From: Alphaproteobacteria bacterium | GTDB taxonomy: Bacteria; Pseudomonadota; Alphaproteobacteria; UBA7887 | Length of the DNA stretch: 64,000 nt | NCBI GenBank assembly: GCA_030739735.1 | Contig: JASLYQ010000002.1 | Coordinates: forward strand, 1-64,000 | Reading direction: 5' to 3' | In this document: in pieces, positions 1 to 64,000 of the stretch | Position numbering within the stretch: position 1 is the first letter of the stretch | Layout of the letters: each line of letters begins with the position of its first letter | The notes under the pieces: model-generated | Database searches by the model: none | Told to the model about the DNA's origin: nothing | What the model saw: the letters and a program-made list of their open reading frames with translations, nothing else | Position numbers and translations under genes: made by a program

Positions 1-1
1 C

Positions 2-835
2 ATGGCGAGCAATCGCGAAGCGCTGCTGAGCAGACTTAACGACAAGGCGCGGCACATCCGACGCAGCAGCTGGCGGGCGCTGCACGCCGCCGGCTCGGGA
101 CATGTAGGCGGCGCCCTATCGGCGGCCGAGCTGCTGGCGGGGCTCTACTTCCATCACCTGCGCCTGCGCCCGAACGAGCCGGATTGGCCGGATCGGGATA
201 GATTTGTGCTTTCCAAGGGCCACGGAAATGCAGCGTTGGCAGCGGTTCTGGCCGAGATAGGGTTTATCGACGAGGCCTTGCTCGACCGCTTCTATGGTTT
301 CGAATCGCCGCTTGGAATGCACCCCGACATCAAGGTCGCGGGGATCGAGATGAGCACTGGGGGGCTCGGCCACGGGCTCTCCATCGGACTCGGCATGGCG
401 CTCGGCGCGCGCCTCCAAGGCAAGAACTTCCGCACCGTCGTGATGCTTGGCGACGGCGAACTGCAGGAAGGCTCAAACTGGGAGGCGGCGATGGCCGCGG
501 CGCACCATGACGTCAGCTCGCTGACTGCCATCCTCGATTACAACAAGCTGCAGCAGAGCGGGCATGTGGATGCCATGTTGTCGCTGGAGCCCATGGCCGA
601 GCGCTGGCGCACCTTCGGTTGGACGGTGAAGGAGATCGACGGGCATGACATCGCGGCAGTGATCGATGCGCTCGACGCCCTGCCCTATTCGCCAGACGCC
701 CCGTCCGTACTAATCGCACACACAATCAAGGGCAAGGGCGCAAGCTTCGCCGAGGACAGCCATTTGTGGCATAACAATGTGGTCGACGATGAGGTCTATG
801 CAAAGGCCCTAGCCGAGCTGGAGAAGGCCGAATGA
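2..835 (+). CDS. Transketolase, N-terminal (TPP-binding) subunit
   Basis: This is the first half of a split transketolase, transferring two-carbon ketol units between sugar phosphates with thiamine diphosphate in the cytoplasm. The 277-residue protein carries the family hallmarks: a GSGHVGGALS segment near residue 30, SKGHG near residue 70, and the TPP/Mg motif GDGELQEGSNWE near residue 150. The length matches the N-terminal subunit of two-gene transketolases. The ATG at position 2 gives a normal family N-terminus, so the gene is probably complete despite the window edge, although an upstream start cannot be excluded. It overlaps the second subunit gene by an ATGA, indicating translational coupling. 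Whether the pair serves the pentose phosphate pathway or a specialised catabolic route cannot be told from sequence. Confidence 0.93.
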   Translation: MASNREALLSRLNDKARHIRRSSWRALHAAGSGHVGGALSAAELLAGLYFHHLRLRPNEPDWPDRDRFVLSKGHGNAALAAVLAEIGFIDEALLDRFYGFESPLGMHPDIKVAGIEMSTGGLGHGLSIGLGMALGARLQGKNFRTVVMLGDGELQEGSNWEAAMAAAHHDVSSLTAILDYNKLQQSGHVDAMLSLEPMAERWRTFGWTVKEIDGHDIAAVIDALDALPYSPDAPSVLIAHTIKGKGASFAEDSHLWHNNVVDDEVYAKALAELEKAE

Positions 836-1785
836 ACGCGCTTCCCGATTGGTCCGCCATGGCCAACCAGTCGCGCCTCGCCTTCGGGCAGGCCGTCACG
901 GCGATGGCACAGGAAGACGAAAGCGTCGTTGCTGTTTCTGCCGACACTCTCGACCTGGTCGGCTTGCGCACCATGATGGCGGCTTCGCCCGAGCGAGTCA
1001 TCGAGGCCGGCATCGCCGAGCAGAATGCCATGGGGATCGCCTCGGGCCTCGCGACTACTGGCATGCGGCCGTTCCTTTGTGGATACGCGCCTTTCATCAC
1101 CGCACGCTCCATGGAGCAACTGCGCAACGACGTCGCCTACGCCAATCAACGGGTGGTGATCGGCGCCGCGGCGAGCGGCGTCTCGCTGGGAGTCGCCGGC
1201 GGCACCCACCACGCGCTCGAAGACCTGGCACTGCTACGCTGTCTACCCAACACGACCGTGGTTGTGCCGGCGGACGCTCACCAGGCATGGCACGCGACGC
1301 TGGCCAGCGAGAACATCGATGGCCCGCTCTATGTCCGCCTCGGTGGCCGCGTGGAGGAACCGCCGGTGACAGCCAAGGACGCATCTTTCGCACTTGGAAA
1401 GGCCGATGTGCTGTGGAGCGGTAACGACATCGCCGTCATTACCTGCGGCGCGCTAGTCGGCCCGGCCCTGGAAGCAGCCGAGACTTTGGCCGGGAGCGGT
1501 GTCTCCGCCCGCGTCATCAACATGCACACTATCAAGCCCCTCGACGAGGCGGCGGTGTTGGTGGCGGCGGAATGCGGTACGGTGGTCACGGCTGAGGAAC
1601 ACCACCTGACGGGCGGCCTCGGCGGCGCCGTTGCCGAGTTGCTGGCGCGAGAGCGCCCAACGCCCATGCGCATGATCGGCATGCCCGACACATATGCCGT
1701 CGTCGGTCCCACCGACAAGGTCCGCGCCAAATACGGCATGAGCGCGGCGGCTATCGTGGAGGCGTGTCAGGGCCTATTGGGCTAA
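832..1785 (+). CDS. Transketolase, C-terminal subunit
   Basis: This is the partner of the preceding gene and supplies the pyrimidine-binding and C-terminal transketolase domains. The 317-residue protein contains GIAEQNAMGIASG near residue 60, where the glutamate is the catalytic residue that activates the TPP aminopyrimidine ring. It also has GGTHHALEDLALLR near residue 125 and a C-terminal transketolase_C domain with EEHHLTGGLGGAV. Its start codon overlaps the stop of the first subunit (ATGA), so the two are made together and should form a heteromeric enzyme. No downstream gene in the same operon is evident; a stretch of debris follows. Confidence 0.93.
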   Translation: MNALPDWSAMANQSRLAFGQAVTAMAQEDESVVAVSADTLDLVGLRTMMAASPERVIEAGIAEQNAMGIASGLATTGMRPFLCGYAPFITARSMEQLRNDVAYANQRVVIGAAASGVSLGVAGGTHHALEDLALLRCLPNTTVVVPADAHQAWHATLASENIDGPLYVRLGGRVEEPPVTAKDASFALGKADVLWSGNDIAVITCGALVGPALEAAETLAGSGVSARVINMHTIKPLDEAAVLVAAECGTVVTAEEHHLTGGLGGAVAELLARERPTPMRMIGMPDTYAVVGPTDKVRAKYGMSAAAIVEACQGLLG

Positions 1786-1991
1786 AATCGTAGATCAACC
1801 CGCTGGTTCTCCAGGGCCAACTACATCTTGCTATGACATGAGCTTGAACCAGGACGCACACACTTTGTAGCGGCGCGGGAACTTCCCTTGCCCTTCAAGC
1901 CGGCCAGCGTGTCGTCTTTCGCCCTGCGGCTGTAATGCCCTACCTAACCGTGGCATACTATCCCTATCATCAATCCAGAGGAGAATGCGGG

Positions 1992-2251
1992 ATGATCGGC
2001 TCACAGGCGATATTAAGAGGTGCCTGCCCCGCGCCGCTTGCTTTCCTGCTTTTTGTGGGCACGTTCAGTTTCTCGTCGCTGGTGTGTGCTCAGGAAGCCT
2101 CCCCCGGCGGAAGAGTATCGACCAGAACGAGTTGGGCGCCGGGCCGCCGCCGCCGCCGGCGCACGAGGGTGTTGGTCGAGGGCGGACGTCCCCACCTTGT
2201 GAAACTGTCGATAAGTGGCTTTCTATCGAGGGTACCGGTGAGGGTCGGTGA
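1992..2251 (+). pseudogene. Remnant of small exported protein
   Basis: An ATG at 1992 has a good ribosome site (GAGGAG) and opens a convincing signal peptide: a basic start, a hydrophobic core with FLLFVGTFSF, and a cleavage-like VCAQEA. The frame then turns into low-complexity arginine. A neighbouring frame reads more naturally (SIDQNELGAGPPPPPAHEG) up to a stop at 2249-2251. The switch coincides with a run of five C at about 2100. I infer a small exported protein broken by a frameshift. No family is recognised. Confidence 0.3.
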
Positions 2252-2421
2252 CCCGGGCAAAGTCTCGTCATTCACCCGGCCTTCATCACCTACTCCCCCA
2301 GCTCAGTGCCGAGGAGCAGGAGGTCACCAGCGTGACTGACGGCTATGTGCGGCTGTCGATCGGTATCAAGCATATCGACGATATCATTGCCGATCTCGAC
2401 CAAGCTTTCGGCGCGATTTGA
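2245..2421 (+). pseudogene. C-terminal remnant of a Cys/Met-metabolism PLP enzyme (MetZ/MetY type)
   Basis: The last 40 codons (2302-2421) read LSAEEQEV, then [19 protein letters not shown] and ADLDQAF before TGA. This is the characteristic end of O-succinyl/O-acetylhomoserine sulfhydrylases and cystathionine gamma-synthases. Just upstream, in two other frames, come VGDPGK and [11 protein letters not shown], matching the family's LGDAKSLITHPA region. At least two frameshifts are therefore needed to join the pieces, and nothing upstream resembles the catalytic PLP lysine domain. It is a dead gene tail directly in front of fdsB, too short to be functional. Confidence 0.6.
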
Positions 2422-2427
2422 AAACGG

Positions 2428-4098
2428 ATGCCAGCTTCCACTAGCAAGACCCGCGACCGTCATCGCCACCCCGGCGGTGGCGACCGTGGCCGTTATCAGC
2501 CCAAAGGGCGGCAGGTCGAGGACTCGGCGCGGCGCGAGGTTGCCGCCCTGTTGTCTGGCGTCGAGCTACGTCGCGACATGCTTATCGAGTATCTGCACCG
2601 TATCCAGGATCACTGCGGTCAGCTTTCCGCGGCCCATCTGGCGGCGCTGGCCGAGGCTATGCGCCTGTCCCAAGCAGAGGTATATGAGGTCGCCAGCTTC
2701 TACGCCCATTTCGACGTGGTTCGGGAAGAAGAGGCGCCGCCAGCACCGCGCACCGTCCGCGTGTGCGACGGCATCGCCTGCGAGATGGCAGGGGCTAAGG
2801 CTTTGCAGACTATGCTGGCGGACGCCCTGGATCCTACCAATGTGCGCGTGGTCACCGCGCCCTGTATGGGCGGCTGCGATTGCGCTCCGGTGGCTGCGGT
2901 CGAGCACAATCAAATCCTGTCCGCCACAGTGGAAGCGGTGGATGATGCCCTAAAAGGCGTGGCAGCAGTATTGCCAGACATGCAAGGCTATGCTGCCTAT
3001 CGCGAAGCTGGCGGCTATGCGCTGCTCGAAGCCTGCCGAGCAGGTAAGCATACGCCCGAAACTATCATCGAAGCACTCGGCGCCGGAAATCTCCGCGGCT
3101 TGGGCGGTGCCGGCTTCCCGGCCGGGCGCAAATGGGAGTTTGTACGTGCCGAGCCTGCACCGCGGCTGCTGGCTGTTAATGCGGACGAGGGCGAGCCCGG
3201 CACCTTCAAGGACCGCTGGCTGCTCGGGCGCGAGCCCCATCGCGTGCTAGAGGGAATGCTAATCGCCGCCTGGGCCGTGGGAGCGAGTGATATTTATTTT
3301 TATATTAGAGATGAATATACCGCCATAAGGATAAGATTAGAAAAGGAATTCCGTGAATTAATGATGGCCGGTCTGTGTGATGGCACTGGCCTTTATCTCC
3401 GGCGCGGCGCCGGCGCCTATATTTGCGGTGAGGAGTCGGCGATGCTGGAGAGCATCGAGGGCAAGCGCGGCCTGCCGCGGCACAAACCGCCGTTTCCCGC
3501 CCGGCGCGGCCTGTTCGGTCGGCCGACCCTGATCCACAATGTCGAGACGCTGTACTGGATCCGCGAGACCGTTGAAACCGGCGGGCGGGGCTTACGCGCG
3601 TATTCGGTTTCGGGTCGCGTTTGCAAGCCCGGCGTCAAGTTTGCGCCCTCTGGAATCACCGTGCGCAAGTTGATCGACGAGCATTGCGGCGGCATGGCTG
3701 AGGGCCATGTCTTCAAGGCCTATCTGCCGGGTGGTGCTTCGGGCGGCATTTTGCCTGCTTCGAAAGCAGACCTACCGCTCGATTTTGGCATGCTTGATGA
3801 CCAAGGCTGCTTTGTCGGCTCGGCTGCCATCGTGGTGCTGAGCGAGAGCGACTCGATCGCCGCTGCGGTGCGCAACCTGATGCGCTTTTTCGCCGAGGAG
3901 AGCTGTGGCCAATGCACGCCCTGCCGCATCGGCACGGAAAAGGCCGTGGCGCTGATCGAGCAACCCGACTGGGACGGCGCCTTGTTGGAAGAGCTTTGTG
4001 AGGTGATGGCGGAGGCCTCTATCTGCGGTCTCGGTAAGGCTGCACCCAATCCCCTGCGCTGTGCACTGAAATTCTTTCCTGACGAGGTGCTGCCGTGA
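2428..4098 (+). CDS. fdsB: NAD-dependent formate dehydrogenase, diaphorase (beta) subunit with fused NuoE-like domain
   Basis: This subunit passes electrons from FdsA to NAD+. Residues about 40-175 form a NuoE-like thioredoxin-fold [2Fe-2S] domain with Cys113, Cys118, Cys146 and Cys150 (CDGIAC and CMGGC). Residues about 190-556 are NuoF-like: GLGGAGFPAGRKWE for FMN/NADH binding, GEESAMLESIEGKRG, and the [4Fe-4S] ligands SCGQCTPCRIGTEK from about residue 492. The fusion replaces a separate fdsG gene. ATG 2428 is used because it gives the family N-terminus with KGRQVEDSARREV, although its ribosome site is weak. The stop overlaps the fdsA GTG. Codons from about 3286 to 3366 are abruptly AT-rich and rare (ATA, AGA, TTA) without disturbing the conserved protein. 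Confidence 0.92.
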   Translation: MPASTSKTRDRHRHPGGGDRGRYQPKGRQVEDSARREVAALLSGVELRRDMLIEYLHRIQDHCGQLSAAHLAALAEAMRLSQAEVYEVASFYAHFDVVREEEAPPAPRTVRVCDGIACEMAGAKALQTMLADALDPTNVRVVTAPCMGGCDCAPVAAVEHNQILSATVEAVDDALKGVAAVLPDMQGYAAYREAGGYALLEACRAGKHTPETIIEALGAGNLRGLGGAGFPAGRKWEFVRAEPAPRLLAVNADEGEPGTFKDRWLLGREPHRVLEGMLIAAWAVGASDIYFYIRDEYTAIRIRLEKEFRELMMAGLCDGTGLYLRRGAGAYICGEESAMLESIEGKRGLPRHKPPFPARRGLFGRPTLIHNVETLYWIRETVETGGRGLRAYSVSGRVCKPGVKFAPSGITVRKLIDEHCGGMAEGHVFKAYLPGGASGGILPASKADLPLDFGMLDDQGCFVGSAAIVVLSESDSIAAAVRNLMRFFAEESCGQCTPCRIGTEKAVALIEQPDWDGALLEELCEVMAEASICGLGKAAPNPLRCALKFFPDEVLP

Positions 4099-6788
4099 CC
4101 GGCTTCACTGTTGACGGACAGACAATCACGGCCGAGCCCGACGAGAGCATTTGGCAGGCCGCGCGCCGCGCCGGCATCGCCATCCCCCATCTTTGCGCGA
4201 CGCCGCAGCCTGGCTATCGCGCCGACGGCAATTGCCGCGTCTGCATAGTCGAGATCGAGGGCGAGCGCGATCTCGTCGCCTCCTGTCTGCGCGAGCCCGC
4301 GGACGGCATGGTGGTGACCAGCAGCGCGCGCGCAACCAAGGCCCGCGAAATGATCATGGAACTGTTGCTCACCGACCAGCCATCCGAAGCGGCTTGCGAG
4401 CTAACCAGATGGGCCGACATCATGGGTGTCATGGAAAGCCGCTTTCCGGTCCGCGACGCAGCGGCGGCCGACAACAGCCACCCGGCCATAGCAGTCAATC
4501 TCGACGCCTGTATTCACTGCACCCGCTGTGTGCGCGCCTGCCGCGAGGTTCAAGTCAACGACGTCATCGGCATGGCGGGACGCGGTGCCGGCGCCCGCAT
4601 CGTCTTCGACATGGCCGATGCCATGGGGGACTCGACTTGCGTCGCCTGTGGCGAATGCGTTCAAGCCTGTCCGACAGGCGCGCTGTTGCCGGCGCAGGCG
4701 GCGAGTGAGGGAAAAAAGGTTCACAGCATCTGCCCCTATTGCGGTATTGGCTGCCAGGTGACCTACACCGTCGCAGGTGGGCGCATCAGCCGCGTCGAGG
4801 GCCGTGATGGTCCCGCCAACAAAGGCCGGCTTTGCGTCAAAGGCCGCTTCGGCCTCGACTATATCAACCACTCCAACCGTCTCACGGTTCCACTAATCCG
4901 CAAGGACGGCGTCGCCAAGACCCTCGACGGCGTCGATCCTGCTGACCCGTCTAGCCACTTCCGCGACGCCACCTGGGAGGAAGCGCTGGACGTCGCGGCG
5001 TCCGGCCTCAAGCGCATCCGCAATCGAGACGGTGGCGCGGCACTGGCGGGATTCGGCTCGGCCAAGGGCTCCAATGAGGAAGCCTATCTAGTGCAGAAGC
5101 TGGTGCGCACCGGCTTTGGCACCAACAATGTTGACCATTGCACGCGGCTCTGCCACGCGAGTTCGGTGGCAGCGCTGATGGAGACCATCGGCTCTGGCGC
5201 CGTCACCGCGCCGTTCGCGGAAGCCGCTAACGCTGAGACCATCATCGTCATCGGCGCCAACCCAACCGAGAACCACCCCGTCGCCGCCACTTTCATCAAG
5301 AATGCGGCCCAGCGGGGCGCCACGTTGATCGTTATGGACCCGCGCGGCCAGGCGCTCAAACGCCATGCCGACATCTTCGTGCAGCAACGCCCCAGCTCCG
5401 ACGTCGCCATGCTCAATGCGGTGATGCATGTCATCGTCGACGAAGAGCTCTACGACAAGCAATATATCGAGGCTCATACTGAGGGCTTCGACGCACTTGT
5501 CGAGCATCTGAAGGCGTTCTCGCCCGAGGCTATGGCCGAACATTGCGGCGTGCCAGCCGAGACCCTGCGGGCCGTCGCGCGCGCCTATGGAGAGGCAAAG
5601 CGGGCACTGATTTTCTGGGGCATGGGCGTCGCCCAACACGTCCACGGCACCGACAATGCGCGCTGCCTAATATCACTGGCACTGATGTGCGGCCAAGTCG
5701 GGCGCGCCGGCAGCGGCCTGCATCCTCTGCGCGGCCAGAACAATGTTCAGGGCGCCTCTGATGTCGGGCTGATCCCGATGTTCTATCCGAACTATCGCCC
5801 CGTGGGCAGCGAAGACGCGCGCAAGCTGTTCGAAGACTTATGGGGCACGCCGCTCGATCCCGAACCCGGCCTTACTGTGGTCGAGATCGCCGAGGCGGCC
5901 TATCAGGGGGACATCAAGGGTATCTACGTCATGGGCGAGAACCTGGCCATGTCCGATCCCAACGCCGGGCATGTGCGCGAAGCGCTGTGCCGCCTCGAGC
6001 ATCTCGTGGTGCAGGACATCTTCCTTACCGAGACCGCCGCCTTTGCCGACGTGATTTTACCGGCGACCGCACACCCCGAGAAGACTGGCACCTTCACCAA
6101 CACCGACCGCCGCGTGCAAATGGGCCGCCAGGCCGTCGAACCTCCCGGAGACGCCCGCCAGGATTGGTGGATCGTGCAAGAAATCGCACGCCGCATTGAC
6201 CTTGACTGGAATTACACCGGCCCGGCCGATGTCTATACCGAGATGCGCGGCTGCATGCCCTCAATCAAAGGCATAACCTGGCAGCGGCTGGAGCGTGAGG
6301 ACGCGGTCACCTATCCCTGCAACGCCGAGGACAAGCCCGGCCACGAGGTACTCTTTGGCGATAGCTTTCCCACCGCGGACGGCCGCGGGCTTTTCGTGCC
6401 TGCCGGCCTGGTGCCGCCCGATGAGACCCCAGACGAGGCCTATCCCTTCGTGCTGACGACGGGACGTCAGCTGGAGCACTGGCACACCGGCCAGATGACC
6501 CGCCGCGCGACGGTACTCAACGCGCTGGAGCCCGAGGCCGTCTGCGAGTTGGCACCCACAGACGCCACCGACCTCGGCATCGCTGCCGGCGAGAAGGTAC
6601 GGCTAACCACACGCCGTGGCGCCATCACCCTCGCCGCGCGGTTCGCGGATCGTATTCCCAAAGGCACCGTCTTTGTGCCCTTTTGCTATGCTGAGGCAGC
6701 GGCGAATTTACTCACCAACCCTGCGCTAGATCCCTTCGGCAAGATCCCCGAGCTGAAATACTGTGCCGTGCGCGTAGAGAAGATATGA
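4095..6788 (+). CDS. fdsA: NAD-dependent formate dehydrogenase, molybdopterin (alpha) subunit
   Basis: This is the catalytic subunit oxidising formate to CO2 at a Mo-bis-MGD centre. In order it shows an N-terminal 2Fe-2S ferredoxin domain (NCRVCIVEIEGERD near residue 46), a His/Cys cluster region, two 4Fe-4S motifs (CIHCTRCVRAC and CVACGECVQAC), and the oxidoreductase domain opening with CPYCGIGCQ at residue 213. The active site HCTRLCHASS has Cys353 as the likely Mo ligand and His354 beside it, as in soluble Fds-type enzymes. The C-terminal molydop_binding domain carries TTGRQLEHWHTGQMT. It starts with GTG overlapping the fdsB stop. No fdsC or fdsD maturation genes follow within the window; a terminator does. 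Confidence 0.93.
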   Translation: MTGFTVDGQTITAEPDESIWQAARRAGIAIPHLCATPQPGYRADGNCRVCIVEIEGERDLVASCLREPADGMVVTSSARATKAREMIMELLLTDQPSEAACELTRWADIMGVMESRFPVRDAAAADNSHPAIAVNLDACIHCTRCVRACREVQVNDVIGMAGRGAGARIVFDMADAMGDSTCVACGECVQACPTGALLPAQAASEGKKVHSICPYCGIGCQVTYTVAGGRISRVEGRDGPANKGRLCVKGRFGLDYINHSNRLTVPLIRKDGVAKTLDGVDPADPSSHFRDATWEEALDVAASGLKRIRNRDGGAALAGFGSAKGSNEEAYLVQKLVRTGFGTNNVDHCTRLCHASSVAALMETIGSGAVTAPFAEAANAETIIVIGANPTENHPVAATFIKNAAQRGATLIVMDPRGQALKRHADIFVQQRPSSDVAMLNAVMHVIVDEELYDKQYIEAHTEGFDALVEHLKAFSPEAMAEHCGVPAETLRAVARAYGEAKRALIFWGMGVAQHVHGTDNARCLISLALMCGQVGRAGSGLHPLRGQNNVQGASDVGLIPMFYPNYRPVGSEDARKLFEDLWGTPLDPEPGLTVVEIAEAAYQGDIKGIYVMGENLAMSDPNAGHVREALCRLEHLVVQDIFLTETAAFADVILPATAHPEKTGTFTNTDRRVQMGRQAVEPPGDARQDWWIVQEIARRIDLDWNYTGPADVYTEMRGCMPSIKGITWQRLEREDAVTYPCNAEDKPGHEVLFGDSFPTADGRGLFVPAGLVPPDETPDEAYPFVLTTGRQLEHWHTGQMTRRATVLNALEPEAVCELAPTDATDLGIAAGEKVRLTTRRGAITLAARFADRIPKGTVFVPFCYAEAAANLLTNPALDPFGKIPELKYCAVRVEKI

Positions 6789-6856
6789 ACCGACCGGTCG
6801 CCAGACTAAGACGCACAAAGGAAGGCTACCATGACAGTAGCCTCCAGGTGATCACT

Positions 6857-6890
6857 AGGGCTACCTCGCAAGAGGCGGCCCTTTCTTTTT
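6857..6890 (+). terminator. Rho-independent terminator after fdsA
   Basis: AGGGC (6857-6861) and CCTC pair with GAGG and GCCCT (6878-6882) around a GCAA loop, followed by CTTTCTTTTT. A second hairpin, GGCTAC/GTAGCC at 6824-6842, precedes it. It lies 70 bases after the fdsA stop and before the next gene. Confidence 0.7.
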
Positions 6891-6939
6891 CGGTAACGGG
6901 TATACTTCGACGCTGAGATCACTGACACGGCGGCAGAGC

Positions 6940-7941
6940 ATGGCCAAAGAAAAACACATAAACGGGCATAAGCCCGAAGCGTTGATGCAGACCCTGGACC
7001 CGGCGGGTGGGGTCGGAGTGCCGGAGCTTCCGGAGCGCGCAGAAGCGGCGGTCATGGCAGTCACCGGCTTTCGGACCGAGGTTCCGGACGAGGCGCAGAC
7101 CGCGGCGATCCTGGGCACCGAACGCGAGGGCAATGCGGTCATCATCGATGACAGCGGTCTGGTGCTGACCATCGGCTATCTGATGCTTGAATGCAGTGCT
7201 ATCGAAATCGCCGATATCGAGGGCCGCTGGGTGGAGGCGGATTTCGTCGGCTACGATTTTGAGACCGGATTTGGCCTGGCCCGCGCCGGTGCTCCGCTCG
7301 GTATCGCACAAGCGCCGCTAGGCACCACGGCGGCGCTCAGACAGGGCAAGCAAGCATTGGTGGCCGGGCGCGGCGGTCGCGAACAGGCGATGCCAGTCAC
7401 CGTCGCCTCGCGCAGACCCTTCTCGGGTTATTGGGAGTACTACCTCGACGACGCCATTTTCACCACGCCCGCCTATCCCAACTGGAGCGGCTCAGCCCTG
7501 ATCGGCAGTGATGGCAAGGTCGGCGGTCTAGGCTCTCTGCTGGTGGAGGATGCGGGCGAACAGCAGCCGAGTCAGGGCAACATGTTCATACCGACAGAGC
7601 TGTTGCTGCCCATCCTCGATCAATTGCTTGCCGACGGACGTGTGCAACGGCCGTCACGGCCTTGGCTCGGTATCTTCACCATGGACACACAAGGCACCCT
7701 GCTGGTGACCCATGTCGCCGACAACAGCCCGGCTGCCCGCGGCGGCGTAGTAGCCGGCGATGTGGTGCTCCGGGTGGCCAAACATCCGGTCGCGGATCTC
7801 GCCGACTTCTACGAGCGGCTTTGGAGCCTTGGGGAGGCCGGGGCGACCGTGCCGCTGACCATAGTCCGCGAGGGCGCAGCGGTGGAATTTCTGCTGCGCT
7901 CCGAAGATCGCTACAAGGTCTTCAAGACGCCATATGCTTAA
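6940..7941 (+). CDS. HtrA/DegP-like trypsin-fold protein with PDZ domain, catalytic triad degenerate
   Basis: The 333-residue protein has a trypsin-2-like domain (about 40-225) and a C-terminal PDZ domain (about 235-325, containing PWLGIF and VADNSPAARGGVVAGDVVLRV). By position, the catalytic His motif (normally TNxHVV) reads TIGYLMLE and the Asp motif (normally DxxxDLA) reads DFETGFGLA, so both residues appear to be lost. The serine region survives only loosely as NWSGSAL. No signal peptide is seen, so it would be cytoplasmic. It is best called a pseudoprotease that may act as a PDZ-based binding or chaperone protein; that role is inference. It converges with and overlaps the next gene by three bases. 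Confidence 0.8.
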   Translation: MAKEKHINGHKPEALMQTLDPAGGVGVPELPERAEAAVMAVTGFRTEVPDEAQTAAILGTEREGNAVIIDDSGLVLTIGYLMLECSAIEIADIEGRWVEADFVGYDFETGFGLARAGAPLGIAQAPLGTTAALRQGKQALVAGRGGREQAMPVTVASRRPFSGYWEYYLDDAIFTTPAYPNWSGSALIGSDGKVGGLGSLLVEDAGEQQPSQGNMFIPTELLLPILDQLLADGRVQRPSRPWLGIFTMDTQGTLLVTHVADNSPAARGGVVAGDVVLRVAKHPVADLADFYERLWSLGEAGATVPLTIVREGAAVEFLLRSEDRYKVFKTPYA

Positions 7942-8342
7942 TCGTCCCAGTGGACGTCGTCTTCGCTAACCAGATCGCCGCGCATCGACGGGCCGTCAGT
8001 ATGCACACGGTCGCGGCCGCCGCAGATCAGATGGTGCCAGTCTGGCAGGTCATAGCCTTGCGCGACTAGGCGATAGGCGCAGGTCTGGGGCAGCCAGTTT
8101 AGCTTCATCACGTTCTCGGGCCTGACCTTGACGCAGTCGGCGACACGGGCGCGACGGTTAGCATAATCGCTGCAATTGTGAGTCTCCAGATCGAGTAGCT
8201 GGCAAGCTGCATCGGACAGCGCGATCTCGCCCGTACCTTCATCCTCGATGCGCAACTGACAGCATAACCCGCAGCCATCACAGAGCATCTCCCACTCCGC
8301 GGGTGTCATCTCCGTCATCACCTTTTCGCGCCAGAACGCCAT
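7938..8342 (-). CDS. YcgN family cysteine-cluster protein (UPF0260)
   Basis: The 134-residue protein matches the YcgN/UPF0260 family: the N-terminal CDGCGLCCQLR cluster, then CQLLDLETHNCSDY, WLPQTCAYRLVAQG and a DLPDWHHLICG segment. The conserved cysteines suggest a bound metal or Fe-S site, but the family's function is not established. It is encoded convergently with the HtrA-like gene, and the TAA stops of the two genes overlap. It is separated from divergent glpK by only 23 bases, so both promoters must lie in or overlap that short gap or the coding ends. Confidence 0.9.
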   Translation of the reverse strand: MAFWREKVMTEMTPAEWEMLCDGCGLCCQLRIEDEGTGEIALSDAACQLLDLETHNCSDYANRRARVADCVKVRPENVMKLNWLPQTCAYRLVAQGYDLPDWHHLICGGRDRVHTDGPSMRGDLVSEDDVHWDD

Positions 8343-8365
8343 GACGCCCTGATATAAACCACAAC

Positions 8366-9853
8366 ATGGCCGACGACGCGCTCATTCTTGCCATCGACCA
8401 GGGCACCACCAGCAGCCGCGCCATCGTCTTCAACACCGCGGGCGAAGTGGTGGCCCTGTCGCAGGAAGAGTTCCCGCAGAAATTTCCTCATCCCGGCTGG
8501 GTCGAGCACGCTCCCGAGGATATTTGGCGCTCGACGCTGCAGGTCTCGCGCAGCGCCCTGGCGTCGGCGGAGAGAAGCGGGCGGCGAGTCGTCGCCATCG
8601 GCCTGACCAACCAGCGCGAGACGGCGCTGCTTTGGGACCGGCGCACGGGCGAAGCGATCCATAACGCTATCGTCTGGCAAGACAGGCGTACGGCCGAGAC
8701 GTGTGCCAACTTGCGCGCCGACGGGTTGGAGGAGGTCGTAACGGCACGCACAGGCCTGCTGCTCGACCCGTACTTCTCGGCTACCAAGATTGCCTGGATG
8801 CTCGACCATGTGGCGGCTGCTCGCGACCGAGCCGAGAGCGGCGAGATCGCTTTCGGTACGGTGGATTCGTTCCTGCTCTGGCGCTTGACCGGAGGTCAGG
8901 CGCATTTGACCGAAGCGACCAATGCCAGCCGCACCAGCCTGTTCGACATTCACACGCAGGCCTGGGATGACGAACTGCTGTCAGCCTTTCGCGTACCGCG
9001 CACGTGCCTGCCTGAGGTGCGCGACAGCGCCGCTGCCTTCGGTGAAAGCGAACCCTCGCTGTTCGGCCGGCCCATCCCCATCCTCGGCATGGCCGGCGAC
9101 CAGCAAGCCGCCGCCATCGGCCAAGGTTGCTTTTCACCCGGCGCGGTGAAAAGCACTTACGGCACAGGCGCCTTCCTTCTGCTCAATACCGGCGCACAGG
9201 CCATCACCTCGCAACACCGCCTACTGACCACGGTCGCCTACCGCCTGGCCGGCAAGCCGACCTACGCCATCGAAGGTTCAATCTTCGTCGCCGGCGCTGC
9301 CGTGCAGTGGCTACGCGACGGCCTCGGCATCATCGCCAACGCGCCCGAGACCGAAGTTCTGGCGCGCGGCATCGCCGACAGCGGCGGTGTCATGCTGGTG
9401 CCAGCCTTCACCGGCCTCGGCGCACCCCATTGGGACGCAGATGCGCGCGGCGCACTCTACGGCATCACGCGCGCCACGGGCAGGGCGGAGCTAGCCCGCG
9501 CGGCGCTCGAATCCGTCTGTCTCCAGACCCACGATCTGCTCGCCGCCATGGCCGCCGACGGCGCCGCACCATCAGCGCTGCGTATCGACGGTGGAATGGT
9601 GGCTAATGACTGGCTTGCTCAATGCCTTGCTGACATCCTCGACCTACCGGTGGACCGCCCGGCCGTGATGGAAACTACAGCCCTTGGCGCCGCCTATCTT
9701 GCCGGCCTGCAAGCCGGCCTCTTTACATCCCTGGATGACATCGCAAACCGCTGGCACCGCGAGCGTCGCTTTGAGCCGAATATGGACGCGGAATACCGCG
9801 CAAATCTACTGGCATCTTGGCGAACAGCAGTTACCAGAACTAAGGGTATCTAA
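8366..9853 (+). CDS. glpK: Glycerol kinase
   Basis: This is an ATP-dependent glycerol 3-kinase of the FGGY sugar kinase family, 495 residues, the usual length. The N-terminal phosphate-binding motif is [13 protein letters not shown] at residue 10. [11 protein letters not shown] and [12 protein letters not shown] are glycerol-kinase signatures, and [16 protein letters not shown] plus the FGGY signature region [20 protein letters not shown] are present. No glpD, glpF or regulator lies nearby, so it stands alone and its regulation is unknown. An AT-rich inverted repeat follows the stop. Confidence 0.95.
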
Positions 9854-9875
9854 TTTATTGCTAGGCTATCCTGTT

Positions 9876-9908
9876 CAAAGTATAATCATATACCATAAAT
9901 ATACTTTG
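9876..9908. repeat. 9-bp inverted repeat downstream of glpK
   Basis: CAAAGTATA (9876-9884) and TATACTTTG (9900-9908) are perfect inverted arms around 15 AT-rich bases. The hairpin could be a weak terminator for glpK or a protein-binding site. It has no T-tract on the plus strand. Confidence 0.45.
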
Positions 9909-9911
9909 TTA

Positions 9912-10117
9912 TCCACCACCAGGTCGTCGGCGATGCGATCGCCCGCAATGGCACGTGCCTGCACGAGGGCTTTGTCAACCCAAACAATTTCGGGCCCGAG
10001 TGGATGGCAAACTTTTCGCCGACCGGGCACTCGGAACAAAAGCGATCGAATGTTGCCATCGCCTTAACCGGCGGCAGGCCAGGACCATCGCCATCGACGT
10101 TGATGGCAAAAAGACGA
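9912..10117 (+). other. Unassigned intergenic stretch between glpK and the RraA-family gene
   Basis: No intact gene is seen. One plus frame contains a protein-like phrase (HEGFVNPNNFGPEWMANF) and another contains TIAIDVDGKKT. This is consistent with decayed coding sequence, but I cannot name a family. Confidence 0.2.
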
Positions 10118-10828
10118 TTAATTCACTTTCGCCATTTCGAGCCACGCCTGCTTGATAGCCTCGGCATCGGCGCCCGGCGCCTGCGCCGCCTTTAGTACCA
10201 CCGCTTCGCGCCGCCTCATCAGATCAGCCGCCTTTAGCACCTCTGCCGCCTTACCACGCGGCAAAACTGTTGCACCATGCTTGTCGGCATGCACCAGGTC
10301 GCCCGAATTCACCGTCATGCCGGAGATTGCAACGGTGTCGCCGAAACCGACTACATGGACAAAACCGTGGCTGGGAGTGATGCTGCCAGCCAAAGCTTGA
10401 AAGCCTGGCGCCAAGTCGTCGAGATCGCGGATGCTGCCGTTGGTCACTAGGCTCGGACAGCCGAGCGCCATGTGGATGGCGCTATTGACCTCGCCGAAGA
10501 AGCAACCGAAACCCGCGTCGCCGTCATCGAGATCCTGGGCGACGCAGATTGCCGGCAGGACCGCGGATTCGACATAGTCCAGATAGCCGAAACGCGTTGT
10601 CCGTATGGTATCCGCGTTCATCGTCGATGGCCGACTGGCGCGCACCATCACCGTGCGAGCAACGCCCACCATAACACCGAGTTCGGGCCGGATGGGCTGC
10701 AGCATCTTAGTGGTGAAGCCAAAAGCGCGACGCCCTTCCTCGACCAATTCTATGGCGTTACAGACAGTAGGCGTGTCGAGCTTGGCCAGCGCGTCAAGCT
10801 GCGCTTGCGTCGCGGTATCGTCGATCAT
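10118..10828 (-). CDS. RraA family protein (HMG aldolase / oxaloacetate decarboxylase-like)
   Basis: The RraA-like fold is a divalent-metal enzyme family covering 4-hydroxy-4-methyl-2-oxoglutarate aldolase and oxaloacetate decarboxylase as well as the RNase E inhibitor RraA. Visible features are LDTPTVCNAIE near residue 18, the TNGSIRDLDDL metal/substrate motif near residue 125, and HADKHGATVLP near residue 180. I start at 10828 because AAGGGAG lies just upstream of that ATG; the longer open frame runs into a remnant of another gene. Catabolic lyase is more likely than RNase regulation, but the substrate is unknown. It directly follows the iron-ADH remnant on the same strand. Confidence 0.85.
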   Translation of the reverse strand: MIDDTATQAQLDALAKLDTPTVCNAIELVEEGRRAFGFTTKMLQPIRPELGVMVGVARTVMVRASRPSTMNADTIRTTRFGYLDYVESAVLPAICVAQDLDDGDAGFGCFFGEVNSAIHMALGCPSLVTNGSIRDLDDLAPGFQALAGSITPSHGFVHVVGFGDTVAISGMTVNSGDLVHADKHGATVLPRGKAAEVLKAADLMRRREAVVLKAAQAPGADAEAIKQAWLEMAKVN

Positions 10829-10853
10829 CGTGTCTCCCTTTCCAGTGGAAATC

Positions 10854-11045
10854 TCAGGCGGAGTGTTCGTCACTCCAGGTGTTTTCGAGAACAGTGCCAA
10901 CGGCGTCAAGACTGAACCAGCGCAGGCTCTCCGCCACGACATCTACGGCAATTTTCGCGGCCTCATCGAGCACCGCATGATCCAAGCCGAGCTCCCGCAG
11001 CCTCTCAGGCGCACCAATACGGCTGAAAAACCGTAGAGACAGCCA
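10854..11045 (-). pseudogene. C-terminal remnant of an iron-containing alcohol dehydrogenase / maleylacetate reductase
   Basis: Reading leftward from about 11045 to a TGA at 10854-10856 gives SLRFFSRIGAPERLRELGLD and then LDEAAKIAVDVVAESLRW. This is typical of the end of group III iron alcohol dehydrogenases and maleylacetate reductases. Only about 60 codons remain and no start or NAD/iron-binding region is present. It lies 26 bases upstream of the RraA-family gene on the same strand, suggesting that operon once began with this enzyme and was cut near 11050. Confidence 0.6.
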
Positions 11046-11148
11046 CCGACCGCCACAGCCGCCCTACGATTGGTGGATAGAATCATCCATGGCTTCCCTC
11101 CGAGGATCGATCATACTGTGTCCAAACGTGAGGCAAAGAGGCAGTTGC

Positions 11149-12081
11149 ATGAACGAAAAACACGAACATTCCGTCCGCCGCGTGATGGTCGTGGGATACG
11201 GCACCATGGGCCGAGGCATCGCGCTGTCCTTTGCGCGTGCCGGCTTCGAGACGATCGTGCTTAGCCGAAATCCGGCCCGCCATGGCACCCTGCCCCATTG
11301 TATGACGGCTGTGTCTGAACCACCGACCGAGGCGCCGGACCTTATCATCGAATCGGTGCCAGAGGAGATCTCCCTTAAGCACGCTCTGTTTGCTCAGCTC
11401 GAAGCCTGCTACGGCACTGGCGCGCAAGACATCATCCTCGGCACCAACACCTCTGGCCTGCCGATCGAGAAAATTGCCGCACCCCTATCCCAAGGTAACC
11501 GGAAGCACTTTCTCGCCACCCATTACATGCAGCCGGCGGACACCCTGCCCATGGTCGAATGCGCCATGCTGGAGGAGACCCTTCCCGAGGTGGCAGACCG
11601 TGCGCGGACGGCGCTGGAGCAAAGCGGCAAACAGGTCATCATGCTTCGCAAACCGGTTATCGGCTTTCTCATCAATCGGCTGCAGCATGCGGTGCTGCAT
11701 GAGGCCTATCATCTGATCGAGGAAGGTGTCGTGACGGTCGAAGACGTCGATGCCTTCGCCCGCACCCTGTTCGGACCACGCATGTGCATCACGGGGCTGA
11801 TCGAGCAAAAGGATCTCAGTGGACTCGGCGTCCACGCGCTTGCCCAGCAAAGCATCGTGCCGGCGCTGCATCATTCGGCCGAGCCCAATCCAATGGTCCA
11901 GGCCATGATTGCCGGCGGCGATACTGGTGCCGCATCGGGCAAGGGCTTCTACGATTGGCAGAACCGGGATGCCATCGCCCGCGCTGACGAAGCCAAGGCA
12001 CAAATGGCACAACTGATAGATTTTCTTGCGCGGCTAAAAAAGGATAACGATGGCCAAGCCGCCCCAGGCTCCGCCGGTTAG
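11149..12081 (+). CDS. 3-hydroxyacyl-CoA dehydrogenase family protein
   Basis: This is an NAD-dependent 3-hydroxyacyl-CoA (or related hydroxyacid) dehydrogenase. Residues 1-190 form the Rossmann domain with VVGYGTMGRGIALSFARAGF, IIESVPEEISLK and GTNTSGLPIEKIA. The catalytic His lies in ATHYMQPADTLPMVE, and IGFLINRLQHAVLHEA opens the C-terminal dimerisation domain. I start at 11149 (MNEKHEHS), which has AGAGG at normal spacing; an upstream in-frame ATG at 11089 lacks one. The protein is about 310 residues, short like 3-hydroxybutyryl-CoA dehydrogenases and L-gulonate dehydrogenases. The preferred substrate is not readable. A crotonase-family gene converges from the right. Confidence 0.88.
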   Translation: MNEKHEHSVRRVMVVGYGTMGRGIALSFARAGFETIVLSRNPARHGTLPHCMTAVSEPPTEAPDLIIESVPEEISLKHALFAQLEACYGTGAQDIILGTNTSGLPIEKIAAPLSQGNRKHFLATHYMQPADTLPMVECAMLEETLPEVADRARTALEQSGKQVIMLRKPVIGFLINRLQHAVLHEAYHLIEEGVVTVEDVDAFARTLFGPRMCITGLIEQKDLSGLGVHALAQQSIVPALHHSAEPNPMVQAMIAGGDTGAASGKGFYDWQNRDAIARADEAKAQMAQLIDFLARLKKDNDGQAAPGSAG

Positions 12082-12144
12082 CGACAAGCTGGCGCTCAGG
12101 GGCGGTGCGGAAATCGATAGCCATCATGGCGATGCCCCTGTTTG

Positions 12145-12915
12145 CTAAGACCAATTTGGCAAGCGTTTCTCGCGATATGCGATCATTGCCTCCGAAAAAT
12201 CGTCTGAGCTTGTGGCACGGAGCTGACGTTCTTTATAGAGTGAAAAAAATGTTTCGAAATCAAGGTCATAGCAGCTATTTAACATTTGCTTGGAGAGCCG
12301 GCAGCCTTTTGAATTGACCGCGCTGACGCGGGCGATGATTTCCTCGAATTCCGCTTCGGCTCTGTCCTCAGAGACGAGATAATCGACCATGCCGATACGT
12401 TCGCCCTCGGTGCCATCGATCATTTCGCCGGTGATAATCAGGCGCTTAGCCCTGCCAAGGCCGATATAGCGCGCCAGGCGAAGCGTGCCGAGACCCGGTA
12501 TTAGGCCTTCCTTGATGGCCGGCAGGCCGAGCTTGGCAGACGGCGTGCAAACGCGGATGTCCGAAGCTAGAGCGAGCTGCAAGCCACCTCCAAGCGCATA
12601 GCCATGGATAAGGCAGAGCACCAACTTGTCCATGGTCTCGAAGCGCCTGAGTGCGCGGTCCCAAAGATCAAAATAACTATTATCTATCAACCCGGCGGCG
12701 AGATCCTTGAGATCGATTCCGGTAGAAAATGCCCGCCCAGTGCCGTTGATGCTAACGATACGAATCTCTTCATCTTCGGCAATTCGAGCTGCCAACGCAT
12801 CAACCTCGTACGCACCGGTCATGGCGACGGCGTTGAGGATATCTGGCCGATTAAATGTGATGCGAGCGCGCGCGCCCTGTTTTTGGTACCTTAATGTCTC
12901 ATAGTTATCTGCCAT
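12145..12915 (-). CDS. Enoyl-CoA hydratase/isomerase (crotonase) family protein lacking both catalytic glutamates
   Basis: The crotonase fold is clear: ITFNRPDILNAV near residue 20, the oxyanion-hole region GRAFSTGIDLKDL, and HGYALGGGLQLALASDIRV near residue 105. At the two hydratase glutamate positions the sequence reads GGGLQLAL (normally CELA) and GLPAIKEG (normally GxPEI). It is therefore unlikely to hydrate enoyl-CoA in the usual way and may catalyse another crotonase reaction or be inactive. I use ATG 12915, preceded by AGGAG at 8 bases, over a GTG three codons upstream. Codons are locally AT-rich near the C-terminus. Confidence 0.85.
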   Translation of the reverse strand: MADNYETLRYQKQGARARITFNRPDILNAVAMTGAYEVDALAARIAEDEEIRIVSINGTGRAFSTGIDLKDLAAGLIDNSYFDLWDRALRRFETMDKLVLCLIHGYALGGGLQLALASDIRVCTPSAKLGLPAIKEGLIPGLGTLRLARYIGLGRAKRLIITGEMIDGTEGERIGMVDYLVSEDRAEAEFEEIIARVSAVNSKGCRLSKQMLNSCYDLDFETFFSLYKERQLRATSSDDFSEAMIAYREKRLPNWS

Positions 12916-12997
12916 AGCCTGCACTCCTAAATTTATTGTTATTGCTGCTGAAGCGAGATTCTAAAACACCATCCTTGACCTGAGCCCCGGAACCTCC

Positions 12998-13014
12998 CTC
13001 TCCTGATAGGAGAG
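12998..13014. repeat. Perfect 7-bp inverted repeat
   Basis: CTCTCCT and AGGAGAG flank a GAT loop in the divergent spacer between the crotonase gene and trpB2. There is no T-tract, so it is more likely an operator or incidental hairpin than a terminator. Confidence 0.3.
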
Positions 13015-13132
13015 TCCTGGTTCTGCATAACGCATTGTCGAAGGGTTGGCACGCGCGCCGCAGGCCCGTAACGACACATGGTATGAACGTATCGCCGTGC
13101 ATCGAACAATTCCGGAGACATCCCCAAACTAG

Positions 13133-13390
13133 AGCTCTGCGGTTGCCGACCTCTTGTCCGGTATGGCGCCCTACGACCGCCTAATCGGCGACGTCGGCGC
13201 CGAGCTGACGCCTGTTTGGGTGACGGGCCCTCCAAGCCTTGATATTCCCCGCGCCTTCATCGCCGAAGGCCGGGACGACGACATAGGCTTCAACTCTTTG
13301 ATCGAAGGTGACGACGACGGCACCCTGGCGATCGCCGACAAATATGCTACCTTGCCAAGGAATAATAATGTGCCGCAAGCTGCGGTCGCC
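13133..13390 (+). pseudogene. Possible C-terminal remnant of an alpha/beta-hydrolase (lipase-like), in frame with trpB2
   Basis: From a TAG at 13130 the frame runs open into trpB2. Its first part ([19 protein letters not shown], then [18 protein letters not shown]) resembles the end of PGAP1/lipase-like hydrolases, where GFxxLIxGxxDGTVxVxxT is common. The TrpB2 family does not carry such an N-terminus, so this is probably unrelated residue. The call rests on pattern memory and is tentative. Confidence 0.3.
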
Positions 13391-13414
13391 TGCTGGGGAG
13401 GTACAGAGCGAATC

Positions 13415-14788
13415 ATGACAGATACCGTGAAATACACACTGCCTGAGGATCGGATTCCGAAGGCCTGGTACAACATTAACGCTGACTTGCCGGAGCCCTT
13501 GGCGCCAGTGCTGCATCCCGGCACCGGACAGCCCATTGGTCCCGACGATCTGGCACCGCTTTTCCCGATGGCGCTGATCGGCCAGGAAGTCTCGGCCGAG
13601 CGCGAGATCGAGATCCCCGAGCCAGTGCGTGAAATCTATCGTCAATGGCGCCCGAGCCCTCTCCATCGCGCCCGCCAATTGGAGCGTGCGCTCGATACTC
13701 CAGCCAAGATCTACTACAAGTACGAAGGTGTCAGTCCAACCGGCAGCCACAAACCCAACACGGCCGTGGCCCAGGCCTTCTACAACAAGGAAGCCGGAAC
13801 CAAGAAGATCACCACTGAGACAGGCGCCGGCCAGTGGGGCTCCTCGCTGGCTTTTGCCGGCAACCTGTTCGGCCTCGAGATCGATGTCTACATGGTGAAG
13901 GTCAGCTTCGAGCAGAAGCCCTATCGCAAGGCTTTGATGGAAACCTTCGGCGCCCGCTGCGTCGCCAGCCCCTCGGAAGAGACTCAGTCGGGCCGCGCCG
14001 TTCTCGCCGAGCATCCGGATTCTACGGGCAGCCTCGGTATCGCCATTTCGGAGGCGGTTGAGATGGCGGCCCAGAACGACGACACAAAATATGCCCTCGG
14101 CAGCGTGCTCAACCACGTGCTATTGCACCAGACTGTGGTCGGCCAAGAAGCCATCGAGCAGATGAACATGGCCGGTAACTATCCTGACATCATCGTTGGC
14201 TGCACTGGCGGCGGTAGCAACTTTGCCGGCCTCGTCAATCCGTTTCTCGGCGAGCAGCTGCGCGGCGGGCCTCATGTCCGCGTGATTGCCGTGGAGCCCG
14301 CGGCCTGCCCCTCGTTGACCCGCGGCAAATTTGCGTACGACTTCGGCGATACGGGTCATCTGACACCGCTGGTCAAAATGCATACCCTGGGCTCGACCTT
14401 CGTGCCGCCTGGCTTCCACGCTGGTGGCTTGCGCTATCACGGCATGGGCCCGTTAGTCAGCCACCTGCATGAGCTCGGCCTGATTGAGGCGCGCGCCTAT
14501 CAGCAACTCGAATGCTTTGAAGCCGGCGTTCAGTTCGCCCGCGCCGAAGGTATCGTGCCGGCGCCGGAGGCAACGCATGCGGTCAAGGGCGCCATTGATG
14601 AGGCGCTCAAGTGCAAGGAGGCGGGCACGGGTCGGACAATCCTGTTCAACCTCTGCGGCCACGGCCACTTCGACATGCAGGCCTACACCGACTACTTCGC
14701 CGGCGATCTGACCGACCAGTCCTATGACGAGTCGGAGCTTGCGATGGCGCTGGCTGGCCTACCCTCGGTCGCGACGGCAGCGGAATAA
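13415..14788 (+). CDS. trpB: Tryptophan synthase beta-like, standalone TrpB2 type
   Basis: This PLP enzyme condenses indole with serine (or O-phosphoserine) to make tryptophan. TrpB2 proteins, unlike TrpB1, lack the usual TrpA contacts and often act as indole-salvage enzymes. The family N-terminus [20 protein letters not shown] begins at 13415. The PLP lysine is Lys113 in [11 protein letters not shown], followed by [13 protein letters not shown] and the phosphate-binding [10 protein letters not shown]. The 457-residue length fits the group. No trpA or trpC is adjacent, supporting a standalone role. A GGGGAGG lies rather far upstream, so the ribosome site is not ideal. A long GC-rich hairpin follows the stop. 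Confidence 0.92.
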
Positions 14789-14795
14789 ACGGCTG

Positions 14796-14830
14796 TGAGG
14801 GCGGCCGCATGACAGCGATGGCCGCCCTCA
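14796..14830 (+). terminator. Strong hairpin after trpB2
   Basis: TGAGGGCGGCC (14796-14806) pairs perfectly with GGCCGCCCTCA (14820-14830) around a 13-base loop, eight bases after the trpB2 stop. No run of T follows, so it may be a terminator of the poor-U-tract kind or an mRNA-end stabiliser. Confidence 0.55.
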
Positions 14831-14879
14831 ATTGCACACTGGAATCGACCCCGAGGCTCTGCTATAGGGGCGCCACTGT

Positions 14880-14955
14880 TCCCCGGTAGCTCAGTTGGTA
14901 GAGCGGGTGGCTGTTAACCACCATGTCGCTGGTTCGAGTCCGGCCCGGGGAGCCA
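14880..14955 (+). tRNA. tRNA-Asn (GTT anticodon)
   Basis: The 76-base cloverleaf has a TCCCCGG acceptor arm pairing with CCGGGGA, a D-arm AGCTCAGTTGGTAGAGC, an anticodon loop CTGTTAA (GTT, Asn), a T-arm GGTTCGAGTCC, and an encoded CCA at 14953-14955. The first base of the acceptor is the T at 14880. Confidence 0.95.
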
Positions 14956-14963
14956 ATTCACAG

Positions 14964-14997
14964 AAAGGCCGTTGGAGACCGCTCCAGCGGCCTTTTT
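14964..14997 (+). terminator. Rho-independent terminator of tRNA-Asn
   Basis: AAAGGCCGTTGGAG (14964-14977) pairs with CTCCAGCGGCCTTT (14982-14995), with one G-T mismatch or wobble and a four-base loop, and runs into TTTTT. It begins eight bases after the tRNA CCA. Confidence 0.85.
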
Positions 14998-15169
14998 CTG
15001 TGCGTCGATAATCGCTGTTTCGGACCCGTGTCCGCTAGGCGATCCGGAACCAAAGTCGCCCATTATGCGCCTCCGTTATTATCGAAATCATCTGAGGAAT
15101 CTGGCGTGTAAGGGTTGAGCAGGAGGTCACGCCCGGAAGCCAGTCCATTTATGGACACTCAACAAGGCT

Positions 15170-15802
15170 CTAAACGACCACGGGGCACTCCAGGCCGCTT
15201 GAACGCAGCACGAATTCGGCGACTGCATTGACGCCCTTCTCGTCCTTGATGCAGGTGAAGACGAAGGGACGCTCGCCGCGCATGCGCCGGCTGTCGCAGT
15301 CCATAACGTCCAGGCTGGCACCGACGAAGGGCGCCAGGTCTGTCTTGTTGATCACTAGCAGGTCCGATCGCGTGATGCCGGGTCCGCCCTTGCGTGGAAT
15401 CTTATCGCCGGCCGAGACGTCGATGACGTAGATGGTAATATCGGCGAGCTCGGGGCTGAAGGTCGCCGCTAGGTTATCGCCGCCAGACTCGATGAGCAGC
15501 AGGTCCAGGGTAGGAAAGCGTGTCACGAGACCATCGATTGCGGCAAGATTGATCGAGGCGTCCTCGCGGATCGCCGTGTGCGGGCACCCTCCCGTCTCGA
15601 CCCCAACGATGCGTTCTGGCTCCAACGCACCGGAGCGGGTAAGGAACTCGGCATCTTCCTTGGTATAGATATCATTAGTCACCACTGCAATATCGAAACG
15701 GTTACGCAGTAATTTACAAAGCACATTGGTCAGCGCCGTCTTGCCAGAGCCGACGGGGCCGCCGATGCCAATGCGGGCGGGGCCGTGCGGGGAGCGGATC
15801 AT
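15170..15802 (-). CDS. ureG: Urease accessory GTPase UreG
   Basis: This GTPase drives nickel insertion into the urease active site. The 210-residue protein has the P-loop [16 protein letters not shown] near residue 12, a [14 protein letters not shown] segment, the metal-binding CPH motif in [14 protein letters not shown], and the [10 protein letters not shown] guanine-specificity motif. It is the last gene of the urea cluster and its start overlaps the ureF stop by four bases. About 170 bases of non-coding sequence separate it from the tRNA terminator on the other strand. Confidence 0.96.
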
Positions 15803-16467
15803 GAGCGAAACAACCTCACATATTGGGTTTCGTGGGTAATCGACAGCCAGTCGACCATGGGCGTTGCGCTGCCGATCTCGTCGAGCGCAACGCCGGGTGC
15901 GCGGGCAGCGGTTTGGCTCACCGTAACGGCAAGGTCGGCGATGGCGGCTTGGCCATCGCTTTGGCCGAGCGGAACGAGCCGCATGCCGGCAGAGGCTAGA
16001 TTGGCAATGAAAGCATGTAGATAGGCGATGAGACTAACCTGCCGTGGCAAGTCGTGCGCCGCACAGGTCACAGCGACAGCGACAGAGTACGGGGCTGGAT
16101 GGAGCAGCCTGTCGAGCCAAGCATGAGGCCAAGCGTGTGCCGTGGCCGAAAGAAACGCCTCACCCTGGGCCTCGGATTCGAGCGCTATCTCAGGTGTCGA
16201 TCGTTGTGCCTGAGCCCGGACGGTAATGTCCGTAAGCCCAGACCAATCCTCGGCCGACGCAGCATCGTAGGCATGACAGAAGAAGCACGCATCAATCCAA
16301 CCGTCGCCCCGCGCAACGAGCATATCGAGCCAATCGCACAAGCTCTCGCGATCGTGCACTAGGCCCGCCTCAACGGCCGCCTCTAGGGCGTGGCTATAGC
16401 TGTAAGCGCCGACTGGGTAGCCGGGCGACAGCCAGGCCATAAGCTGGTAGAGTGATCGCTCATCCAT
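15799..16467 (-). CDS. ureF: Urease accessory protein UreF
   Basis: UreF is the all-helical partner that forms the UreDFG nickel-loading complex on apo-urease. The 222-residue protein shows the family N-terminus [20 protein letters not shown] and the [12 protein letters not shown] segment, and ends with [12 protein letters not shown], the conserved C-terminus that contacts UreG. I start at ATG 16467 (MDERSLYQ) because the longer open frame reads into ureE and shows no UreF similarity. It overlaps ureE by 8 bases and ureG by 4. Confidence 0.93.
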
Positions 16468-16912
16468 GGCTGTGGCCTTTGTGGGTGTAAGCGCCGGGCT
16501 CAGGTTGGAAAGGCGCCTCGAGCGCGACTGGCCTGGCGCCAAGGCCCTTGACCATGTCGACGATCACCGGGTCATAGCGAAAGCGGATGGTGCCGGCGTA
16601 AACCTCTGTGGGGACGTGACGGTTACCGAGATGCCAGGCGAGGCGCACAAGGCCTTCCGGATCCGCGCATGGCACCTCGATCAATGGCTCGGGCGCAGCG
16701 CGAACGCCAATCCAGCGGCCATCGTCTAGCTTCAGGCCATCGCCGTCGCGAAGCCGCACCACGGCGGGCAAGTCGAGCAGAAAGACGAAACCGGACTCGC
16801 AGCGTAGACGGATACGTCGCCGTGCCCGGTCCTCGTAATCGAGCGCGGCCGTCTCGGCTGCCGCATCAGCCGGCCAGGTACCGGCCGCCGCGCTATGCAC
16901 AGCCCTTTGCAT
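16460..16912 (-). CDS. ureE: Urease accessory protein UreE (nickel metallochaperone)
   Basis: This nickel-binding chaperone delivers Ni2+ to UreG. The 150-residue protein has the UreE C-terminal domain with LAWHLGNRHVPTEVY near residue 95 and ends in a short histidine tail, YTHKGHSHG, much weaker than the His-rich tails of Klebsiella-type UreE. I start at ATG 16912, whose A is shared with the ureC TGA (TGATG coupling); a far longer frame upstream is only a shadow of ureC. The N-terminal strand region (RRRIRLRCESGFVFLLDL) is typical. Confidence 0.92.
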   Translation of the reverse strand: MQRAVHSAAAGTWPADAAAETAALDYEDRARRRIRLRCESGFVFLLDLPAVVRLRDGDGLKLDDGRWIGVRAAPEPLIEVPCADPEGLVRLAWHLGNRHVPTEVYAGTIRFRYDPVIVDMVKGLGARPVALEAPFQPEPGAYTHKGHSHG

Positions 16913-18615
16913 CAGAACAAGAAGTAACGTTGAGCCATGGACAGCTCTGCCGCCGGCTCGCAGGTCAACAACTCGCCGTCGGCACGCACCTCGTAGGTCT
17001 CGGGATCTACCTCGATGGCGGGCATCGCAGCATTGTGGATCATGCTCTGCTTGCCGATGACGCTGCGCGTGTCGCCGACCGCAACAAGCTCGCGCGACAG
17101 TCCATCGAAACCAGCATCGAGAGAGGCCGCGCTGACAAAGCTTATGGCGCTTTCGACGCAAGAGCTCCCATAGCTTGCGAACATCGGCCGGTAGTGCACC
17201 GGCTGTGGTGTCGGAATCGAGGCGTTGGGGTCCCCCATCGGTGCCGTGGCAATGCTGCCGCCCTTGATCACGATAGCCGGCTTAACGCCGAAGAAGGCCG
17301 GGTGCCAGAGCACGAGATCGGCCAACTTGCCTTGCTCGACCGAGCCCACATGCTCAGCAATACCATGGGTAATAGCGGGATTAATGGTGTATTTAGCAAC
17401 ATAGCGCTTGGCGCGAAAATTGTCGTTGTCACCACCTTCCTCGGCTAGGCGCCCACGTTGCTTGCGCATTTTGTCAGCTGTCTGCCAAGTGCGGATGATA
17501 ACCTCGCCGACGCGGCCCATCGCCTGGCTGTCTGAAGCGATGATCGAGAAGGCACCGAGGTCGTGCAGAATATCCTCGGCGGCAATGGTCTCGCGGCGAA
17601 TACGGCTCTCGGCAAAGGCAATATCCTCGGCTATCTTCGGGTCGAGGTGATGGCATACCATTAGCATATCAAGATGCTCGTCTATGGTATTTTTTGTGAA
17701 GGGGCGCGTCGGGTTTGTCGAGGATGGCAACACGTTCGCTTCGCCGCAGAGCTTGATAATGTCCGGCGCATGTCCACCGCCTGCGCCTTCGGTGTGAAAA
17801 GCATGGATAGTGCGCCCGGCGAAGGCCTTAATGGTGTTCTCTACGAAGCCCGACTCGTTCAGCGTGTCGGTGTGGATGAGTACCTGGATATCGTAGTCGT
17901 CGGCGACGCTCAGGCAACAATCGATAGCGCCTGGCGTGGTGCCCCAGTCCTCATGCAGCTTGAGACCGCAGGCACCGGCGAGGACCTGTTCGCGTAAAGC
18001 CTTGGGCGTGCTGGCATTGCCCTTACCGAAAAAACCAAGGTTCATGGGGAAGACTTCTGCCGCCTGCAGCATGCGCCGAATGTGCCAGGGACCTGGCGTA
18101 CAGGTGGTGGCATTAGTGCCGGCGGCCGGTCCGGTGCCGCCGCCGAGCATTGTCGTCACGCCGCTGATCAGCGCCTCCTCAATCAGTTGCGGACAGATGA
18201 AATGGATGTGCGAGTCGATGCCGCCCGCCGTGCAGATCAGGCCTTCGCCGGCGATCGCCTCGGTGCCGGGTCCGACGATGATATCGACACCGGGCTGGGT
18301 GTCTGGGTTGCCCGCCTTGCCAATGCCGGCGATACAGCCGTTAGAGAGGCCGATATCGGCCTTGACGATACCCCAGTGGTCGAGGATCAGGGCGTTGGTA
18401 ATGACAGTATCGACGGCACCGTCAGCATGCGAGACCTGGGACTGGCCCATACCGTCTCTGATCACCTTACCGCCGCCGAACTTGACCTCCTCGCCATAGG
18501 TCGTGTGGTCGCGCTCGACCTCGATAACGAGATCGGTGTCGGCCAGGCGCACCTTATCGCCGGTCGTGGGACCAAACATGTCCGCATAGGCGCGCCGACT
18601 CAGCGTACTCGCCAT
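16912..18615 (-). CDS. ureC: Urease alpha (catalytic) subunit
   Basis: This 567-residue amidohydrolase-fold subunit holds the dinuclear nickel site that hydrolyses urea to ammonia and carbamate. Visible features are [10 protein letters not shown] (first His ligands), Lys219 in GLKLHEDWG as the carbamylated bridging lysine, [23 protein letters not shown], the mobile-flap Cys-His in MVCHHLDP, and SDSQAMGR with the last Asp ligand. The length and motif order are those of standard bacterial UreC. It is tightly packed between ureB (3-base gap) and ureE (1-base overlap). Confidence 0.97.
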
Positions 18616-18618
18616 GAC

Positions 18619-18939
18619 TCAACCCTCCCCGCCATCGAGGCGGCCCATGACCGCCTGGTTGAAGCCGAAGACGCGACGCAGGCCCGCAAAGGGAATCAGC
18701 GTTACATCTCGCGTCTGGCCTGGCTCGAAGCGGACCGCCGTGCCCGCAGCAATATCGAGCCGGTGGCCACGTGCCGTCTCACGGTCAAAGGAGAGCTCGC
18801 TATTAGTCTCGGAGAAATGGTAGTGACTGCCAACCTGAACGGGCCTGTCACCAGTATTAACTACGCTAATGGTTACCGTATCCCGTCCACCATTTAGTGT
18901 GATATCGCCTTCCAGAGTGATGATTTCACCAGGGATCAT
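18619..18939 (-). CDS. ureB: Urease beta subunit
   Basis: This is the small structural subunit of the UreABC trimer. The 106-residue protein begins [13 protein letters not shown] and contains [17 protein letters not shown] and the conserved [18 protein letters not shown]. The start at 18939 has a strong AAGGAGG; the longer upstream frame runs into ureA. It lies 10 bases after ureA and 3 before ureC. Confidence 0.96.
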
Positions 18940-18949
18940 CGTACCCTCC

Positions 18950-19252
18950 TTAGCGGATTGGATCGTGCACGGTGACCAGCTTTGTCCCGTCGGGAAAGGT
19001 CGCCTCGACCTGCACGTCGTGGACCATCTCGGCAATGCCCTCCATAACCTGGCCGCGGGCGATAACGCTCGCGCCGGACTGCATGAGCTCGGCGACTGTC
19101 TTGCCGTCGCGTGCGCCTTCGACCACGTGGTCGGTGATTAGGGCAATCGCTTCTGGATGATTGAGCTTCACGCCGCGCGTCAGGCGCTGACGCGCCACCA
19201 TCGCTGCCATCGAGATCAGCAGCTTATCCTTTTCCCTCGGTGTCAGGTTCAC
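18950..19252 (-). CDS. ureA: Urease gamma subunit
   Basis: This 100-residue gamma subunit is of typical length. It begins [13 protein letters not shown] and contains [20 protein letters not shown] and a [20 protein letters not shown] end. It opens the structural part of the urease operon, following ureD by 13 bases. The close spacing implies one transcript from urtA through ureG. Confidence 0.96.
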
Positions 19253-19265
19253 GAATTCCTCCCCC

Positions 19266-20114
19266 TCAGTGATGCCAGAGAACCGGCAGATTGGGCTTGC
19301 GACCCAGGGTTGCAGCGCGAAACTGGCACCAGAAGTGGCCTACGGCCTCACGTAAAAAATGCGGCTCCTTGCCCAGCCAGCGACAGATCAGCACGTTGCC
19401 GACAACCGTTGCGCCAACCCTGAGATCCGTCGTCGATTCGCCTAGCATGGCGCGAGCTTCATCGAGCCGTGCCGCTGCATCATCGGCGACATAGAGCACC
19501 GTCGCCAACGTGCGGGCGCCGTTAAGCCCGGCGGCGACCGCACCCAGGTGTGCTATATCGCCATCGAGATGCAGGGCATCGAGCCAGGCGAGCCTGCCGC
19601 AGTCCTCGATGCGCCAGCGATCGAATAGGGCGCCGGTCTGTACGGTCTCCGCCATGCCGATGCGCCCGAGCACAAGAATCTCGCCGGCCAGGATGCGCGC
19701 ACTCTTGGCACGGCGAAGCGTCGTCTGGCGGGTCAAGCGCGCAGCATCAAATAGAATGGTGCCCTGGGGCAACCACTCAAGGCGAGCGCCGTTATTCGCC
19801 GTGAGCTGGACCTCGATCGTCGCTGTTGGCCCGCTCGTGCGATAGACCTTCTCCGCCGCCTGCCCGACTAGCAGCGCATCGCCCTTGGCCACGCAGTCGA
19901 TCTCGATGCGATGCCGATCCCCACCGACGATACCACCGGCGGTGTTGACGAGAATGCCGGTCTGGGGCTCGCCGGCATCGACGCGCGGGCGCAGCAGCCT
20001 GAGAGGTTGGCGCTGGTAGATGTCGCCGAAGGGGCCACCCGCGCCGACGCTCGCGCGCACCTCGCCGTCGGCGGCCGGCAGCTCAGACAGTGAGGTGACT
20101 GCGGACATCATCAT
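19266..20114 (-). CDS. ureD: Urease accessory protein UreD (UreH)
   Basis: UreD is the scaffold that binds apo-urease and recruits UreF and UreG. The protein has [14 protein letters not shown], the signature [19 protein letters not shown], and [16 protein letters not shown]. Three consecutive ATG codons at 20114, 20111 and 20108 are all possible starts; I give the first. Any of them overlaps the end of urtE by about 25-32 bases, linking the transporter and urease genes. Confidence 0.93.
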
Positions 20115-20778
20115 CGACCAGGCTCTCAGCCGTTCCTTGGGCAACAATCTCGCCCCGGTTCAGCACCACATAGCGGTCAGCCAAGCGCTGGGCGAACTCG
20201 AAATACTGCTCGACCAGCAGGATCGTCATTTCGCCTTCCTCTCGGAGGATACGGATAACCGCTTCGATATCTTTGATGATCGAGGGCTGGATGCCCTCGG
20301 TCGGTTCGTCGAGCACGAGCAGGCGTGGGCGCATGACCAGCGCACGGGCGATGGCGAGCTGCTGTTGCTGTCCACCAGAAAGGTCGCCGCCGCGCCGCCG
20401 CAGCATGGACTTCAGCACTGGGAAAAGCTCGAACACGCGTTCAGGCACCGAGCGCAGCGCGCGCGGCACGGCAGCAAAGCCCGTGCGCAGGTTCTCCTCG
20501 ACCGTGAGCAGGGGAAAGATCTCCCGCCCTTGCGGCACATAGGCGATGCCGGCCGCGGCGCGGCGGTGCGCCGGCTGGCTCGTGATGTCCGTTTCCTCCC
20601 AACGAATATGACCACCACTGACCTTATGCTGGCCGACTATGGCGCGCAGCAGACTGGTCTTGCCCACACCGTTGCGCCCCAACACGCAGGTCACTTCGCC
20701 CACTGGCGCCTCGAGCGAGACCCCGCGCAGGGCCTGGCTGGCGCCATAGTACAGATCGATGGCTTGGACTTGCAACAT
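20083..20778 (-). CDS. urtE: Urea ABC transporter, ATP-binding protein UrtE
   Basis: This is a LivF-type ABC ATPase of the high-affinity urea transporter. The 231-residue protein has Walker A LGRNGVGKTSLLRA near residue 34, the ABC signature LSGGQQQQLAIARAL, and Walker B LLVLDEPTEGIQPSI. Assignment to urea rather than amino acids rests on its place between urtD and ureD. A three-base gap separates it from urtD. Confidence 0.93.
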   Translation of the reverse strand: MLQVQAIDLYYGASQALRGVSLEAPVGEVTCVLGRNGVGKTSLLRAIVGQHKVSGGHIRWEETDITSQPAHRRAAAGIAYVPQGREIFPLLTVEENLRTGFAAVPRALRSVPERVFELFPVLKSMLRRRGGDLSGGQQQQLAIARALVMRPRLLVLDEPTEGIQPSIIKDIEAVIRILREEGEMTILLVEQYFEFAQRLADRYVVLNRGEIVAQGTAESLVDDDVRSHLTV

Positions 20779-20781
20779 CGG

Positions 20782-21582
20782 TCAGCGTCCCAGATATATC
20801 TCGATTACGCGCTCATCGTTCTGAACAGTGTCGAGTGAGCCCTGAGCAATGACGGAGCCTTCGTGGAGGACACTCACGCGGGTGTCGAGCGCCCGCACGA
20901 AATCCATGTCATGCTCTACCACCATAACCGAATGGGTCTCCGCGATGCGGCGCAATAGCTGGGCTGTGTCCTCAGTCTCCGCATCCGTCATGCCAGCCAC
21001 GGGCTCATCGACCATGAGCAGCTCCGGGTCTTGCATGAGCAGCATGCCGATTTCGAGCCACTGCTTCTGGCCGTGTGACAGGTCGCCGGCACGGCGGTGT
21101 GTGTGTGCCACGAGCGAGATGATGCCGAGCACCTCGTCGATCCGCACGCGCTCATCCGCCGAGAGCCGCTTGAAGACAGCGTGAAAGACCCCGCGATGCC
21201 CCTTCAGGGCGAGCTCCAGATTGTCGAACACGGTGTGATTCTCGAATACGGTGGGCTTCTGGAATTTGCGCCCGATGCCGAGATTAGCGATCGCCGCCTC
21301 GTCGAGCTTGGCCAGGTCCACGTCGCCACGGAAAATCAGCCGCCCCTGATCGGGCTTGGTCTTACCGCTGATAACATCCATCATCGTCGTTTTGCCAGCG
21401 CCGTTAGGCCCGATCATCGCTTCCATCTGCCGAGCCGAAGCGTAGAAGTTGAGATCGTTGAGCGCCTTGAAGCCGTCGAAGCTGACGCTCACCCCCTCGA
21501 CGTAGAGCAGGGCATCGCCGGGCTCGGGCGCGCTCGCCGCGACTTCCTCTGGCGCCAGCAACTTGTGGGAAATTTCACTCAC
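20782..21582 (-). CDS. urtD: Urea ABC transporter, ATP-binding protein UrtD
   Basis: This is the LivG-type ATPase of the urea transporter. The 266-residue protein has Walker A IGPNGAGKTTMMDVI near residue 57, the UrtD-typical IGRKFQKPTVFENHTVFDNL, signature LSHGQKQWLEIGMLL and Walker B LLMVDEPVAGM. It overlaps urtC by eight bases. An N-terminal extension of about 20 residues before VEGVSVSFDGFKAL is usual for UrtD. Confidence 0.94.
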   Translation of the reverse strand: MSEISHKLLAPEEVAASAPEPGDALLYVEGVSVSFDGFKALNDLNFYASARQMEAMIGPNGAGKTTMMDVISGKTKPDQGRLIFRGDVDLAKLDEAAIANLGIGRKFQKPTVFENHTVFDNLELALKGHRGVFHAVFKRLSADERVRIDEVLGIISLVAHTHRRAGDLSHGQKQWLEIGMLLMQDPELLMVDEPVAGMTDAETEDTAQLLRRIAETHSVMVVEHDMDFVRALDTRVSVLHEGSVIAQGSLDTVQNDERVIEIYLGR

Positions 21583-22711
21583 TGGCCATCATCTCCATGG
21601 ATTTCCGCGCAGCGTGCTGGCGCGTCACAATCATACGCAGGCTTGAGACAGCACCGACGATGCCTTTGGGCAGGAAGATCGTTACGCTGATAAATAGTCC
21701 GCCAAGCACGAAGAGCCAAAGTTCTGGCAGGGCGCCAGTGAAATAGCTCTTAGCGTAGTTCACAAGGATGGCGCCGAGCACAGCACCAAACAGAGTTCCG
21801 CGACCGCCGATAGCAACCCATATGACGATCTCAATGGAATTGGCTGGCGAAAACTCGCCGGGATTGATGATGCCTACCTGTGGCACGTAGAGAGCGCCGG
21901 CGATACCGGCGAGGATAGCCGAAAGCACGAAGACGAAGAGCTTGTAGTACTCGACGCGATAGCCGAGGAAGCGTGTGCGGCTCTCCGCATCACGCACGGC
22001 GACGAGCACGCGACCGAAGCGAGAAGTAACGAGGTAGCGCGACAGGAGAAAGCCGAGCGCCAGAGCGATTGCTGATGCGACGTAGAGCGCTAGGCGCGTA
22101 CCGTCCGCCTGTAGATCGAAGCCGAGTAAATCCTTGAAGTCGGTCAGCCCGTTATTGCCGCCAAAGCCCATGTCATTGCGGAAGAAAGCGAGCAGCAGCG
22201 CAAACGTCATCGCCTGGGTCATGATGGACAAGTAGACACCGGTGACGCGTGAGCGGAAAGCGAGCCAGCCGAAGAGGAAGGCGAGCGTGCCAGGCACCAG
22301 CAAAACCATGAGCGCGGCAAAGGCGAAGCTGTCGAAGCCGTGCCAGTACCAGGGCAACTCCGCCCAATCTAGGAAGACCATAAAGTCTGGCAATTCCGGA
22401 TTTCCATAGACGCCACGGTCGCCAATCTGGCGCATCAGGTGCATGCCCATGGCATAGCCGCCCAGCGCAAAAAAAGCGCCATGGCCGAGGCTCAAAATGC
22501 CGCAATAACCCCAAATCAAATCAACACTTAGGGCCAGCAGAGCGAAGCAAAGATACTTGCCGAACAAGCTGACCATGTAAGTTGGCACATGAAAAGGCGA
22601 TGTTGCCGGCAGCACCTGGTTGAACAGTGGCACCAGGACGGCTGCGAGCACCAGAAGCACCAGGAAGATGCTACCGCCGAGACCCAGGCGTCCGAGGAGG
22701 GCAGATACCAC
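21575..22711 (-). CDS. urtC: Urea ABC transporter, permease UrtC
   Basis: This LivM-type inner-membrane permease has 378 residues and about nine hydrophobic segments. Characteristic motifs are DLIWGYCGILSLGHGAFFALGGYAMGM, of which GYCGILSLGHGAFFALGG is the core, FRNDMGFGGNNGLTDFK, which is typical of UrtC, and the coupling-helix region AVRDAESRTRFLGYRVE. It lies three bases after urtB. It is the second of two permeases that form the urea channel. Confidence 0.94.
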   Translation of the reverse strand: MVSALLGRLGLGGSIFLVLLVLAAVLVPLFNQVLPATSPFHVPTYMVSLFGKYLCFALLALSVDLIWGYCGILSLGHGAFFALGGYAMGMHLMRQIGDRGVYGNPELPDFMVFLDWAELPWYWHGFDSFAFAALMVLLVPGTLAFLFGWLAFRSRVTGVYLSIMTQAMTFALLLAFFRNDMGFGGNNGLTDFKDLLGFDLQADGTRLALYVASAIALALGFLLSRYLVTSRFGRVLVAVRDAESRTRFLGYRVEYYKLFVFVLSAILAGIAGALYVPQVGIINPGEFSPANSIEIVIWVAIGGRGTLFGAVLGAILVNYAKSYFTGALPELWLFVLGGLFISVTIFLPKGIVGAVSSLRMIVTRQHAARKSMEMMASE

Positions 22712-22714
22712 AGT

Positions 22715-24352
22715 TCAGCTCTCCACAGCGCGGCCTTTGAGTGCGAACATGCCGCGCGGACGCTTCTGGATAAACAGAATGATGGCGACGAGCACCAGGA
22801 TCTTGCCGAGCACGGCGCCGGCAAAGGGCTCGAGGAACTTGTTCACAACGCCGAGCGTTGCCGCGCCGACCAGCGTACCCCAAAGATTTCCAACGCCGCC
22901 GAAGACGACGACCATGAAGGAATCAACAATGTAACCGCGGCCCAGATTGGGCCCGACATTATCGACCTGGCTCAGCGCCACGCCGGCAATGCCTGCGACG
23001 CCGCAGCCGAGCCCGAAGGTCAGTGCATCGACGGCGCCGGTGCGGATACCCATAGCGCTTGCCATGGCACGGTTCTGTGTGACCGCCCGCATGCGCAGAC
23101 CCAGAGAAGTGCGCCCCAGAAGAGCAATCAGGCCAGCGAAGACGATGAGGCTGAAGAGGATGATCCAAAGCCGGTTATAGGTTAGCGAGACGCCGCCGGC
23201 GAGATCGATAGCGCCTGTCATCCAACTCGGATTTCCCACCTCGCGGTTGGTCGGCCCGAAGATGGTACGTACCGATTGCTGCAGAATCAAACTCAATCCC
23301 CAGGTCGCGAGCAGTGTCTCGAGCGGCCGACCGTAGAGGAAACGGATGATGCCTCGCTCGATGGCGATGCCAAGCGCGCCGACCACGATGAAAGCGGCCG
23401 GTATAGCAACAGCGATTGAATAGTCGAACGATTCGGGGAAGTGATTACGGAATATTTCCTGCACCACAAAGGTGGTATAGGCGCCAAGCATGACCATCTC
23501 GCCATGGGCCATGTTGATAACACCCATGACGCCGAAAGTGATGGCAAGACCGATTGCCGCCAGCAGCAGCACCGAGCCGAGGCTGAGGCCCTGAAACAGG
23601 TTTCCAACCAGAGTCCAGCGTGCGATGCTGGCTTCAATCTTCTCCAGCGCAACACTGGCCGCGGCCCGCACGGCGGCATCCACCTCGACAAAGCCGTCGT
23701 CTGTTTCGATGAGCAATCCGCCGACCAGAGCGCGAACATCGGAATCCGTGAAAGTTCCGAGCCGCTGCACTGCCGCTTGCCGTATGTCTGAATTCTGCGA
23801 GATGGCAATTTGTGCTGCGGCAAGGGCGCGCTCCAGACGACTGCGCACGTCGTCGTCTGCTTCGCTCTCTACGGCCTGCTCCAGTACGGAAACCATCGCC
23901 GCGCTGGGTGTCTTGAAAATGGCATCCGCCGCGGCTTTGCGCACATTGGCATCCGGGTTGAGAAGGGACATGCCGCCGATCACGCCACGCAGCTTGCCGC
24001 GCAATTTGTTGTTTGCTTTGACCTTTTTGACCTCGCGCTTGCCAACCTCGCCGAGAACCTCACCCGTCAACGCATCGATAATGGAAAAGCCGCCCTCAAT
24101 CTTGTCAGCAAAGACGGTACGGTCGTCGACCTTCACACGATAGAGGCGCCCATCCAACATCGCCTGCAGGATGTCGCGAGCGCGCTCATCGCCGCTTCCG
24201 GAAAGCGCCTCGACGGCGATTATCTTATCTGCCAAACTTTTCGCGGCGAGGCCGTGGATGCTCTCTTCTATCGTGGCTCCATAGGCTGTACCCATGAGAA
24301 AGAGAGCCAGAAAACCCGTTAGGATACGTCTAACGAATAGCATTACATTCAT
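22715..24352 (-). CDS. urtB: Urea ABC transporter, permease UrtB
   Basis: This LivH-type permease has 545 residues. It carries the extra N-terminal region characteristic of UrtB: a signal-like segment (residues 1-25, ALFLMGTAYGA) followed by about 230 residues of repeat-like helices with KAAADAIFKTPSAAM and RLERALAAAQIAIS, presumably periplasmic. The membrane part begins near residue 245 (LGSVLLLAAIGLAITFGVMG) and includes NMAHGEMVMLGAYT and GRTSLGLRMRAVTQNRAMA. It lies between urtA and urtC. Confidence 0.94.
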   Translation of the reverse strand: MNVMLFVRRILTGFLALFLMGTAYGATIEESIHGLAAKSLADKIIAVEALSGSGDERARDILQAMLDGRLYRVKVDDRTVFADKIEGGFSIIDALTGEVLGEVGKREVKKVKANNKLRGKLRGVIGGMSLLNPDANVRKAAADAIFKTPSAAMVSVLEQAVESEADDDVRSRLERALAAAQIAISQNSDIRQAAVQRLGTFTDSDVRALVGGLLIETDDGFVEVDAAVRAAASVALEKIEASIARWTLVGNLFQGLSLGSVLLLAAIGLAITFGVMGVINMAHGEMVMLGAYTTFVVQEIFRNHFPESFDYSIAVAIPAAFIVVGALGIAIERGIIRFLYGRPLETLLATWGLSLILQQSVRTIFGPTNREVGNPSWMTGAIDLAGGVSLTYNRLWIILFSLIVFAGLIALLGRTSLGLRMRAVTQNRAMASAMGIRTGAVDALTFGLGCGVAGIAGVALSQVDNVGPNLGRGYIVDSFMVVVFGGVGNLWGTLVGAATLGVVNKFLEPFAGAVLGKILVLVAIILFIQKRPRGMFALKGRAVES

Positions 24353-24405
24353 ATGTCAGAAAGAACGCGGCGGAGCCAGATAAGCCCCGCCGGTCCAATG
24401 CCACT

Positions 24406-25689
24406 CTACTCTGCAACCGCGTAACTCGGGTGCTCGCAATTTCCACACACCCAGGGGTAGGTCCAATCCGCCACCAGCTTGGCGCTTTCGGGGATGTAGT
24501 CGCTCCATGCATCGCCCACGACCACACCGTCGGTCCGCCAGACGATGTCGAACTGGCCGTCGTCCTGGATTTCACCGATCATGACCGGCTTGGAGAGATG
24601 GTGGTTGACGTTCATGGTGACGTCATAGCCGCTCAGAGAATACACGACTTGACCGTACATGGCCTGCCGCACGGCATCCACATCAGTGCTGCCGGCCTGA
24701 CGCACTGCCTGGGCCCACATCTGAAAGCCGATGTAGTGAGCCTCCATGGGATCGTTGACAACACGCTCGTCGCTGCCAATGTAATCCTGCCAAGCGTCAA
24801 TGAAGGCGTCGTTGCCCCCGTTGTCGACGCTCATGAAGTAGTTCCACGCGGCTAGGTGACCGACCAATGGCTTAGTGTCGAGGCCGGAAAGTTCCTCCTC
24901 GCCGACCGAGAAGGCCACGACCGGGATGTCCTCGGCACTGATGCCCTGGTTGCCCAGTTCCTTGTAAAAGGGAACATTGGCATCGCCATTAATGGTCGAG
25001 ACCACGGCGGTCGGCTTGCCGGTAGAGGCGAAGGTCTTCACCTCGGTAACGATGGTCTGCCAGTCGGAATGACCGAACGGCGTATAGGACTCTAGGATGT
25101 CCTCGTCGGTGACCCCCTTCGAATGCAGGAAGGCACGCAGGATCTTGTTGGTCGTGCGCGGATAGACGTAGTCTGTGCCAAGCAGCACCCAGCGCTGGGC
25201 ACCACCGCCGTCCTCGCTCATGAGATATTCGACGGCCGGGATCGCCTGTTGGTTCGGCGCGGCACCAGTATAGAAGACGTTGCGCGAGCTTTCCTCGCCT
25301 TCGTACTGCACCGGGTAAAAGAGGAGACCGTTGAGTTCCTCGAAGACCGGCAGGACAGACTTGCGCGAGACCGAGGTCCAGCAGCCGAAGGTCGCCGCGA
25401 CTTGCTCCTTCTCGATCAACTCGCGTGCCTTCTCTGCGAATAGCGGCCAGTCTGACGCCGGGTCGACGACGACCGCCTCGACCTGCTTGCCAAGTAGGCC
25501 GCCGTCTGCATTGAGGTCATCGACCATCATCAGAACGGTATCCTTCAGCGTGGTCTCGCTGATCGCCATCGTGCCTGACAGCGAATGCAGCACGCCGACC
25601 TTGATGGTATCAGCCGCTTGCACCGACATCGCCGACATGAGGCCGGCTGTCAGGCCAAGGGCAGCTAGGGAACGGCTCCTCAGTTTCAT
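24406..25689 (-). CDS. urtA: Urea ABC transporter, substrate-binding protein UrtA
   Basis: This periplasmic urea-binding protein has 427 residues with an N-terminal signal peptide (MKLRSRSLAALGLTAGLMSA up to a VQA-A site). The mature part contains IKVGVLHSLSGTMAISE, DPASDWPLFAEKARELI and TFGCWTSVSRKSVLPVFEE, all strongly conserved in UrtA, and ends near a CGNCEHPSYAV motif. I choose ATG 25689, with GGGAGA eight bases upstream; the longer open frame runs through the promoter region. It is the first gene of the urt-ure regulon and lies about 45 bases after a sigma-54 promoter. Confidence 0.95.
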   Translation of the reverse strand: MKLRSRSLAALGLTAGLMSAMSVQAADTIKVGVLHSLSGTMAISETTLKDTVLMMVDDLNADGGLLGKQVEAVVVDPASDWPLFAEKARELIEKEQVAATFGCWTSVSRKSVLPVFEELNGLLFYPVQYEGEESSRNVFYTGAAPNQQAIPAVEYLMSEDGGGAQRWVLLGTDYVYPRTTNKILRAFLHSKGVTDEDILESYTPFGHSDWQTIVTEVKTFASTGKPTAVVSTINGDANVPFYKELGNQGISAEDIPVVAFSVGEEELSGLDTKPLVGHLAAWNYFMSVDNGGNDAFIDAWQDYIGSDERVVNDPMEAHYIGFQMWAQAVRQAGSTDVDAVRQAMYGQVVYSLSGYDVTMNVNHHLSKPVMIGEIQDDGQFDIVWRTDGVVVGDAWSDYIPESAKLVADWTYPWVCGNCEHPSYAVAE

Positions 25690-25732
25690 AGAATGTCTCC
25701 CAAATAAGATTGTCTTACACCGCTCCCTCCGT

Positions 25733-25748
25733 AGCAAACATCGTGCCA
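25733..25748 (-). promoter_or_regulatory. Sigma-54 (RpoN) promoter of the urt-ure operon
   Basis: On the minus strand the sequence reads TGGCACGATGTTTGCT. It matches the -24/-12 consensus (TGGCACG-N4-TTGCW) at every fixed position, with the required ten bases between GG and GC. The expected transcript start is near 25722, giving a leader of about 33 bases before the urtA ATG at 25689. This implies RpoN plus an enhancer-binding protein, probably NtrC, and therefore nitrogen-limitation control. The last point is inferred from family knowledge. Confidence 0.8.
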
Positions 25749-26057
25749 TTCCCTTACTGTTTCTCATTGTTGCAGGTCCCATGAGGGATTCTGCAGGTTT
25801 GAAGAGGGATGGCACGGTGGCAAACGATATCAAAAGCGCAGGACGCGCTGGATAGGGATGCATAAAATTTAATAAAGCATATAAATTTTGTGCAAAAAAA
25901 ATCTAAATGCCATAAAAATAGGCAAAATCTGATCCTCTAATACGCTAGTTGGAAGTACTCGTGGGTCAGCGTCTGGCACGATTCTCCGCTCTGATTTTCC
26001 GGCTAGATACGCCATCGTCTTCGGGCTTATCCGGCCCTGGGTAAGGAAATTTGTAGC
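25749..26057. other. Divergent intergenic region urtA / thioredoxin-fold gene
   Basis: No gene was found. The stretch 25861-25935 is strikingly A/T-rich. It contains an imperfect GCA-N11-TGC dyad at 25877-25893, about 140 bases upstream of the sigma-54 promoter, where an NtrC enhancer would be expected. The spacing differs from the NtrC consensus, so I do not call it a site. AAGGAAATTT just before 26058 is the ribosome site of the plus-strand gene. Confidence 0.35.
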
Positions 26058-26756
26058 ATGACCAGCAAGACGCTCGACATCTACATCGACTTCAAGAGTC
26101 CTTACGCCTACCTCGCTATCGAGCCGGCCCAGACCTTTGAGCGCGACTTCAACGTGGCGCTCAACTGGCTACCCTTCACGCTCGACATCGCCAGCTATCG
26201 GGGCTCGGCGGAGGTCGACGATGCACGCCAGGTCCTGCACCAAGAGCGCACCGCCTACCAATGGCGCCGCGTCCGCTACACCTATATGGACGTGCGCCGC
26301 CATGCCAACCTGCGCGGTCTGACCATTCTCGGTACGCAGAAGATCTGGGATTCTGCTCTCGCCGGCATCGGTATGCTCTATGCGAAGCAACAGCATGTCT
26401 TCCGCGCCTATACAGATATCGTCTTCGAGCGGTTCTGGCGCCGGGCGCTGGACATCGAGGATCGCACCGTGATCCAAGCCGTACTTGGCGAAGCCGGCGC
26501 CGACCCCTCGGCGTTTGCCGCTTACGCCGCCGATGAGGGCCACGCCGCGCTTGAGGCAATACACGCTGACGCCGATACGGCTGGTGTCTTCGGCGTGCCC
26601 ACCATCGTGCTCGACGGTGAAGTCTTCTGGGGCCGCGAGCAGTTTCCCATGGTACGCCTGCGCCTCAACAAGCTAGGCTTGGCCCGCGGCAATCGCGAAG
26701 CTCCCGTCGATATAGCCTATCCCTGGCGTTCTGGGGGCGCTGGCGTGAAAGGGTGA
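26058..26756 (+). CDS. DsbA-family thioredoxin-fold protein, 2-hydroxychromene-2-carboxylate isomerase-like
   Basis: The 232-residue protein belongs to the DsbA/GST-kappa/HCCA-isomerase group. The N-terminal strand and active-site helix read YIDFKSPYAYLA near residue 9, with serine in place of the redox cysteines, which argues for a glutathione-dependent isomerase or transferase rather than a disulfide oxidase. A helical insertion follows, then the cis-proline region GVFGVPTIVLDGEVFWG near residue 178. There is no signal peptide, so it is cytoplasmic. The substrate is unknown. It is transcribed away from the urea operon and has no obvious operon partner. Confidence 0.83.
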   Translation: MTSKTLDIYIDFKSPYAYLAIEPAQTFERDFNVALNWLPFTLDIASYRGSAEVDDARQVLHQERTAYQWRRVRYTYMDVRRHANLRGLTILGTQKIWDSALAGIGMLYAKQQHVFRAYTDIVFERFWRRALDIEDRTVIQAVLGEAGADPSAFAAYAADEGHAALEAIHADADTAGVFGVPTIVLDGEVFWGREQFPMVRLRLNKLGLARGNREAPVDIAYPWRSGGAGVKG

Positions 26757-26901
26757 GCATAGGACAAGGAGACACCCAGCGAGTCAGACCCGAAATTTGA
26801 TGACTTTCGTCTTGTTAACAAGCAGCCACTAAAGTCCGTATGATCCAAGAAAATTAGATTTGTAAATTTTCGCTATCAATCGCCTACTATTTACTTTTCC
26901 C

Positions 26902-27648
26902 CTACCCCTCCATCACCCCCGCGACGGTGAAACCGCCGTCGGCAGCGTAGGTGTGACCGGTGGTAAAGGTACAGTCGTCGGAGGCAAGGAAGGCGGCAAC
27001 GGCGGCGATCTCGCTGGGATGGCCAAAGCGCTTGAGAGGCATGCGCTGGGCGGCGCTGGCCATCAGCTCGCCTTGCAGCTCGGGGTGCGTTTTCGTCGGA
27101 CCCGGCGCCACAGCATTGACCAATATATCGTGCTCGGCGAGTTCGATGGCCATGCATTGTGTGAGGTTGATCAACCCGGCCTTGCTGGTGCCGTAGGCTG
27201 CGCGCCCACGGCCGCCGAAGATGCCAGAGTTCGAGGCTACGTTGACGATGCGACCGCCCGCCCCTTGTGCCACCATCCGGCGTGCCGCCACCTGGCCGCA
27301 AAGAAAGGCGCCGTAGAGGTTGATGCCGAGCACTGTGCGCCAGTGCTCGTCCGTAGTCTCGAGGAAGGGCATGCGGTCCATCACCCCGGCATTGGCGACC
27401 AGCACGTCAAGGCCGTCCCACAGCGCCACCGCTTTCGCCACAGCACCCTCAACAGCGCAACGCTCACGCACGTCGATAACATGCGCCGCAACATCGTGGC
27501 CGATGCTGTCGGCCGCCGCCTCAGCCCGCGCCTCGTGGCGGTCGCAGATCAGGACCTGCGCGCCCTCCTCCGCCAGGCGCTGGGCGATGGCAAGGCCGAT
27601 GCCGTGACCGGCGCCGGTGACCATGGCACGCTTGCCCACAAACCTCAT
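26902..27648 (-). CDS. Short-chain dehydrogenase/reductase (SDR)
   Basis: This is a classical SDR of 248 residues using NAD(P)(H). It shows the TGAGHGIGLAIA cofactor motif at residue 11, NAGV at about residue 91, catalytic Ser in VNVASNSGIFG, and YGTSK with the catalytic Tyr and Lys. An acidic residue after the second strand (LICDRHEAR) favours NAD over NADP. The C-terminus FTTGHTYAADGGFT is standard. The substrate is not deducible. It lies about 100 bases downstream of the Fe-S/flavoprotein pair on the same strand and may be co-transcribed with it. Confidence 0.9.
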   Translation of the reverse strand: MRFVGKRAMVTGAGHGIGLAIAQRLAEEGAQVLICDRHEARAEAAADSIGHDVAAHVIDVRERCAVEGAVAKAVALWDGLDVLVANAGVMDRMPFLETTDEHWRTVLGINLYGAFLCGQVAARRMVAQGAGGRIVNVASNSGIFGGRGRAAYGTSKAGLINLTQCMAIELAEHDILVNAVAPGPTKTHPELQGELMASAAQRMPLKRFGHPSEIAAVAAFLASDDCTFTTGHTYAADGGFTVAGVMEG

Positions 27649-27752
27649 GTTTCCTCTCCTTCTGACGGCAAGGCGTCATGCAGAAAACTACCGAAGACGA
27701 TCATCTCCGGACTGGTAACGCGGTAGATGTGGATGCTGCCGACGGGGAGCCA

Positions 27753-28439
27753 TCAAAGCTGCGCCAGCAGCGGCGCAATAACCTTGCCTTTAAGATCGAT
27801 ACCGATGCCGCATTTGCAACCGGGGCAGTCGACGCAAGCGTCAAGCCCGAGCTCTCGCGCGGTCTCGAGCGCACCCACGCGATCGCTTTCGCTGGCCAGC
27901 GGATCGAGGCGCAGGCGTTGCAACTTCAGCAGTGAGAACGGATTGCCCCAGCGATAGGCGTCACCGTCATCGCGCTGCTCTTCACCATCTCTGAAGTTGC
28001 GCGCGTGCATAGGACAGTCATGCAGACAGGCATAACAGTCGATACAGGCGGTCAGGGCGTGAAAGTCGTCGCCCGCCGCCACATTGAGATCGTTCGCGAG
28101 TATGGCGTTGGGCAGATGGCCGCGCAATTGCCGGGCGATGCCGTCGCGGCGGCCGATCATGTCGCGCAACACCGGCAGGGTGCCTTGGGCGCTGATGCTA
28201 TCGCCTTCCTTTACCCGCGCCCGGCAAGACAAGCGTGGGCGGCCGTTGACGTCGACGGTGCATAGGCCGCAAGCGCGGTTGCGGCAGCCATAGCGATAGG
28301 AGAGATCGAGAATCTCGCTGGTCTGTGCCTGCAAAAGCAAGTCCAGCACCATCGGGCGCTCGCCCTCTTCGCGTGGCTGATATTCGTAGGTCACCGGACG
28401 GTCTTCGCCATCGCGGTGCAGAACGATCTCTACCTTCAT
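27753..28439 (-). CDS. Iron-sulfur subunit of a soluble fumarate reductase/succinate dehydrogenase-like enzyme
   Basis: The protein resembles FrdB/SdhB in layout. It has an N-terminal 2Fe-2S ferredoxin domain with CRNRACGLCTVDV and LSCRARV, and a C-terminal helical domain with CIDCYACLHDCPMHARN and CVDCPGCKCG for 4Fe-4S-type clusters. At 228 residues it is near family length. Spacing in the second cluster group differs from canonical SdhB. It overlaps the flavoprotein gene by four bases, so the two form a complex; no membrane-anchor gene follows. The electron acceptor is unknown. Confidence 0.82.
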   Translation of the reverse strand: MKVEIVLHRDGEDRPVTYEYQPREEGERPMVLDLLLQAQTSEILDLSYRYGCRNRACGLCTVDVNGRPRLSCRARVKEGDSISAQGTLPVLRDMIGRRDGIARQLRGHLPNAILANDLNVAAGDDFHALTACIDCYACLHDCPMHARNFRDGEEQRDDGDAYRWGNPFSLLKLQRLRLDPLASESDRVGALETARELGLDACVDCPGCKCGIGIDLKGKVIAPLLAQL

Positions 28440-30355
28440 GCTTCCGCGACCTGAGCTTCGGCGACCTTCTCATCACCACTCTTGAGAGGGCCCATGGTGG
28501 CGCGATAGCGCCCCTCTATGACAGCATCTCGCCAGCGCAGCGGCAGCGACCGTAACAACCTGAGAGCCACCTTGCGCTTGCGATCTCGGTACAGGTAGGC
28601 CAGCAGTTGCAAGAACGGCGTGCCCTTGCGCGGTGCCTTCACCACCCCCCAGCCATCCGCCGCATCACGACGAACAACCGCCGACCACGGCCGCGACCAC
28701 AGCAGCGAGGTCTGGCCACCATCGAGGCGGACATGCGCACCCAGACTGTCCTCGCGCGTCAATGCCGCTCGTGCCACAGCTTCCGCCGTGTCCAGCATGC
28801 TAGCAAGTTCGACGCGGTCTATGAAAGACTGGTTCCACACACCCTCGCAACTCACAGTGGCCTCGCTGCAGCGGCGGCGCAGCTCGGCAATCTTCGTCAA
28901 CATGGTCTCGAGCCCCGACCTGGTACGGGCCGGGCCGATATGTTCCCAACAGGCTTCCTGCAGCTCCCTTACGAGACACGCCGGCGCGTCGGCACTGCCC
29001 TGTCCGAACAGGCCGCGATAGCCATCAAGCAGCGGTGTAAAAACGGCATCGTCAGCGGGTTTGCTCGCCTTGGCGACGGCAGCCGCGCCATGGCCGGCAC
29101 GAATGCCGAAGACCGCGTTTTCCGACAGCGCCGTCGAGCCCAATCGGTTGGCACCGAACACACCGCCCATCGCCTGGCCGGCGGAAAATAATCCACGCAC
29201 GGCTGCACGATCCTCATCGGTCTTGGCCGCGGCATCAGGTCCGACACGCACTCCGCCCATGCAATAGTGCGCACTCGGGCGCACCTCCCACCATTCCTGG
29301 CACTTTGTCGCCTTGCGCCCCATGGCCTGGCGCACCGTGCCCATGACCTTGGATAAAGTAGTGTTCAGAAAAACCTCGAAATAGGGTCCGGAGCGCGGTG
29401 CCGCAACATTAGCGGTGAGATCGAGATAGCAGCCGCCCCGCTCAGTGCCGCGTCCTTCATTAACCGCGCGTACCATGGCGGCAGCACACTCAGCGCGAGT
29501 GCGCAGCATCAGCCCATCGAGCAAGAGCTTGCCCTCGGCATCACGCAGCACCCCGAGATAACCCGCCACACCGGGCTCTGAAGCGATCAGCCCCTCGTAG
29601 GACGGCGGATAGGTGATACAGAAGGGCAGGAACTGCACCTGCTCCATATCTACCAGATCGGCGCCCGCGCGCAGAGCAAGCGCATAAGAATCGCCGGTAT
29701 TGCCGCGCATGGTGTCAGTCTTGGGAAAATACATCGTGCCTAGCCCGCCGGAAGCGATCACCACCGATGGTGCACGGATCGCCAGCAACTCGCCGCGCCC
29801 AGCGTCGTAGACCACAGCGCCCGCAACGCAGGGATCGCCATCGTCAACCGTCACCAAATCCAATACCCAGGCGTCTTCGAGATGGTCGATCCCGGCGCCC
29901 TGGACGACCGCATTCCAGTGGGCATGGCTAAACGCCACGCCGCTATTGCGATGGACGACGGAGCGCCGATGGGTGTGTCCGCCAAATGCGACCGGTACCG
30001 TTTGCGGGCCGCCGCGCTCCTCGTCGATGTCGGGGCGCAGACCTTGCCGGCGAATCCAGTCATAAGCGTCACGGCTGTCAGCCGCGAAGGCATCAGTAAT
30101 TTCGGGATCGGGCAGATCAGCACCCGCCACGCGTAAATTATCGGAGAGCACCTGACGAGTATCGGCATCCTCTGCGCTGCCACGAAGCGTAATAATACCT
30201 TCGGAAATCTTGGTGTCTGAGCAGCCGATCGGATCCTTCGATACCACCAGCACCCGCGCGCCGCTCTCCGCGGCAGCGTGCGCGGCCGCGCTTCCGGCAC
30301 CGCCGGAGCCAATTACTACAACGTCATAGTCGTGCCACTGCGTCTCTATCGCCAT
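28436..30355 (-). CDS. FAD-binding flavoprotein subunit, fumarate reductase/succinate dehydrogenase family
   Basis: The 639-residue protein has the dinucleotide motif VVVIGSGGAGSAAAHAA at residue 11, the fumarate-reductase substrate region HYCMGGVRVG near residue 365, and GQAMGGVFGANRLGSTALSE near residue 390, which holds the FAD and active-site residues. At the site where SdhA/FrdA carry the covalent FAD histidine (SHTxAAQGG), this protein reads CSDTKISEGI, so FAD is probably non-covalent. It pairs with the downstream Fe-S protein. Possible roles are a soluble dehydrogenase for a dicarboxylate or a related 2-enoate. A 19-base repeat lies 32-50 bases upstream of its start. Confidence 0.85.
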   Translation of the reverse strand: MAIETQWHDYDVVVIGSGGAGSAAAHAAAESGARVLVVSKDPIGCSDTKISEGIITLRGSAEDADTRQVLSDNLRVAGADLPDPEITDAFAADSRDAYDWIRRQGLRPDIDEERGGPQTVPVAFGGHTHRRSVVHRNSGVAFSHAHWNAVVQGAGIDHLEDAWVLDLVTVDDGDPCVAGAVVYDAGRGELLAIRAPSVVIASGGLGTMYFPKTDTMRGNTGDSYALALRAGADLVDMEQVQFLPFCITYPPSYEGLIASEPGVAGYLGVLRDAEGKLLLDGLMLRTRAECAAAMVRAVNEGRGTERGGCYLDLTANVAAPRSGPYFEVFLNTTLSKVMGTVRQAMGRKATKCQEWWEVRPSAHYCMGGVRVGPDAAAKTDEDRAAVRGLFSAGQAMGGVFGANRLGSTALSENAVFGIRAGHGAAAVAKASKPADDAVFTPLLDGYRGLFGQGSADAPACLVRELQEACWEHIGPARTRSGLETMLTKIAELRRRCSEATVSCEGVWNQSFIDRVELASMLDTAEAVARAALTREDSLGAHVRLDGGQTSLLWSRPWSAVVRRDAADGWGVVKAPRKGTPFLQLLAYLYRDRKRKVALRLLRSLPLRWRDAVIEGRYRATMGPLKSGDEKVAEAQVAEA

Positions 30356-30386
30356 TCCGTGTCTCCCTCTTCCTCAAGTCGCGGCA

Positions 30387-30405
30387 TTCAAGCATGAAAC
30401 GGCAA
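30387..30405 (-). repeat. 19-bp repeat, copy 1 (upstream of flavoprotein gene)
   Basis: On the minus strand the copy reads GCCGTTTCATGCTTGAATG, ending 32 bases before the flavoprotein ATG. An identical copy sits at 33146-33164. It contains a small dyad, TTCA-N4-TGAA. The similar distance to both gene starts suggests a shared operator or promoter element. Confidence 0.6.
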
Positions 30406-30458
30406 GCGAGGCACCCATCCTGGGCGCGGATCAGAGCTGCAACCACAACATGAAAAGA

Positions 30459-33101
30459 TCAAGGACCGGGATTGGCGCCATACGACAACATCACCCGGCG
30501 TTTGCCATCTAGCGTCTCCGCTATGTCGAATACGCTGAGAAAGCTCTCCCGCATATCGGGGTCTTGAAACCGCATCTGCAGGTATTCGGCGAAGCGCGCC
30601 CGCAAGGTTGCAATCTCGCCGTTCCTATCGGCTAGCACCGACTCATCCAACGGCACCACGCCCTTCGCAGGTTGGCCGAGGCAGGCATGAAGAACAGGCG
30701 CACAATAGCCCCGGCAAATCCGCTTCAGGCCGTCGACACGGTTGCAACTGCAATCGCATGGCAACTCGATGGTAAAGCCGCCGCTACTACCAAAAGTGGC
30801 CTGCTCACGGGTCATAGCAGCGGCTACCATCTCTTGCAGGGACTCGCCGCTGAGCGCCGGAAACATCTCTATGGCATCCTGGAAGACATCGTCGGCGATA
30901 TCGTCCGAAGACAGCATCGCGGCTCGTCGATCGCCTTCCCAAGGCGCCGCGATGGCGAAGCGCCCCGCGACGCTCGCGTGGTGCGACAACACTGGATTTT
31001 TGATTGTCCAATCGATCAGCCGAAAGTCGATTAGGTCGGCCGAAAAGCTGCCGCGCATGACGAACGGCGTGTATTCCTCGATCGTCACCTGGCCGGTCAG
31101 CGGATATCGCCGCACCTGCGCAGAATAGATGCCGACAGCCCGGTATGCCCCGCCGTCCTCGGCCGAGACCGACATCTGCGCATTGGCGAAACTGCCGCTG
31201 AAGCCGTAGTCAATAAGTGGGATTGTGATCTGTACCGAAGAGCCTTCGGTGGCGTCCAACACCGCGGCCATACGAGCCATCTCCTCGTCCAGATCCAACA
31301 CGCCCGCTTCGCCAGAACCAGCAGCCATGTTCACGACCTGACCGCTAAAAGCACCGGTCCCCGTGGTGTGGCTATTGCTGCCGAGCAGACCCGGATTCAA
31401 TTCCAGCAAAATCGTGGTAACGGGCCCGCAGGCCATGTACCTGAACGCCTCATAACAGGGGGTCTCTGTCTCCTGGCGCCCCATTTGCGCACTCGTCCCC
31501 TCATAGGTGCTCAAAATTGACGCACCGCCGTCGAGTTCCTCGGCAGTGTGCGCAACAGCGGAATCGCCTCCCAAAGCTGCCGGCTGTGGTTGGCTTCCAG
31601 GTGGACTTGCCTCCGGCTGCCCCTGCGTCCGCGACCCAACCATCGAACTTTCCCAGCCACTGATGGAAAAATGCAGCAACGGATGCTGAGCTAAGGTCGT
31701 CGCTGGATTGCGCGCGACATTGGCGATAATGAGGTATTGGGGAGTATCGGTTGCGAGGTGAAACCGCCAATGCGCAATGTGCTCCTCGGACTTGGCGGGG
31801 TTCTGAACGATAGTCGGGCGGCCCACTTGCTTGGCGCCGCTCACACCGACGACAAGTGAGCGTAGCCGGGCTATGTCCTCACCACTGGTTTGCACGGAGA
31901 TATCGACCCCATCTGGCACACCGATAACGAGCTTGACACAGCGGGTCGCGACCTTCGACAAATTCAACGTTACTTTTGCTTGAGGTCTATCATTAGACAG
32001 AAAGAGCGGTGGACAGCCGCCGAAAACAGCCCTGTGCCAGCGGCGCCGGACCCCCTCCTCCGATTGGGTGACCTGCGCCCGTCTTGGCACATAGTCGGAA
32101 AACGTAACAACAAAATTAGCATAAAGCCGAGCCAGCCCCAGTCCCGTCTCGCGACGCAGGCCGGTATCGAGCCATGTCATCTCATCCGGCAAACCGGGGG
32201 AGCCGTCCAGCGGGGTGCTGAAGAAGGAATCCAAGTAGTGATAGTCGGGCGCAATCGGCTCGATCGTTGCCAACCCATTCGATACTTTGGCGCTCATATA
32301 TTCGCCGATATACCGCCACAGGGAAGCGCTCCAATAGCCATCGTTCTTGCGCCGCAAATCATTATCCGAAACGTAAAGCGTACTGCTGTACCTGCGGCCA
32401 CCCCAGCGCTGGACTGGGCGACGTCGCGAAGGCTCTACACCTCGCAGAGCGAAGGCGGTATCAATGCCCATCGCCTCTGCCGTTCCCTCGACAATCCAAT
32501 TACCTAAGGTACAATTCTCCGGAAATAGGTCGTAGCCGTATTGAACCGCATGAAACAGCTCGTGCGCTAAATTCTCCATCGTCCGCGCACGTAGTACCCC
32601 CCCCTGAAAGGCGCGCGACAGATCGATCTTGATATAGGGAGTCGTGCCCATGCCACGACAACGAACGCTATAGCCCGCGGGTGCGGTGCTGGAAAGCCGG
32701 ATGCGCTCGTGCTCGTTCAGCTGGGTGAAGGCCTCGTCATCGACATAGGCGCCAGTCATGTCGCGCCAATCGGGATAATCGTAGAGATAGATGCGGTAGG
32801 CCTGCCTGCCGTCGTCGCCGGTCACCACGGGCTCGAGCATCGGTTGGCGAAACCCGAGCAACTCGTAATGCCGCGCGACCTCGCGAAGATAGCTCTCGAG
32901 TACAGCGATATGCCCCGGCGGAACATCGGCTACATCGTTCAACCCCAGCAGATTGGTCACATCGGTCACCGCCTCGACGTTCTCGGGCGCGCCAATCCAG
33001 ATGTCGAAATCCTTTATCTGCCAAGCCGCGCTTACCGGATCGTGCACAGCCAACAGAGCCAACAACCCCACGAATCCCGCCGTAATCCGACCTGCCACTC
33101 T
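30459..33101 (-). CDS. Large secreted protein with putative zinc-metalloprotease (HExxH) domain
   Basis: About 880 residues. A signal peptide (hydrophobic core FVGLLALLAV, cleavage near VSAAW) supports the GTG start at 33101; a longer frame with ATG 33170 would put the 19-base repeat inside the gene. The N-terminal domain contains ENLAHELFHAVQYGYD, an HExxH zinc motif with His180, Glu181 and His184. About 18 residues later comes NWIVEGTAEAMG, whose glutamate could be the third ligand, as in gluzincins. A proline-rich linker near residue 500 leads to a second region of unknown fold and a cysteine-rich segment (CDCSCNRVDGLKRICRGYC). No known peptidase family was recognised. It is probably periplasmic or extracellular. 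Confidence 0.7.
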   Translation of the reverse strand, partial: RVAGRITAGFVGLLALLAVHDPVSAAWQIKDFDIWIGAPENVEAVTDVTNLLGLNDVADVPPGHIAVLESYLREVARHYELLGFRQPMLEPVVTGDDGRQAYRIYLYDYPDWRDMTGAYVDDEAFTQLNEHERIRLSSTAPAGYSVRCRGMGTTPYIKIDLSRAFQGGVLRARTMENLAHELFHAVQYGYDLFPENCTLGNWIVEGTAEAMGIDTAFALRGVEPSRRRPVQRWGGRRYSSTLYVSDNDLRRKNDGYWSASLWRYIGEYMSAKVSNGLATIEPIAPDYHYLDSFFSTPLDGSPGLPDEMTWLDTGLRRETGLGLARLYANFVVTFSDYVPRRAQVTQSEEGVRRRWHRAVFGGCPPLFLSNDRPQAKVTLNLSKVATRCVKLVIGVPDGVDISVQTSGEDIARLRSLVVGVSGAKQVGRPTIVQNPAKSEEHIAHWRFHLATDTPQYLIIANVARNPATTLAQHPLLHFSISGWESSMVGSRTQGQPEASPPGSQPQPAALGGDSAVAHTAEELDGGASILSTYEGTSAQMGRQETETPCYEAFRYMACGPVTTILLELNPGLLGSNSHTTGTGAFSGQVVNMAAGSGEAGVLDLDEEMARMAAVLDATEGSSVQITIPLIDYGFSGSFANAQMSVSAEDGGAYRAVGIYSAQVRRYPLTGQVTIEEYTPFVMRGSFSADLIDFRLIDWTIKNPVLSHHASVAGRFAIAAPWEGDRRAAMLSSDDIADDVFQDAIEMFPALSGESLQEMVAAAMTREQATFGSSGGFTIELPCDCSCNRVDGLKRICRGYCAPVLHACLGQPAKGVVPLDESVLADRNGEIATLRARFAEYLQMRFQDPDMRESFLSVFDIAETLDGKRRVMLSYGANPGP

Positions 33102-33145
33102 CCATCCCCCACAACACTCCGCCGCGGCGTTGCGCGGTGTGGAAA

Positions 33146-33164
33146 CATTCAAGCATGAAACGGC
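33146..33164 (-). repeat. 19-bp repeat, copy 2 (upstream of secreted protease-like gene)
   Basis: Identical to 30387-30405 over 19 bases and in the same orientation, 45-63 bases before the GTG start of the secreted protein. The flanking bases differ, so the conserved block is sharply bounded. Confidence 0.6.
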
Positions 33165-33188
33165 CAGCACGGTGGCCAGAAAGATGTC

Positions 33189-33653
33189 TTATGGCGCCAA
33201 CGTTCGCAGCGGGACCAGAGAGACGCCGCGGACCTCAGCCCAGGCGTGCCCGAGCCTTGCCAATTCCCCCTCGCTCAACATTTCGTCAGCCAAAGGAAAC
33301 AGAAACTCCTCCTCTTTCCGAAAATGTTCGCGGGCGAATCCGATGCAATAGTGAATCCAATCCACGGCATCTTGGAGATCCTGAGCGTCCTCCACCTTCT
33401 CCAGGGATTGTTCCATTCTCGTGTGCTCATCGCGCATTGCCGTGACAAGCCGGTCATCCTCCAGATGAGGCCGCAGCGCAGGAATGAGCAGCGTTTCCTC
33501 AAGCTTGCCGTGGGAGACAATCTCGGCATTCAATGCGATCGTGGCATTTTGAATTTGTGAAATAATTTCAACTTCATCAACCAGAGAATTAACCTGATCA
33601 AATAGTCCGCAATACGCACCATGCTCACCGCGCAGGGCGTCCGTTATTCGCAT
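33189..33653 (-). CDS. Hemerythrin HHE-domain protein
   Basis: The 154-residue protein has the di-iron helical-bundle ligands spaced as in hemerythrin HHE proteins: GEHGAYCGLFDQV near residue 9, SHGKLEETLLIPAL, DEHTRMEQSLEKV, and HYCIGFAREHFRKEEEFLFPL. Such proteins bind oxygen or nitric oxide or sense iron and redox state. The start at 33653 follows GGAGG at good spacing; the longer frame has no family similarity upstream. It lies directly upstream of the secreted protease-like gene on the same strand. Confidence 0.88.
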   Translation of the reverse strand: MRITDALRGEHGAYCGLFDQVNSLVDEVEIISQIQNATIALNAEIVSHGKLEETLLIPALRPHLEDDRLVTAMRDEHTRMEQSLEKVEDAQDLQDAVDWIHYCIGFAREHFRKEEEFLFPLADEMLSEGELARLGHAWAEVRGVSLVPLRTLAP

Positions 33654-34099
33654 GCCACCTCCTGCCACTTCCGCAGGCCAGCCAAGTATCGGGGCGGGCA
33701 GCCGAAACTGTTTTGCCAAGTCTGCCCAGCAGGCCCACCCTGGCATGATGTCTTGCGTTTTCCTAATCGACGACCCCCCATAACCAACTCGAAAGTAGCG
33801 CTTTGAGCCAAGCTATACCTTTATCGAGATCAATTTTCCGGCGAGCAGGGTAAAAGCGTTGTCCCGTTCTTCATCAGGCGCCTTAGCGGTTTCGCACCTT
33901 GGTAAGTTTTGCAGTGCCACGGTAGAACATGTTGCTCGAACTCTCGGTATAGACCGAAATACCGATGACAAACGCGATACTCTCCTCGGCCGCCACGGCG
34001 TAGCAGCAGCGCAAGCCAAATCGCTATTCCCGGACGCCTCGGGTTGCTCGGCTCAGATAGCTGTGGCCGACACGGCGCGTGAGACAACCCGGATGCGCC
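33654..34099. other. Intergenic stretch without recognisable gene
   Basis: Several short open frames exist on both strands (for example 33830-34087 minus), but none has a ribosome site plus a recognisable motif. The region lies between the hemerythrin start and the end of the enolase-superfamily gene. Nothing else was seen in it. Confidence 0.4.
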
Positions 34100-35185
34100 T
34101 CAAAGGCGGAAGCCGTCCATGCCGTCCCAATCAAACTCGACCCCGTGACCTGGACGCTCCGGCGCCGTGGCAAAACCCTCGACGATGGTGAGCGGTTCGG
34201 CGATGTATTTCTCGAGTCCAAAGCCGTGAACCTCAAGGTACGACTTGTTGGGTACGGCCGCGAGCAAATGGACGTGCAGGTCGTGCACCCCGTGCGAAGT
34301 GACAGGCAGATTGTTAGCCTCTGCCAAATGCGCAATCTTCATCCAGCCAGTAATGCCGCCGCAATTGGATACATCCGGCTCGGGGAAAGCGACACCGCCC
34401 GCGGCGATGAGGTGCTGGAACTCGTGCACCGTGCGCAGATTCTCGCCGGCAGCGATTGGCACCGGACCATCGCGCGCGATACGGCCATGGCCGGTATAAT
34501 CGTCTGGTATCGTCGGCTCCTCGAGCCAGAAGACGTCGTGCTCAGCGAAGGCTCGCGAGGCGCGGATCGCCACTTCTGGGCTCCACCGCATATTAGCGTC
34601 AACCATCAGCGGAAAGTCATCGCCCAGCATCTTGCGCATTTTGCCGACCCGTGCGACGTCCTCGCTAAGCCTATCGCGCCCCACCTTCATCTTAATGGCG
34701 CGAAAGCCTTTGTCGAGATTATCCTGGGTCTGGTCCAGCAACTGCTCGATGGGGAAATAGAGATCGATGCCGCCGGCATAGGCGCGCACCTTCGAGTCAT
34801 GCCCACCGAGCAGGCGCCAAAGGGGAACCCCGGCCTTCTTTGCTTTCAGATCCCACAAGGCGATATCCACGGCGGAGATAGCGAAGACCACCATGCCGCC
34901 GCGGCCGCTATAATGCACCGACCACCACATATCCTGCCAATGCTGCTCGATGCGGTCGGTCTCCTTGCCTTGCAGCAAGGGCTTGTAGGCTTCGCTAATG
35001 ACCGCCTGGATTCCCGCCGCGCTGGCGCTTGCCGTATAGGTATAGCCGACCCCCTCCAGGCCATCGACGTCACGGATACGCACCGTGATCAAATCGAATG
35101 TGGTCATCTCACCGTGCGTCGAATCGGACAGCGGAATCGGCAGCGGGATGCGATAATGGCCGGAGCGAAGATCGGCGATGGTCAT
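34100..35185 (-). CDS. Enolase-superfamily enzyme (mandelate racemase/muconate lactonizing family)
   Basis: The 361-residue protein has the MR/MLE capping domain and barrel. The catalytic KxK is in RAIKMKVGRD near residue 165. Metal ligands are in VDANMRW, WLEEPTIPDD and AAGENL, and the partner histidine is in TSHGVHDLHVH, placing it in the mandelate racemase-like subgroup that dehydrates sugar acids or racemises hydroxy acids. I start at 35185 with AAGGGGG upstream. It faces a divergent MFS-amidohydrolase-ADH set, which would fit sugar-acid catabolism. The exact substrate is unknown. Confidence 0.87.
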   Translation of the reverse strand: MTIADLRSGHYRIPLPIPLSDSTHGEMTTFDLITVRIRDVDGLEGVGYTYTASASAAGIQAVISEAYKPLLQGKETDRIEQHWQDMWWSVHYSGRGGMVVFAISAVDIALWDLKAKKAGVPLWRLLGGHDSKVRAYAGGIDLYFPIEQLLDQTQDNLDKGFRAIKMKVGRDRLSEDVARVGKMRKMLGDDFPLMVDANMRWSPEVAIRASRAFAEHDVFWLEEPTIPDDYTGHGRIARDGPVPIAAGENLRTVHEFQHLIAAGGVAFPEPDVSNCGGITGWMKIAHLAEANNLPVTSHGVHDLHVHLLAAVPNKSYLEVHGFGLEKYIAEPLTIVEGFATAPERPGHGVEFDWDGMDGFRL

Positions 35186-35325
35186 GGGTGCCCCCTTGGC
35201 GGACGGTGGCGGAGAACAATTACCTACACCGGAAAACCGGGCCACGCCATAGCCTCGCTTGATGCCACCAGCCGGCGCTGTTACATCGGCCCTACGCTAG
35301 TGATTTTCCCAACTCCCGGCCCACC

Positions 35326-36927
35326 ATGTCGATGAGCGAACTCGAAGCTGCACCGCCGCGCCCCGATCGCCCCCTGGGCTTGCGCCAGCTACTGGCGTTC
35401 TTCGGCATGGCCGTAGGCATGTTCCTCTCGGTTCTCAGTATCCAGATCGTCGGCAGCTCGTTCTCCGAGATCCGCGCCGGTCTCAGTGCCGGCCCCGACG
35501 AGGTAAGCTGGGTGCTGACCGCAGCCCTGATCGCCGAAGTGATCATGATCCCGCTGTCGGGCTGGCTGTCGCAGCTGTTCTCCACACGCTGGCTATTCAC
35601 CATCTGTTCGATCGGGTTCATGTTGGCCAGCGTCGCCTGCGCCTCGGCCTGGAGCATTGAATCGATGATCGTTTTCCGCGCCTTCCAAGGCTTCTGCGGT
35701 GGCGCCATCGCGCCGATGGTTTTCGCCACCATCTTTTCAGCCTTTCCGGCCCGCTATCAGAACGTGCTCAGCGCCATCGTCTCCCTGCTCGGCACTGGCG
35801 CAGTGGCGCTCGGCCCTAGCCTGGGAGGCTGGATCAGCGAGACCCTGTCCTGGGAATGGTTGTTCCTGTTCAACGTGCCGTTCAGCGTCTTGGCAACGGT
35901 CCTGGTGGGCTCTCTGGTAGATTTCGACAAGCCACAATGGCACCTGTTCAAGCGCATCGATATCGTCGGAATTCTCTTGCTGGCGACATTTTTCATCAGC
36001 CTCCTGATCGTGCTCGAGGAAGGCCGCCGGGAAGATTGGTTCGCCTCGGACATGATCGTTGCCTTCTCGGTTGTTACCGTAGTGACCGGCATCTGCCTGT
36101 TCTGGCACGAGCTAACTTGTGCTCATCCTGTAGTCGACTTGCGCCTATTCAAGCAACGCAACTTCGCCATGGGCACGTTCTACATTGCCGTTTTCGGCGC
36201 CGGCCTGTTCGTGCCGCTTTATCTCTTGCCCTTGTTCCTGGGACGCGTTCTCGGCCTCAGCACTTTGCAAATCGGTACTTGGATTTTCGTGCTCGGCATA
36301 TCCATGATGATTGCCGGCTTCTTCGTTCCGCTATTGGTCAAGTATTTCCGCCTTCGCACCATCGCCCTTGTCGGCTTCTCGCTGCTAGCGGTGGGAACCT
36401 ATTTCCAAGCTAATCTCAACGTTAATACGAGCTTTGCCAGCTTAATGCTGCCGCAAGTCTTGCGCGGCTTCGCGACCCAACTATGCTTCCTCTCGATGGT
36501 TCGTCTGGCACTCGGCCTGCTACCCGTCGATCAGGTAAAGAACGGCACATCATTGTTCCAGCTCACTATGCGCCTCGGTGCCGCTATTGCCGTGGCCATT
36601 GCCAACAGCTTTCTGATCGTTCGCTCGGAGATCCATTACCAGCAGTTCCGCGAAACAATCGGACAGGGCCATCATTACGCCAGCGATGTCTTCGATCTCT
36701 TCAGCAGCCGTCTAGGACCAGGACTTGGCGGCTCACCCGACACGGCCACGGCCAGTCTGCAATTGCTCATCGAGATGAGTCGTCGCGATGCCTTGATCCG
36801 GGCTTTCAACGAGATAACCATCGTCATCTCTATCTGTATTGCAATCGCAATTATCCTAATGCCACTGATCCAGAGCGTGCGTGATCGCGCTGTCCAGACA
36901 GCTCGGAAAGAAACGGCCGAGAAGTAG
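35326..36927 (+). CDS. MFS transporter, DHA2 (EmrB/QacA) 14-TM family
   Basis: The 533-residue membrane protein has about fourteen hydrophobic segments, with features of EmrB-type proton-coupled exporters: QIVGSSFSEIRAGL, DEVSWVLTAALIAEVI, the motif C-like GPSLGGWI, and NVPFSVLATVLV. DHA2 members usually export drugs or organic anions; given the neighbours it may instead move a catabolic substrate or product, which is inference. No EmrA-type adaptor gene is adjacent. The amidohydrolase gene follows after 14 bases. Confidence 0.88.
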   Translation: MSMSELEAAPPRPDRPLGLRQLLAFFGMAVGMFLSVLSIQIVGSSFSEIRAGLSAGPDEVSWVLTAALIAEVIMIPLSGWLSQLFSTRWLFTICSIGFMLASVACASAWSIESMIVFRAFQGFCGGAIAPMVFATIFSAFPARYQNVLSAIVSLLGTGAVALGPSLGGWISETLSWEWLFLFNVPFSVLATVLVGSLVDFDKPQWHLFKRIDIVGILLLATFFISLLIVLEEGRREDWFASDMIVAFSVVTVVTGICLFWHELTCAHPVVDLRLFKQRNFAMGTFYIAVFGAGLFVPLYLLPLFLGRVLGLSTLQIGTWIFVLGISMMIAGFFVPLLVKYFRLRTIALVGFSLLAVGTYFQANLNVNTSFASLMLPQVLRGFATQLCFLSMVRLALGLLPVDQVKNGTSLFQLTMRLGAAIAVAIANSFLIVRSEIHYQQFRETIGQGHHYASDVFDLFSSRLGPGLGGSPDTATASLQLLIEMSRRDALIRAFNEITIVISICIAIAIILMPLIQSVRDRAVQTARKETAEK

Positions 36928-36941
36928 GAAAAATCAGAAAC

Positions 36942-37967
36942 ATGAGAGCAAAACTACCCGCTACGTCGATCAAGGAAAGCTGGCTTGCCCAACACCGAGA
37001 GCCCATCCTCGAACCCGATCTGCCGATCATAGATCCCCACCACCATCTGTGGGATCGCGATGGACACAAATACATGCTCGACGATTTGTTGCAAGACACA
37101 GGATCTGGCCACAACATTGTCGCGACCGTTTTCGTAGAATGCCGATCGATGTATCGCGAGGTGGGGTTAGAACATTTGATGCCCGTCGGCGAGACCGAGT
37201 TCGTCAACGGCATTGCGGCGCAAAGCGCGAGCGGTGAGTTCGGTCCGACGCGCGTCTGCGAAGGCATCGTCGGTTTCGCCGACCTGACCTTGGGCGACAC
37301 GGTCGACCAGGTCCTGGAAGCCCATATCGCAGCAGCCCCCACACGCTTTCGCGGTATCCGCCACGCTTCCGGCTGGGACGCCAGCGACGCCGTGCGCAAC
37401 TCCCACACCAACCCGCCGCAAGGCCTACTTGCGGATTCCACCTTCCGCAAGGGCTTGGCCCGCTTACCCGCACACGGGCTTAGCTACGAGTCCTGGCTCT
37501 ATCACCCGCAAATCCCTGAACTGACGGATTTAGCCCGCGGCCATCCCGAGGTGACCATCGTCTTCGATCACTTCGGCGGCCCGCTCGGTATTGGGCCCTA
37601 TGCCGGCCTAGGCGAGGAGGTGCTAACTCGGTGGCGCAAGGATGTCGCTGATCTCGCCGCGTGTGAGAACGTCTACGCCAAGCTCGGTGGCAACAACATG
37701 CCGATCAACGGCCATGGCTGGCACAAACGCGAGATGCCGGCGAGTTCCGAGGAACTGATTGCCGCGGGCGGCGATTACTACCGCCACGCCATCGACGTGT
37801 TTGGTCCTGAGCGTTGCATGTTCGAGAGCAATTTTCCCGTCGACAAGCTATCCTGCTCCTATGCGGTGGTATGGAACTTCTTCAAGCGCCTCGCCAGCGG
37901 CTTCAGCGCCACGGAAAAAGCTGCTCTGTTCCACGACACCGCGCAGCGTATCTACCGCTTGTCATAG
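36942..37967 (+). CDS. Amidohydrolase family 2 (TIM-barrel metal-dependent hydrolase)
   Basis: The 341-residue protein has the family opening LPIIDPHHHLWD near residue 27, a mid-barrel TIVFDHFGGPLG, and the terminal active-site strand MFESNFPVDK. These proteins hydrolyse lactones or decarboxylate small acids; relatives act as 2-pyrone-4,6-dicarboxylate lactonase or sugar lactonases. In this set a lactonase step between the dehydrogenase and the enolase-family dehydratase would make sense. It is followed after 9 bases by the zinc dehydrogenase. Confidence 0.85.
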   Translation: MRAKLPATSIKESWLAQHREPILEPDLPIIDPHHHLWDRDGHKYMLDDLLQDTGSGHNIVATVFVECRSMYREVGLEHLMPVGETEFVNGIAAQSASGEFGPTRVCEGIVGFADLTLGDTVDQVLEAHIAAAPTRFRGIRHASGWDASDAVRNSHTNPPQGLLADSTFRKGLARLPAHGLSYESWLYHPQIPELTDLARGHPEVTIVFDHFGGPLGIGPYAGLGEEVLTRWRKDVADLAACENVYAKLGGNNMPINGHGWHKREMPASSEELIAAGGDYYRHAIDVFGPERCMFESNFPVDKLSCSYAVVWNFFKRLASGFSATEKAALFHDTAQRIYRLS

Positions 37968-37976
37968 GATGACATC

Positions 37977-39023
37977 ATGAAAGCCGCCGTCTTCTCAGAA
38001 CCAGGTGTCCCGCTAACTATTGAGACCGTGCCGGACCCGGAACCCGGTCCGGGAGACCTGATCCTCAAGGTCCATGCTTGCGGCATCTGTGGCACGGACC
38101 TGCACTGGTCCGACAATGCCGATCCCACCGTGGGCTGGCGCCACCTCGAGCGCGGCGCCGTGATGGGTCACGAGTTCTCCGGCGAGGTGGTCGCGGTGGA
38201 CAAGAATTCGCGCGGAACCTGGAATGTCGGCGACCGGGTAACGGCCCAGCCGTTCAACGGCTGTGGTTATTGTCCGGCCTGCCTTTCCGGCCGCGCCTAT
38301 CGCTGCCAGAGCGTGACCAACCGGGCCAGTCTGGCCCAGCCCGGCGCCTATGCCGAATATACCCGCGTGGGTGCCAATGCCAGCTTCCGCCTACCCGAGG
38401 CCGCGAGCTTCGACGACGGCGCCTTGGTAGAACCGCTCGCGGTCGGGCTCAACGCGGTGGAAAGGGCCAGGTTACAGGCCGGCGACACCGTGCTGATCGT
38501 CGGCGCCGGCCCAGTTGGGCTTGCAGTCTCGATCTGGTGCCGCTTTTTCGGTGCGCGGCACATCATCATCAGCGATCTCGTGGCAGCCCGAGCCGAGCAG
38601 GCAACGCGCTTCGGAGCCACTGCCGCCATCAATGCCAGCCGCGAGGATGTGCGCAGCACCGTTGAGGCGATCAGCGGCACCCAACCACGGGTGATCTTCG
38701 ATTGCGTTGGCGTACCGGGAAGCCTACAAACGGTGATCGACCAGGCGCCATTCGACGCACATATCGTCGTGGTCGGACTGTGCATGGCCTCCGACACGTT
38801 CTTCCCGACCAAGGCACTCACCAAGGAGTTATCGCTCGATTTCGCCTTCGTCTATCGCTACGAGCACTTTGCCATGGTGCTCGACATGATAGGTGCCGGC
38901 CGCATTGATACCACCAGCCTGGTCACCAGCCATACCAATCTGGCTCACTTCCCCGAGGCATTCCAGGCGCTCAAAACTCCATCCCAGGACATCAAGGTGA
39001 TGCTGTCACCGGATGCTGTCTAG
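37977..39023 (+). CDS. Zinc-dependent medium-chain alcohol/polyol dehydrogenase
   Basis: This is an MDR-family NAD(P)-dependent dehydrogenase of 348 residues. The catalytic zinc site is shown by CGICGTDLHW near residue 35 and MGHEFSGEV. The structural zinc lobe is CGYCPACLSGRAYRC near residue 95, and the Rossmann motif is VLIVGAGPVGLA near residue 168. It resembles sorbitol or threonine dehydrogenases. Co-directional with the MFS and amidohydrolase genes, it is probably the oxidative first step on a sugar or polyol. Confidence 0.88.
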   Translation: MKAAVFSEPGVPLTIETVPDPEPGPGDLILKVHACGICGTDLHWSDNADPTVGWRHLERGAVMGHEFSGEVVAVDKNSRGTWNVGDRVTAQPFNGCGYCPACLSGRAYRCQSVTNRASLAQPGAYAEYTRVGANASFRLPEAASFDDGALVEPLAVGLNAVERARLQAGDTVLIVGAGPVGLAVSIWCRFFGARHIIISDLVAARAEQATRFGATAAINASREDVRSTVEAISGTQPRVIFDCVGVPGSLQTVIDQAPFDAHIVVVGLCMASDTFFPTKALTKELSLDFAFVYRYEHFAMVLDMIGAGRIDTTSLVTSHTNLAHFPEAFQALKTPSQDIKVMLSPDAV

Positions 39024-39422
39024 AGCATGTCTCGGTTAATTGGAGTCAGTGTGACCGGTCTCAGAGACGTCGTCCAAGGGCGCTGCATAGACTTTAAGGT
39101 CAGCGTCGGCCCGGCCCCGCAAAAGGTCGTCGACAGATCCATCTGACAGCGTGCGCAGACGCGTGATTCCTGTTCCGGGCGGTTTGGAAGACTAAGCATT
39201 CCACACCGAATGTGGCCATCGAGGAATTAATCCTCTATGCGCACACAGACTGCGATTTCCGTGCTGGGTACGATCAGATCACAGATGACTAGATCATCGC
39301 CGTTGCGCTCGACACTGACTGGGGCCAATATCGCGTCGTCGGTCGGCAAGTACGTGGCGCCGCACCCGAACAACGTCACCGTATCAATACAAATGTATTG
39401 CAGTGCATGGAGGAGCAGGAAA
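39024..39422. other. Intergenic stretch without recognisable gene
   Basis: The minus strand has an open stretch of about 55 codons (roughly 39230-39400, ending in TAA near 39226) with a protein-like ring (LPTDDAILAPVSVER). It has no start codon or ribosome site, so I do not call it. The plus strand ends with GGAGGAGCAGG, the ribosome site of the next gene. Confidence 0.3.
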
Positions 39423-39728
39423 ATGGGTCGCTACGTCGTCATCGCCGACTTTCAAGTAAAGCCGGGCAGACTCGAGGAATTCGTCGAGACCGCCAAGGTC
39501 GATGCAGCGGCCTCGGTGACGAACGAGCCGGGCTGCCATAGGTTCGACGTCAACACGCCGCGCGATGGCAGTGACCGGGTCATCCTCTACGAGATCTATG
39601 AAAACGAGTCGGCCTTCAACGCCCATCTCGAGACATCGCACCTGAAAGCGTTTCGCGAGGGCATCGCAACGCTTGTGGCCGACCGCAACATCACCCCTTG
39701 CCATGTTACCGAAAACAGTGACGGTTGA
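39423..39728 (+). CDS. Antibiotic-biosynthesis-monooxygenase (ABM) domain protein, putative quinol monooxygenase
   Basis: This small dimeric ferredoxin-like-fold protein of 101 residues has the ABM pattern: YVVIADFQVKPGRLEEFVE, then EPGCHRFDV, VILYEIYENESAFNAHLET and HLKAFREGI. Such proteins are cofactor-free monooxygenases of quinols or stress proteins. I choose ATG 39423, just after GGAGGAGCAGG, rather than the longer frame from 39237. It is followed after six bases by panB, so they are likely co-transcribed. Confidence 0.88.
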   Translation: MGRYVVIADFQVKPGRLEEFVETAKVDAAASVTNEPGCHRFDVNTPRDGSDRVILYEIYENESAFNAHLETSHLKAFREGIATLVADRNITPCHVTENSDG

Positions 39729-39734
39729 GTGATC

Positions 39735-40595
39735 ATGGCAGATAAACCAAAGAAGCTGGCCATCCAGGACATCCAGGCGACTGTCGCCAAGGGCGAGCCA
39801 GTCTTCCAGATTACCGCAGTCGACTATCCGACGGCGCTTGCGGTTGACCGCGCCGGGATCGAGTTCATCCTGGTGGGGGATTCACTTGGCATGACAGCGC
39901 TTGGCCTCGACGGTACCGTGAGCGTGACCATGGATATGATGATCCACCACGCCAAAGCCGTCAGCCGTGCGGCGAACCGGGCCATTGTCATCGGTGACCT
40001 GCCCTTCGGCGCCTATCACGCCAGCACCGCCCAGGCTGTTGACAACGCCGTGCGGCTTATGAAGGAGGGCGCCTGCGACGTGGTCAAGCTCGAAGGCGGC
40101 GAGGACTTCACCGACAAGATCCAGGCCATCGTGCGCGCCGGCATCCCCGTAATGGGGCATATCGGGCTGACGCCTCAGACCGTCTCCAAGCTGGGTGGCT
40201 TCAAGGTCCAGGGTAAGGATGTGGCCACCAGCCTACAATTGATCCGCGATGCTAAGGCGCTGGAGAAGGCGGGCGCATGCGCCATGGTTTTAGAGGCTAT
40301 TCCCGACCGCATCGCCAAGCTGATTACGGAGACCGTATCGATCCCCACCATGGGCATAGGTGCCGGGCCCGATTGCGACGGCCAGGTGCTAGTGCTGGCC
40401 GACATGATCGGCATGTTCGACCGCTTCACGCCGCGCTTCGTCAAGCAATACTGCAAGGTCGGCGAGCAGATCACAAATGCCATGACCAGCTTTATGGAAG
40501 ACGTGCGCACGAGCCAGTTCCCGCTGGCCGAGCACTGCTTCACCATCAAAGACGAGCAATACGAGGCCGTGCTCGAAGCGCTCAAGAAGACGTGA
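39735..40595 (+). CDS. panB: 3-methyl-2-oxobutanoate hydroxymethyltransferase
   Basis: This is the first enzyme of pantothenate synthesis, adding the methylene-THF one-carbon unit to ketoisovalerate. The 286-residue barrel has the substrate/metal motifs DYPTALAVDRAGI, ILVGDSLGM, HHAKAVSRA, LEGGEDF and GHIGLTPQTVSKLGGF. The common family motif TAYD is replaced by TAVDYPT. Sequence drift in several conserved blocks makes it a somewhat divergent PanB, and no panC is nearby, so a related lyase role is possible. Start is ATG 39735; a GTG two codons earlier is an alternative. Confidence 0.83.
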   Translation: MADKPKKLAIQDIQATVAKGEPVFQITAVDYPTALAVDRAGIEFILVGDSLGMTALGLDGTVSVTMDMMIHHAKAVSRAANRAIVIGDLPFGAYHASTAQAVDNAVRLMKEGACDVVKLEGGEDFTDKIQAIVRAGIPVMGHIGLTPQTVSKLGGFKVQGKDVATSLQLIRDAKALEKAGACAMVLEAIPDRIAKLITETVSIPTMGIGAGPDCDGQVLVLADMIGMFDRFTPRFVKQYCKVGEQITNAMTSFMEDVRTSQFPLAEHCFTIKDEQYEAVLEALKKT

Positions 40596-40836
40596 ACCAG
40601 CGCGGCTAGCCGAGCTACAAAGCGGGGAAGATACCGAAGTACTGGCAGTCATCGAGGAGGGCCCCCGCAAGACGGTGAAAGGCGTCACCGAGATCGCCAA
40701 AGGCCAACGCGAGACACTAGCCGCCCTGACCAATCTCGGTGAAGGCCTGCGCACCCCTTCCAATATCGGCGGCTTGATCGCCGAGTCGAGGCATGACCGA
40801 CGTCTTTCGGCATGCCGACGCAGACGAAGGTCCGTC

Positions 40837-41040
40837 CTATGCGCCGCGGTAAGTCTGGCTGGCCTTGCAGCGCCGGCAGATGCGGTTGTGGGCGCCTTCG
40901 GAGTCGAAGCTGTCGCCACACATCAGGCAGGCGCGCGCCTTGTGTTCACTGGGCGCGGCTCGCTCGCCCTCGCGGCCAGTAATCTCACTGGCGCTCCGGC
41001 GTGGGTCTTCCCACATTCCGGATTTTATTTGATTTCCCAT
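40837..41040 (-). CDS. Small zinc-ribbon-like protein
   Basis: The 67-residue protein ends with ACLMCGDSFDSEGAHNRICR followed by RC. This is a CxxC-N11-CxxC arrangement typical of a small treble-clef or zinc-ribbon protein seen as uncharacterised genes in alphaproteobacteria. The N-terminal half is charged and probably disordered. The ribosome site is weak. A longer plus-strand open frame (40675-41088) overlaps it but looks like a shadow over this part. Function unknown. Confidence 0.6.
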   Translation of the reverse strand: MGNQIKSGMWEDPRRSASEITGREGERAAPSEHKARACLMCGDSFDSEGAHNRICRRCKASQTYRGA

Positions 41041-41164
41041 GCACTTAGATTGACAGGAAAAGATGGCAACAAAAAGGCGAAGGCGTAGAATTGTCGGGGT
41101 ATCGCCTTGCCGCAGCGATCACGTTAGGGTGAGCGCTTTCCAACCTTGAAAACGTGGAGCCGCC

Positions 41165-42574
41165 ATGTCCGACAACCTCACCCGCCTTTCGGCGACAGAT
41201 CTGATCGAGGTCTACCGTTCCCGGAAGGTCTCTCCGGTGGACGTCTGCGAGGCGGTTCTGGGGCGCATCGCCGAGACCCAGGACAGCCTCAACGCTTTCG
41301 TGACCGTTGACGGTGAAGGCGCGCTGGCCGCAGCGAGAAATTCGGAGGCGCGCTGGCGGGCTGGCGAGCCCCGTGGCCTAATTGATGGCGTGCCAACCTC
41401 AATCAAGGATTTACTGCTAGCCAAGGGCATGCCAACCCTGCGGGGGTCTCTCAGTGTCGATCGCGAGCAGTCCTGGAACGAGGATTCGCCTGCCGCAGCG
41501 CGGTTGCGCGAGCATGGTGCGGTCATCCTCGGCAAGACCACGACGCCAGAATTCGGCCACAAGGCCGTGACCGACAGTCCCCTGAGCGGGATTACGCGAA
41601 ATCCCTGGGATCCCGATAAGACACCCGGTGGCTCGAGCGGCGGCGCCGCGGCGGCTGTAGCGGCTGGCATGGGCCCGCTGGCGGTCGGGACCGATGGCGG
41701 CGGTTCGATCCGCATCCCGTCCTCCTTCAGCGGCATCTTCGGCATCAAGGCGACCTTCGGACGCGTGCCTTCCTATCCGGGGACGCCCAACAGCAGCGTC
41801 TCCCATGTTGGGCCGATGACACGCACCGTGGCCGACGCGGCGCTGATGCTGACAGTGCTCTCTGAGCCCGACTGGCGCGACTGGTATGCCCTGCCCCACG
41901 ACGGCACCGATTATCGCGCCAACCTGGAAGAGCCGTTGAGTGGCGTGCGCGTCGCCTATTCGCCGACCCTCGGCATGGGTGACGTGGCTATCGATGCGGA
42001 GGTGCGAGCCTCAACCTATGAGGCGGCGAAGACCTTTGAGGACTTGGGTGCCACTGTCGAGGAGGCGAACCCGTTCTGGCCGCACGAACCCGGTGAGGTC
42101 TTCGGTGTCCACTGGGCAATGGGTGCTGCCGCGTTGGTCGCGAGCATGCCGGCCGAGAAACAGGTGTTGTTGGAAGAGAGCCTGCTCAGGTCTGCCGAAG
42201 CCGGACGCGGCCTTGACGGGCTGACAGTCAAGCGCGCCGAGATGGCGCGCGTCGCCGACGGCCTGGCGCTGGCGGAATTCTTCGAGCACCATGATCTCAT
42301 CTTGTCCCCCACCTTACCGGTACCCGCATTCAAGGCTGGCCAACAGATTCCGTCCGAGGCCTATGCCGAAAATCCACTCAGCTGGATTCCCTACACCTTT
42401 CCTATCAATCTGACGCGCAATCCGGCCGCCTCGGTGCCCTGCGGTTTCACCGCCACCGGGCTGCCGATCGGCCTGCAAGTGATCGGCCCGCTGTTCGGCG
42501 AAACCATGGTGCTACGTGCCTGCCGCACTTACGAAGAAGCCAATCCTTGCCATCAAAGCTGGCCGAAGCTGTGA
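41165..42574 (+). CDS. Amidase (amidase signature family)
   Basis: This 469-residue member of the AS hydrolase family cleaves amide bonds with a Ser-cisSer-Lys triad. The lysine is in GVPTSIKDLLLAKG near residue 81, the cis-serine in the glycine/serine-rich TPGGSSGGAAAAVAAGM near residue 157, and the nucleophile in GTDGGGSIRIPSSFSGIFG. The C-terminal NPAASVPCGFTATGLPIGLQ is typical. The substrate is unknown. It is one base upstream of an M20 hydrolase start and probably works with it on N-acylated or carbamoylated compounds. Confidence 0.92.
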   Translation: MSDNLTRLSATDLIEVYRSRKVSPVDVCEAVLGRIAETQDSLNAFVTVDGEGALAAARNSEARWRAGEPRGLIDGVPTSIKDLLLAKGMPTLRGSLSVDREQSWNEDSPAAARLREHGAVILGKTTTPEFGHKAVTDSPLSGITRNPWDPDKTPGGSSGGAAAAVAAGMGPLAVGTDGGGSIRIPSSFSGIFGIKATFGRVPSYPGTPNSSVSHVGPMTRTVADAALMLTVLSEPDWRDWYALPHDGTDYRANLEEPLSGVRVAYSPTLGMGDVAIDAEVRASTYEAAKTFEDLGATVEEANPFWPHEPGEVFGVHWAMGAAALVASMPAEKQVLLEESLLRSAEAGRGLDGLTVKRAEMARVADGLALAEFFEHHDLILSPTLPVPAFKAGQQIPSEAYAENPLSWIPYTFPINLTRNPAASVPCGFTATGLPIGLQVIGPLFGETMVLRACRTYEEANPCHQSWPKL

Positions 42575-42575
42575 A

Positions 42576-43820
42576 ATGAGCAAGGCCGCAAACCGGCTGT
42601 GCATCGACGGCGGCCGGCTCTGGCAGTCGTTGATGACGATGGCGGAGATCGGCGCAACGGCGAAAGGCGGCGTCTGCCGCTTGGCGTTGAGCGAGACCGA
42701 CCGCGACGGGCGCCGGCTCTTCGCCGAATGGGCCGAGGCGGCCGGCTGCCGACTCAGCATTGACGGCATCGGCAACATGTTTGCTCACTGTGCGGGCCGC
42801 GACGACAGCCTCGCCCCAGTGCTTGTCGGCAGCCATCTCGACAGCCAACCGACTGGTGGAAAGTTCGACGGCGCCTATGGTGTGCTTTCTGGGCTCGAAG
42901 TGGTGCGTGCCCTGCAGGATGCCGGTATCGAGACCCTACGACCTATCGAGATCGTCAACTGGACCAACGAGGAAGGCTCACGCTTTGCACCAGCCATGAT
43001 GGGCTCGGGCACATATAGCGGCGCCCTTGCCCTTGAGGAAGTTCTGGCACAAGAGGAATCCGGCGGTGGCCAGACGGTAGCGGAGGCTCTAACTGAGCAT
43101 GGCTTGGCCGGCGATGCGCCGGTTGGCGAGAGAACCCCCCACGCCTATTTCGAGGCCCATATCGAGCAAGGCCCAATCCTCGAGGCCGAAGGACACACCA
43201 TCGGGATCGTTACCGCTATCCAGGGACTTCGCTGGTTCGACTGCCGCGTCGAAGGCATGGAGGCACATGCCGGCCCGATGCCGATGCCGGCGCGCAAGGA
43301 TGCGCTACTGGCGGCCTCAAGGCTGGTCGAGCGCGTCAACGCCATTGCGCTCGAGCATGCCCCTGACGGGCGCGGCACGGTGGGCGAGTTCCGCATCTCG
43401 CCAGATTCCCGCAACGTCATCCCAGGCTCAGTCCATCTCGGCATCGACATGCGCCACCCGGATGCGGATGCCCTGGCCGCAATGGCAGCTGCTTTGCGCG
43501 TGGCCTATGACGACCTAGAGGGCTACGGCGGCACATTGAACGAGATTTGGTATTCGCCGCCTACCCTGTTTGACCCTACCTGCGTGGCGGCCGTCCGCAA
43601 CGCCGCAGATGCGCTCGGTGCCTCTTACCGGGAGATCACCAGCGGAGCCGGCCACGATGCGAAATACATGGCCGACATCTGCCCTTCAGCAATGGTTTTC
43701 ATCCCATGCCGCGATGGCATCAGCCATAACGAAATCGAATCCGCCGAACCGGAACACGCCACCGTCGGTGTCGATGTGCTTTTGTTAGCAGTGCTGGAAA
43801 AGGCTCAAGAGCCCGGGTAG
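42576..43820 (+). CDS. M20-family Zn hydrolase, N-carbamoyl-L-amino-acid hydrolase / allantoate amidohydrolase type
   Basis: This 414-residue di-metal amidohydrolase has the ligands VGSHLDSQPTGGKFDGAYG (His and bridging Asp), WTNEEGSRFAPAMMGSG (Glu pair), and EAHIEQGPILE. The dimerisation-lid contact is in IQGLRWFDCRVEG and the last ligand His in GISHNEIESAEP. These match hydantoinase-type carbamoylases, beta-ureidopropionases and allantoate amidohydrolases. I start at ATG 42576, one base after the amidase TGA; the longer frame overlaps the amidase end. It releases ammonia and CO2 from ureido groups in the known families. Confidence 0.9.
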   Translation: MSKAANRLCIDGGRLWQSLMTMAEIGATAKGGVCRLALSETDRDGRRLFAEWAEAAGCRLSIDGIGNMFAHCAGRDDSLAPVLVGSHLDSQPTGGKFDGAYGVLSGLEVVRALQDAGIETLRPIEIVNWTNEEGSRFAPAMMGSGTYSGALALEEVLAQEESGGGQTVAEALTEHGLAGDAPVGERTPHAYFEAHIEQGPILEAEGHTIGIVTAIQGLRWFDCRVEGMEAHAGPMPMPARKDALLAASRLVERVNAIALEHAPDGRGTVGEFRISPDSRNVIPGSVHLGIDMRHPDADALAAMAAALRVAYDDLEGYGGTLNEIWYSPPTLFDPTCVAAVRNAADALGASYREITSGAGHDAKYMADICPSAMVFIPCRDGISHNEIESAEPEHATVGVDVLLLAVLEKAQEPG

Positions 43821-43961
43821 TCCTATCCACGAGAGGGGACAGAACCGGCGTCACAGTGAACTGCATGAAGAGAAAAAAGCCCCAGAAAGATACCATCATT
43901 GCACGGTCACCGCAGTGAGACGCTTCACAGCCGACAGACGATATGCACGAGGGAGTCTGAA

Positions 43962-44753
43962 ATGATCATCAAGCAGCTTTATACCGATAATGCCTACCGC
44001 AATTTCAACTACCTGATCGCCTGCTCCAACAGCGGCGAAGCGCTTGCCGTCGACCCACTTGATCATCAGCGCTGCCTAGCCGCCGCCAAGAATGCAGGGT
44101 GGGAGATCACCCAGGTCCTCAACACCCATGAGCATGGCGACCATACCGGTGGGAACAAGGCCGTGATCGCCGCAACGGGTGCAAAGCTGCTCGCCCATCG
44201 CGACGCCAAAGACAAGATTCCGGGACTTGACCGGGGCCTGTCAGCGGGCGATGTGATAACAGTCGGCAAGCGCGTCGAACTCGAAGTTCTCGATACGCCG
44301 GGCCATACCATGAGCCACGTCTGCGTGATGGGCCACGCCGACCAACCGGCCCTGATCTGTGGCGATACCCTATTCAATGCCGGCGCCGGCAACTGCCACA
44401 ACGGCGGCCACCCACCGGAGCTATACGAAACCTTTGCCGGACAGCTGGCGGCATTGCCCGAGGATACCTTGATCTATCCCGGACACGACTACATCGAGAG
44501 CAATCTCGAGTTCACTTTGGATCGGGAGCCGGACAACGCCCGCGCAACGGCCCTGCTGGACGAGCTCAGGGACCAGGATCCGCATCATGCGAGGGTCACC
44601 ACGCTAGCGCTGGAGAAAGAGGTCAACACCTTCTTCCGTCTGCACAGACCGAGCATCATTGCGGCCTTGCGCGAGCATTTTCCCGATCTCCCCGACACAC
44701 CCTCGAAAAAGGACGTGTTTCTGCGCCTGCGCGAGCTTCGCAACAGCTGGTAG
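43962..44753 (+). CDS. gloB: Hydroxyacylglutathione hydrolase (glyoxalase II family)
   Basis: This metallo-beta-lactamase-fold enzyme hydrolyses S-D-lactoylglutathione in methylglyoxal detoxification. The 263-residue protein has the metal motif NTHEHGDHTGGN near residue 56, the third His in DTPGHTMSHVCVMG, CGDTLFNAGAGNCHNGG with the bridging Asp, and YPGHDYIESNLEF. The C-terminal HAGH_C helical domain with glutathione contacts (NTFFRLHRPSI) is present. ATG 43962 follows GAGGGAG; the longer upstream frame is not used. Confidence 0.92.
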   Translation: MIIKQLYTDNAYRNFNYLIACSNSGEALAVDPLDHQRCLAAAKNAGWEITQVLNTHEHGDHTGGNKAVIAATGAKLLAHRDAKDKIPGLDRGLSAGDVITVGKRVELEVLDTPGHTMSHVCVMGHADQPALICGDTLFNAGAGNCHNGGHPPELYETFAGQLAALPEDTLIYPGHDYIESNLEFTLDREPDNARATALLDELRDQDPHHARVTTLALEKEVNTFFRLHRPSIIAALREHFPDLPDTPSKKDVFLRLRELRNSW

Positions 44754-44811
44754 GGAGAAAATTAGACCTTTGTGACAAGTCAGGCTCTGAGGTCGAAGCG
44801 AGGAGAGCGCC

Positions 44812-45105
44812 ATGTATTACGGTGACGGTGATCGCGGGGCAGCATGGTTTCGCGAGTGAACGTCCAAGGCCCAGACACTTGGTCTGACCATGGCCATCGG
44901 CACCGTGTTCGGCTATGTCACGCGCACGGTTGCGGCGACGCCGGGTAATCGCAGTTGGGTCGCTGTTACAGCCTTCCTGGCAGCCGCCACCGTCCACAAT
45001 ACGTTTCTGGTGGTAGCCCGCGGCCACTATCGCGTTAATCCCGGCATTGAGGCGGTAAATTTAACTCTCGGTGCAGTGGCTATCAATATCGATCAAGAAG
45101 CCTGA
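44812..45105 (+). pseudogene. Small membrane protein gene interrupted by one in-frame TGA
   Basis: ATG 44812 has an excellent ribosome site (GAGGAG) and starts MYYGDGDRGAAWFRE, then TGA at 44857-44859. The same frame continues without a stop for 81 codons: TSKAQTLGLTMAIGTVFGYV, a hydrophobic helix (VAVTAFLAAATVH), and LTLGAVAINIDQEA. A CGA-to-TGA change (Arg to stop) would explain the interruption. The downstream part alone could start at ATG 44890 but has no ribosome site. No family was recognised. Confidence 0.45.
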
Positions 45106-45139
45106 TCGCCCGACGAAGCTATCACGCGACGCGTTCCGC

Positions 45140-45167
45140 TTGCGTTTGCCGGCGCGAACTCTATGAT
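45140..45167 (+). promoter_or_regulatory. Candidate sigma-70-type promoter of cspA
   Basis: TTGCGT (45140-45145) and TATGAT (45162-45167) are 16 bases apart. They would start transcription near 45174, giving a leader of about 134 bases before the cspA ATG. Long leaders are typical of cold-shock genes. Confidence 0.35.
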
Positions 45168-45307
45168 TGTACGATTGGTTTCAAAGACCCTAGTGACAGT
45201 GACGCGCGGCTCCGCCCTCGCTACCGGCTATCCTGGGCATCCTCGAAGCTGATACCCGCCACGGCGAGTCGCGTCTGGCGGGCCTTAGAACTACCGAAGG
45301 AACGAAC

Positions 45308-45517
45308 ATGACTACTGGAACCGTCAAGTGGTTCGATCGCACCCGCGGTTACGGCTTTATTGAGCCCGAGAATGGCTCGAAAGATGCCTTTGTCCATATC
45401 TCCGCCGTAGAGCGTGCCGGCCTTTCCGATCTTCGTGAAGGCCAAAAGGTGGAGTTCGAACTGGAGCCCCAACAGAACGGTCGCGAGGCCGCAGAGAACC
45501 TGAAGGTCATCGAATAG
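45308..45517 (+). CDS. cspA: Cold shock protein, CspA family
   Basis: This 69-residue OB-fold single-stranded nucleic-acid-binding protein carries RNP1-like GYGFIEPE and RNP2-like DAFVHISAVE, and opens with the usual MTTGTVKWFDRTRGYGFI. It acts as an RNA chaperone at low temperature or during growth. GAAGGAA precedes the start. The gene is monocistronic, with a clear terminator 24 bases after the stop. Confidence 0.96.
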   Translation: MTTGTVKWFDRTRGYGFIEPENGSKDAFVHISAVERAGLSDLREGQKVEFELEPQQNGREAAENLKVIE

Positions 45518-45540
45518 ATCTTGCGCATACGTACGACAAG

Positions 45541-45567
45541 GGCCCGTCCGCTCAGGACGGGCCTTTT
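45541..45567 (+). terminator. Rho-independent terminator of cspA
   Basis: GGCCCGTCC (45541-45549) pairs perfectly with GGACGGGCC (45555-45563) around GCTCA, followed by TTTT. A run of A/G before the stem on the other side lets it serve the convergent minus-strand gene only weakly. Confidence 0.9.
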
Positions 45568-45571
45568 GTAT

Positions 45572-46672
45572 TCACGGATCCCGTCGCATTTCCCAGTACA
45601 GAGAACGCCGGCGAATTTCCGCCAACTCCGCCCCGTAGGTTCCTGGGTGACGCCGGGCATGCTCCGCATAGTCGTCGGCAATCGCTAGCAATTCACGCCC
45701 CCTGCTCGCCGCATCGCGCTCGAACAAGTCAAAATATTCACGCAAAGCCACCTGCTCTGCTGCGTCGGGGACTTCGGCAAGTGCCTTGTCCATCTGACGT
45801 CGCAAGGGCTCGTCAAGCGCCGCTGCCGCGGCGGCAACGACGCGGCTCAGATTCCACGCCAAATATAACCGCTGCCCCGCATGTTCCGTTCGCGCCAAGT
45901 CGGACAGGCGGTTTTCCACATACCAGCGATAGGCATCAGGCGACACCGGCGCATCGTTCAGCACCGCTGCCAGCACCCAATCCAGGGCCCGGCCGAAGAC
46001 AGCCGGCGGAGCCCAAGCATGCTGCCCATCCCAAATTTCGACCATATGGCGCACACTGGGCGGTAAGCCGCGACGGATGCGTCGAGCGTGGCTGAGGTTG
46101 AAATCGAATGCACCAAATGTGCCGTAAACCGCAGCCCCGGCATTTGCCTCTTCCTCATAGACGCGCGGGCCCCACGGCCCAGCCGCCTGCAGAACCACAC
46201 CGCGAAAGCCGGGGCGCAGGCCAGGGTAGACGCTACACACCTTGGCGGCACCGGAGAGACCAGTGCAAAAGCGCATGGTCTCATCTGCCCGCACGCGCCG
46301 CAAGACATCGTCATGGGCAGCGACGAAGTTCGCCTGCCAGGCGTTAGAGCCATTTCGGGATTCGACCAACATGGCAACAACCCAGCGCTCACGCATCAGG
46401 CGATCAGCCATTTCTCCCATCTCGACATTACCGATCGGGCCGGCGATGAACATCACAGGGTAGAGCCGAGTGACGCTCGTCGCGTAGTCCTCGGGCAGCC
46501 ACAGCCGATAGTGAAACAGCAATGCCCCTTCAGCGCCCGGTGGCGCAGCGGCAATGAGATGAGTCTCGCCGGGTGCCAAGAGCGCATCAAGAGGTGTCAG
46601 GTCCTCTGCAAAGGCCGCAGCGGAAAGCAGGCAAACGGCGCCTACAAAAAGATGCCGATGCAAGCGCATCAC
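45572..46672 (-). CDS. Exported alpha/beta-hydrolase-like protein
   Basis: The 366-residue protein has a signal peptide (hydrophobic FVGAVCLLSAAAFA, cleavage near AFAED). It has an esterase-like layout: HYRLWLPEDYATS near residue 55, YPVMFIAGP, a nucleophile elbow FCTGLSGAAKV near residue 138, and a C-terminal WDGQHAWAPP that would supply the histidine. It resembles the PHB-depolymerase/dienelactone-hydrolase style fold but no precise family is assigned. The last 100 residues are helical. It overlaps the upstream osmC-family gene by four bases, implying co-translation. Confidence 0.7.
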   Translation of the reverse strand: MMRLHRHLFVGAVCLLSAAAFAEDLTPLDALLAPGETHLIAAAPPGAEGALLFHYRLWLPEDYATSVTRLYPVMFIAGPIGNVEMGEMADRLMRERWVVAMLVESRNGSNAWQANFVAAHDDVLRRVRADETMRFCTGLSGAAKVCSVYPGLRPGFRGVVLQAAGPWGPRVYEEEANAGAAVYGTFGAFDFNLSHARRIRRGLPPSVRHMVEIWDGQHAWAPPAVFGRALDWVLAAVLNDAPVSPDAYRWYVENRLSDLARTEHAGQRLYLAWNLSRVVAAAAAALDEPLRRQMDKALAEVPDAAEQVALREYFDLFERDAASRGRELLAIADDYAEHARRHPGTYGAELAEIRRRSLYWEMRRDP

Positions 46673-47190
46673 GGGGCGACAGGCCGGACTTGATGGTCAA
46701 TGCTCACCTCAACACCCTTTGTCAGGCTTTGGTAAACGACGCAATATCTCTCTGTCAGCTCTAACACCTTCGCCAGGATCGCCGGTTCAGCATCGGATTC
46801 CAAATTGAAGGCAAGGCGGATGGACTCGAATCCCACAGGCGCCTCGCGATCGATGCCGAGCGTGCCGCGCATATCGACCTCACCTTCGGCAAGCACTTCG
46901 CCGGAGATCAGCTCAACATTGAGTGCCGTGGCCACGGCTTTGAGCGTCACACCGGCGCAGGCGACGAGGGCCTGCAACAGCATATCGCCGGAACAAGCAT
47001 GTAATCCGTTACCACCGGTCGCGGGGTGCAAGCCGGCCTCGACAATCTCGCGGCCGACATCGACCGAACATGCCACACCCTCAGGATCTAGCGAACCTGT
47101 CGCCCGCAGCATAATCAACGCCGCCTCCGGTTCCGACCGGCAGCGCTCCTTAAATGACGTCTGAATCTCTCGTAGCGTGTGGGCCTTCAT
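46669..47190 (-). CDS. OsmC family protein
   Basis: The 173-residue peroxiredoxin-like OsmC fold has a reactive cysteine in LHACSGDMLLQALVACAGVT and a second in LTERYCVVYQSL. OsmC/Ohr proteins reduce organic hydroperoxides; the LQALVACAGVTL context is closer to the general OsmC group than to Ohr. The start has TCTTTCTCCTG on the plus strand, that is AGGAGAAAGA before the ATG. It sits upstream of the exported hydrolase. Confidence 0.88.
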   Translation of the reverse strand: MKAHTLREIQTSFKERCRSEPEAALIMLRATGSLDPEGVACSVDVGREIVEAGLHPATGGNGLHACSGDMLLQALVACAGVTLKAVATALNVELISGEVLAEGEVDMRGTLGIDREAPVGFESIRLAFNLESDAEPAILAKVLELTERYCVVYQSLTKGVEVSIDHQVRPVAP

Positions 47191-47266
47191 ATCTTTCTCC
47201 TGATGGTGGCTCTGGGCGCCCCATTATTAATCGCTCTCCCATACCCTCAAATTTCTCGATCACGCG

Positions 47267-48373
47267 TCAGACGAGAATGGTTCTCTGCACAAGCCAGTAG
47301 AGGCCGAGACCAACGATCAGTAACGAAGAAACACGCACCAAGACAGGGCTCCGCTCACCGGCATTCAGCAGTCGGTCGATAACCAGAAGTGTCGGCACGG
47401 TTAGCGCGACAATCGTAACTTGGCCTATCTCTACCCCGATGTTGAAGGCAGCTAGCGCAACCCCGAGCGCGTCGCTCGGCAAGCCGAACTCACGCAAGAC
47501 ACCGGCAAAGCCGAAGCCGTGCACAAGGCCAAGCGTGAAGGTGATGCGCCAGCGCCCCTCAATACGCTGTCCCAGCAGATTTTCCGCAGCAACCCATATG
47601 ATGCTCGCGGCGATCAGCGGTTCGACGATAGCGGATGGCAAGTTGACTATGTCGAGCACAGCAAGCGCCAGTGTGATCGAATGGGCGACGGTAAACGCCG
47701 TGACAACTTTGACCATCGGCCAAGCGCGTCGGGCCCAAAGCAGCAGCGCTATGAGAAACGCGATGTGGTCATACCCGACAGAGATATGGCTAATGCCCGA
47801 GTAGACATAACGCAGGAACACCTGCCAAAGGCCCGGAGGCGGCACCGCCGTGACCGCGAGATCGGTATATTTGCTAGTCAGCACGTCCTGGATTTGTGTC
47901 TCGCCTCGATACAAAAGGATATTCTGTATGGCGAGAGGATTTGCATCGTGGAACAGAGTATTGCGGTAGACAATCGGATCCGCATCGGTACCACAGTCCC
48001 AGATCACCCAGAACAGCACGCCATCCTGGTCGGCTTCCGGCGGCTCGGGCCCAGCATTGCAAGGGACGCCATCTCCACGGAGCATAATGACATGGCGAAG
48101 CAGCGCCGCAACTACAGCATCGGCATTAGCCTCCAGGGCATCCACGAGGACGATATCCTGCGCCGTATCGACCAGCACAACGCCGAGCAAGGTTTCCAGA
48201 TCGCTGCCTTTGACCACAACCTCGCCTTCGACCGCTTGGTCGTTGGCGAAAAGAGTGACGCTGCTCACGCCGATGCGGTGGGCATCGGCGGGCTCTATCC
48301 ACAGTGCTGCACCCAGAAGGGCCAGCATCGCCCAAACCAAGCAACGGCGTGATATGGCACAAGACCTCTGCAT
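47267..48373 (-). CDS. HupE/UreJ family membrane protein
   Basis: The 368-residue protein has a signal peptide (MLALLGAALWIEPADAH), a periplasmic domain of about 160 residues with two cysteines (VPCNAG and WDCGTDAD), and a C-terminal half of about six membrane helices carrying HISVGYDHIAFLIALLL, FTVAHSITLAL and GLVHGFGFAG. The helices match the HupE/UreJ_2 family, some members of which are linked to nickel or cobalt uptake. That would suit the urease in this window, but the link is inference. I start at ATG 48373; the longer frame overlaps the divergent gene. Confidence 0.83.
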   Translation of the reverse strand: MQRSCAISRRCLVWAMLALLGAALWIEPADAHRIGVSSVTLFANDQAVEGEVVVKGSDLETLLGVVLVDTAQDIVLVDALEANADAVVAALLRHVIMLRGDGVPCNAGPEPPEADQDGVLFWVIWDCGTDADPIVYRNTLFHDANPLAIQNILLYRGETQIQDVLTSKYTDLAVTAVPPPGLWQVFLRYVYSGISHISVGYDHIAFLIALLLWARRAWPMVKVVTAFTVAHSITLALAVLDIVNLPSAIVEPLIAASIIWVAAENLLGQRIEGRWRITFTLGLVHGFGFAGVLREFGLPSDALGVALAAFNIGVEIGQVTIVALTVPTLLVIDRLLNAGERSPVLVRVSSLLIVGLGLYWLVQRTILV

Positions 48374-48436
48374 CAGCCCTGTATGCCACGAAGCAAAAGG
48401 GCTGCAAAGCAACGCGAAATTTGATTTGATCGTGCC

Positions 48437-49423
48437 ATGCAGGATCCAGCCGCAGCCCATGCTTTCTCGACATTCGTCCGCGCCGTGGCGCGTGGCGAGA
48501 CGCTGTCGCGACCGCTGACGGAAGCGGAGGCCGAGACCGCCATGGCACAAGTCCTCACCGGCAAGGTCGAGCCGGTCCAGCTCGGCGCCTTTCTTGCCGT
48601 TCTGCGCTACCGCAAGGAAACTACCGCCGAGCTTGTCGGCTTCGTAAAGGCCGCGCGTCGACACCTGCGCATTGGCAATGGCATTGCGGTAGATCTCGAC
48701 TGGCCGTCCTATGCGGACCGGCACAAGCAACTCCCATACTTCGTCCTGGCCGCTTTGTTGCTGGCACATAACGGCGTTCGTATCGCCATGCATGGCATCT
48801 CTGGCAGCGGACCCGTTACCACACCAGCGGTGCTCGAAGCTCTCGGCATCGTACCTGCAACGACGCCGGAGGCGACCGCCACGGCACTCGACCGAAAAGG
48901 CTTAGCATATCTGCCCATATCAGACCTGTGCCCCCCAATGGCGGAGCTCTTTGCGCTACGGCCCCTGCTCGGCGTTCGCTCGGCAGTGAACAGTTTCGCG
49001 CGCGCCCTCAACCCACTTGACGCCACGGCGCAGATACTGGGCGTATTCCACCCGACCTATATGCCCACCCATGTGGAAATGGCGTTGCGACTGGGACAGG
49101 AGCGCTCGGTAATCTTCAAAGGCGGCGGCGGCGAGGCGCAGCGCAATCCAGAGAAGGCCTGCCGGCTTACCCTCGCCGAATCCGGCACGCGAAGTGAGGA
49201 AACCTGGCAGGCGCTGTCGTACGGATCACGCTTCCCATGGCGAGAGGAAACGCTCGACGCAAAAGGGGTAGTCGCGCTTTGGTACGGCGAGCGTCGGGAA
49301 GCGGCGGCCGAGGCCGCCGTCGTAGGTACGGTCGCGATTGCCTTGCGTGCCCTTGGTCGCGTGACGGATTGGCGCAATGCCCATGACCAGGCAGAAAAGT
49401 TATGGCACTCACGAAAACTATAA
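48437..49423 (+). CDS. TrpD2/YbiB-type glycosyltransferase-fold protein
   Basis: The 328-residue protein has the anthranilate phosphoribosyltransferase-like fold: an N-terminal helical domain (LTEAEAETAMAQVLTGKVEPVQLGAFL, conserved core VLTGKVEPVQLGAFL), then HGISGSGPVTTPAVLEALGI and FARALNPLDATAQILGVFHP. The canonical PRPP GTGGD loop is absent, as in TrpD2/YbiB proteins, which bind nucleic acid rather than making tryptophan. It is divergent from the HupE-like gene with about 60 bases between them. Confidence 0.85.
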   Translation: MQDPAAAHAFSTFVRAVARGETLSRPLTEAEAETAMAQVLTGKVEPVQLGAFLAVLRYRKETTAELVGFVKAARRHLRIGNGIAVDLDWPSYADRHKQLPYFVLAALLLAHNGVRIAMHGISGSGPVTTPAVLEALGIVPATTPEATATALDRKGLAYLPISDLCPPMAELFALRPLLGVRSAVNSFARALNPLDATAQILGVFHPTYMPTHVEMALRLGQERSVIFKGGGGEAQRNPEKACRLTLAESGTRSEETWQALSYGSRFPWREETLDAKGVVALWYGERREAAAEAAVVGTVAIALRALGRVTDWRNAHDQAEKLWHSRKL

Positions 49424-49552
49424 CCCGCTACTTGTGACCCACAAATGATTGAACGCCGCTATTCTGGCTCCGTTCTCTACAATTCCCATCGTCAACCGGC
49501 CCGCGATTTCTATATGTTTATAGGAGTAGCAAAGAGGCTGCGCTGCTGAATA
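49424..49552. other. Short spacer, nothing recognised
   Basis: AT-rich in its second half. It carries no gene, and no clear terminator follows the TrpD2-type gene. Confidence 0.3.
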
Positions 49553-49861
49553 TCAGAAAATGGCGCGTAGCATGCCAAAACATCCGGCGAAAATCTGGAA
49601 TTGACGCATCCATCCTTGTACATCACGGCCCAGAGCCGCGAGATGTCGCGCGTCCTCGCCAACTAGAAGCGGCGCCAACTCGTCCTCCATCAGGGCGCAA
49701 AATGCGAGGCAGGCACCAGCGCCACCGCCACCGATTGCCGTCTTGGCCCCCCCCAAAGCCGACGATCTCGCCTTCGATCTCGACCCACACCAAGGAAAAA
49801 TCGAAGAAATCGACGTGGCCGAAATTGCCAGTATGCTGCTTGGCCTCGTCAATGGAAACAT
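49553..49861 (-). pseudogene. N-terminal remnant of an enolase-superfamily (MR/MLE) enzyme with a frameshift at a C8 tract
   Basis: One minus frame reads FSLVWVEIEGEIVGFGGG, like the VLVRVETDDGIVGWGE strand of MR/MLE capping domains. After the run of eight C at 49747-49754 (G on the coding strand), another frame reads ALMEDELAPLLVGEDARHLA, the next conserved helix. Losing one base from the run restores a single frame. The remnant then ends at a stop and lacks the whole barrel with its metal ligands. It is not the same protein as the intact family member at 34100. Confidence 0.5.
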
Positions 49862-49913
49862 AAATCTAATTATACTTTATATTCTTTATTTTCCTTTTCT
49901 TACTCCAATTACC

Positions 49914-50612
49914 TCATACACCAAGCCAAGTATGACGAACATCATCGGCGGTGGCGAATACGCTGGACCTGCCCTGCCATCGCAGCCTCCCCTTGCCCAG
50001 TACCAGCACCTCATCCGCCAGCCTCGACGCTGCCAGTAAGTTCTGTTCAACGAGCAGGATGGTTTGGCCTTGAGATTTCAGTTCGCCGAGCAAGCGTTCG
50101 ATCTCGCGTACCATAGATGGTGCCAGACCCTCAGTGGGCTCATCAAGGAGCAACACGCTGCCGTTGGTGAGCAGCGCCCTGGCGATGGCAAGCATTTGCT
50201 GTTCGCCGCCCGACAAGGCGCCGCCACTGGTACGCTGGCGTTCGGCGAGCTTAGGAAAAAGGGCAAACACGCGCTCCAACGTCCAGGAACCCGGACGCAT
50301 GGCAACGGTGAGGTTCTCCAGCACCGTCAGTGAGGGAAAGATGCCGCGCGTCTCCGGCACGTAGGCAAGCCCGGCTCTCGCCCGCTGGTGCGGCACGATG
50401 CCGTCGAGATTGCGACCGCACAGGCGCACAAAGCCGCCGCTGCGCGCGACCAAACCCATGCAGGCCTTGAGCAGCGTCGTCTTGCCAGCACCGTTGCGAC
50501 CCAGCAAACTCGTCACCGCACCCTCTTGTACGCTGAACGTCACGCCCTGCAGCACATGGCTCGACCCGTACCAGGCATTGAGATCGTCGAGTTCGAAGAG
50601 CGACATACTCAA
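49914..50612 (-). CDS. livF: Branched-chain-type ABC transporter ATPase LivF
   Basis: The 232-residue ATPase has Walker A LLGRNGAGKTTLLKA near residue 33, signature LSGGEQQMLAIARALL, Walker B LLLDEPTEGLAPSM and the H-loop region LLVEQNL. It is the last gene of a livKHMGF set and overlaps livG by four bases. The system belongs to the hydrophobic-amino-acid uptake family, whose members also carry amides, urea or aromatic acids, so the solute is open. Confidence 0.93.
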   Translation of the reverse strand: MSMSLFELDDLNAWYGSSHVLQGVTFSVQEGAVTSLLGRNGAGKTTLLKACMGLVARSGGFVRLCGRNLDGIVPHQRARAGLAYVPETRGIFPSLTVLENLTVAMRPGSWTLERVFALFPKLAERQRTSGGALSGGEQQMLAIARALLTNGSVLLLDEPTEGLAPSMVREIERLLGELKSQGQTILLVEQNLLAASRLADEVLVLGKGRLRWQGRSSVFATADDVRHTWLGV

Positions 50613-51343
50613 GCCTCGCCGAGATAGCGGGCGCGCACCTCGGCCGAACCCCGCACCTCTTCCGGCGTGCCCTCGAAAAGGATGCTGCCCGCATCGAGCA
50701 CCGTGATGTGGTCAGCGATATCGAAGACCACATCCATGTCGTGCTCAATCACCAGCACCGTCAAGCTGCGCGGCAGGCCTGCAATGAGCGCTTTCATGGC
50801 AACGGTTTCTTCAGGGCTCATGCCGGCGGTGGGCTCGTCGAGCAGCAGGGCAACCGGGTCGAGGGCCAGGGCCAGGCCGACCTCAAGCTGACGCTGAAAC
50901 CCGTAAGGCAACGCCTCAACCCCGACATCCATGGCATCTCCTAGGCCCACGGCATTGGCAATCTCCTCTGCCTTGGCCCGCAAGCGAGTATAGCGCACGA
51001 GGGGCTTCCAGAAGACCTTGCCAATACCAGAGGCCAATGCGGCCGCTGTCACCAGATTCTCGGCCACACTCATGCCCGCGAACAAGCTGTTGCGCTGGAA
51101 CGAGCGCCCCAGCCCCGCGCGTGCCCGCGCATCGGGTGTGTCCGCCGTGATATCGCGGGAATTAAAGTCGATGCGCCCTGCATCTACGCGCTGCTCGCCG
51201 GTGAGCAGATCGAAGAGCGTCGTCTTGCCCGCCCCGTTGGGCCCTATCAACGCGCGTCGCTCGCCCGGCTCGAGCGCAAAGCTTACATTGCGGGTGACCA
51301 CGAGCGCGCCAAAGCGCTTCTGCAGACCATCAGCACACAACAC
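50609..51343 (-). CDS. livG: Branched-chain-type ABC transporter ATPase LivG
   Basis: The ATPase of about 244 residues has Walker A LIGPNGAGKTTLFDLL, LGRSFQRNSLFAGMSVAENL, a signature region LPYGFQRQLEVGLAL and Walker B LLLDEPTAGMSPEE. The start is uncertain. I use GTG 51343, which gives the normal family N-terminus and overlaps livM by 14 bases; a longer frame reaches 51421 inside livM. The signature lacks the usual LSGG, reading LPYG, as in many LivG proteins. Confidence 0.9.
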   Translation of the reverse strand: MLCADGLQKRFGALVVTRNVSFALEPGERRALIGPNGAGKTTLFDLLTGEQRVDAGRIDFNSRDITADTPDARARAGLGRSFQRNSLFAGMSVAENLVTAAALASGIGKVFWKPLVRYTRLRAKAEEIANAVGLGDAMDVGVEALPYGFQRQLEVGLALALDPVALLLDEPTAGMSPEETVAMKALIAGLPRSLTVLVIEHDMDVVFDIADHITVLDAGSILFEGTPEEVRGSAEVRARYLGEA

Positions 51344-52283
51344 GGCGGAGCCTCCGGCGCAAGGCTGCGAGCGAGGCGTAAAGTCCGTTGGGCGCCAGCA
51401 CGACCACAGCGATAAAGGCAAGGCCCATGCACAGCATCCAGAACTCGGTCGCGCCGCTCACCCAGTACTTTGCCAGCACGATCACCGCCGCGCCCGCTGC
51501 CGGCCCAACTAAGCTGCCCATGCCGCCGACGATAACCACGATCAGCGCCTCGCCCGAAACCGTCCAGGCCAGCAGCTCGGGCGAGATAAAGCGCGTGTGT
51601 TGCGCCGTCAGCGTGCCCGCCAAGCCGGCGAACGCGCCGGCCAACGTAAAGGCGCCAAGCTTGACCCGTTCGACGCGGCAGCCAAGGGCGCGCGCGCGGC
51701 GCTCGTTCTGATGAATGGCAACGAGCAGACACCCGAATGGCGAGCGCACCACCGTCTCGAGGATTGCGTACGACAGCCCAGTTGCGATTAGCGCAAAAGC
51801 GGCAAAGGCACGCGGATCGGCAAGATCTATCCCGATAGCGCCGAGGTCGAGCTGGCTCACGCCGGCCAGGCCGTCGTCACCGCCGAAGGCACGCGCATTG
51901 AACAGATAGGCGTGCACCGCTTCGCCGATGGCAAGCGTCACCATGATGAAGAAGACCCCGCCGAGACGCACCGCGAAAGCGCCTACAATCCCTGCCACAG
52001 CAGCCGATGCCGCGACCGCCAGTGCCATGGCGGGAAACGCCGACCAGCCGAGCATGGTAGTGCAGGCCGCAATGGCGTAAGCGCCGATACCGTAAAAGGC
52101 CGCATGCCCCAGCGAAACCATGCCGGCAAAGCCAACCAAAAGATCAAGGCTCATGGCGAAGATCGCCAGGATAGCGATTTCCGTGATCAGCTCGTAACCG
52201 AAATAGCCGACCGATAGCCAGGCCGCAAAAGCAATCACCGCCAACAGCGCCGCGCCGGCGCTGCGCCCACGCGCGCCGCTCAC
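51330..52283 (-). CDS. livM: Branched-chain-type ABC transporter permease LivM
   Basis: This 317-residue inner-membrane permease of about nine helices has AMSLDLLVGFAGMVSLGHAAF, of which GFAGMVSLGHAAFYGIGAYA is the family signature, and the coupling loop AIHQNERRARALGCRVERVK. GGMGSLVGPAAGAA near the C-terminus is typical. It overlaps livH by four bases and livG by 14. Confidence 0.93.
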   Translation of the reverse strand: MSGARGRSAGAALLAVIAFAAWLSVGYFGYELITEIAILAIFAMSLDLLVGFAGMVSLGHAAFYGIGAYAIAACTTMLGWSAFPAMALAVAASAAVAGIVGAFAVRLGGVFFIMVTLAIGEAVHAYLFNARAFGGDDGLAGVSQLDLGAIGIDLADPRAFAAFALIATGLSYAILETVVRSPFGCLLVAIHQNERRARALGCRVERVKLGAFTLAGAFAGLAGTLTAQHTRFISPELLAWTVSGEALIVVIVGGMGSLVGPAAGAAVIVLAKYWVSGATEFWMLCMGLAFIAVVVLAPNGLYASLAALRRRLRRVVC

Positions 52284-53164
52284 GCCCGCACCACGCGGCG
52301 CACCGGCACCAAGCCGCCGGGACGCAGGATCAACACCAGCGCCATCAGAGCGTAGAGCAGCATGCTGGCATAGGCGGGTGCCAGCACCTGGCCGAAGGTC
52401 TCAACGAAGCCAACCAGCAAGGAGCCCAGCACCGCGCCGCGCAGGCTGCCCGGCCCGCCGACCACGACGACGATGAGGGTCAGCACGAGAATAGACATGT
52501 CCATGCCCGGATGGATCGACAACACCGGCGCCGCCACGACGCCGGCAAGCCCGGCAAGCGCGCAGCCCAGGCAGAAGACTCCAAAGAAGGCCAGATCTAT
52601 GTTGAGGCCGATGGCGGATGCGGTCTCGCGATCATCCACGCCAGCACGTACCACGGCGCCGAGCCGCGTGCGCTCCAGGACTAGGGCGAGTGCCACAAGC
52701 ACGATAACGCCGATGCCGATCACCAGCAGGCGATAGGCGGGATAAGTCTCGCCAAGAATCCGCACGCTGCCAGCAAATGCCACCGGGGGCTCTATGCCGT
52801 GGCTGTAATTGCCCCAAAGCATGCGCACCAAGTCTAACCCGACATAGATCAGCCCGAAAGTCACCAAAACCTGGCGCATAGGGCTGGCGCGCTGCATGTA
52901 GCGCAGCAGGACGACGTGGAGCGCGGCACCGACCAGCGCCACGCCCAATGGCGCGAGCGCAAGCGCCAGCCAGAACGAGCCCGTTTCACGCACCGCCACG
53001 AGGCCCAGATAGGCCCCCACCATGTAAAATGTGCCATGGGCCAAATTGATGAAATTCATCAGCCCGAATACCACCGACAGCCCCACCGACAGCAGGAACA
53101 GGAGGCTCCCAAGTTGCAACGCGTTCAACGCCTGTATCGCCAGAAATGTCGGATCGAGCAGCAC
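52280..53164 (-). CDS. livH: Branched-chain-type ABC transporter permease LivH
   Basis: This 294-residue permease opens VLLDPTFLAIQALNALQLGS at GTG 53164, with MNFINLAHGTFYMVGAYLGL and the coupling loop VRAGVDDRETASAIGLNID. The open frame extends 74 codons further, but that part is a shadow of the opposite-strand hydantoinase remnant and has no membrane character, so I trim it. The gap of about 280 bases to livK is filled by that remnant. Confidence 0.9.
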   Translation of the reverse strand: MLLDPTFLAIQALNALQLGSLLFLLSVGLSVVFGLMNFINLAHGTFYMVGAYLGLVAVRETGSFWLALALAPLGVALVGAALHVVLLRYMQRASPMRQVLVTFGLIYVGLDLVRMLWGNYSHGIEPPVAFAGSVRILGETYPAYRLLVIGIGVIVLVALALVLERTRLGAVVRAGVDDRETASAIGLNIDLAFFGVFCLGCALAGLAGVVAAPVLSIHPGMDMSILVLTLIVVVVGGPGSLRGAVLGSLLVGFVETFGQVLAPAYASMLLYALMALVLILRPGGLVPVRRVVRA

Positions 53165-53258
53165 CCGCGCCCCTTTCGCCCTCGCACGCACCTCTCTACC
53201 CCATGGGCGCAGGGCGGGTCGAGGGCTTCGCCGTGTCAGCAAGGCAATGCTACGTTGA

Positions 53259-53399
53259 AACCTGGCAGGAACAGGCGGCAGCGGCAAGGCCGGCTGGTGC
53301 GACACACCGATCCTCGGCCGCGGCGACCTGGTATCCGATGTCGCCGGGCCGGCCATCGTTGAAGAGTACGACGCGACCTGCGTCATTCTGCCGGGCTAG
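53259..53399 (+). pseudogene. C-terminal remnant of hydantoinase A (HyuA / oxoprolinase-type)
   Basis: A plus frame runs from after a TGA at 53256 to TAG at 53397-53399. It reads GKAGWCDTPILGRGDLVSDV followed by AGPAIVEEYDATCVILPG. The GPAIVEEYDATTVVPPG signature is the conserved C-terminal region of N-methylhydantoinase/oxoprolinase A subunits. Only about 45 codons survive, with no nucleotide-binding domain. It is antisense to, and wedged inside, the liv operon between livH and livK. Confidence 0.6.
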
Positions 53400-53443
53400 T
53401 CGGGGCGCCTCGACGCCCAAGGTAGCATTATCCTGTTGCGGGC

Positions 53444-54616
53444 CTAGAACGCGCAGCCGTTCGTCGGGTCCTGCATTGCAGGCAGACTCTCAATGACTTT
53501 CAGTTCCATGCCTTCCACACCCAGCCGGGTCTCGAAGATATGGATATCCTGGATGATGTTGTTAGTGGCAGGATCGATGCGTAACGTGCCGCGCGGCCCA
53601 GTGAACGAAACCGCGTGCATCGCCGAGACGAGCGCAGCGCGGTCTTCCGTATCGCCACCGCGCGCCCTCAGAGCCTCGACGATCAGTCGCGCCGTGTCGT
53701 AGCCCTGCACGGCAAACTCGGACGCGGTGCGGCCGTAAGCCTCGCGATAGGCCACCTGGAAGGCCGCGTTCTCTTCCGACTTGATGCCAGGCACATAATT
53801 GAGGATGCCTAGGATGCCCGCCGCGGCCTCGCCCTGCACATCCACGTAGAGCGGCGAGGTTAACCAGCCGGCACCAGAAAGCTGGATCGTCTTGTTGAGG
53901 CCAAACTCGTGATATTGCTTGACGAACTGTATCGCCTGGCCGCCGGCAAAGAAGGCAAAGACGGCGCTCGGGCCCGCCGCCTTGATTTGAGCCAGAAAGG
54001 GCCCAAAATCCTTGGTGCCTCGCAGCGGAGGAAAGGATTCGCCGACCACCGTGCCGCCGGCCGCCACATAGGTCTCGCGGAAGGCGTCCATCATTTGATG
54101 TCCGGCCGCATAATCGGCAGCGATGAGATAGATGCTGTCATAGCCACGCGCGACCATCCACGGCCCCATGCCGCGGGTGACCTGAGCGTTAGAGAACGAG
54201 GTCCTCAGCACCCAGGGGCTGCAGCGTTCTCCGGTAAGCACGTTGTTGCCCGCATTGGGGATGATCAGCGGCACCTCACGGCCGTGGACAAAGTCGCGCA
54301 AAGCATTAGCGACATTTGAGGCCACGGGACCGACGAGCAGGTTCACGTTGTCCTGAAACACGAGCTTCTTGGCCTTGGCGAGACCGGTATTTGGCTTGAC
54401 TTCGGAGTCCTCGGTCACGAGCTCGATCGGCCGTCCCGCGACTTCCAAACCGAAGGTGGCGAAGCCCAACTCCATGCCCTGGGTGATCTCGCTACCGAGG
54501 CTCGCATAGACGCCAGAATAGGGCAGGATGACGCCGATCCTGATGGGCTCCTCGGCCACTGCCGTCGCGGATACGCCCATCGCAGCTGCTGCCAGAAGAC
54601 ACATAATCCGCTTCAT
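53444..54616 (-). CDS. livK: Branched-chain-type ABC transporter substrate-binding protein LivK
   Basis: This 390-residue periplasmic binding protein has a signal peptide (MKRIMCLLAAAAMGVSA, cleavage near VAEE) and a Peripla_BP_6 fold: IRIGVILPYSGVYASLGSEI, LVGPVASNVANALRDF, YLIAADYAAGHQMMDAFRE and FAVQGYDTARLIVEAL. The many small and polar residues are more like the amide/aromatic-acid branch than classical Leu/Ile/Val binders, but that is an impression. It begins 12 bases after the LldD-family gene and is probably co-transcribed with it. Confidence 0.9.
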   Translation of the reverse strand: MKRIMCLLAAAAMGVSATAVAEEPIRIGVILPYSGVYASLGSEITQGMELGFATFGLEVAGRPIELVTEDSEVKPNTGLAKAKKLVFQDNVNLLVGPVASNVANALRDFVHGREVPLIIPNAGNNVLTGERCSPWVLRTSFSNAQVTRGMGPWMVARGYDSIYLIAADYAAGHQMMDAFRETYVAAGGTVVGESFPPLRGTKDFGPFLAQIKAAGPSAVFAFFAGGQAIQFVKQYHEFGLNKTIQLSGAGWLTSPLYVDVQGEAAAGILGILNYVPGIKSEENAAFQVAYREAYGRTASEFAVQGYDTARLIVEALRARGGDTEDRAALVSAMHAVSFTGPRGTLRIDPATNNIIQDIHIFETRLGVEGMELKVIESLPAMQDPTNGCAF

Positions 54617-54628
54617 GGTCACTCTCCT

Positions 54629-55789
54629 CTACACGCGCACCCGCAGATGCTGCGGGCCAAGCTCGGCGAGCTTGCTAACTCCGACCAAGGTCATATTACG
54701 ACGAATCTCATCCCTGAAAATCTGGAAAACGCGATCGGCGCCCGCTGGTCCCCCACCCGCCAGACCGAAAAGGAACGGCCGGCCCGTCATGCAGGCCTTG
54801 GCACCGAGGGCGACGGCCTTGAGGATATCAGTGCCACGGCGCACACCGCCGTCGAGAATGACCTCGGCCCGCCCGTCCACGGCCTCGACGATCTCCGGCA
54901 GCACGTCGATCGGCGCCGGCGCCTGATCGAGCTGGCGCCCACCGTGGTTCGAGACGATGATGGCGCTGAAGCCGAGGTCGACGGCGCGACGCGCATCCTC
55001 GGCGCAAAGCACGCCCTTAATCGCAAACGGGCCACCCCACTCCTCGATCATCCACGCCGCGTCATCCCATGACACCGACGGATCGAACTGGGAATCGATA
55101 AACCTGCTCATGGTCGTCAGGTCGTTGCTAACGGCTGAGTTCTCAATATTGGGAATAGAGACTTTTGGCGCCGTCAGATAATCGCGCCAGAACCAGGCGG
55201 GGTGGCGCAGAACGTCGAAAACAAGTTGCGGGCTCACCTTCAGCGGCAAGCCGAACTGATTGCGAAAATCGCGCTCGCGCTTACCGAGAACCGGCACGTC
55301 GACGGTCAGGCAGAGCGCCTTATAGCCGGCTTCGCGGCAGCGGCAGATATATTCGCCAGTGAGCGAGCGATCGCGCCAAACGTAGATCTGGAACCACATG
55401 GCGCCATCGGGACCAGCTGCGACCGCCGCATCCTCAATGCTGGTTGAAGCGCCGGTCGAGAGCGTGTAGATCGAGCCAGCCCGCGCCGCGGCAGCGGCCA
55501 ACGCACCCTCCCCTTCGCGCCGGAACAAGGCCACGATACCAGTCGGCGAGACGATCAGCGGCAAGTCGATGCGCCGGCCCATCACCTCCGCGCCGATATC
55601 AACGGAATCCAGCCCAGCAAGCATTCGCGGCACCAGGTCGTAGCGTCCGAAGCCAGAGCTGTTGTGGCGCAGCGATATCTCGTCCTCGGCTGCGCCATCG
55701 GCAAAATCGAATATGGCCCGCGGCAGGCGACGCTTGGCGAGCGCGCGCAGGTCCGATACCGCAGGGCAGTTATCTACGGGATTGGATAT
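54629..55789 (-). CDS. FMN-dependent alpha-hydroxy-acid dehydrogenase/oxidase (LldD family); no standard start codon found
   Basis: The FMN barrel is clear: RMLAGLDSVDIGAEVMGR, PTGIVALFRREGEGALA, YTLSTGASTSIEDAA, WFQIYVWRDR, and the catalytic base in IVSNHGGRQLD with following RRGTDILKA. The first canonical start is GTG 55633. However, the conserved N-terminus continues in frame for 52 codons upstream (NPVDNCPAVSDLRALAKRR, then LPRAIFDFADGAAEDE), back to ATATCC at 55787-55789. At that point relatives normally have ATG-Ser. No ATG, GTG or TTG occurs in frame before the preceding stop. I give the end at the ATA, which may be a non-standard start, a mutated start, or an assembly error. It likely oxidises a 2-hydroxy acid imported by the adjacent transporter. 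Confidence 0.8.
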   Translation of the reverse strand: MSNPVDNCPAVSDLRALAKRRLPRAIFDFADGAAEDEISLRHNSSGFGRYDLVPRMLAGLDSVDIGAEVMGRRIDLPLIVSPTGIVALFRREGEGALAAAAARAGSIYTLSTGASTSIEDAAVAAGPDGAMWFQIYVWRDRSLTGEYICRCREAGYKALCLTVDVPVLGKRERDFRNQFGLPLKVSPQLVFDVLRHPAWFWRDYLTAPKVSIPNIENSAVSNDLTTMSRFIDSQFDPSVSWDDAAWMIEEWGGPFAIKGVLCAEDARRAVDLGFSAIIVSNHGGRQLDQAPAPIDVLPEIVEAVDGRAEVILDGGVRRGTDILKAVALGAKACMTGRPFLFGLAGGGPAGADRVFQIFRDEIRRNMTLVGVSKLAELGPQHLRVRV

Positions 55790-55914
55790 GGTACCGGTCT
55801 CCGGGTGGCGCGGCCTGGCCGCGAAAGCGCGCGACTTTAGCCCAGTCGTCGTCCCCCAATCAAGCGACGATGATTGGTGTCATACCGCTTTCTTGACCGT
55901 GGAATGGTGATATG

Positions 55915-55945
55915 ATTTCCCTAAATTTTCGGATATTTAGGAAAT
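55915..55945 (+). promoter_or_regulatory. Hairpin that would sequester the ribosome site of the AT-rich gene
   Basis: ATTTCCCTAAAT (55915-55926) pairs with ATTTAGGAAAT (55935-55945), with a single bulged C and an eight-base loop. The right arm holds the AGGAAA Shine-Dalgarno, five to six bases before ATG 55951. It could act as a translational switch (thermometer-like) or as a DNA operator. This is inference from sequence only. Confidence 0.45.
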
Positions 55946-55950
55946 GTTAG

Positions 55951-56424
55951 ATGAAATTATCCGCAGCACTTTTGCTATTCTACTTTTCTGTCCAGACTGC
56001 GATGGCGCAAGTGCCTCCCTTGGTAGGATACGCCTTGGTTTGTTTGCATCCGGATGCAAAGACCAGTTTTGAAATAGAGTCTGTCCCTCATGAGTATGTT
56101 TCAAAGAACGGTGAATTTCTTGGGCAAATATATAAATTCTATATTGATCATGTCGAAGGGTTTCGGGATTGGGAAAGGGGCTGGGAGATATTAGGGAAAA
56201 AAACTCACTACAAAGAAATGAAAAATCAATGGGTTTGGTCGTTAACTTATTTAGGAGGGATGGGGGGATATTATGAGGAGCACTGGTTAAGTAAAGATAC
56301 GCAGAAACTTACAACTTACGTCGGCTCCTATCCGCCTACTGATCTAACAGAAGAACCTTCCAAATATTGTCAACTTGCAAGTTTTAATGGGGTTGACGAA
56401 ATTTTGAGAAATTTATCTCGGTGA
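55951..56424 (+). CDS. AT-rich gene for an exported protein of unknown function
   Basis: The 157-residue protein has a signal peptide (MKLSAALLLFYFSVQTAMAQ, cleavage after AMA), then a mature part of about 137 residues rich in Tyr and Trp (WGYYEEHW-like segments such as GGMGGYYEEHW) and two cysteines (LVCLHPDAK and KYCQLAS), which may form a disulfide. The codons are markedly A/T-ended compared with every neighbour, which points to recent acquisition. No family was recognised. It stands alone between the LldD-family gene (divergent) and the carbamoyltransferase fusion. Confidence 0.7.
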   Translation: MKLSAALLLFYFSVQTAMAQVPPLVGYALVCLHPDAKTSFEIESVPHEYVSKNGEFLGQIYKFYIDHVEGFRDWERGWEILGKKTHYKEMKNQWVWSLTYLGGMGGYYEEHWLSKDTQKLTTYVGSYPPTDLTEEPSKYCQLASFNGVDEILRNLSR

Positions 56425-56927
56425 CTTCTGTAATTTAGATGCTCCCTAAAATTCTTGGTGGAAAGGATTTCGGGAATCCCTAAATGGAGCTACCGAAGCA
56501 AGAGGAATGGTCATGGGTCTCTATCGCCGTGATGGGATAGGGACGGTGTCCGGGTGACCTGAGCTGACCTGGGCCCCTTGTAATAAAGAGTAAAGGCAGT
56601 CGTCACATTCGAGCCCGCCTGAACAACTCCAAGACAAGAGACTTAAATCCCGAGATAAACCCCTCTCTCTAGCCGCTTGTTGAATCACTCAAGCACGGTT
56701 TCGGCATCTGTCCCGGTAAGATCACTGCAGCGAGGACCTTTCGCGTCGTCTGCATCGACTCGCCGACCCCTGACGATATGGATGCCGCTATCGCTATCGC
56801 GATCGTGGCCACGGCTCTCGGGGAAATCGGCGTCTCAGCACCCTAATTAAGACTGCTTTGTGACAGCCGTCACTCCTCCATCACGCCCTTCGGGATATCT
56901 GCAATCCCAACTTTTAGGAGATTCGGG
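56425..56927. other. Intergenic stretch upstream of the carbamoyltransferase fusion
   Basis: No gene was found. It contains two further TCCCTAAA copies (56443-56450 and 56477-56484), a GCTCC/GGAGC dyad (56441-56490), a short open tail (MDAAIAIAIVATALGEIG, ending TAA near 56846) and a GTGAC-N4-GTCAC dyad at 56860-56873. TTAGGAG near 56908 is the ribosome site of the next gene. Confidence 0.4.
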
Positions 56928-57428
56928 ATGGACGAGTTTCATATGGGTATCAACCTCGGGCATGATCGCTCCGTGGCCGTGGTCAGAAATGGCGAGATTC
57001 TAGTCGCAATCGAGCAGGAACGTCTCGACCGCGTCAAACACAGCGTGGGTTTTCTGATGCAGACCCCACATGCACTGGAGCAAATCCAGGTTCCCGGTGA
57101 GTGCATTCGCTACTGCCTGGACACCCTGGGGGTGCCCCTGGCTGAGATGGCAACCATCACCGCCAACATGCCAGGGATCGACCACGGTCCTGCCATCCTC
57201 CAGGGAAAATTTTCCAGGGACATCTCCGGGCAAGTCCGGACCGTCCCCAGTCACCATCTTGCCCACGCCTATTCGGCCTACTGGCCCTCTGGATTCGAGG
57301 ACGCCCTGGTGCTCGTGGCCGATGGCAGCGGCTCCTCCTTCCGCTCCGATGAAGGACGGTTATGCACCGAGGCCACGAGCCTGTATGTGGCCCGAAGAGG
57401 ACGTCTCGAGCCGCTTCACCTTGAGTGA
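56928..57428 (+). CDS. Carbamoyltransferase, N-terminal piece (stops at an in-frame TGA)
   Basis: This is the opening 166 codons of a NodU/CmcH-type O-carbamoyltransferase. It shows MGINLGHDRSVAVVRNGEIL, the iron-binding SHHLAHAYSAYWPSGFE with His109, and LVLVADGSGSSF, all from the Kae1-like ASKHA domain that makes and transfers the carbamoyl-adenylate. TTAGGAG gives a good ribosome site. TGA at 57426-57428 then interrupts the frame in a poorly conserved loop; the same frame continues as the next entry with no other stop. The TGA most simply came from CGA. Alone, this piece would not be active. Confidence 0.75.
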   Translation: MDEFHMGINLGHDRSVAVVRNGEILVAIEQERLDRVKHSVGFLMQTPHALEQIQVPGECIRYCLDTLGVPLAEMATITANMPGIDHGPAILQGKFSRDISGQVRTVPSHHLAHAYSAYWPSGFEDALVLVADGSGSSFRSDEGRLCTEATSLYVARRGRLEPLHLE

Positions 57429-57467
57429 GTTCAAGCCCACCTAGCTGACCTGTCAACTCTTGGTTTT

Positions 57468-60326
57468 GTGTTTGAGCACGTCGCCCGCAAGGCGGGCTTG
57501 GTCACCACCGCCGGGCCGAACGTCCGCTTCGCGGAAGCAGGAAAGCTGATGGGTCTGGCGGCCTACGGTGGCCCCCAGACAAACTGGATGCGTTGGTTCC
57601 AGCCGGTGGACGGTGCGCCCCGAGTGACCGTATCAGCCTACGACATCTTCCTGGAAATAGCTGCCCTCGAGAAGCGCTACGACAACGGTGAGGGCAAGGC
57701 CTACTTCCGACCGTGGCTGGTGGACCTTGCCCACAAAGTCCAGCAGGAGCTCGAGGACGCCCTGGTACATATCGTCGATGTCGCCCTTGAGCAGACCGGC
57801 CTCCGGCACCTCTGCATGGCTGGGGGGATCGCGCTCAACTCCGTCGCTAATTACCACATCCTCCGGAGTTGCCCACTCGATGACATCTTCACCTTCCCCG
57901 CCGCGGGTGATAACGGCATTGCTGCAGGGTGTGCCCTGTGGGCCTACAGCAACCTCGAGGGAGGGACCCAGCGCTCGCGTCTACGCACCGCAACGCTCGG
58001 GAGAGCTCCTGCCGAGGAGGAGAGCGCCGAGGCCATCAAAGGCTACGAGGATCTACTGGTCGTGGAGAAACTCGAGCCGGAAGGGATGATAGACACCGTT
58101 GCTGCCGCCCTGGCCCAGGGGAGCATTGTTGCGCGGTTTGAGGGCGGTTGCGAATTTGGCCCAAGGGCCCTCGGCCACCGCTCCATTCTCGCTGATCCCA
58201 TCTTCCCCCGGATGAAGGATGTCATCAACGCGCGAGTAAAATTTCGGGAGGCCTTCCGTCCCTTCGCCCCGGTTATCCCCCTGGAGAGGGCTAATGAGGT
58301 GTTCGTCCTGGACACCGAGAGCCCTTTCATGTTGTTGGTGGCGGAGATCCGCCACGAATTCCGCACCGTTCTGCCGGCCATTACTCACGCCGATGGAACA
58401 GGTCGAGTTCAGACTTGTACCCGGGAGGACAACCCATTCTTCGCGACATTGTGCGAAGCCCTCTCTGAACGACGAGGGGGGCCGCCGGTGCTACTCAACA
58501 CAAGCTTCAACGTGGCCGGTCAGCCCATCGTCGAGACACCCGCAGAGGCCATTGCGACCTTCCTTCAGACTGACATCGACTACCTTTCACTGGGCGACCG
58601 ATGGATTCGCCGTCGCCATACTCCGGTCAAAGGCTACGCGGCCCACGAGGCAACGCTAGTGGACGAAGTTCTGCCCCAGGGGCTGCCGTCCGGACAACCA
58701 TCGGTACTCTCCCTGATGGAAGCGCTCGATCGGGCGCTTTTCCATGGAGTTCAGACACCACACTGGAGCACTGAGGAGCTGGTCACCCTCGCCGCAGAAG
58801 GCGGGCGCTTCAAGGAGACCAGCCGCCTATTCCCTGATACTGGCTTCGTGGCACCGCTGCAGACCGAGCTTGGACCTAACGCAGTGCTGATTGCGGATCC
58901 CATCGGCGCCTCCTCCCTGGTCGATCCTACCGACCGACTGCCGCCCGTGCGTTTGAACCGCGACCAACTGGAGCTGCTGCTTGCCGCGCGATACGACCCC
59001 GCCAAGTTTGGCGAGCAGCTGAGGATCGCGCTTGGTTATGGGCCGCGGGAACTCGACGATGCGTTCCAGGCATTACAGCAGGAGACCGTCCACTTCGGTG
59101 TAACCATCGACGAACGCTGGCTGGCAGGCGCGCAATCCGACGATAAGCCCATCCTCACGCCGGTTGACCGGACCCTGGCCCCCTTCGCCAACCCGGACTT
59201 CCGGCTCGATGGTGTACTGACTACCTTGGCCCTGGCCCTTCGTGGCCATGACTATACCGAGTCTACCATTACCAGGCTGCTGGGTGTGGAATCGCTGCAA
59301 CGGATTGAGCCCACCCACCTGCGCTACTACGACGCCCACCACTTGACCCAGACCCCACTCGCGGATCTCATCCGCCTGTTTTTGCTGAGGGGGCAGCTGC
59401 CGGCAGAGCGAGTTTCCGCCATCCTTGGCGCACAAGTCTCCACCCGCCTTGTCGATCTGCATGTGCTCAGGGTGATCGACGGACACGTCTGGTCCGATGT
59501 CGACCTGTATTGCTCCGGCGGCATGGTCTTTGCGACAGACCATAGGTACATGCTCCTCGACGGTGACCAGCTGGACGAAGACCCGGTGATGTATATCGGG
59601 ATGGACAGCCACGGTCTCGTGCAGACGGCCCCCCGCACACCGTGTAACCGTCTGCTCGACCTCTGTTGCGGGTCCGGCATCCAGGGCATCGTCGCCAGCC
59701 GATACGCCGCCAATGTCGTGGCGGTAGATCTGAACCCGCGCGCGGTGCGCTTCGCTCGATTCAACGCCCAACTCAATGGACTCCGCGCCTACGAAGTCCG
59801 GCTCGGCAATCTCTACGAGCCAGTCGCGGGCGAAAGGTTCGATGTTGTCCTAGCCAATCCTCCTTTTGTTCCCAGTCCCGAGATGGGCCTGCGTTTTCGA
59901 GATGGAGGTGCCAGCGGGGAGTCCCTATTGCGCCAGATCGTCGCCGGTGCAACCGAGCATCTCAAGGCTCGGGGCCGTATCTGCATCGTCACCGACCTCG
60001 TCGACGTTGATTCCTACGAGGACAAGCTTCGTGCCTGGTGGGGTCCGGAGTCGCACGAGGCGCTAGTGCTCAAGACCGCGGATCGGGATGAGATTCTTTT
60101 CTCGGTTCCTCATTGCCACGCGCCCTTTGCTCAGACCTTCGAAGATTACAACCATGCGCTCGATAGGTGGGTCAGCAACTTCCGGAGCACAGAGCTTCGA
60201 AAAGTCAACTTCGGTTACCTGTTTCTCTGGCGTATGGCCGCCGGACCCGACAGCGCCATCACTGTCCGCACTATCCACAATCCTGCGCGGCCCATGCACA
60301 TGGAGATTTCCCACTGGTACTACTAG
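57468..60326 (+). CDS. Carbamoyltransferase (rest of catalytic domain and C-terminal domain) fused to a SAM-dependent methyltransferase
   Basis: It continues the previous frame; the codons 57429-57467 are also open (VQAHLADLSTLGF). In joined numbering, residues about 168-400 finish the ASKHA domain (KLMGLAAYG, LCMAGGIALNSVANYHIL). Residues about 400-570 are the carbamoyltransferase C-terminal domain (EGGCEFGPRALGHRSILADP, LNTSFNVAGQPIVETP). Residues about 575-760 are unassigned. Residues about 760-890 resemble the helical DUF7059-type N-domain of actinobacterial-style methyltransferases. Residues about 890-1100 form a class I methyltransferase with LLDLCCGSGIQG and NPPF at 977-980. The NPPF motif suggests N-methylation of an amide, amine or base. 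The 953-codon piece could start at GTG 57468 but would lack the HHxxHA site. A role in tailoring a small molecule is inference. It stops at TAG. Confidence 0.8.
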   Translation: MFEHVARKAGLVTTAGPNVRFAEAGKLMGLAAYGGPQTNWMRWFQPVDGAPRVTVSAYDIFLEIAALEKRYDNGEGKAYFRPWLVDLAHKVQQELEDALVHIVDVALEQTGLRHLCMAGGIALNSVANYHILRSCPLDDIFTFPAAGDNGIAAGCALWAYSNLEGGTQRSRLRTATLGRAPAEEESAEAIKGYEDLLVVEKLEPEGMIDTVAAALAQGSIVARFEGGCEFGPRALGHRSILADPIFPRMKDVINARVKFREAFRPFAPVIPLERANEVFVLDTESPFMLLVAEIRHEFRTVLPAITHADGTGRVQTCTREDNPFFATLCEALSERRGGPPVLLNTSFNVAGQPIVETPAEAIATFLQTDIDYLSLGDRWIRRRHTPVKGYAAHEATLVDEVLPQGLPSGQPSVLSLMEALDRALFHGVQTPHWSTEELVTLAAEGGRFKETSRLFPDTGFVAPLQTELGPNAVLIADPIGASSLVDPTDRLPPVRLNRDQLELLLAARYDPAKFGEQLRIALGYGPRELDDAFQALQQETVHFGVTIDERWLAGAQSDDKPILTPVDRTLAPFANPDFRLDGVLTTLALALRGHDYTESTITRLLGVESLQRIEPTHLRYYDAHHLTQTPLADLIRLFLLRGQLPAERVSAILGAQVSTRLVDLHVLRVIDGHVWSDVDLYCSGGMVFATDHRYMLLDGDQLDEDPVMYIGMDSHGLVQTAPRTPCNRLLDLCCGSGIQGIVASRYAANVVAVDLNPRAVRFARFNAQLNGLRAYEVRLGNLYEPVAGERFDVVLANPPFVPSPEMGLRFRDGGASGESLLRQIVAGATEHLKARGRICIVTDLVDVDSYEDKLRAWWGPESHEALVLKTADRDEILFSVPHCHAPFAQTFEDYNHALDRWVSNFRSTELRKVNFGYLFLWRMAAGPDSAITVRTIHNPARPMHMEISHWYY

Positions 60327-60716
60327 CAGCAGCGCTGGCACGCCCAAGATGCAGCCAAAGCCCATGTCTGTTTGCACCCAGATGCTCGGCTTCAGCACAC
60401 CCATGGGCCAGATGGATCAAACCCGGCCTATGCCCTTTCTGTTCCGGGCAACGATTTCTACACCACCTACACGCTCACTCCCCGCACCTACGAAGAACTT
60501 TGCCATATCGCCCGGGTATCCCCGCGTCGCGGTGAGGCTCATCTTGCAGAGTCCCGATGGCTCCATCGGCTTCATCGCCGGGGCCTGGTGCGCTTGGAGA
60601 ACCGCGCTTCAGGCCCAAGGGTGTCGGCGGTGCCGATGGCACCAGCCGACGAAATTGACATCGTCGAGCATGCGACGAAGACGACGCCAACCTGTCTAAC
60701 GTCCTACCTAACATGA
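60327..60716 (+). other. Open continuation in the same frame beyond the amber stop
   Basis: After TAG at 60324-60326 the same frame stays open for 129 codons: QQRWHAQDAAKAHV, NPAYALSVPGNDFYTTYTLT, PRTYEELCHIARVSP, ending at TGA 60714-60716. The composition looks protein-like in its first half. Possible meanings are a former C-terminal extension, readthrough, or a separate small ORF (TTG 60372). No family was recognised. Confidence 0.3.
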
Positions 60717-61334
60717 GTTCTGGAGAACTCGCCACCCACACCTTTCTCCCCTCTGCTAAGGCTTGGTGGTGAATCTAGAGTAAACACTCATTTATCTACA
60801 TAACTAATACTGTAGCATGCGTTAATTTTATCCACGGCTGTGACCCGGCGAACGGCATCTATAGCCGCGCCAAGATGGAGTTTCACTGGCTCTATCTGCA
60901 GCAATAGTGCGCTCGCCTGCAAGCGCTCTGGTTCGAGCCGGCGTTCACAAGTTTTAGATCACACAGAAAATTTTTCGAGGTCGTGTGAGTTAGACCCTCG
61001 TCTCGATTAACATCGCCGAAACTGCCGAGAATCGGAGATTAGGTCGTGGAAAAGATGGCCATGAGAAGGTGGGGCACGACCAAAATCTCGATACCGTCCT
61101 CGACCGGCGACCAGCTGAGGACGGTGTTACAGCCCAACCACCAGACATTGTGAGGCCTCGCCTAAAGCCTATCGAGCAAAGTATCCGTAATGGCGCTGTT
61201 TTTGATCCTATCCATAGGCCCATGTTACGCATCTATGGTCCACCTGGGAAAGTCTTCTGCCCATCACCCTACCACTTGCAATTGCCGGTCCGTATTAGGC
61301 AGTGTAGGGCGTTTCAGCGAGACGGAGGGCCCAT
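60717..61334. other. Non-coding stretch with a possible paralogous gene tail
   Basis: Mostly gene-free, with an AT-rich segment near 60770-60830. A frame ending at TAG 60905-60907 reads FIHGCDPANGIYSRAKMEFH and then WLYLQQ, reminiscent of the fusion protein's own end (IHNPARPMHMEISHWYY). A dyad TCACAC/GTGTGA lies near 60960-60987. The open frame 61069-61377 resembles nothing known. GGAGG before 61335 belongs to the next gene. Confidence 0.3.
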
Positions 61335-62375
61335 ATGGGGTCGCAGCTACCACGCATCGTCTATTTTGACCGCATGATGCATGAGGACGGACGGCGTGTC
61401 CTGGCAGAGTCGCCCGAGGTCGCGCTGGTTCGCCTCGAGCGGGAAGCGCCTGAGGACGAGATCTGGCCGGTCATGGCCAGCATCCAGGGTTACCAGATTG
61501 GCTCAGCGCGTCAGGAGTTGCCACGCCACCTCCATACCGACGCTGCTTTGCTCGTGCGCTGCCCAGCGCTACTCGTGGTCTCGGCCGACGGCGCCGGCGC
61601 CGACACGGTCGACATCCCAGCTTGCACGGATGCTGGCGTACTCGTGGTTAACCAGGCCGGCGGCAATCGCGAGGCTGTCGCCGAGCATGGCCTGGCGCTG
61701 ATGCTGAGCGTTGCCAAGCGCATCGGCGAGACTGACCAAGCGCTGCGCCGTGACCGCAACTGGCACCGCAACGAATTCATCGGCCACGAATTGCAGGGCA
61801 TGACGGCCGGTATCATCGGCCTCGGCCACACCGGCTCCCGTCTTGCTGAGCTATGTGGCGGCGCATTAGGAATGCGCATTCTCGCCTACGACCCCTATAT
61901 CGAGGCCGAGTGTTTTGCTCGACATGGCGCAGAGGCTGTATCGCTCGACACATTGCTTGGCGAGTCGGACGTGGTCTCACTCAACTGCCCCCTGAGTGAT
62001 GAGACACGGAAAATGATTGACGCCGCAGCGCTCGCGCGGATGCGGCGCGGCAGCATTCTCGTCTCCACCGCACGCGGCGGCATTCACGACGAGAACGCCC
62101 TCTATGACGCATTGCGCGACGGCCACCTGTACGGCGCCGGGCTCGACGTCTGGGAAGACGAGCCGCCCGCTCTGAACCATCCCCTGCTGAGCTTGCCGAA
62201 CGTCATCGCAAGTCCTCATACAGCGGGTGTCACGGTCGAATCGCGCCGCCGCATCTCCTTGATATGTGCCGAGCAGTGGCTGACCATCTGGCGCGGCGAA
62301 AAACCGCCACGGCTACTCAATCCCGAGGCCTGGCCAACCTACGAGGCTCGCCGCCTGGCCCGCGCGCAGCCATGA
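61335..62375 (+). CDS. D-isomer-specific 2-hydroxyacid dehydrogenase
   Basis: This 346-residue NAD-dependent dehydrogenase has the GLGHTGSRLAELC cofactor motif near residue 157, the catalytic Arg in LVSTARGGIHDENAL, Glu in GLDVWEDEPPALNHP and His in ASPHTAGVTVESR. It resembles phosphoglycerate, hydroxypyruvate or glyoxylate reductases without a regulatory ACT domain. GGAGG precedes ATG 61335. Its stop overlaps the next gene's ATG (ATGA), so the pair is translationally coupled to an acyl-CoA-ligase-type enzyme. Confidence 0.92.
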   Translation: MGSQLPRIVYFDRMMHEDGRRVLAESPEVALVRLEREAPEDEIWPVMASIQGYQIGSARQELPRHLHTDAALLVRCPALLVVSADGAGADTVDIPACTDAGVLVVNQAGGNREAVAEHGLALMLSVAKRIGETDQALRRDRNWHRNEFIGHELQGMTAGIIGLGHTGSRLAELCGGALGMRILAYDPYIEAECFARHGAEAVSLDTLLGESDVVSLNCPLSDETRKMIDAAALARMRRGSILVSTARGGIHDENALYDALRDGHLYGAGLDVWEDEPPALNHPLLSLPNVIASPHTAGVTVESRRRISLICAEQWLTIWRGEKPPRLLNPEAWPTYEARRLARAQP

Positions 62376-63844
62376 ACGCGGCTGACAGCATCCTGGCCGC
62401 TGGCAAAGACGACGCGCCAGCGCTGATATGCAACGGCGAGACCGTCAGCCGCGGCGGCTTGCGGGCCATGAGCGCACGCTTCGGCAATGGCTTGCGCGAC
62501 GCAGGTGTTGCGCGCGGCGACCGAGTGCTGTTGTCGCTCGACGACAGCCCAATACTGTATGCCGCCTACCTCGGCTGCCTGCGTATTGGAGCCGTGGCCG
62601 TCGCCATAAATCCGCGCTGGAAGAAGTCCGAACGCAATGCCGTGCTGGTGGATAGCGCCGCCAAGCTGATGCTGGTCGAGCCGGGCCAGCCGCGCGATGA
62701 CGATCGCTTTTTGGTGGCCGGGAGCGAGCTGTTCGCCGAGCAATCGGCTACACTCCAAAGCATAGACATGTCCGGCGACGATCCCGCCTTCTGGATCTAC
62801 ACCTCGGGCACCACGGGAACGCCGAAGGCCGCCGTGCACTGCCACCGGGCGGCCAATGCTGCAACGTCGGGGGTCGCAGGCGTGTCGGGCCTCGGACCGG
62901 ATGACAGGGTTCTGGTGACCTCCAAGACCTTTTTCGCCTTTGCCCTGGCCCATGGCCTGTTCGGCGCCTTGACCCTTGGCGCCACAGTGATCTTACACCG
63001 CCCCTGGCCGCGCCCGGACGATGTTCTGACTCTTGCTGAACAAACCAGACCGACCGCCGTCTACAGCGTGCCCACGCTCTATCGTGACATGCTGAAAAGC
63101 GGTGGTGATCTGGGCAACGCTTTCGCCGACACGCGACGCTTCGTCTCAGCCGGCGAGCCATTGCCGCCAGTCCTTTTCGAGCGCTGGCGCGAAGCGACCG
63201 GACGGCCCATCGCCGAAGGCATCGGCACTTCCGAGACTATATTTCTCGTAATCGCCAATCCACCCAACGCGGCGCGCCCTGGCAGTGTCGGCCGGCCAGT
63301 GCCAGGCATGCAGGTCGAGCTTCGCGACGAGGCCGGAAAGCGTATCGACAAGGCGGATCACGTGGGTGATCTTTGGGTATCCTCGGATTCCGTCGCTGAC
63401 GGCTTTTGGCAGCGTCCCGAACTCAGCGCCAAGCTGTTCGTCGACGGCTGGTTTCGCACGGGAGACCGCTTTCGGCTCGATGCGGACGGCTACTGGTATC
63501 ACCAAGGCCGGCGTGACGACATGCTCAAAATTTCCGGGCAATGGGTCAACCCGGGGGAGATCGAGAACTGCGTCACCAGCGCCAAGCTCTGCGGCGAGGC
63601 AGCGCTGGTTACCGCACCTGATAGTGACGGTCTCGACCGCCCGATCCTCTTCGTCGCCGCTGTGACGCCCGAGCGCGAGGCATCGATCGCCGACGCCGTG
63701 CGTAACACCGTGGCACGCGAACTCAGCCCCAACAAATGCCCTGCCGAAGTGCGCAGTATCGAGGCCCTACCACGCACCGCAACGGGCAAAGTACAACGTT
63801 TCCGCCTGCGCAAGATGGCGCAGGCACCCAAACGGGAGACATGA
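62372..63844 (+). CDS. AMP-dependent acyl-CoA synthetase/ligase (benzoate-CoA ligase-like)
   Basis: This 490-residue ANL-superfamily adenylate-forming enzyme has the P-loop YTSGTTGTPKAAVH near residue 145, the A5 region GIGTSETIFLVIANPP, the hinge WFRTGDRFRLDADGYWYHQGR, and the A10 lysine in LPRTATGKVQRFRL. The layout and the KTFFAFALAHGLFGAL segment are closest to benzoate-type CoA ligases. I start at ATG 62372, overlapping the upstream stop; a longer frame from 62264 lies inside that gene. The acid substrate is unknown. Confidence 0.9.
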   Translation: MNAADSILAAGKDDAPALICNGETVSRGGLRAMSARFGNGLRDAGVARGDRVLLSLDDSPILYAAYLGCLRIGAVAVAINPRWKKSERNAVLVDSAAKLMLVEPGQPRDDDRFLVAGSELFAEQSATLQSIDMSGDDPAFWIYTSGTTGTPKAAVHCHRAANAATSGVAGVSGLGPDDRVLVTSKTFFAFALAHGLFGALTLGATVILHRPWPRPDDVLTLAEQTRPTAVYSVPTLYRDMLKSGGDLGNAFADTRRFVSAGEPLPPVLFERWREATGRPIAEGIGTSETIFLVIANPPNAARPGSVGRPVPGMQVELRDEAGKRIDKADHVGDLWVSSDSVADGFWQRPELSAKLFVDGWFRTGDRFRLDADGYWYHQGRRDDMLKISGQWVNPGEIENCVTSAKLCGEAALVTAPDSDGLDRPILFVAAVTPEREASIADAVRNTVARELSPNKCPAEVRSIEALPRTATGKVQRFRLRKMAQAPKRET

Positions 63845-64000
63845 CCATGCCGCTCACCCTCGCCAGCACCAGCTTTGCCGACGGCGACTATCTCGCCCGG
63901 GACCATATCTTGTCAGAGGCGTACGGCTTCGGCTGCGCCGGCGGCAATACCTCGCCGGAAATGCATTGGTCCGGCACACCGGAGGGCACCAAGAGCTTCG
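63841..64000 (+). CDS. YbhB/YbcL (PEBP) family protein, partial
   Basis: This is the beginning of a phosphatidylethanolamine-binding-like (Raf kinase inhibitor-like) protein, cut by the window end. The 53 visible residues include LTLASTSFADGDYLARDHI, then GCAGGNTSPEMHWSGTPEGT, the conserved ligand-pocket opening (NxSPxLxWxGxP) of bacterial YbhB. Its ATG overlaps the ligase stop (ATGA), so it is the third gene of a coupled set. Function in bacteria is poorly known. Confidence 0.88.
   Translation, partial: MTMPLTLASTSFADGDYLARDHILSEAYGFGCAGGNTSPEMHWSGTPEGTKSF

What the first reader, a model, noticed from the sequence alone, without database searches (positions are those of the whole stretch)
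56928..60326. Carbamoyltransferase fused to a DUF7059-like SAM methyltransferase, alone in an acquired-looking patch
Seen: ASKHA carbamoyltransferase motifs (SHHLAHA, FGPRALGHRSI), then about 190 unassigned residues, then a helical domain plus a class I methyltransferase with LLDLCCGSGIQG and NPPF. Established: NodU/CmcH enzymes O-carbamoylate small molecules (antibiotics, Nod factors), and NPPF/Y methyltransferases N-methylate polar groups. Inference: one polypeptide may both carbamoylate and methylate a metabolite. No sugar, NRPS or PKS genes are nearby, so the substrate is entirely open. I do not know a described system with this architecture.
Basis: partly seen in the sequence, partly recalled or inferred. 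Interest (0 to 1): 0.75.

Follow-up and report, generated by a model that had tools for sequence, protein, structure and literature searches.

The report
Carbamoylating-methylating fusion enzyme with conserved tail
Marine bacteria of several phyla share one large protein that joins a carbamoyl-adding enzyme to a methyl-adding enzyme and always ends in the same short peptide, which may be what the enzyme modifies; the copy in this genome is the same gene but recently broken by two stop codons.

Summary
The fusion is real and conserved. Ten uninterrupted relatives of about 1210-1265 aa, plus three cut by contig ends, occur in Myxococcota/Deltaproteobacteria, Pseudomonadota, Verrucomicrobiota and Planctomycetota. 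The window copy has two in-frame stops: TGA 57426 and TAG 60324. These end in a C-terminal tail, KTTPTC[LV][ST][SN]YLx, found in all 12 readable C-termini and always at the very end. The tail is 91% identical between relatives and the linker before it 14%, at equal synonymous divergence, so selection acts on the peptide. No neighbouring gene is conserved. The methyltransferase resembles AerE, which N-methylates amide side chains of a ribosomal peptide and shares the NPPFV motif, and GenN. Best explanation: a self-contained peptide modifier that carbamoylates its own tail and N-methylates an NH2 group there, possibly the new carbamoyl. The fusion is shown, the tail as substrate is inferred, and the methylation target is speculative. 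RiPP-recognition domains were suspected, but most tests failed. The window copy is probably a recent pseudogene; assembly error is not excluded. Borosins and crocagin/StdF are the closest precedents.

The parts
56928..58622 (+). NodU/TobZ-type carbamoyltransferase module (ASKHA), interrupted by TGA
   Evidence: PF02543 and PF16861; GdmN, NovN and TobZ structures by sequence; motifs located
57426..57428 (+). in-frame TGA stop 1 (codon 167)
   Evidence: intact relatives have varied residues at this column
58623..59120 (+). unassigned middle region, including a predicted three-strand/three-helix domain (about 58857-59096)
   Evidence: [quoted passage not shown] no Pfam or PqqD match
59250..59480 (+). 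DUF7059 domain
   Evidence: PF23186 above cut-off
59610..59996 (+). class I SAM N-methyltransferase domain, LDLCCGSG and NPPF
   Evidence: PF05175; Foldseek to GenN and AerE; the NPPF Asn aligns with AerE N231 (counted from the alignment)
59856..59867 (+). NPPF catalytic motif
60336..60614 (+).
   Evidence: aligns with intact relatives; AF2 strands then helices; no PDB fold match
60615..60677 (+). variable linker; pattern hydrophobic-x-E shortly before the tail
   Evidence: 14% mean pairwise identity; strand predicted at this pattern in both models, low confidence
60678..60713 (+). invariant C-terminal tail KTTPTCLTSYLT, proposed in-cis substrate peptide
   Evidence: 12 of 12 readable C-termini, 91% identity against 14% in the linker
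60714..60716 (+). natural stop codon

Best explanation
This is a single-gene peptide-modifying enzyme that carries its own substrate. The N-terminal NodU/TobZ module makes carbamoyl-adenylate from carbamoyl phosphate and ATP and transfers the carbamoyl group. The DUF7059-NPPF methyltransferase then methylates a planar NH2 nitrogen, most economically the NH2 of the newly installed carbamoyl (N-methylcarbamate or N-methylurea). The acceptor is the protein's own flexible C-terminal tail KTTPTC[LV][ST][SN]YLx, presented by the winged-helix-like C-terminal domain. Shown: fusion, domain identities, conserved motifs, peptide-level selection on the tail, absence of conserved neighbours. Inferred: the tail is the substrate. 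Speculative: that methylation falls on the carbamoyl nitrogen, and which residue (Lys, Thr, Ser, Tyr or Cys) is carbamoylated. The window copy is the same gene, probably inactivated recently by two stops.
For: Fusion in all close relatives, 10 of them complete uninterrupted ORFs. Tail present in 12/12 readable C-termini, always ending 6 residues after Cys, behind an unalignable linker; identity 0.91 against 0.14 at equal synonymous divergence 0.65. The tail is absent from fetched standalone carbamoyltransferases and DUF7059 methyltransferases, and beyond the fusions its DNA pattern recurs in host genomes only at chance-like sites. No conserved neighbours, so no partner or precursor gene. The methyltransferase's best structural matches include AerE, a peptide-amide N-methyltransferase (E 4e-17), and further down the list the carbamoyl N-methyltransferase Asc-Orf2 (E 3e-8); it shares NPPFV with AerE. 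Precedents: StdF, a NodU-like enzyme, carbamoylates a Lys in the conserved C-terminal motif of a RiPP precursor (PMC13174530); crocagin uses carbamoyl- and N-methyltransferases on one peptide (PMC10070186); borosins fuse an N-methyltransferase to a C-terminal core peptide (PMC11285071).
Against: No reaction shown. The AF2 models do not dock the tail anywhere with confidence (pLDDT below 50 for 662-675). Recognition-domain tests mostly failed. No protease or transporter is conserved nearby, so release of a product is unexplained. A highly conserved tail is also expected of a docking or regulatory element; core peptides in other RiPP families often vary more than this (own knowledge). Asc-Orf2 is only a general class I methyltransferase-fold match.
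Confidence: 0.42

Rival explanations
1. Bifunctional tailoring enzyme for a diffusible small molecule: carbamoylation and N-methylation of an unknown metabolite, with the conserved tail serving as a structural, docking or gating element (for example reaching into the other subunit of a dimer).
For: NodU, TobZ, GdmN, NovN and GenN, the nearest characterised enzymes, act on small molecules. In Mycetohabitans rhizoxinica an adjacent carbamoyltransferase and methyltransferase pair, each about 30-39% identical over the aligned part, sits beside an NRPS gene.
Against: No biosynthetic, transport or regulatory neighbours are conserved. The linker before the tail is unconstrained while the tail is nearly invariant and ends at a fixed distance from the stop, which is unusual for a structural element.
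Confidence: 0.33
2. HypF/HypE-like carrier: the tail cysteine transiently holds a carbamoyl group (thiocarbamate) or another acyl group and hands it on; the tail is an arm, not the product.
For: HypF passes a carbamoyl to HypE's C-terminal cysteine in a conserved PRIC motif (PMC12130793). The tail has an invariant Cys. Weak HypF_C_2 match, E 4e-5, in L052.
Against: Cys is not the last residue and the PRIC motif is absent. The carbamoyltransferase module is NodU/TobZ-type, whose known members transfer carbamoyl directly.
Confidence: 0.1
3. For the window copy itself: a recently dead gene. Two nonsense changes ended expression of an acquired gene; nothing functional is made here.
For: Stops at codons 167 and 1133; no suppressor tRNA among 38 typed tRNAs, the 39th having Ns at its anticodon; single copy; sporadic presence.
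Against: No frameshift in 1262 codons. Codon-position differences are as skewed as between intact relatives, also behind the TAG, so decay is very recent, or the stops are base-call/strain-mixture errors or are read through.
Confidence: 0.7

Closest known systems
Borosins, types I-III (OphMA)
   Same: N-methyltransferase and C-terminal substrate peptide in one polypeptide that modifies itself (PMC11285071; PMC11395268).
   Different: Here the methyltransferase is class I MTS/DUF7059, not the borosin methyltransferase; a carbamoyltransferase is fused; self-modification is not shown.
StdF, NodU-like carbamoyltransferase fused to a peptidase S8/S53 domain (std RiPP cluster)
   Same: NodU-like enzyme in a multidomain fusion acting on a conserved C-terminal peptide motif containing Lys (PMC13174530).
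   Different: StdF acts on a separate precursor and carries a protease; here a methyltransferase is fused and the candidate peptide is part of the enzyme.
Crocagin pathway, CgnI plus CgnL
   Same: Carbamoylation and N-methylation of one ribosomal peptide (PMC10070186).
   Different: Separate enzymes in a gene cluster; CgnL methylates the freed N-terminus; different tail.
AerE/PoyE asparagine N-methyltransferases
   Same: Class I fold with NPPFV motif; structural match E 4e-17; the NPPF Asn aligns with AerE N231.
   Different: Standalone enzyme acting on proteusin precursors; about 19% identity.
DUF7059-MTS-DUF7782 standalone methyltransferases
   Same: Same DUF7059 plus MTS core; common in Planctomycetota.
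   Different: No carbamoyltransferase, no tail; their C-terminal DUF7782 is not recognised in the fusions.
HypF/HypE
   Same: Related carbamoyltransferase chemistry ending on a C-terminal Cys peptide (PMC12130793).
   Different: Two proteins, PRIC motif with terminal Cys, cyanide product.

Membership tests
NodU/TobZ carbamoyltransferases | PF02543 and PF16861 domains above cut-off | tested here: met
   99 and 207 bits against cut-offs 24 and 27
NodU/TobZ carbamoyltransferases | conserved motifs HHxAHAY, AGGxxLNSxxN, GPRALGxRS, FRPFAP, LNTSFN | tested here: met
NodU/TobZ carbamoyltransferases | carbamoyl transfer activity | not testable with these tools
   needs assay
DUF7059 methyltransferases | DUF7059 followed by MTS domain | tested here: met
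   PF23186 32 bits (cut-off 27), PF05175 65 bits (cut-off 23)
DUF7059 methyltransferases | C-terminal DUF7782 | tested here: not met
   found in standalone L036 and L063 (just below cut-off in L041), not in fusions; hhalign probability 0.3%
AerE-like peptide amide N-methyltransferases | fold match and NPPF active site | tested here: met
   E 4e-17, TMt 0.64-0.68; NPPFV aligned, Asn = N231
AerE-like peptide amide N-methyltransferases | methylates an amide nitrogen in a peptide | not testable with these tools
   needs assay
[quoted passage not shown]
   present in the AF2 model of the middle domain at pLDDT about 80-93; C-terminal domain has four strands
RiPP recognition element (PqqD-like) | profile similarity to PqqD (PF05402) | tested here: not met
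   no PF05402 hit; hhalign 1% and 14%
RiPP recognition element (PqqD-like) | fold match to a solved RRE (C-terminal domain) | tested here: not met
   best E 0.93, kinases; model pTM 0.55
Borosin | borosin-type (tetrapyrrole-methylase) methyltransferase domain | tested here: not met
   Pfam gives class I MTS only
Borosin / fused-core RiPP | C-terminal core peptide modified in cis | tested here: inconclusive
   invariant C-terminal tail; modification not testable
RiPP gene cluster | neighbouring protease, transporter or other maturases | tested here: not met
   no neighbour shared between groups except common PVC families such as sulfatases
HypE | terminal PRIC motif | tested here: not met
   tail is KTTPTC..YLx

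The most novel reading that the evidence does not exclude
A new class of self-modifying ribosomal peptide system: one gene encodes carbamoyltransferase, N-methyltransferase and their substrate tail, producing an N-methylcarbamoylated (or N-methylureido) peptide in cis, spread by horizontal transfer among marine bacteria with no other genes required.
Probability: 0.28. Interest if true: 0.86.

Novelty: new variant of a known kind. Interest (0 to 1): 0.6.

Why it matters
RiPP carbamoyltransferases are exceedingly rare: crocagin is called the only well-characterised case before StdF (PMC13174530), and both act within gene clusters on separate precursors. A one-gene version with an invariant C-terminal peptide would be a second route to 'enzyme fused to its substrate' beside borosins, would be missed by cluster-based mining because it has no cluster, and can be tested by mass spectrometry on one expressed protein. 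Whatever the substrate, a two-step carbamoyl/methyl enzyme conserved across several phyla with no described function is a clear target.

Tried and rejected
Stop codon recoding: 38 typed tRNAs include no suppressor, and the 39th has Ns at its anticodon. Conserved operon: none. Viral carriers: no relative of the methyltransferase half in viral contigs, phage records match only the carbamoyltransferase half, and the single viral tail-pattern hit is not in a matching open frame. Plasmid carriage: no plasmid record covers 80% of the query. Separate small peptides with the same tail in host genomes: extra pattern hits were chance matches, except L034, which is the missing C-terminus of L008's gene. 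PqqD/RRE identity by HMM, hhalign and Foldseek: not supported; a first hhalign run was void because minus-strand loci were not reversed. Repeats flanking the patch: only short chance-like pairs. Structured RNA near the gene: none. Literature search for DUF7059, DUF7782 or the tail motif: nothing.

Full report
OBSERVATION. The open frame starting at 56928 encodes a carbamoyltransferase (PF02543, PF16861), about 200 unassigned residues, DUF7059 and an MTS-type methyltransferase. Two corrections follow. First, the frame contains two stops, TGA at 57426-57428 and TAG at 60324-60326, and continues without frameshift to a stop at 60714-60716. Second, the hidden C-terminal part of about 130 codons holds a winged-helix-like domain, a variable linker and a conserved tail.

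IS THE FUSION REAL? Yes. A scan of GTDB genomes found 11 loci at 57-66% identity. Eight are complete single ORFs and three are cut by contig ends. Two more distant complete fusions (L075, L076) came from Planctomycetota genomes. Hosts include Verrucomicrobiota, Planctomycetota, Arenicellales and other proteobacteria, and a deltaproteobacterium. The protein tree mixes phyla: Verrucomicrobiota fall in two clades, and Planctomycetota in at least three places. That fits horizontal transfer, although mis-binned MAG contigs could contribute. In the window's family none of eight other genomes has the fusion. In 385 genomes of its class only a partial methyltransferase match turned up besides the window itself. 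In 388 genomes of the Verrucomicrobiota phylum only the centre genome had it, so it is rare.

THE TAIL. All 12 readable C-termini end KTTPTC[LV][ST][SN]YLx, with the stop always 6 residues after Cys. This count includes the window, and L008, whose C-terminus lies on another contig (L034). Between relatives the tail has mean identity 0.91 and the preceding linker 0.14, while the share of identical residues that use different codons is 0.65 and 0.64. The conservation is therefore at the peptide level, not the DNA level. Fetched loci of standalone carbamoyltransferases and DUF7059 methyltransferases contain no such tail, and the degenerate DNA pattern occurs about once per host genome, at the fusion itself.

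METHYLTRANSFERASE. The AF2 model of L002 residues 590-1264 (mean pLDDT 76, pTM 0.82) matches GenN (E 1e-19), AerE (E 4e-17) and, among many class I enzymes, the carbamoyl N-methyltransferase Asc-Orf2 (E 3e-8). By sequence, NPPFV is shared with AerE; counting along the alignment places the NPPF Asn at AerE N231, the residue mutated in PDB entry 7rc5. AerE methylates Asn side-chain amides of a peptide bound in extended form (PMC11285071). A carbamoyl group also presents a planar C(=O)NH2, so sequential carbamoylation and N-methylation is chemically natural. This last step is inference.

RECOGNITION DOMAINS. [quoted passage not shown] However, HMM, profile-profile and fold tests did not support RRE identity. 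I therefore do not file these domains as RREs. Both models place a short strand just before the tail, at low confidence.

GENOMIC CONTEXT. No neighbour is conserved between the groups except broad families such as sulfatases. In the window the gene lies between an FMN-dependent dehydrogenase and a 2-hydroxyacid dehydrogenase, with an AT-rich upstream flank. This is a one-gene system, which is easiest to understand if enzyme and substrate are the same chain, or if the substrate is common in cells.

STATE OF THE WINDOW COPY. Identity to L001 before, between and after the stops (0.72, 0.66, 0.48) is no worse than L001 against L002 (0.73, 0.65, 0.36), and third codon positions dominate the differences. 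The stops are therefore recent, erroneous or tolerated. No suppressor tRNA was seen. I favour recent inactivation. Assembly error is possible, since this is a draft of 69 contigs.

MECHANISM AND RIVALS. Best: in-cis modification of the tail (0.42). Main rival: small-molecule tailoring with a structural tail (0.33), supported by the chemistry of most family members and by a split carbamoyltransferase/methyltransferase pair beside an NRPS in Mycetohabitans. Carrier-arm chemistry like HypE is less likely (0.1). Which residue is modified is unknown.

NOVELTY. I found no description of this architecture. Each module belongs to a known family, and fused-substrate enzymes and RiPP carbamoyltransferases are each known, so I rate it a new variant. 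If self-modification is proved it would be a new class.

Noticed in passing
window 54629-55789 (-): The FMN-dependent dehydrogenase frame extends upstream of its first listed GTG but has no ATG/GTG/TTG there; an ATA stands at 55787-55789 where the start seems expected. Either an unusual start or another point lesion close to the fusion gene.
   Followed up: partly
window 55951-56424 (+): 157-aa ORF with a signal-peptide-like start, low GC3 (0.39) and no Pfam match, in the AT-rich flank.
   Followed up: partly
L120 11992-14710 (Mycetohabitans rhizoxinica HKI 454 plasmid pBRH01): Overlapping carbamoyltransferase and NPPF methyltransferase genes directly upstream of a large NRPS gene: a split pair of similar enzyme types.
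   Followed up: partly
L036, L041, L053-L063 and others: Standalone DUF7059 methyltransferase relatives are common in Planctomycetota (53 of 392 genomes match at E 1e-12, three of them fusions), some in tandem pairs; function unknown.
   Followed up: partly
L036, L039, L041, L063 C-termini (DUF7782): hhalign gives DUF7782 a 69% probability of similarity to PqqD, hinting that this unknown domain may be a peptide-binding winged helix.
   Followed up: partly
L128 141-221 (G000 contig C11): A tRNA gene whose anticodon region is a run of 10 Ns (scaffold gap); its anticodon cannot be read.
   Followed up: yes
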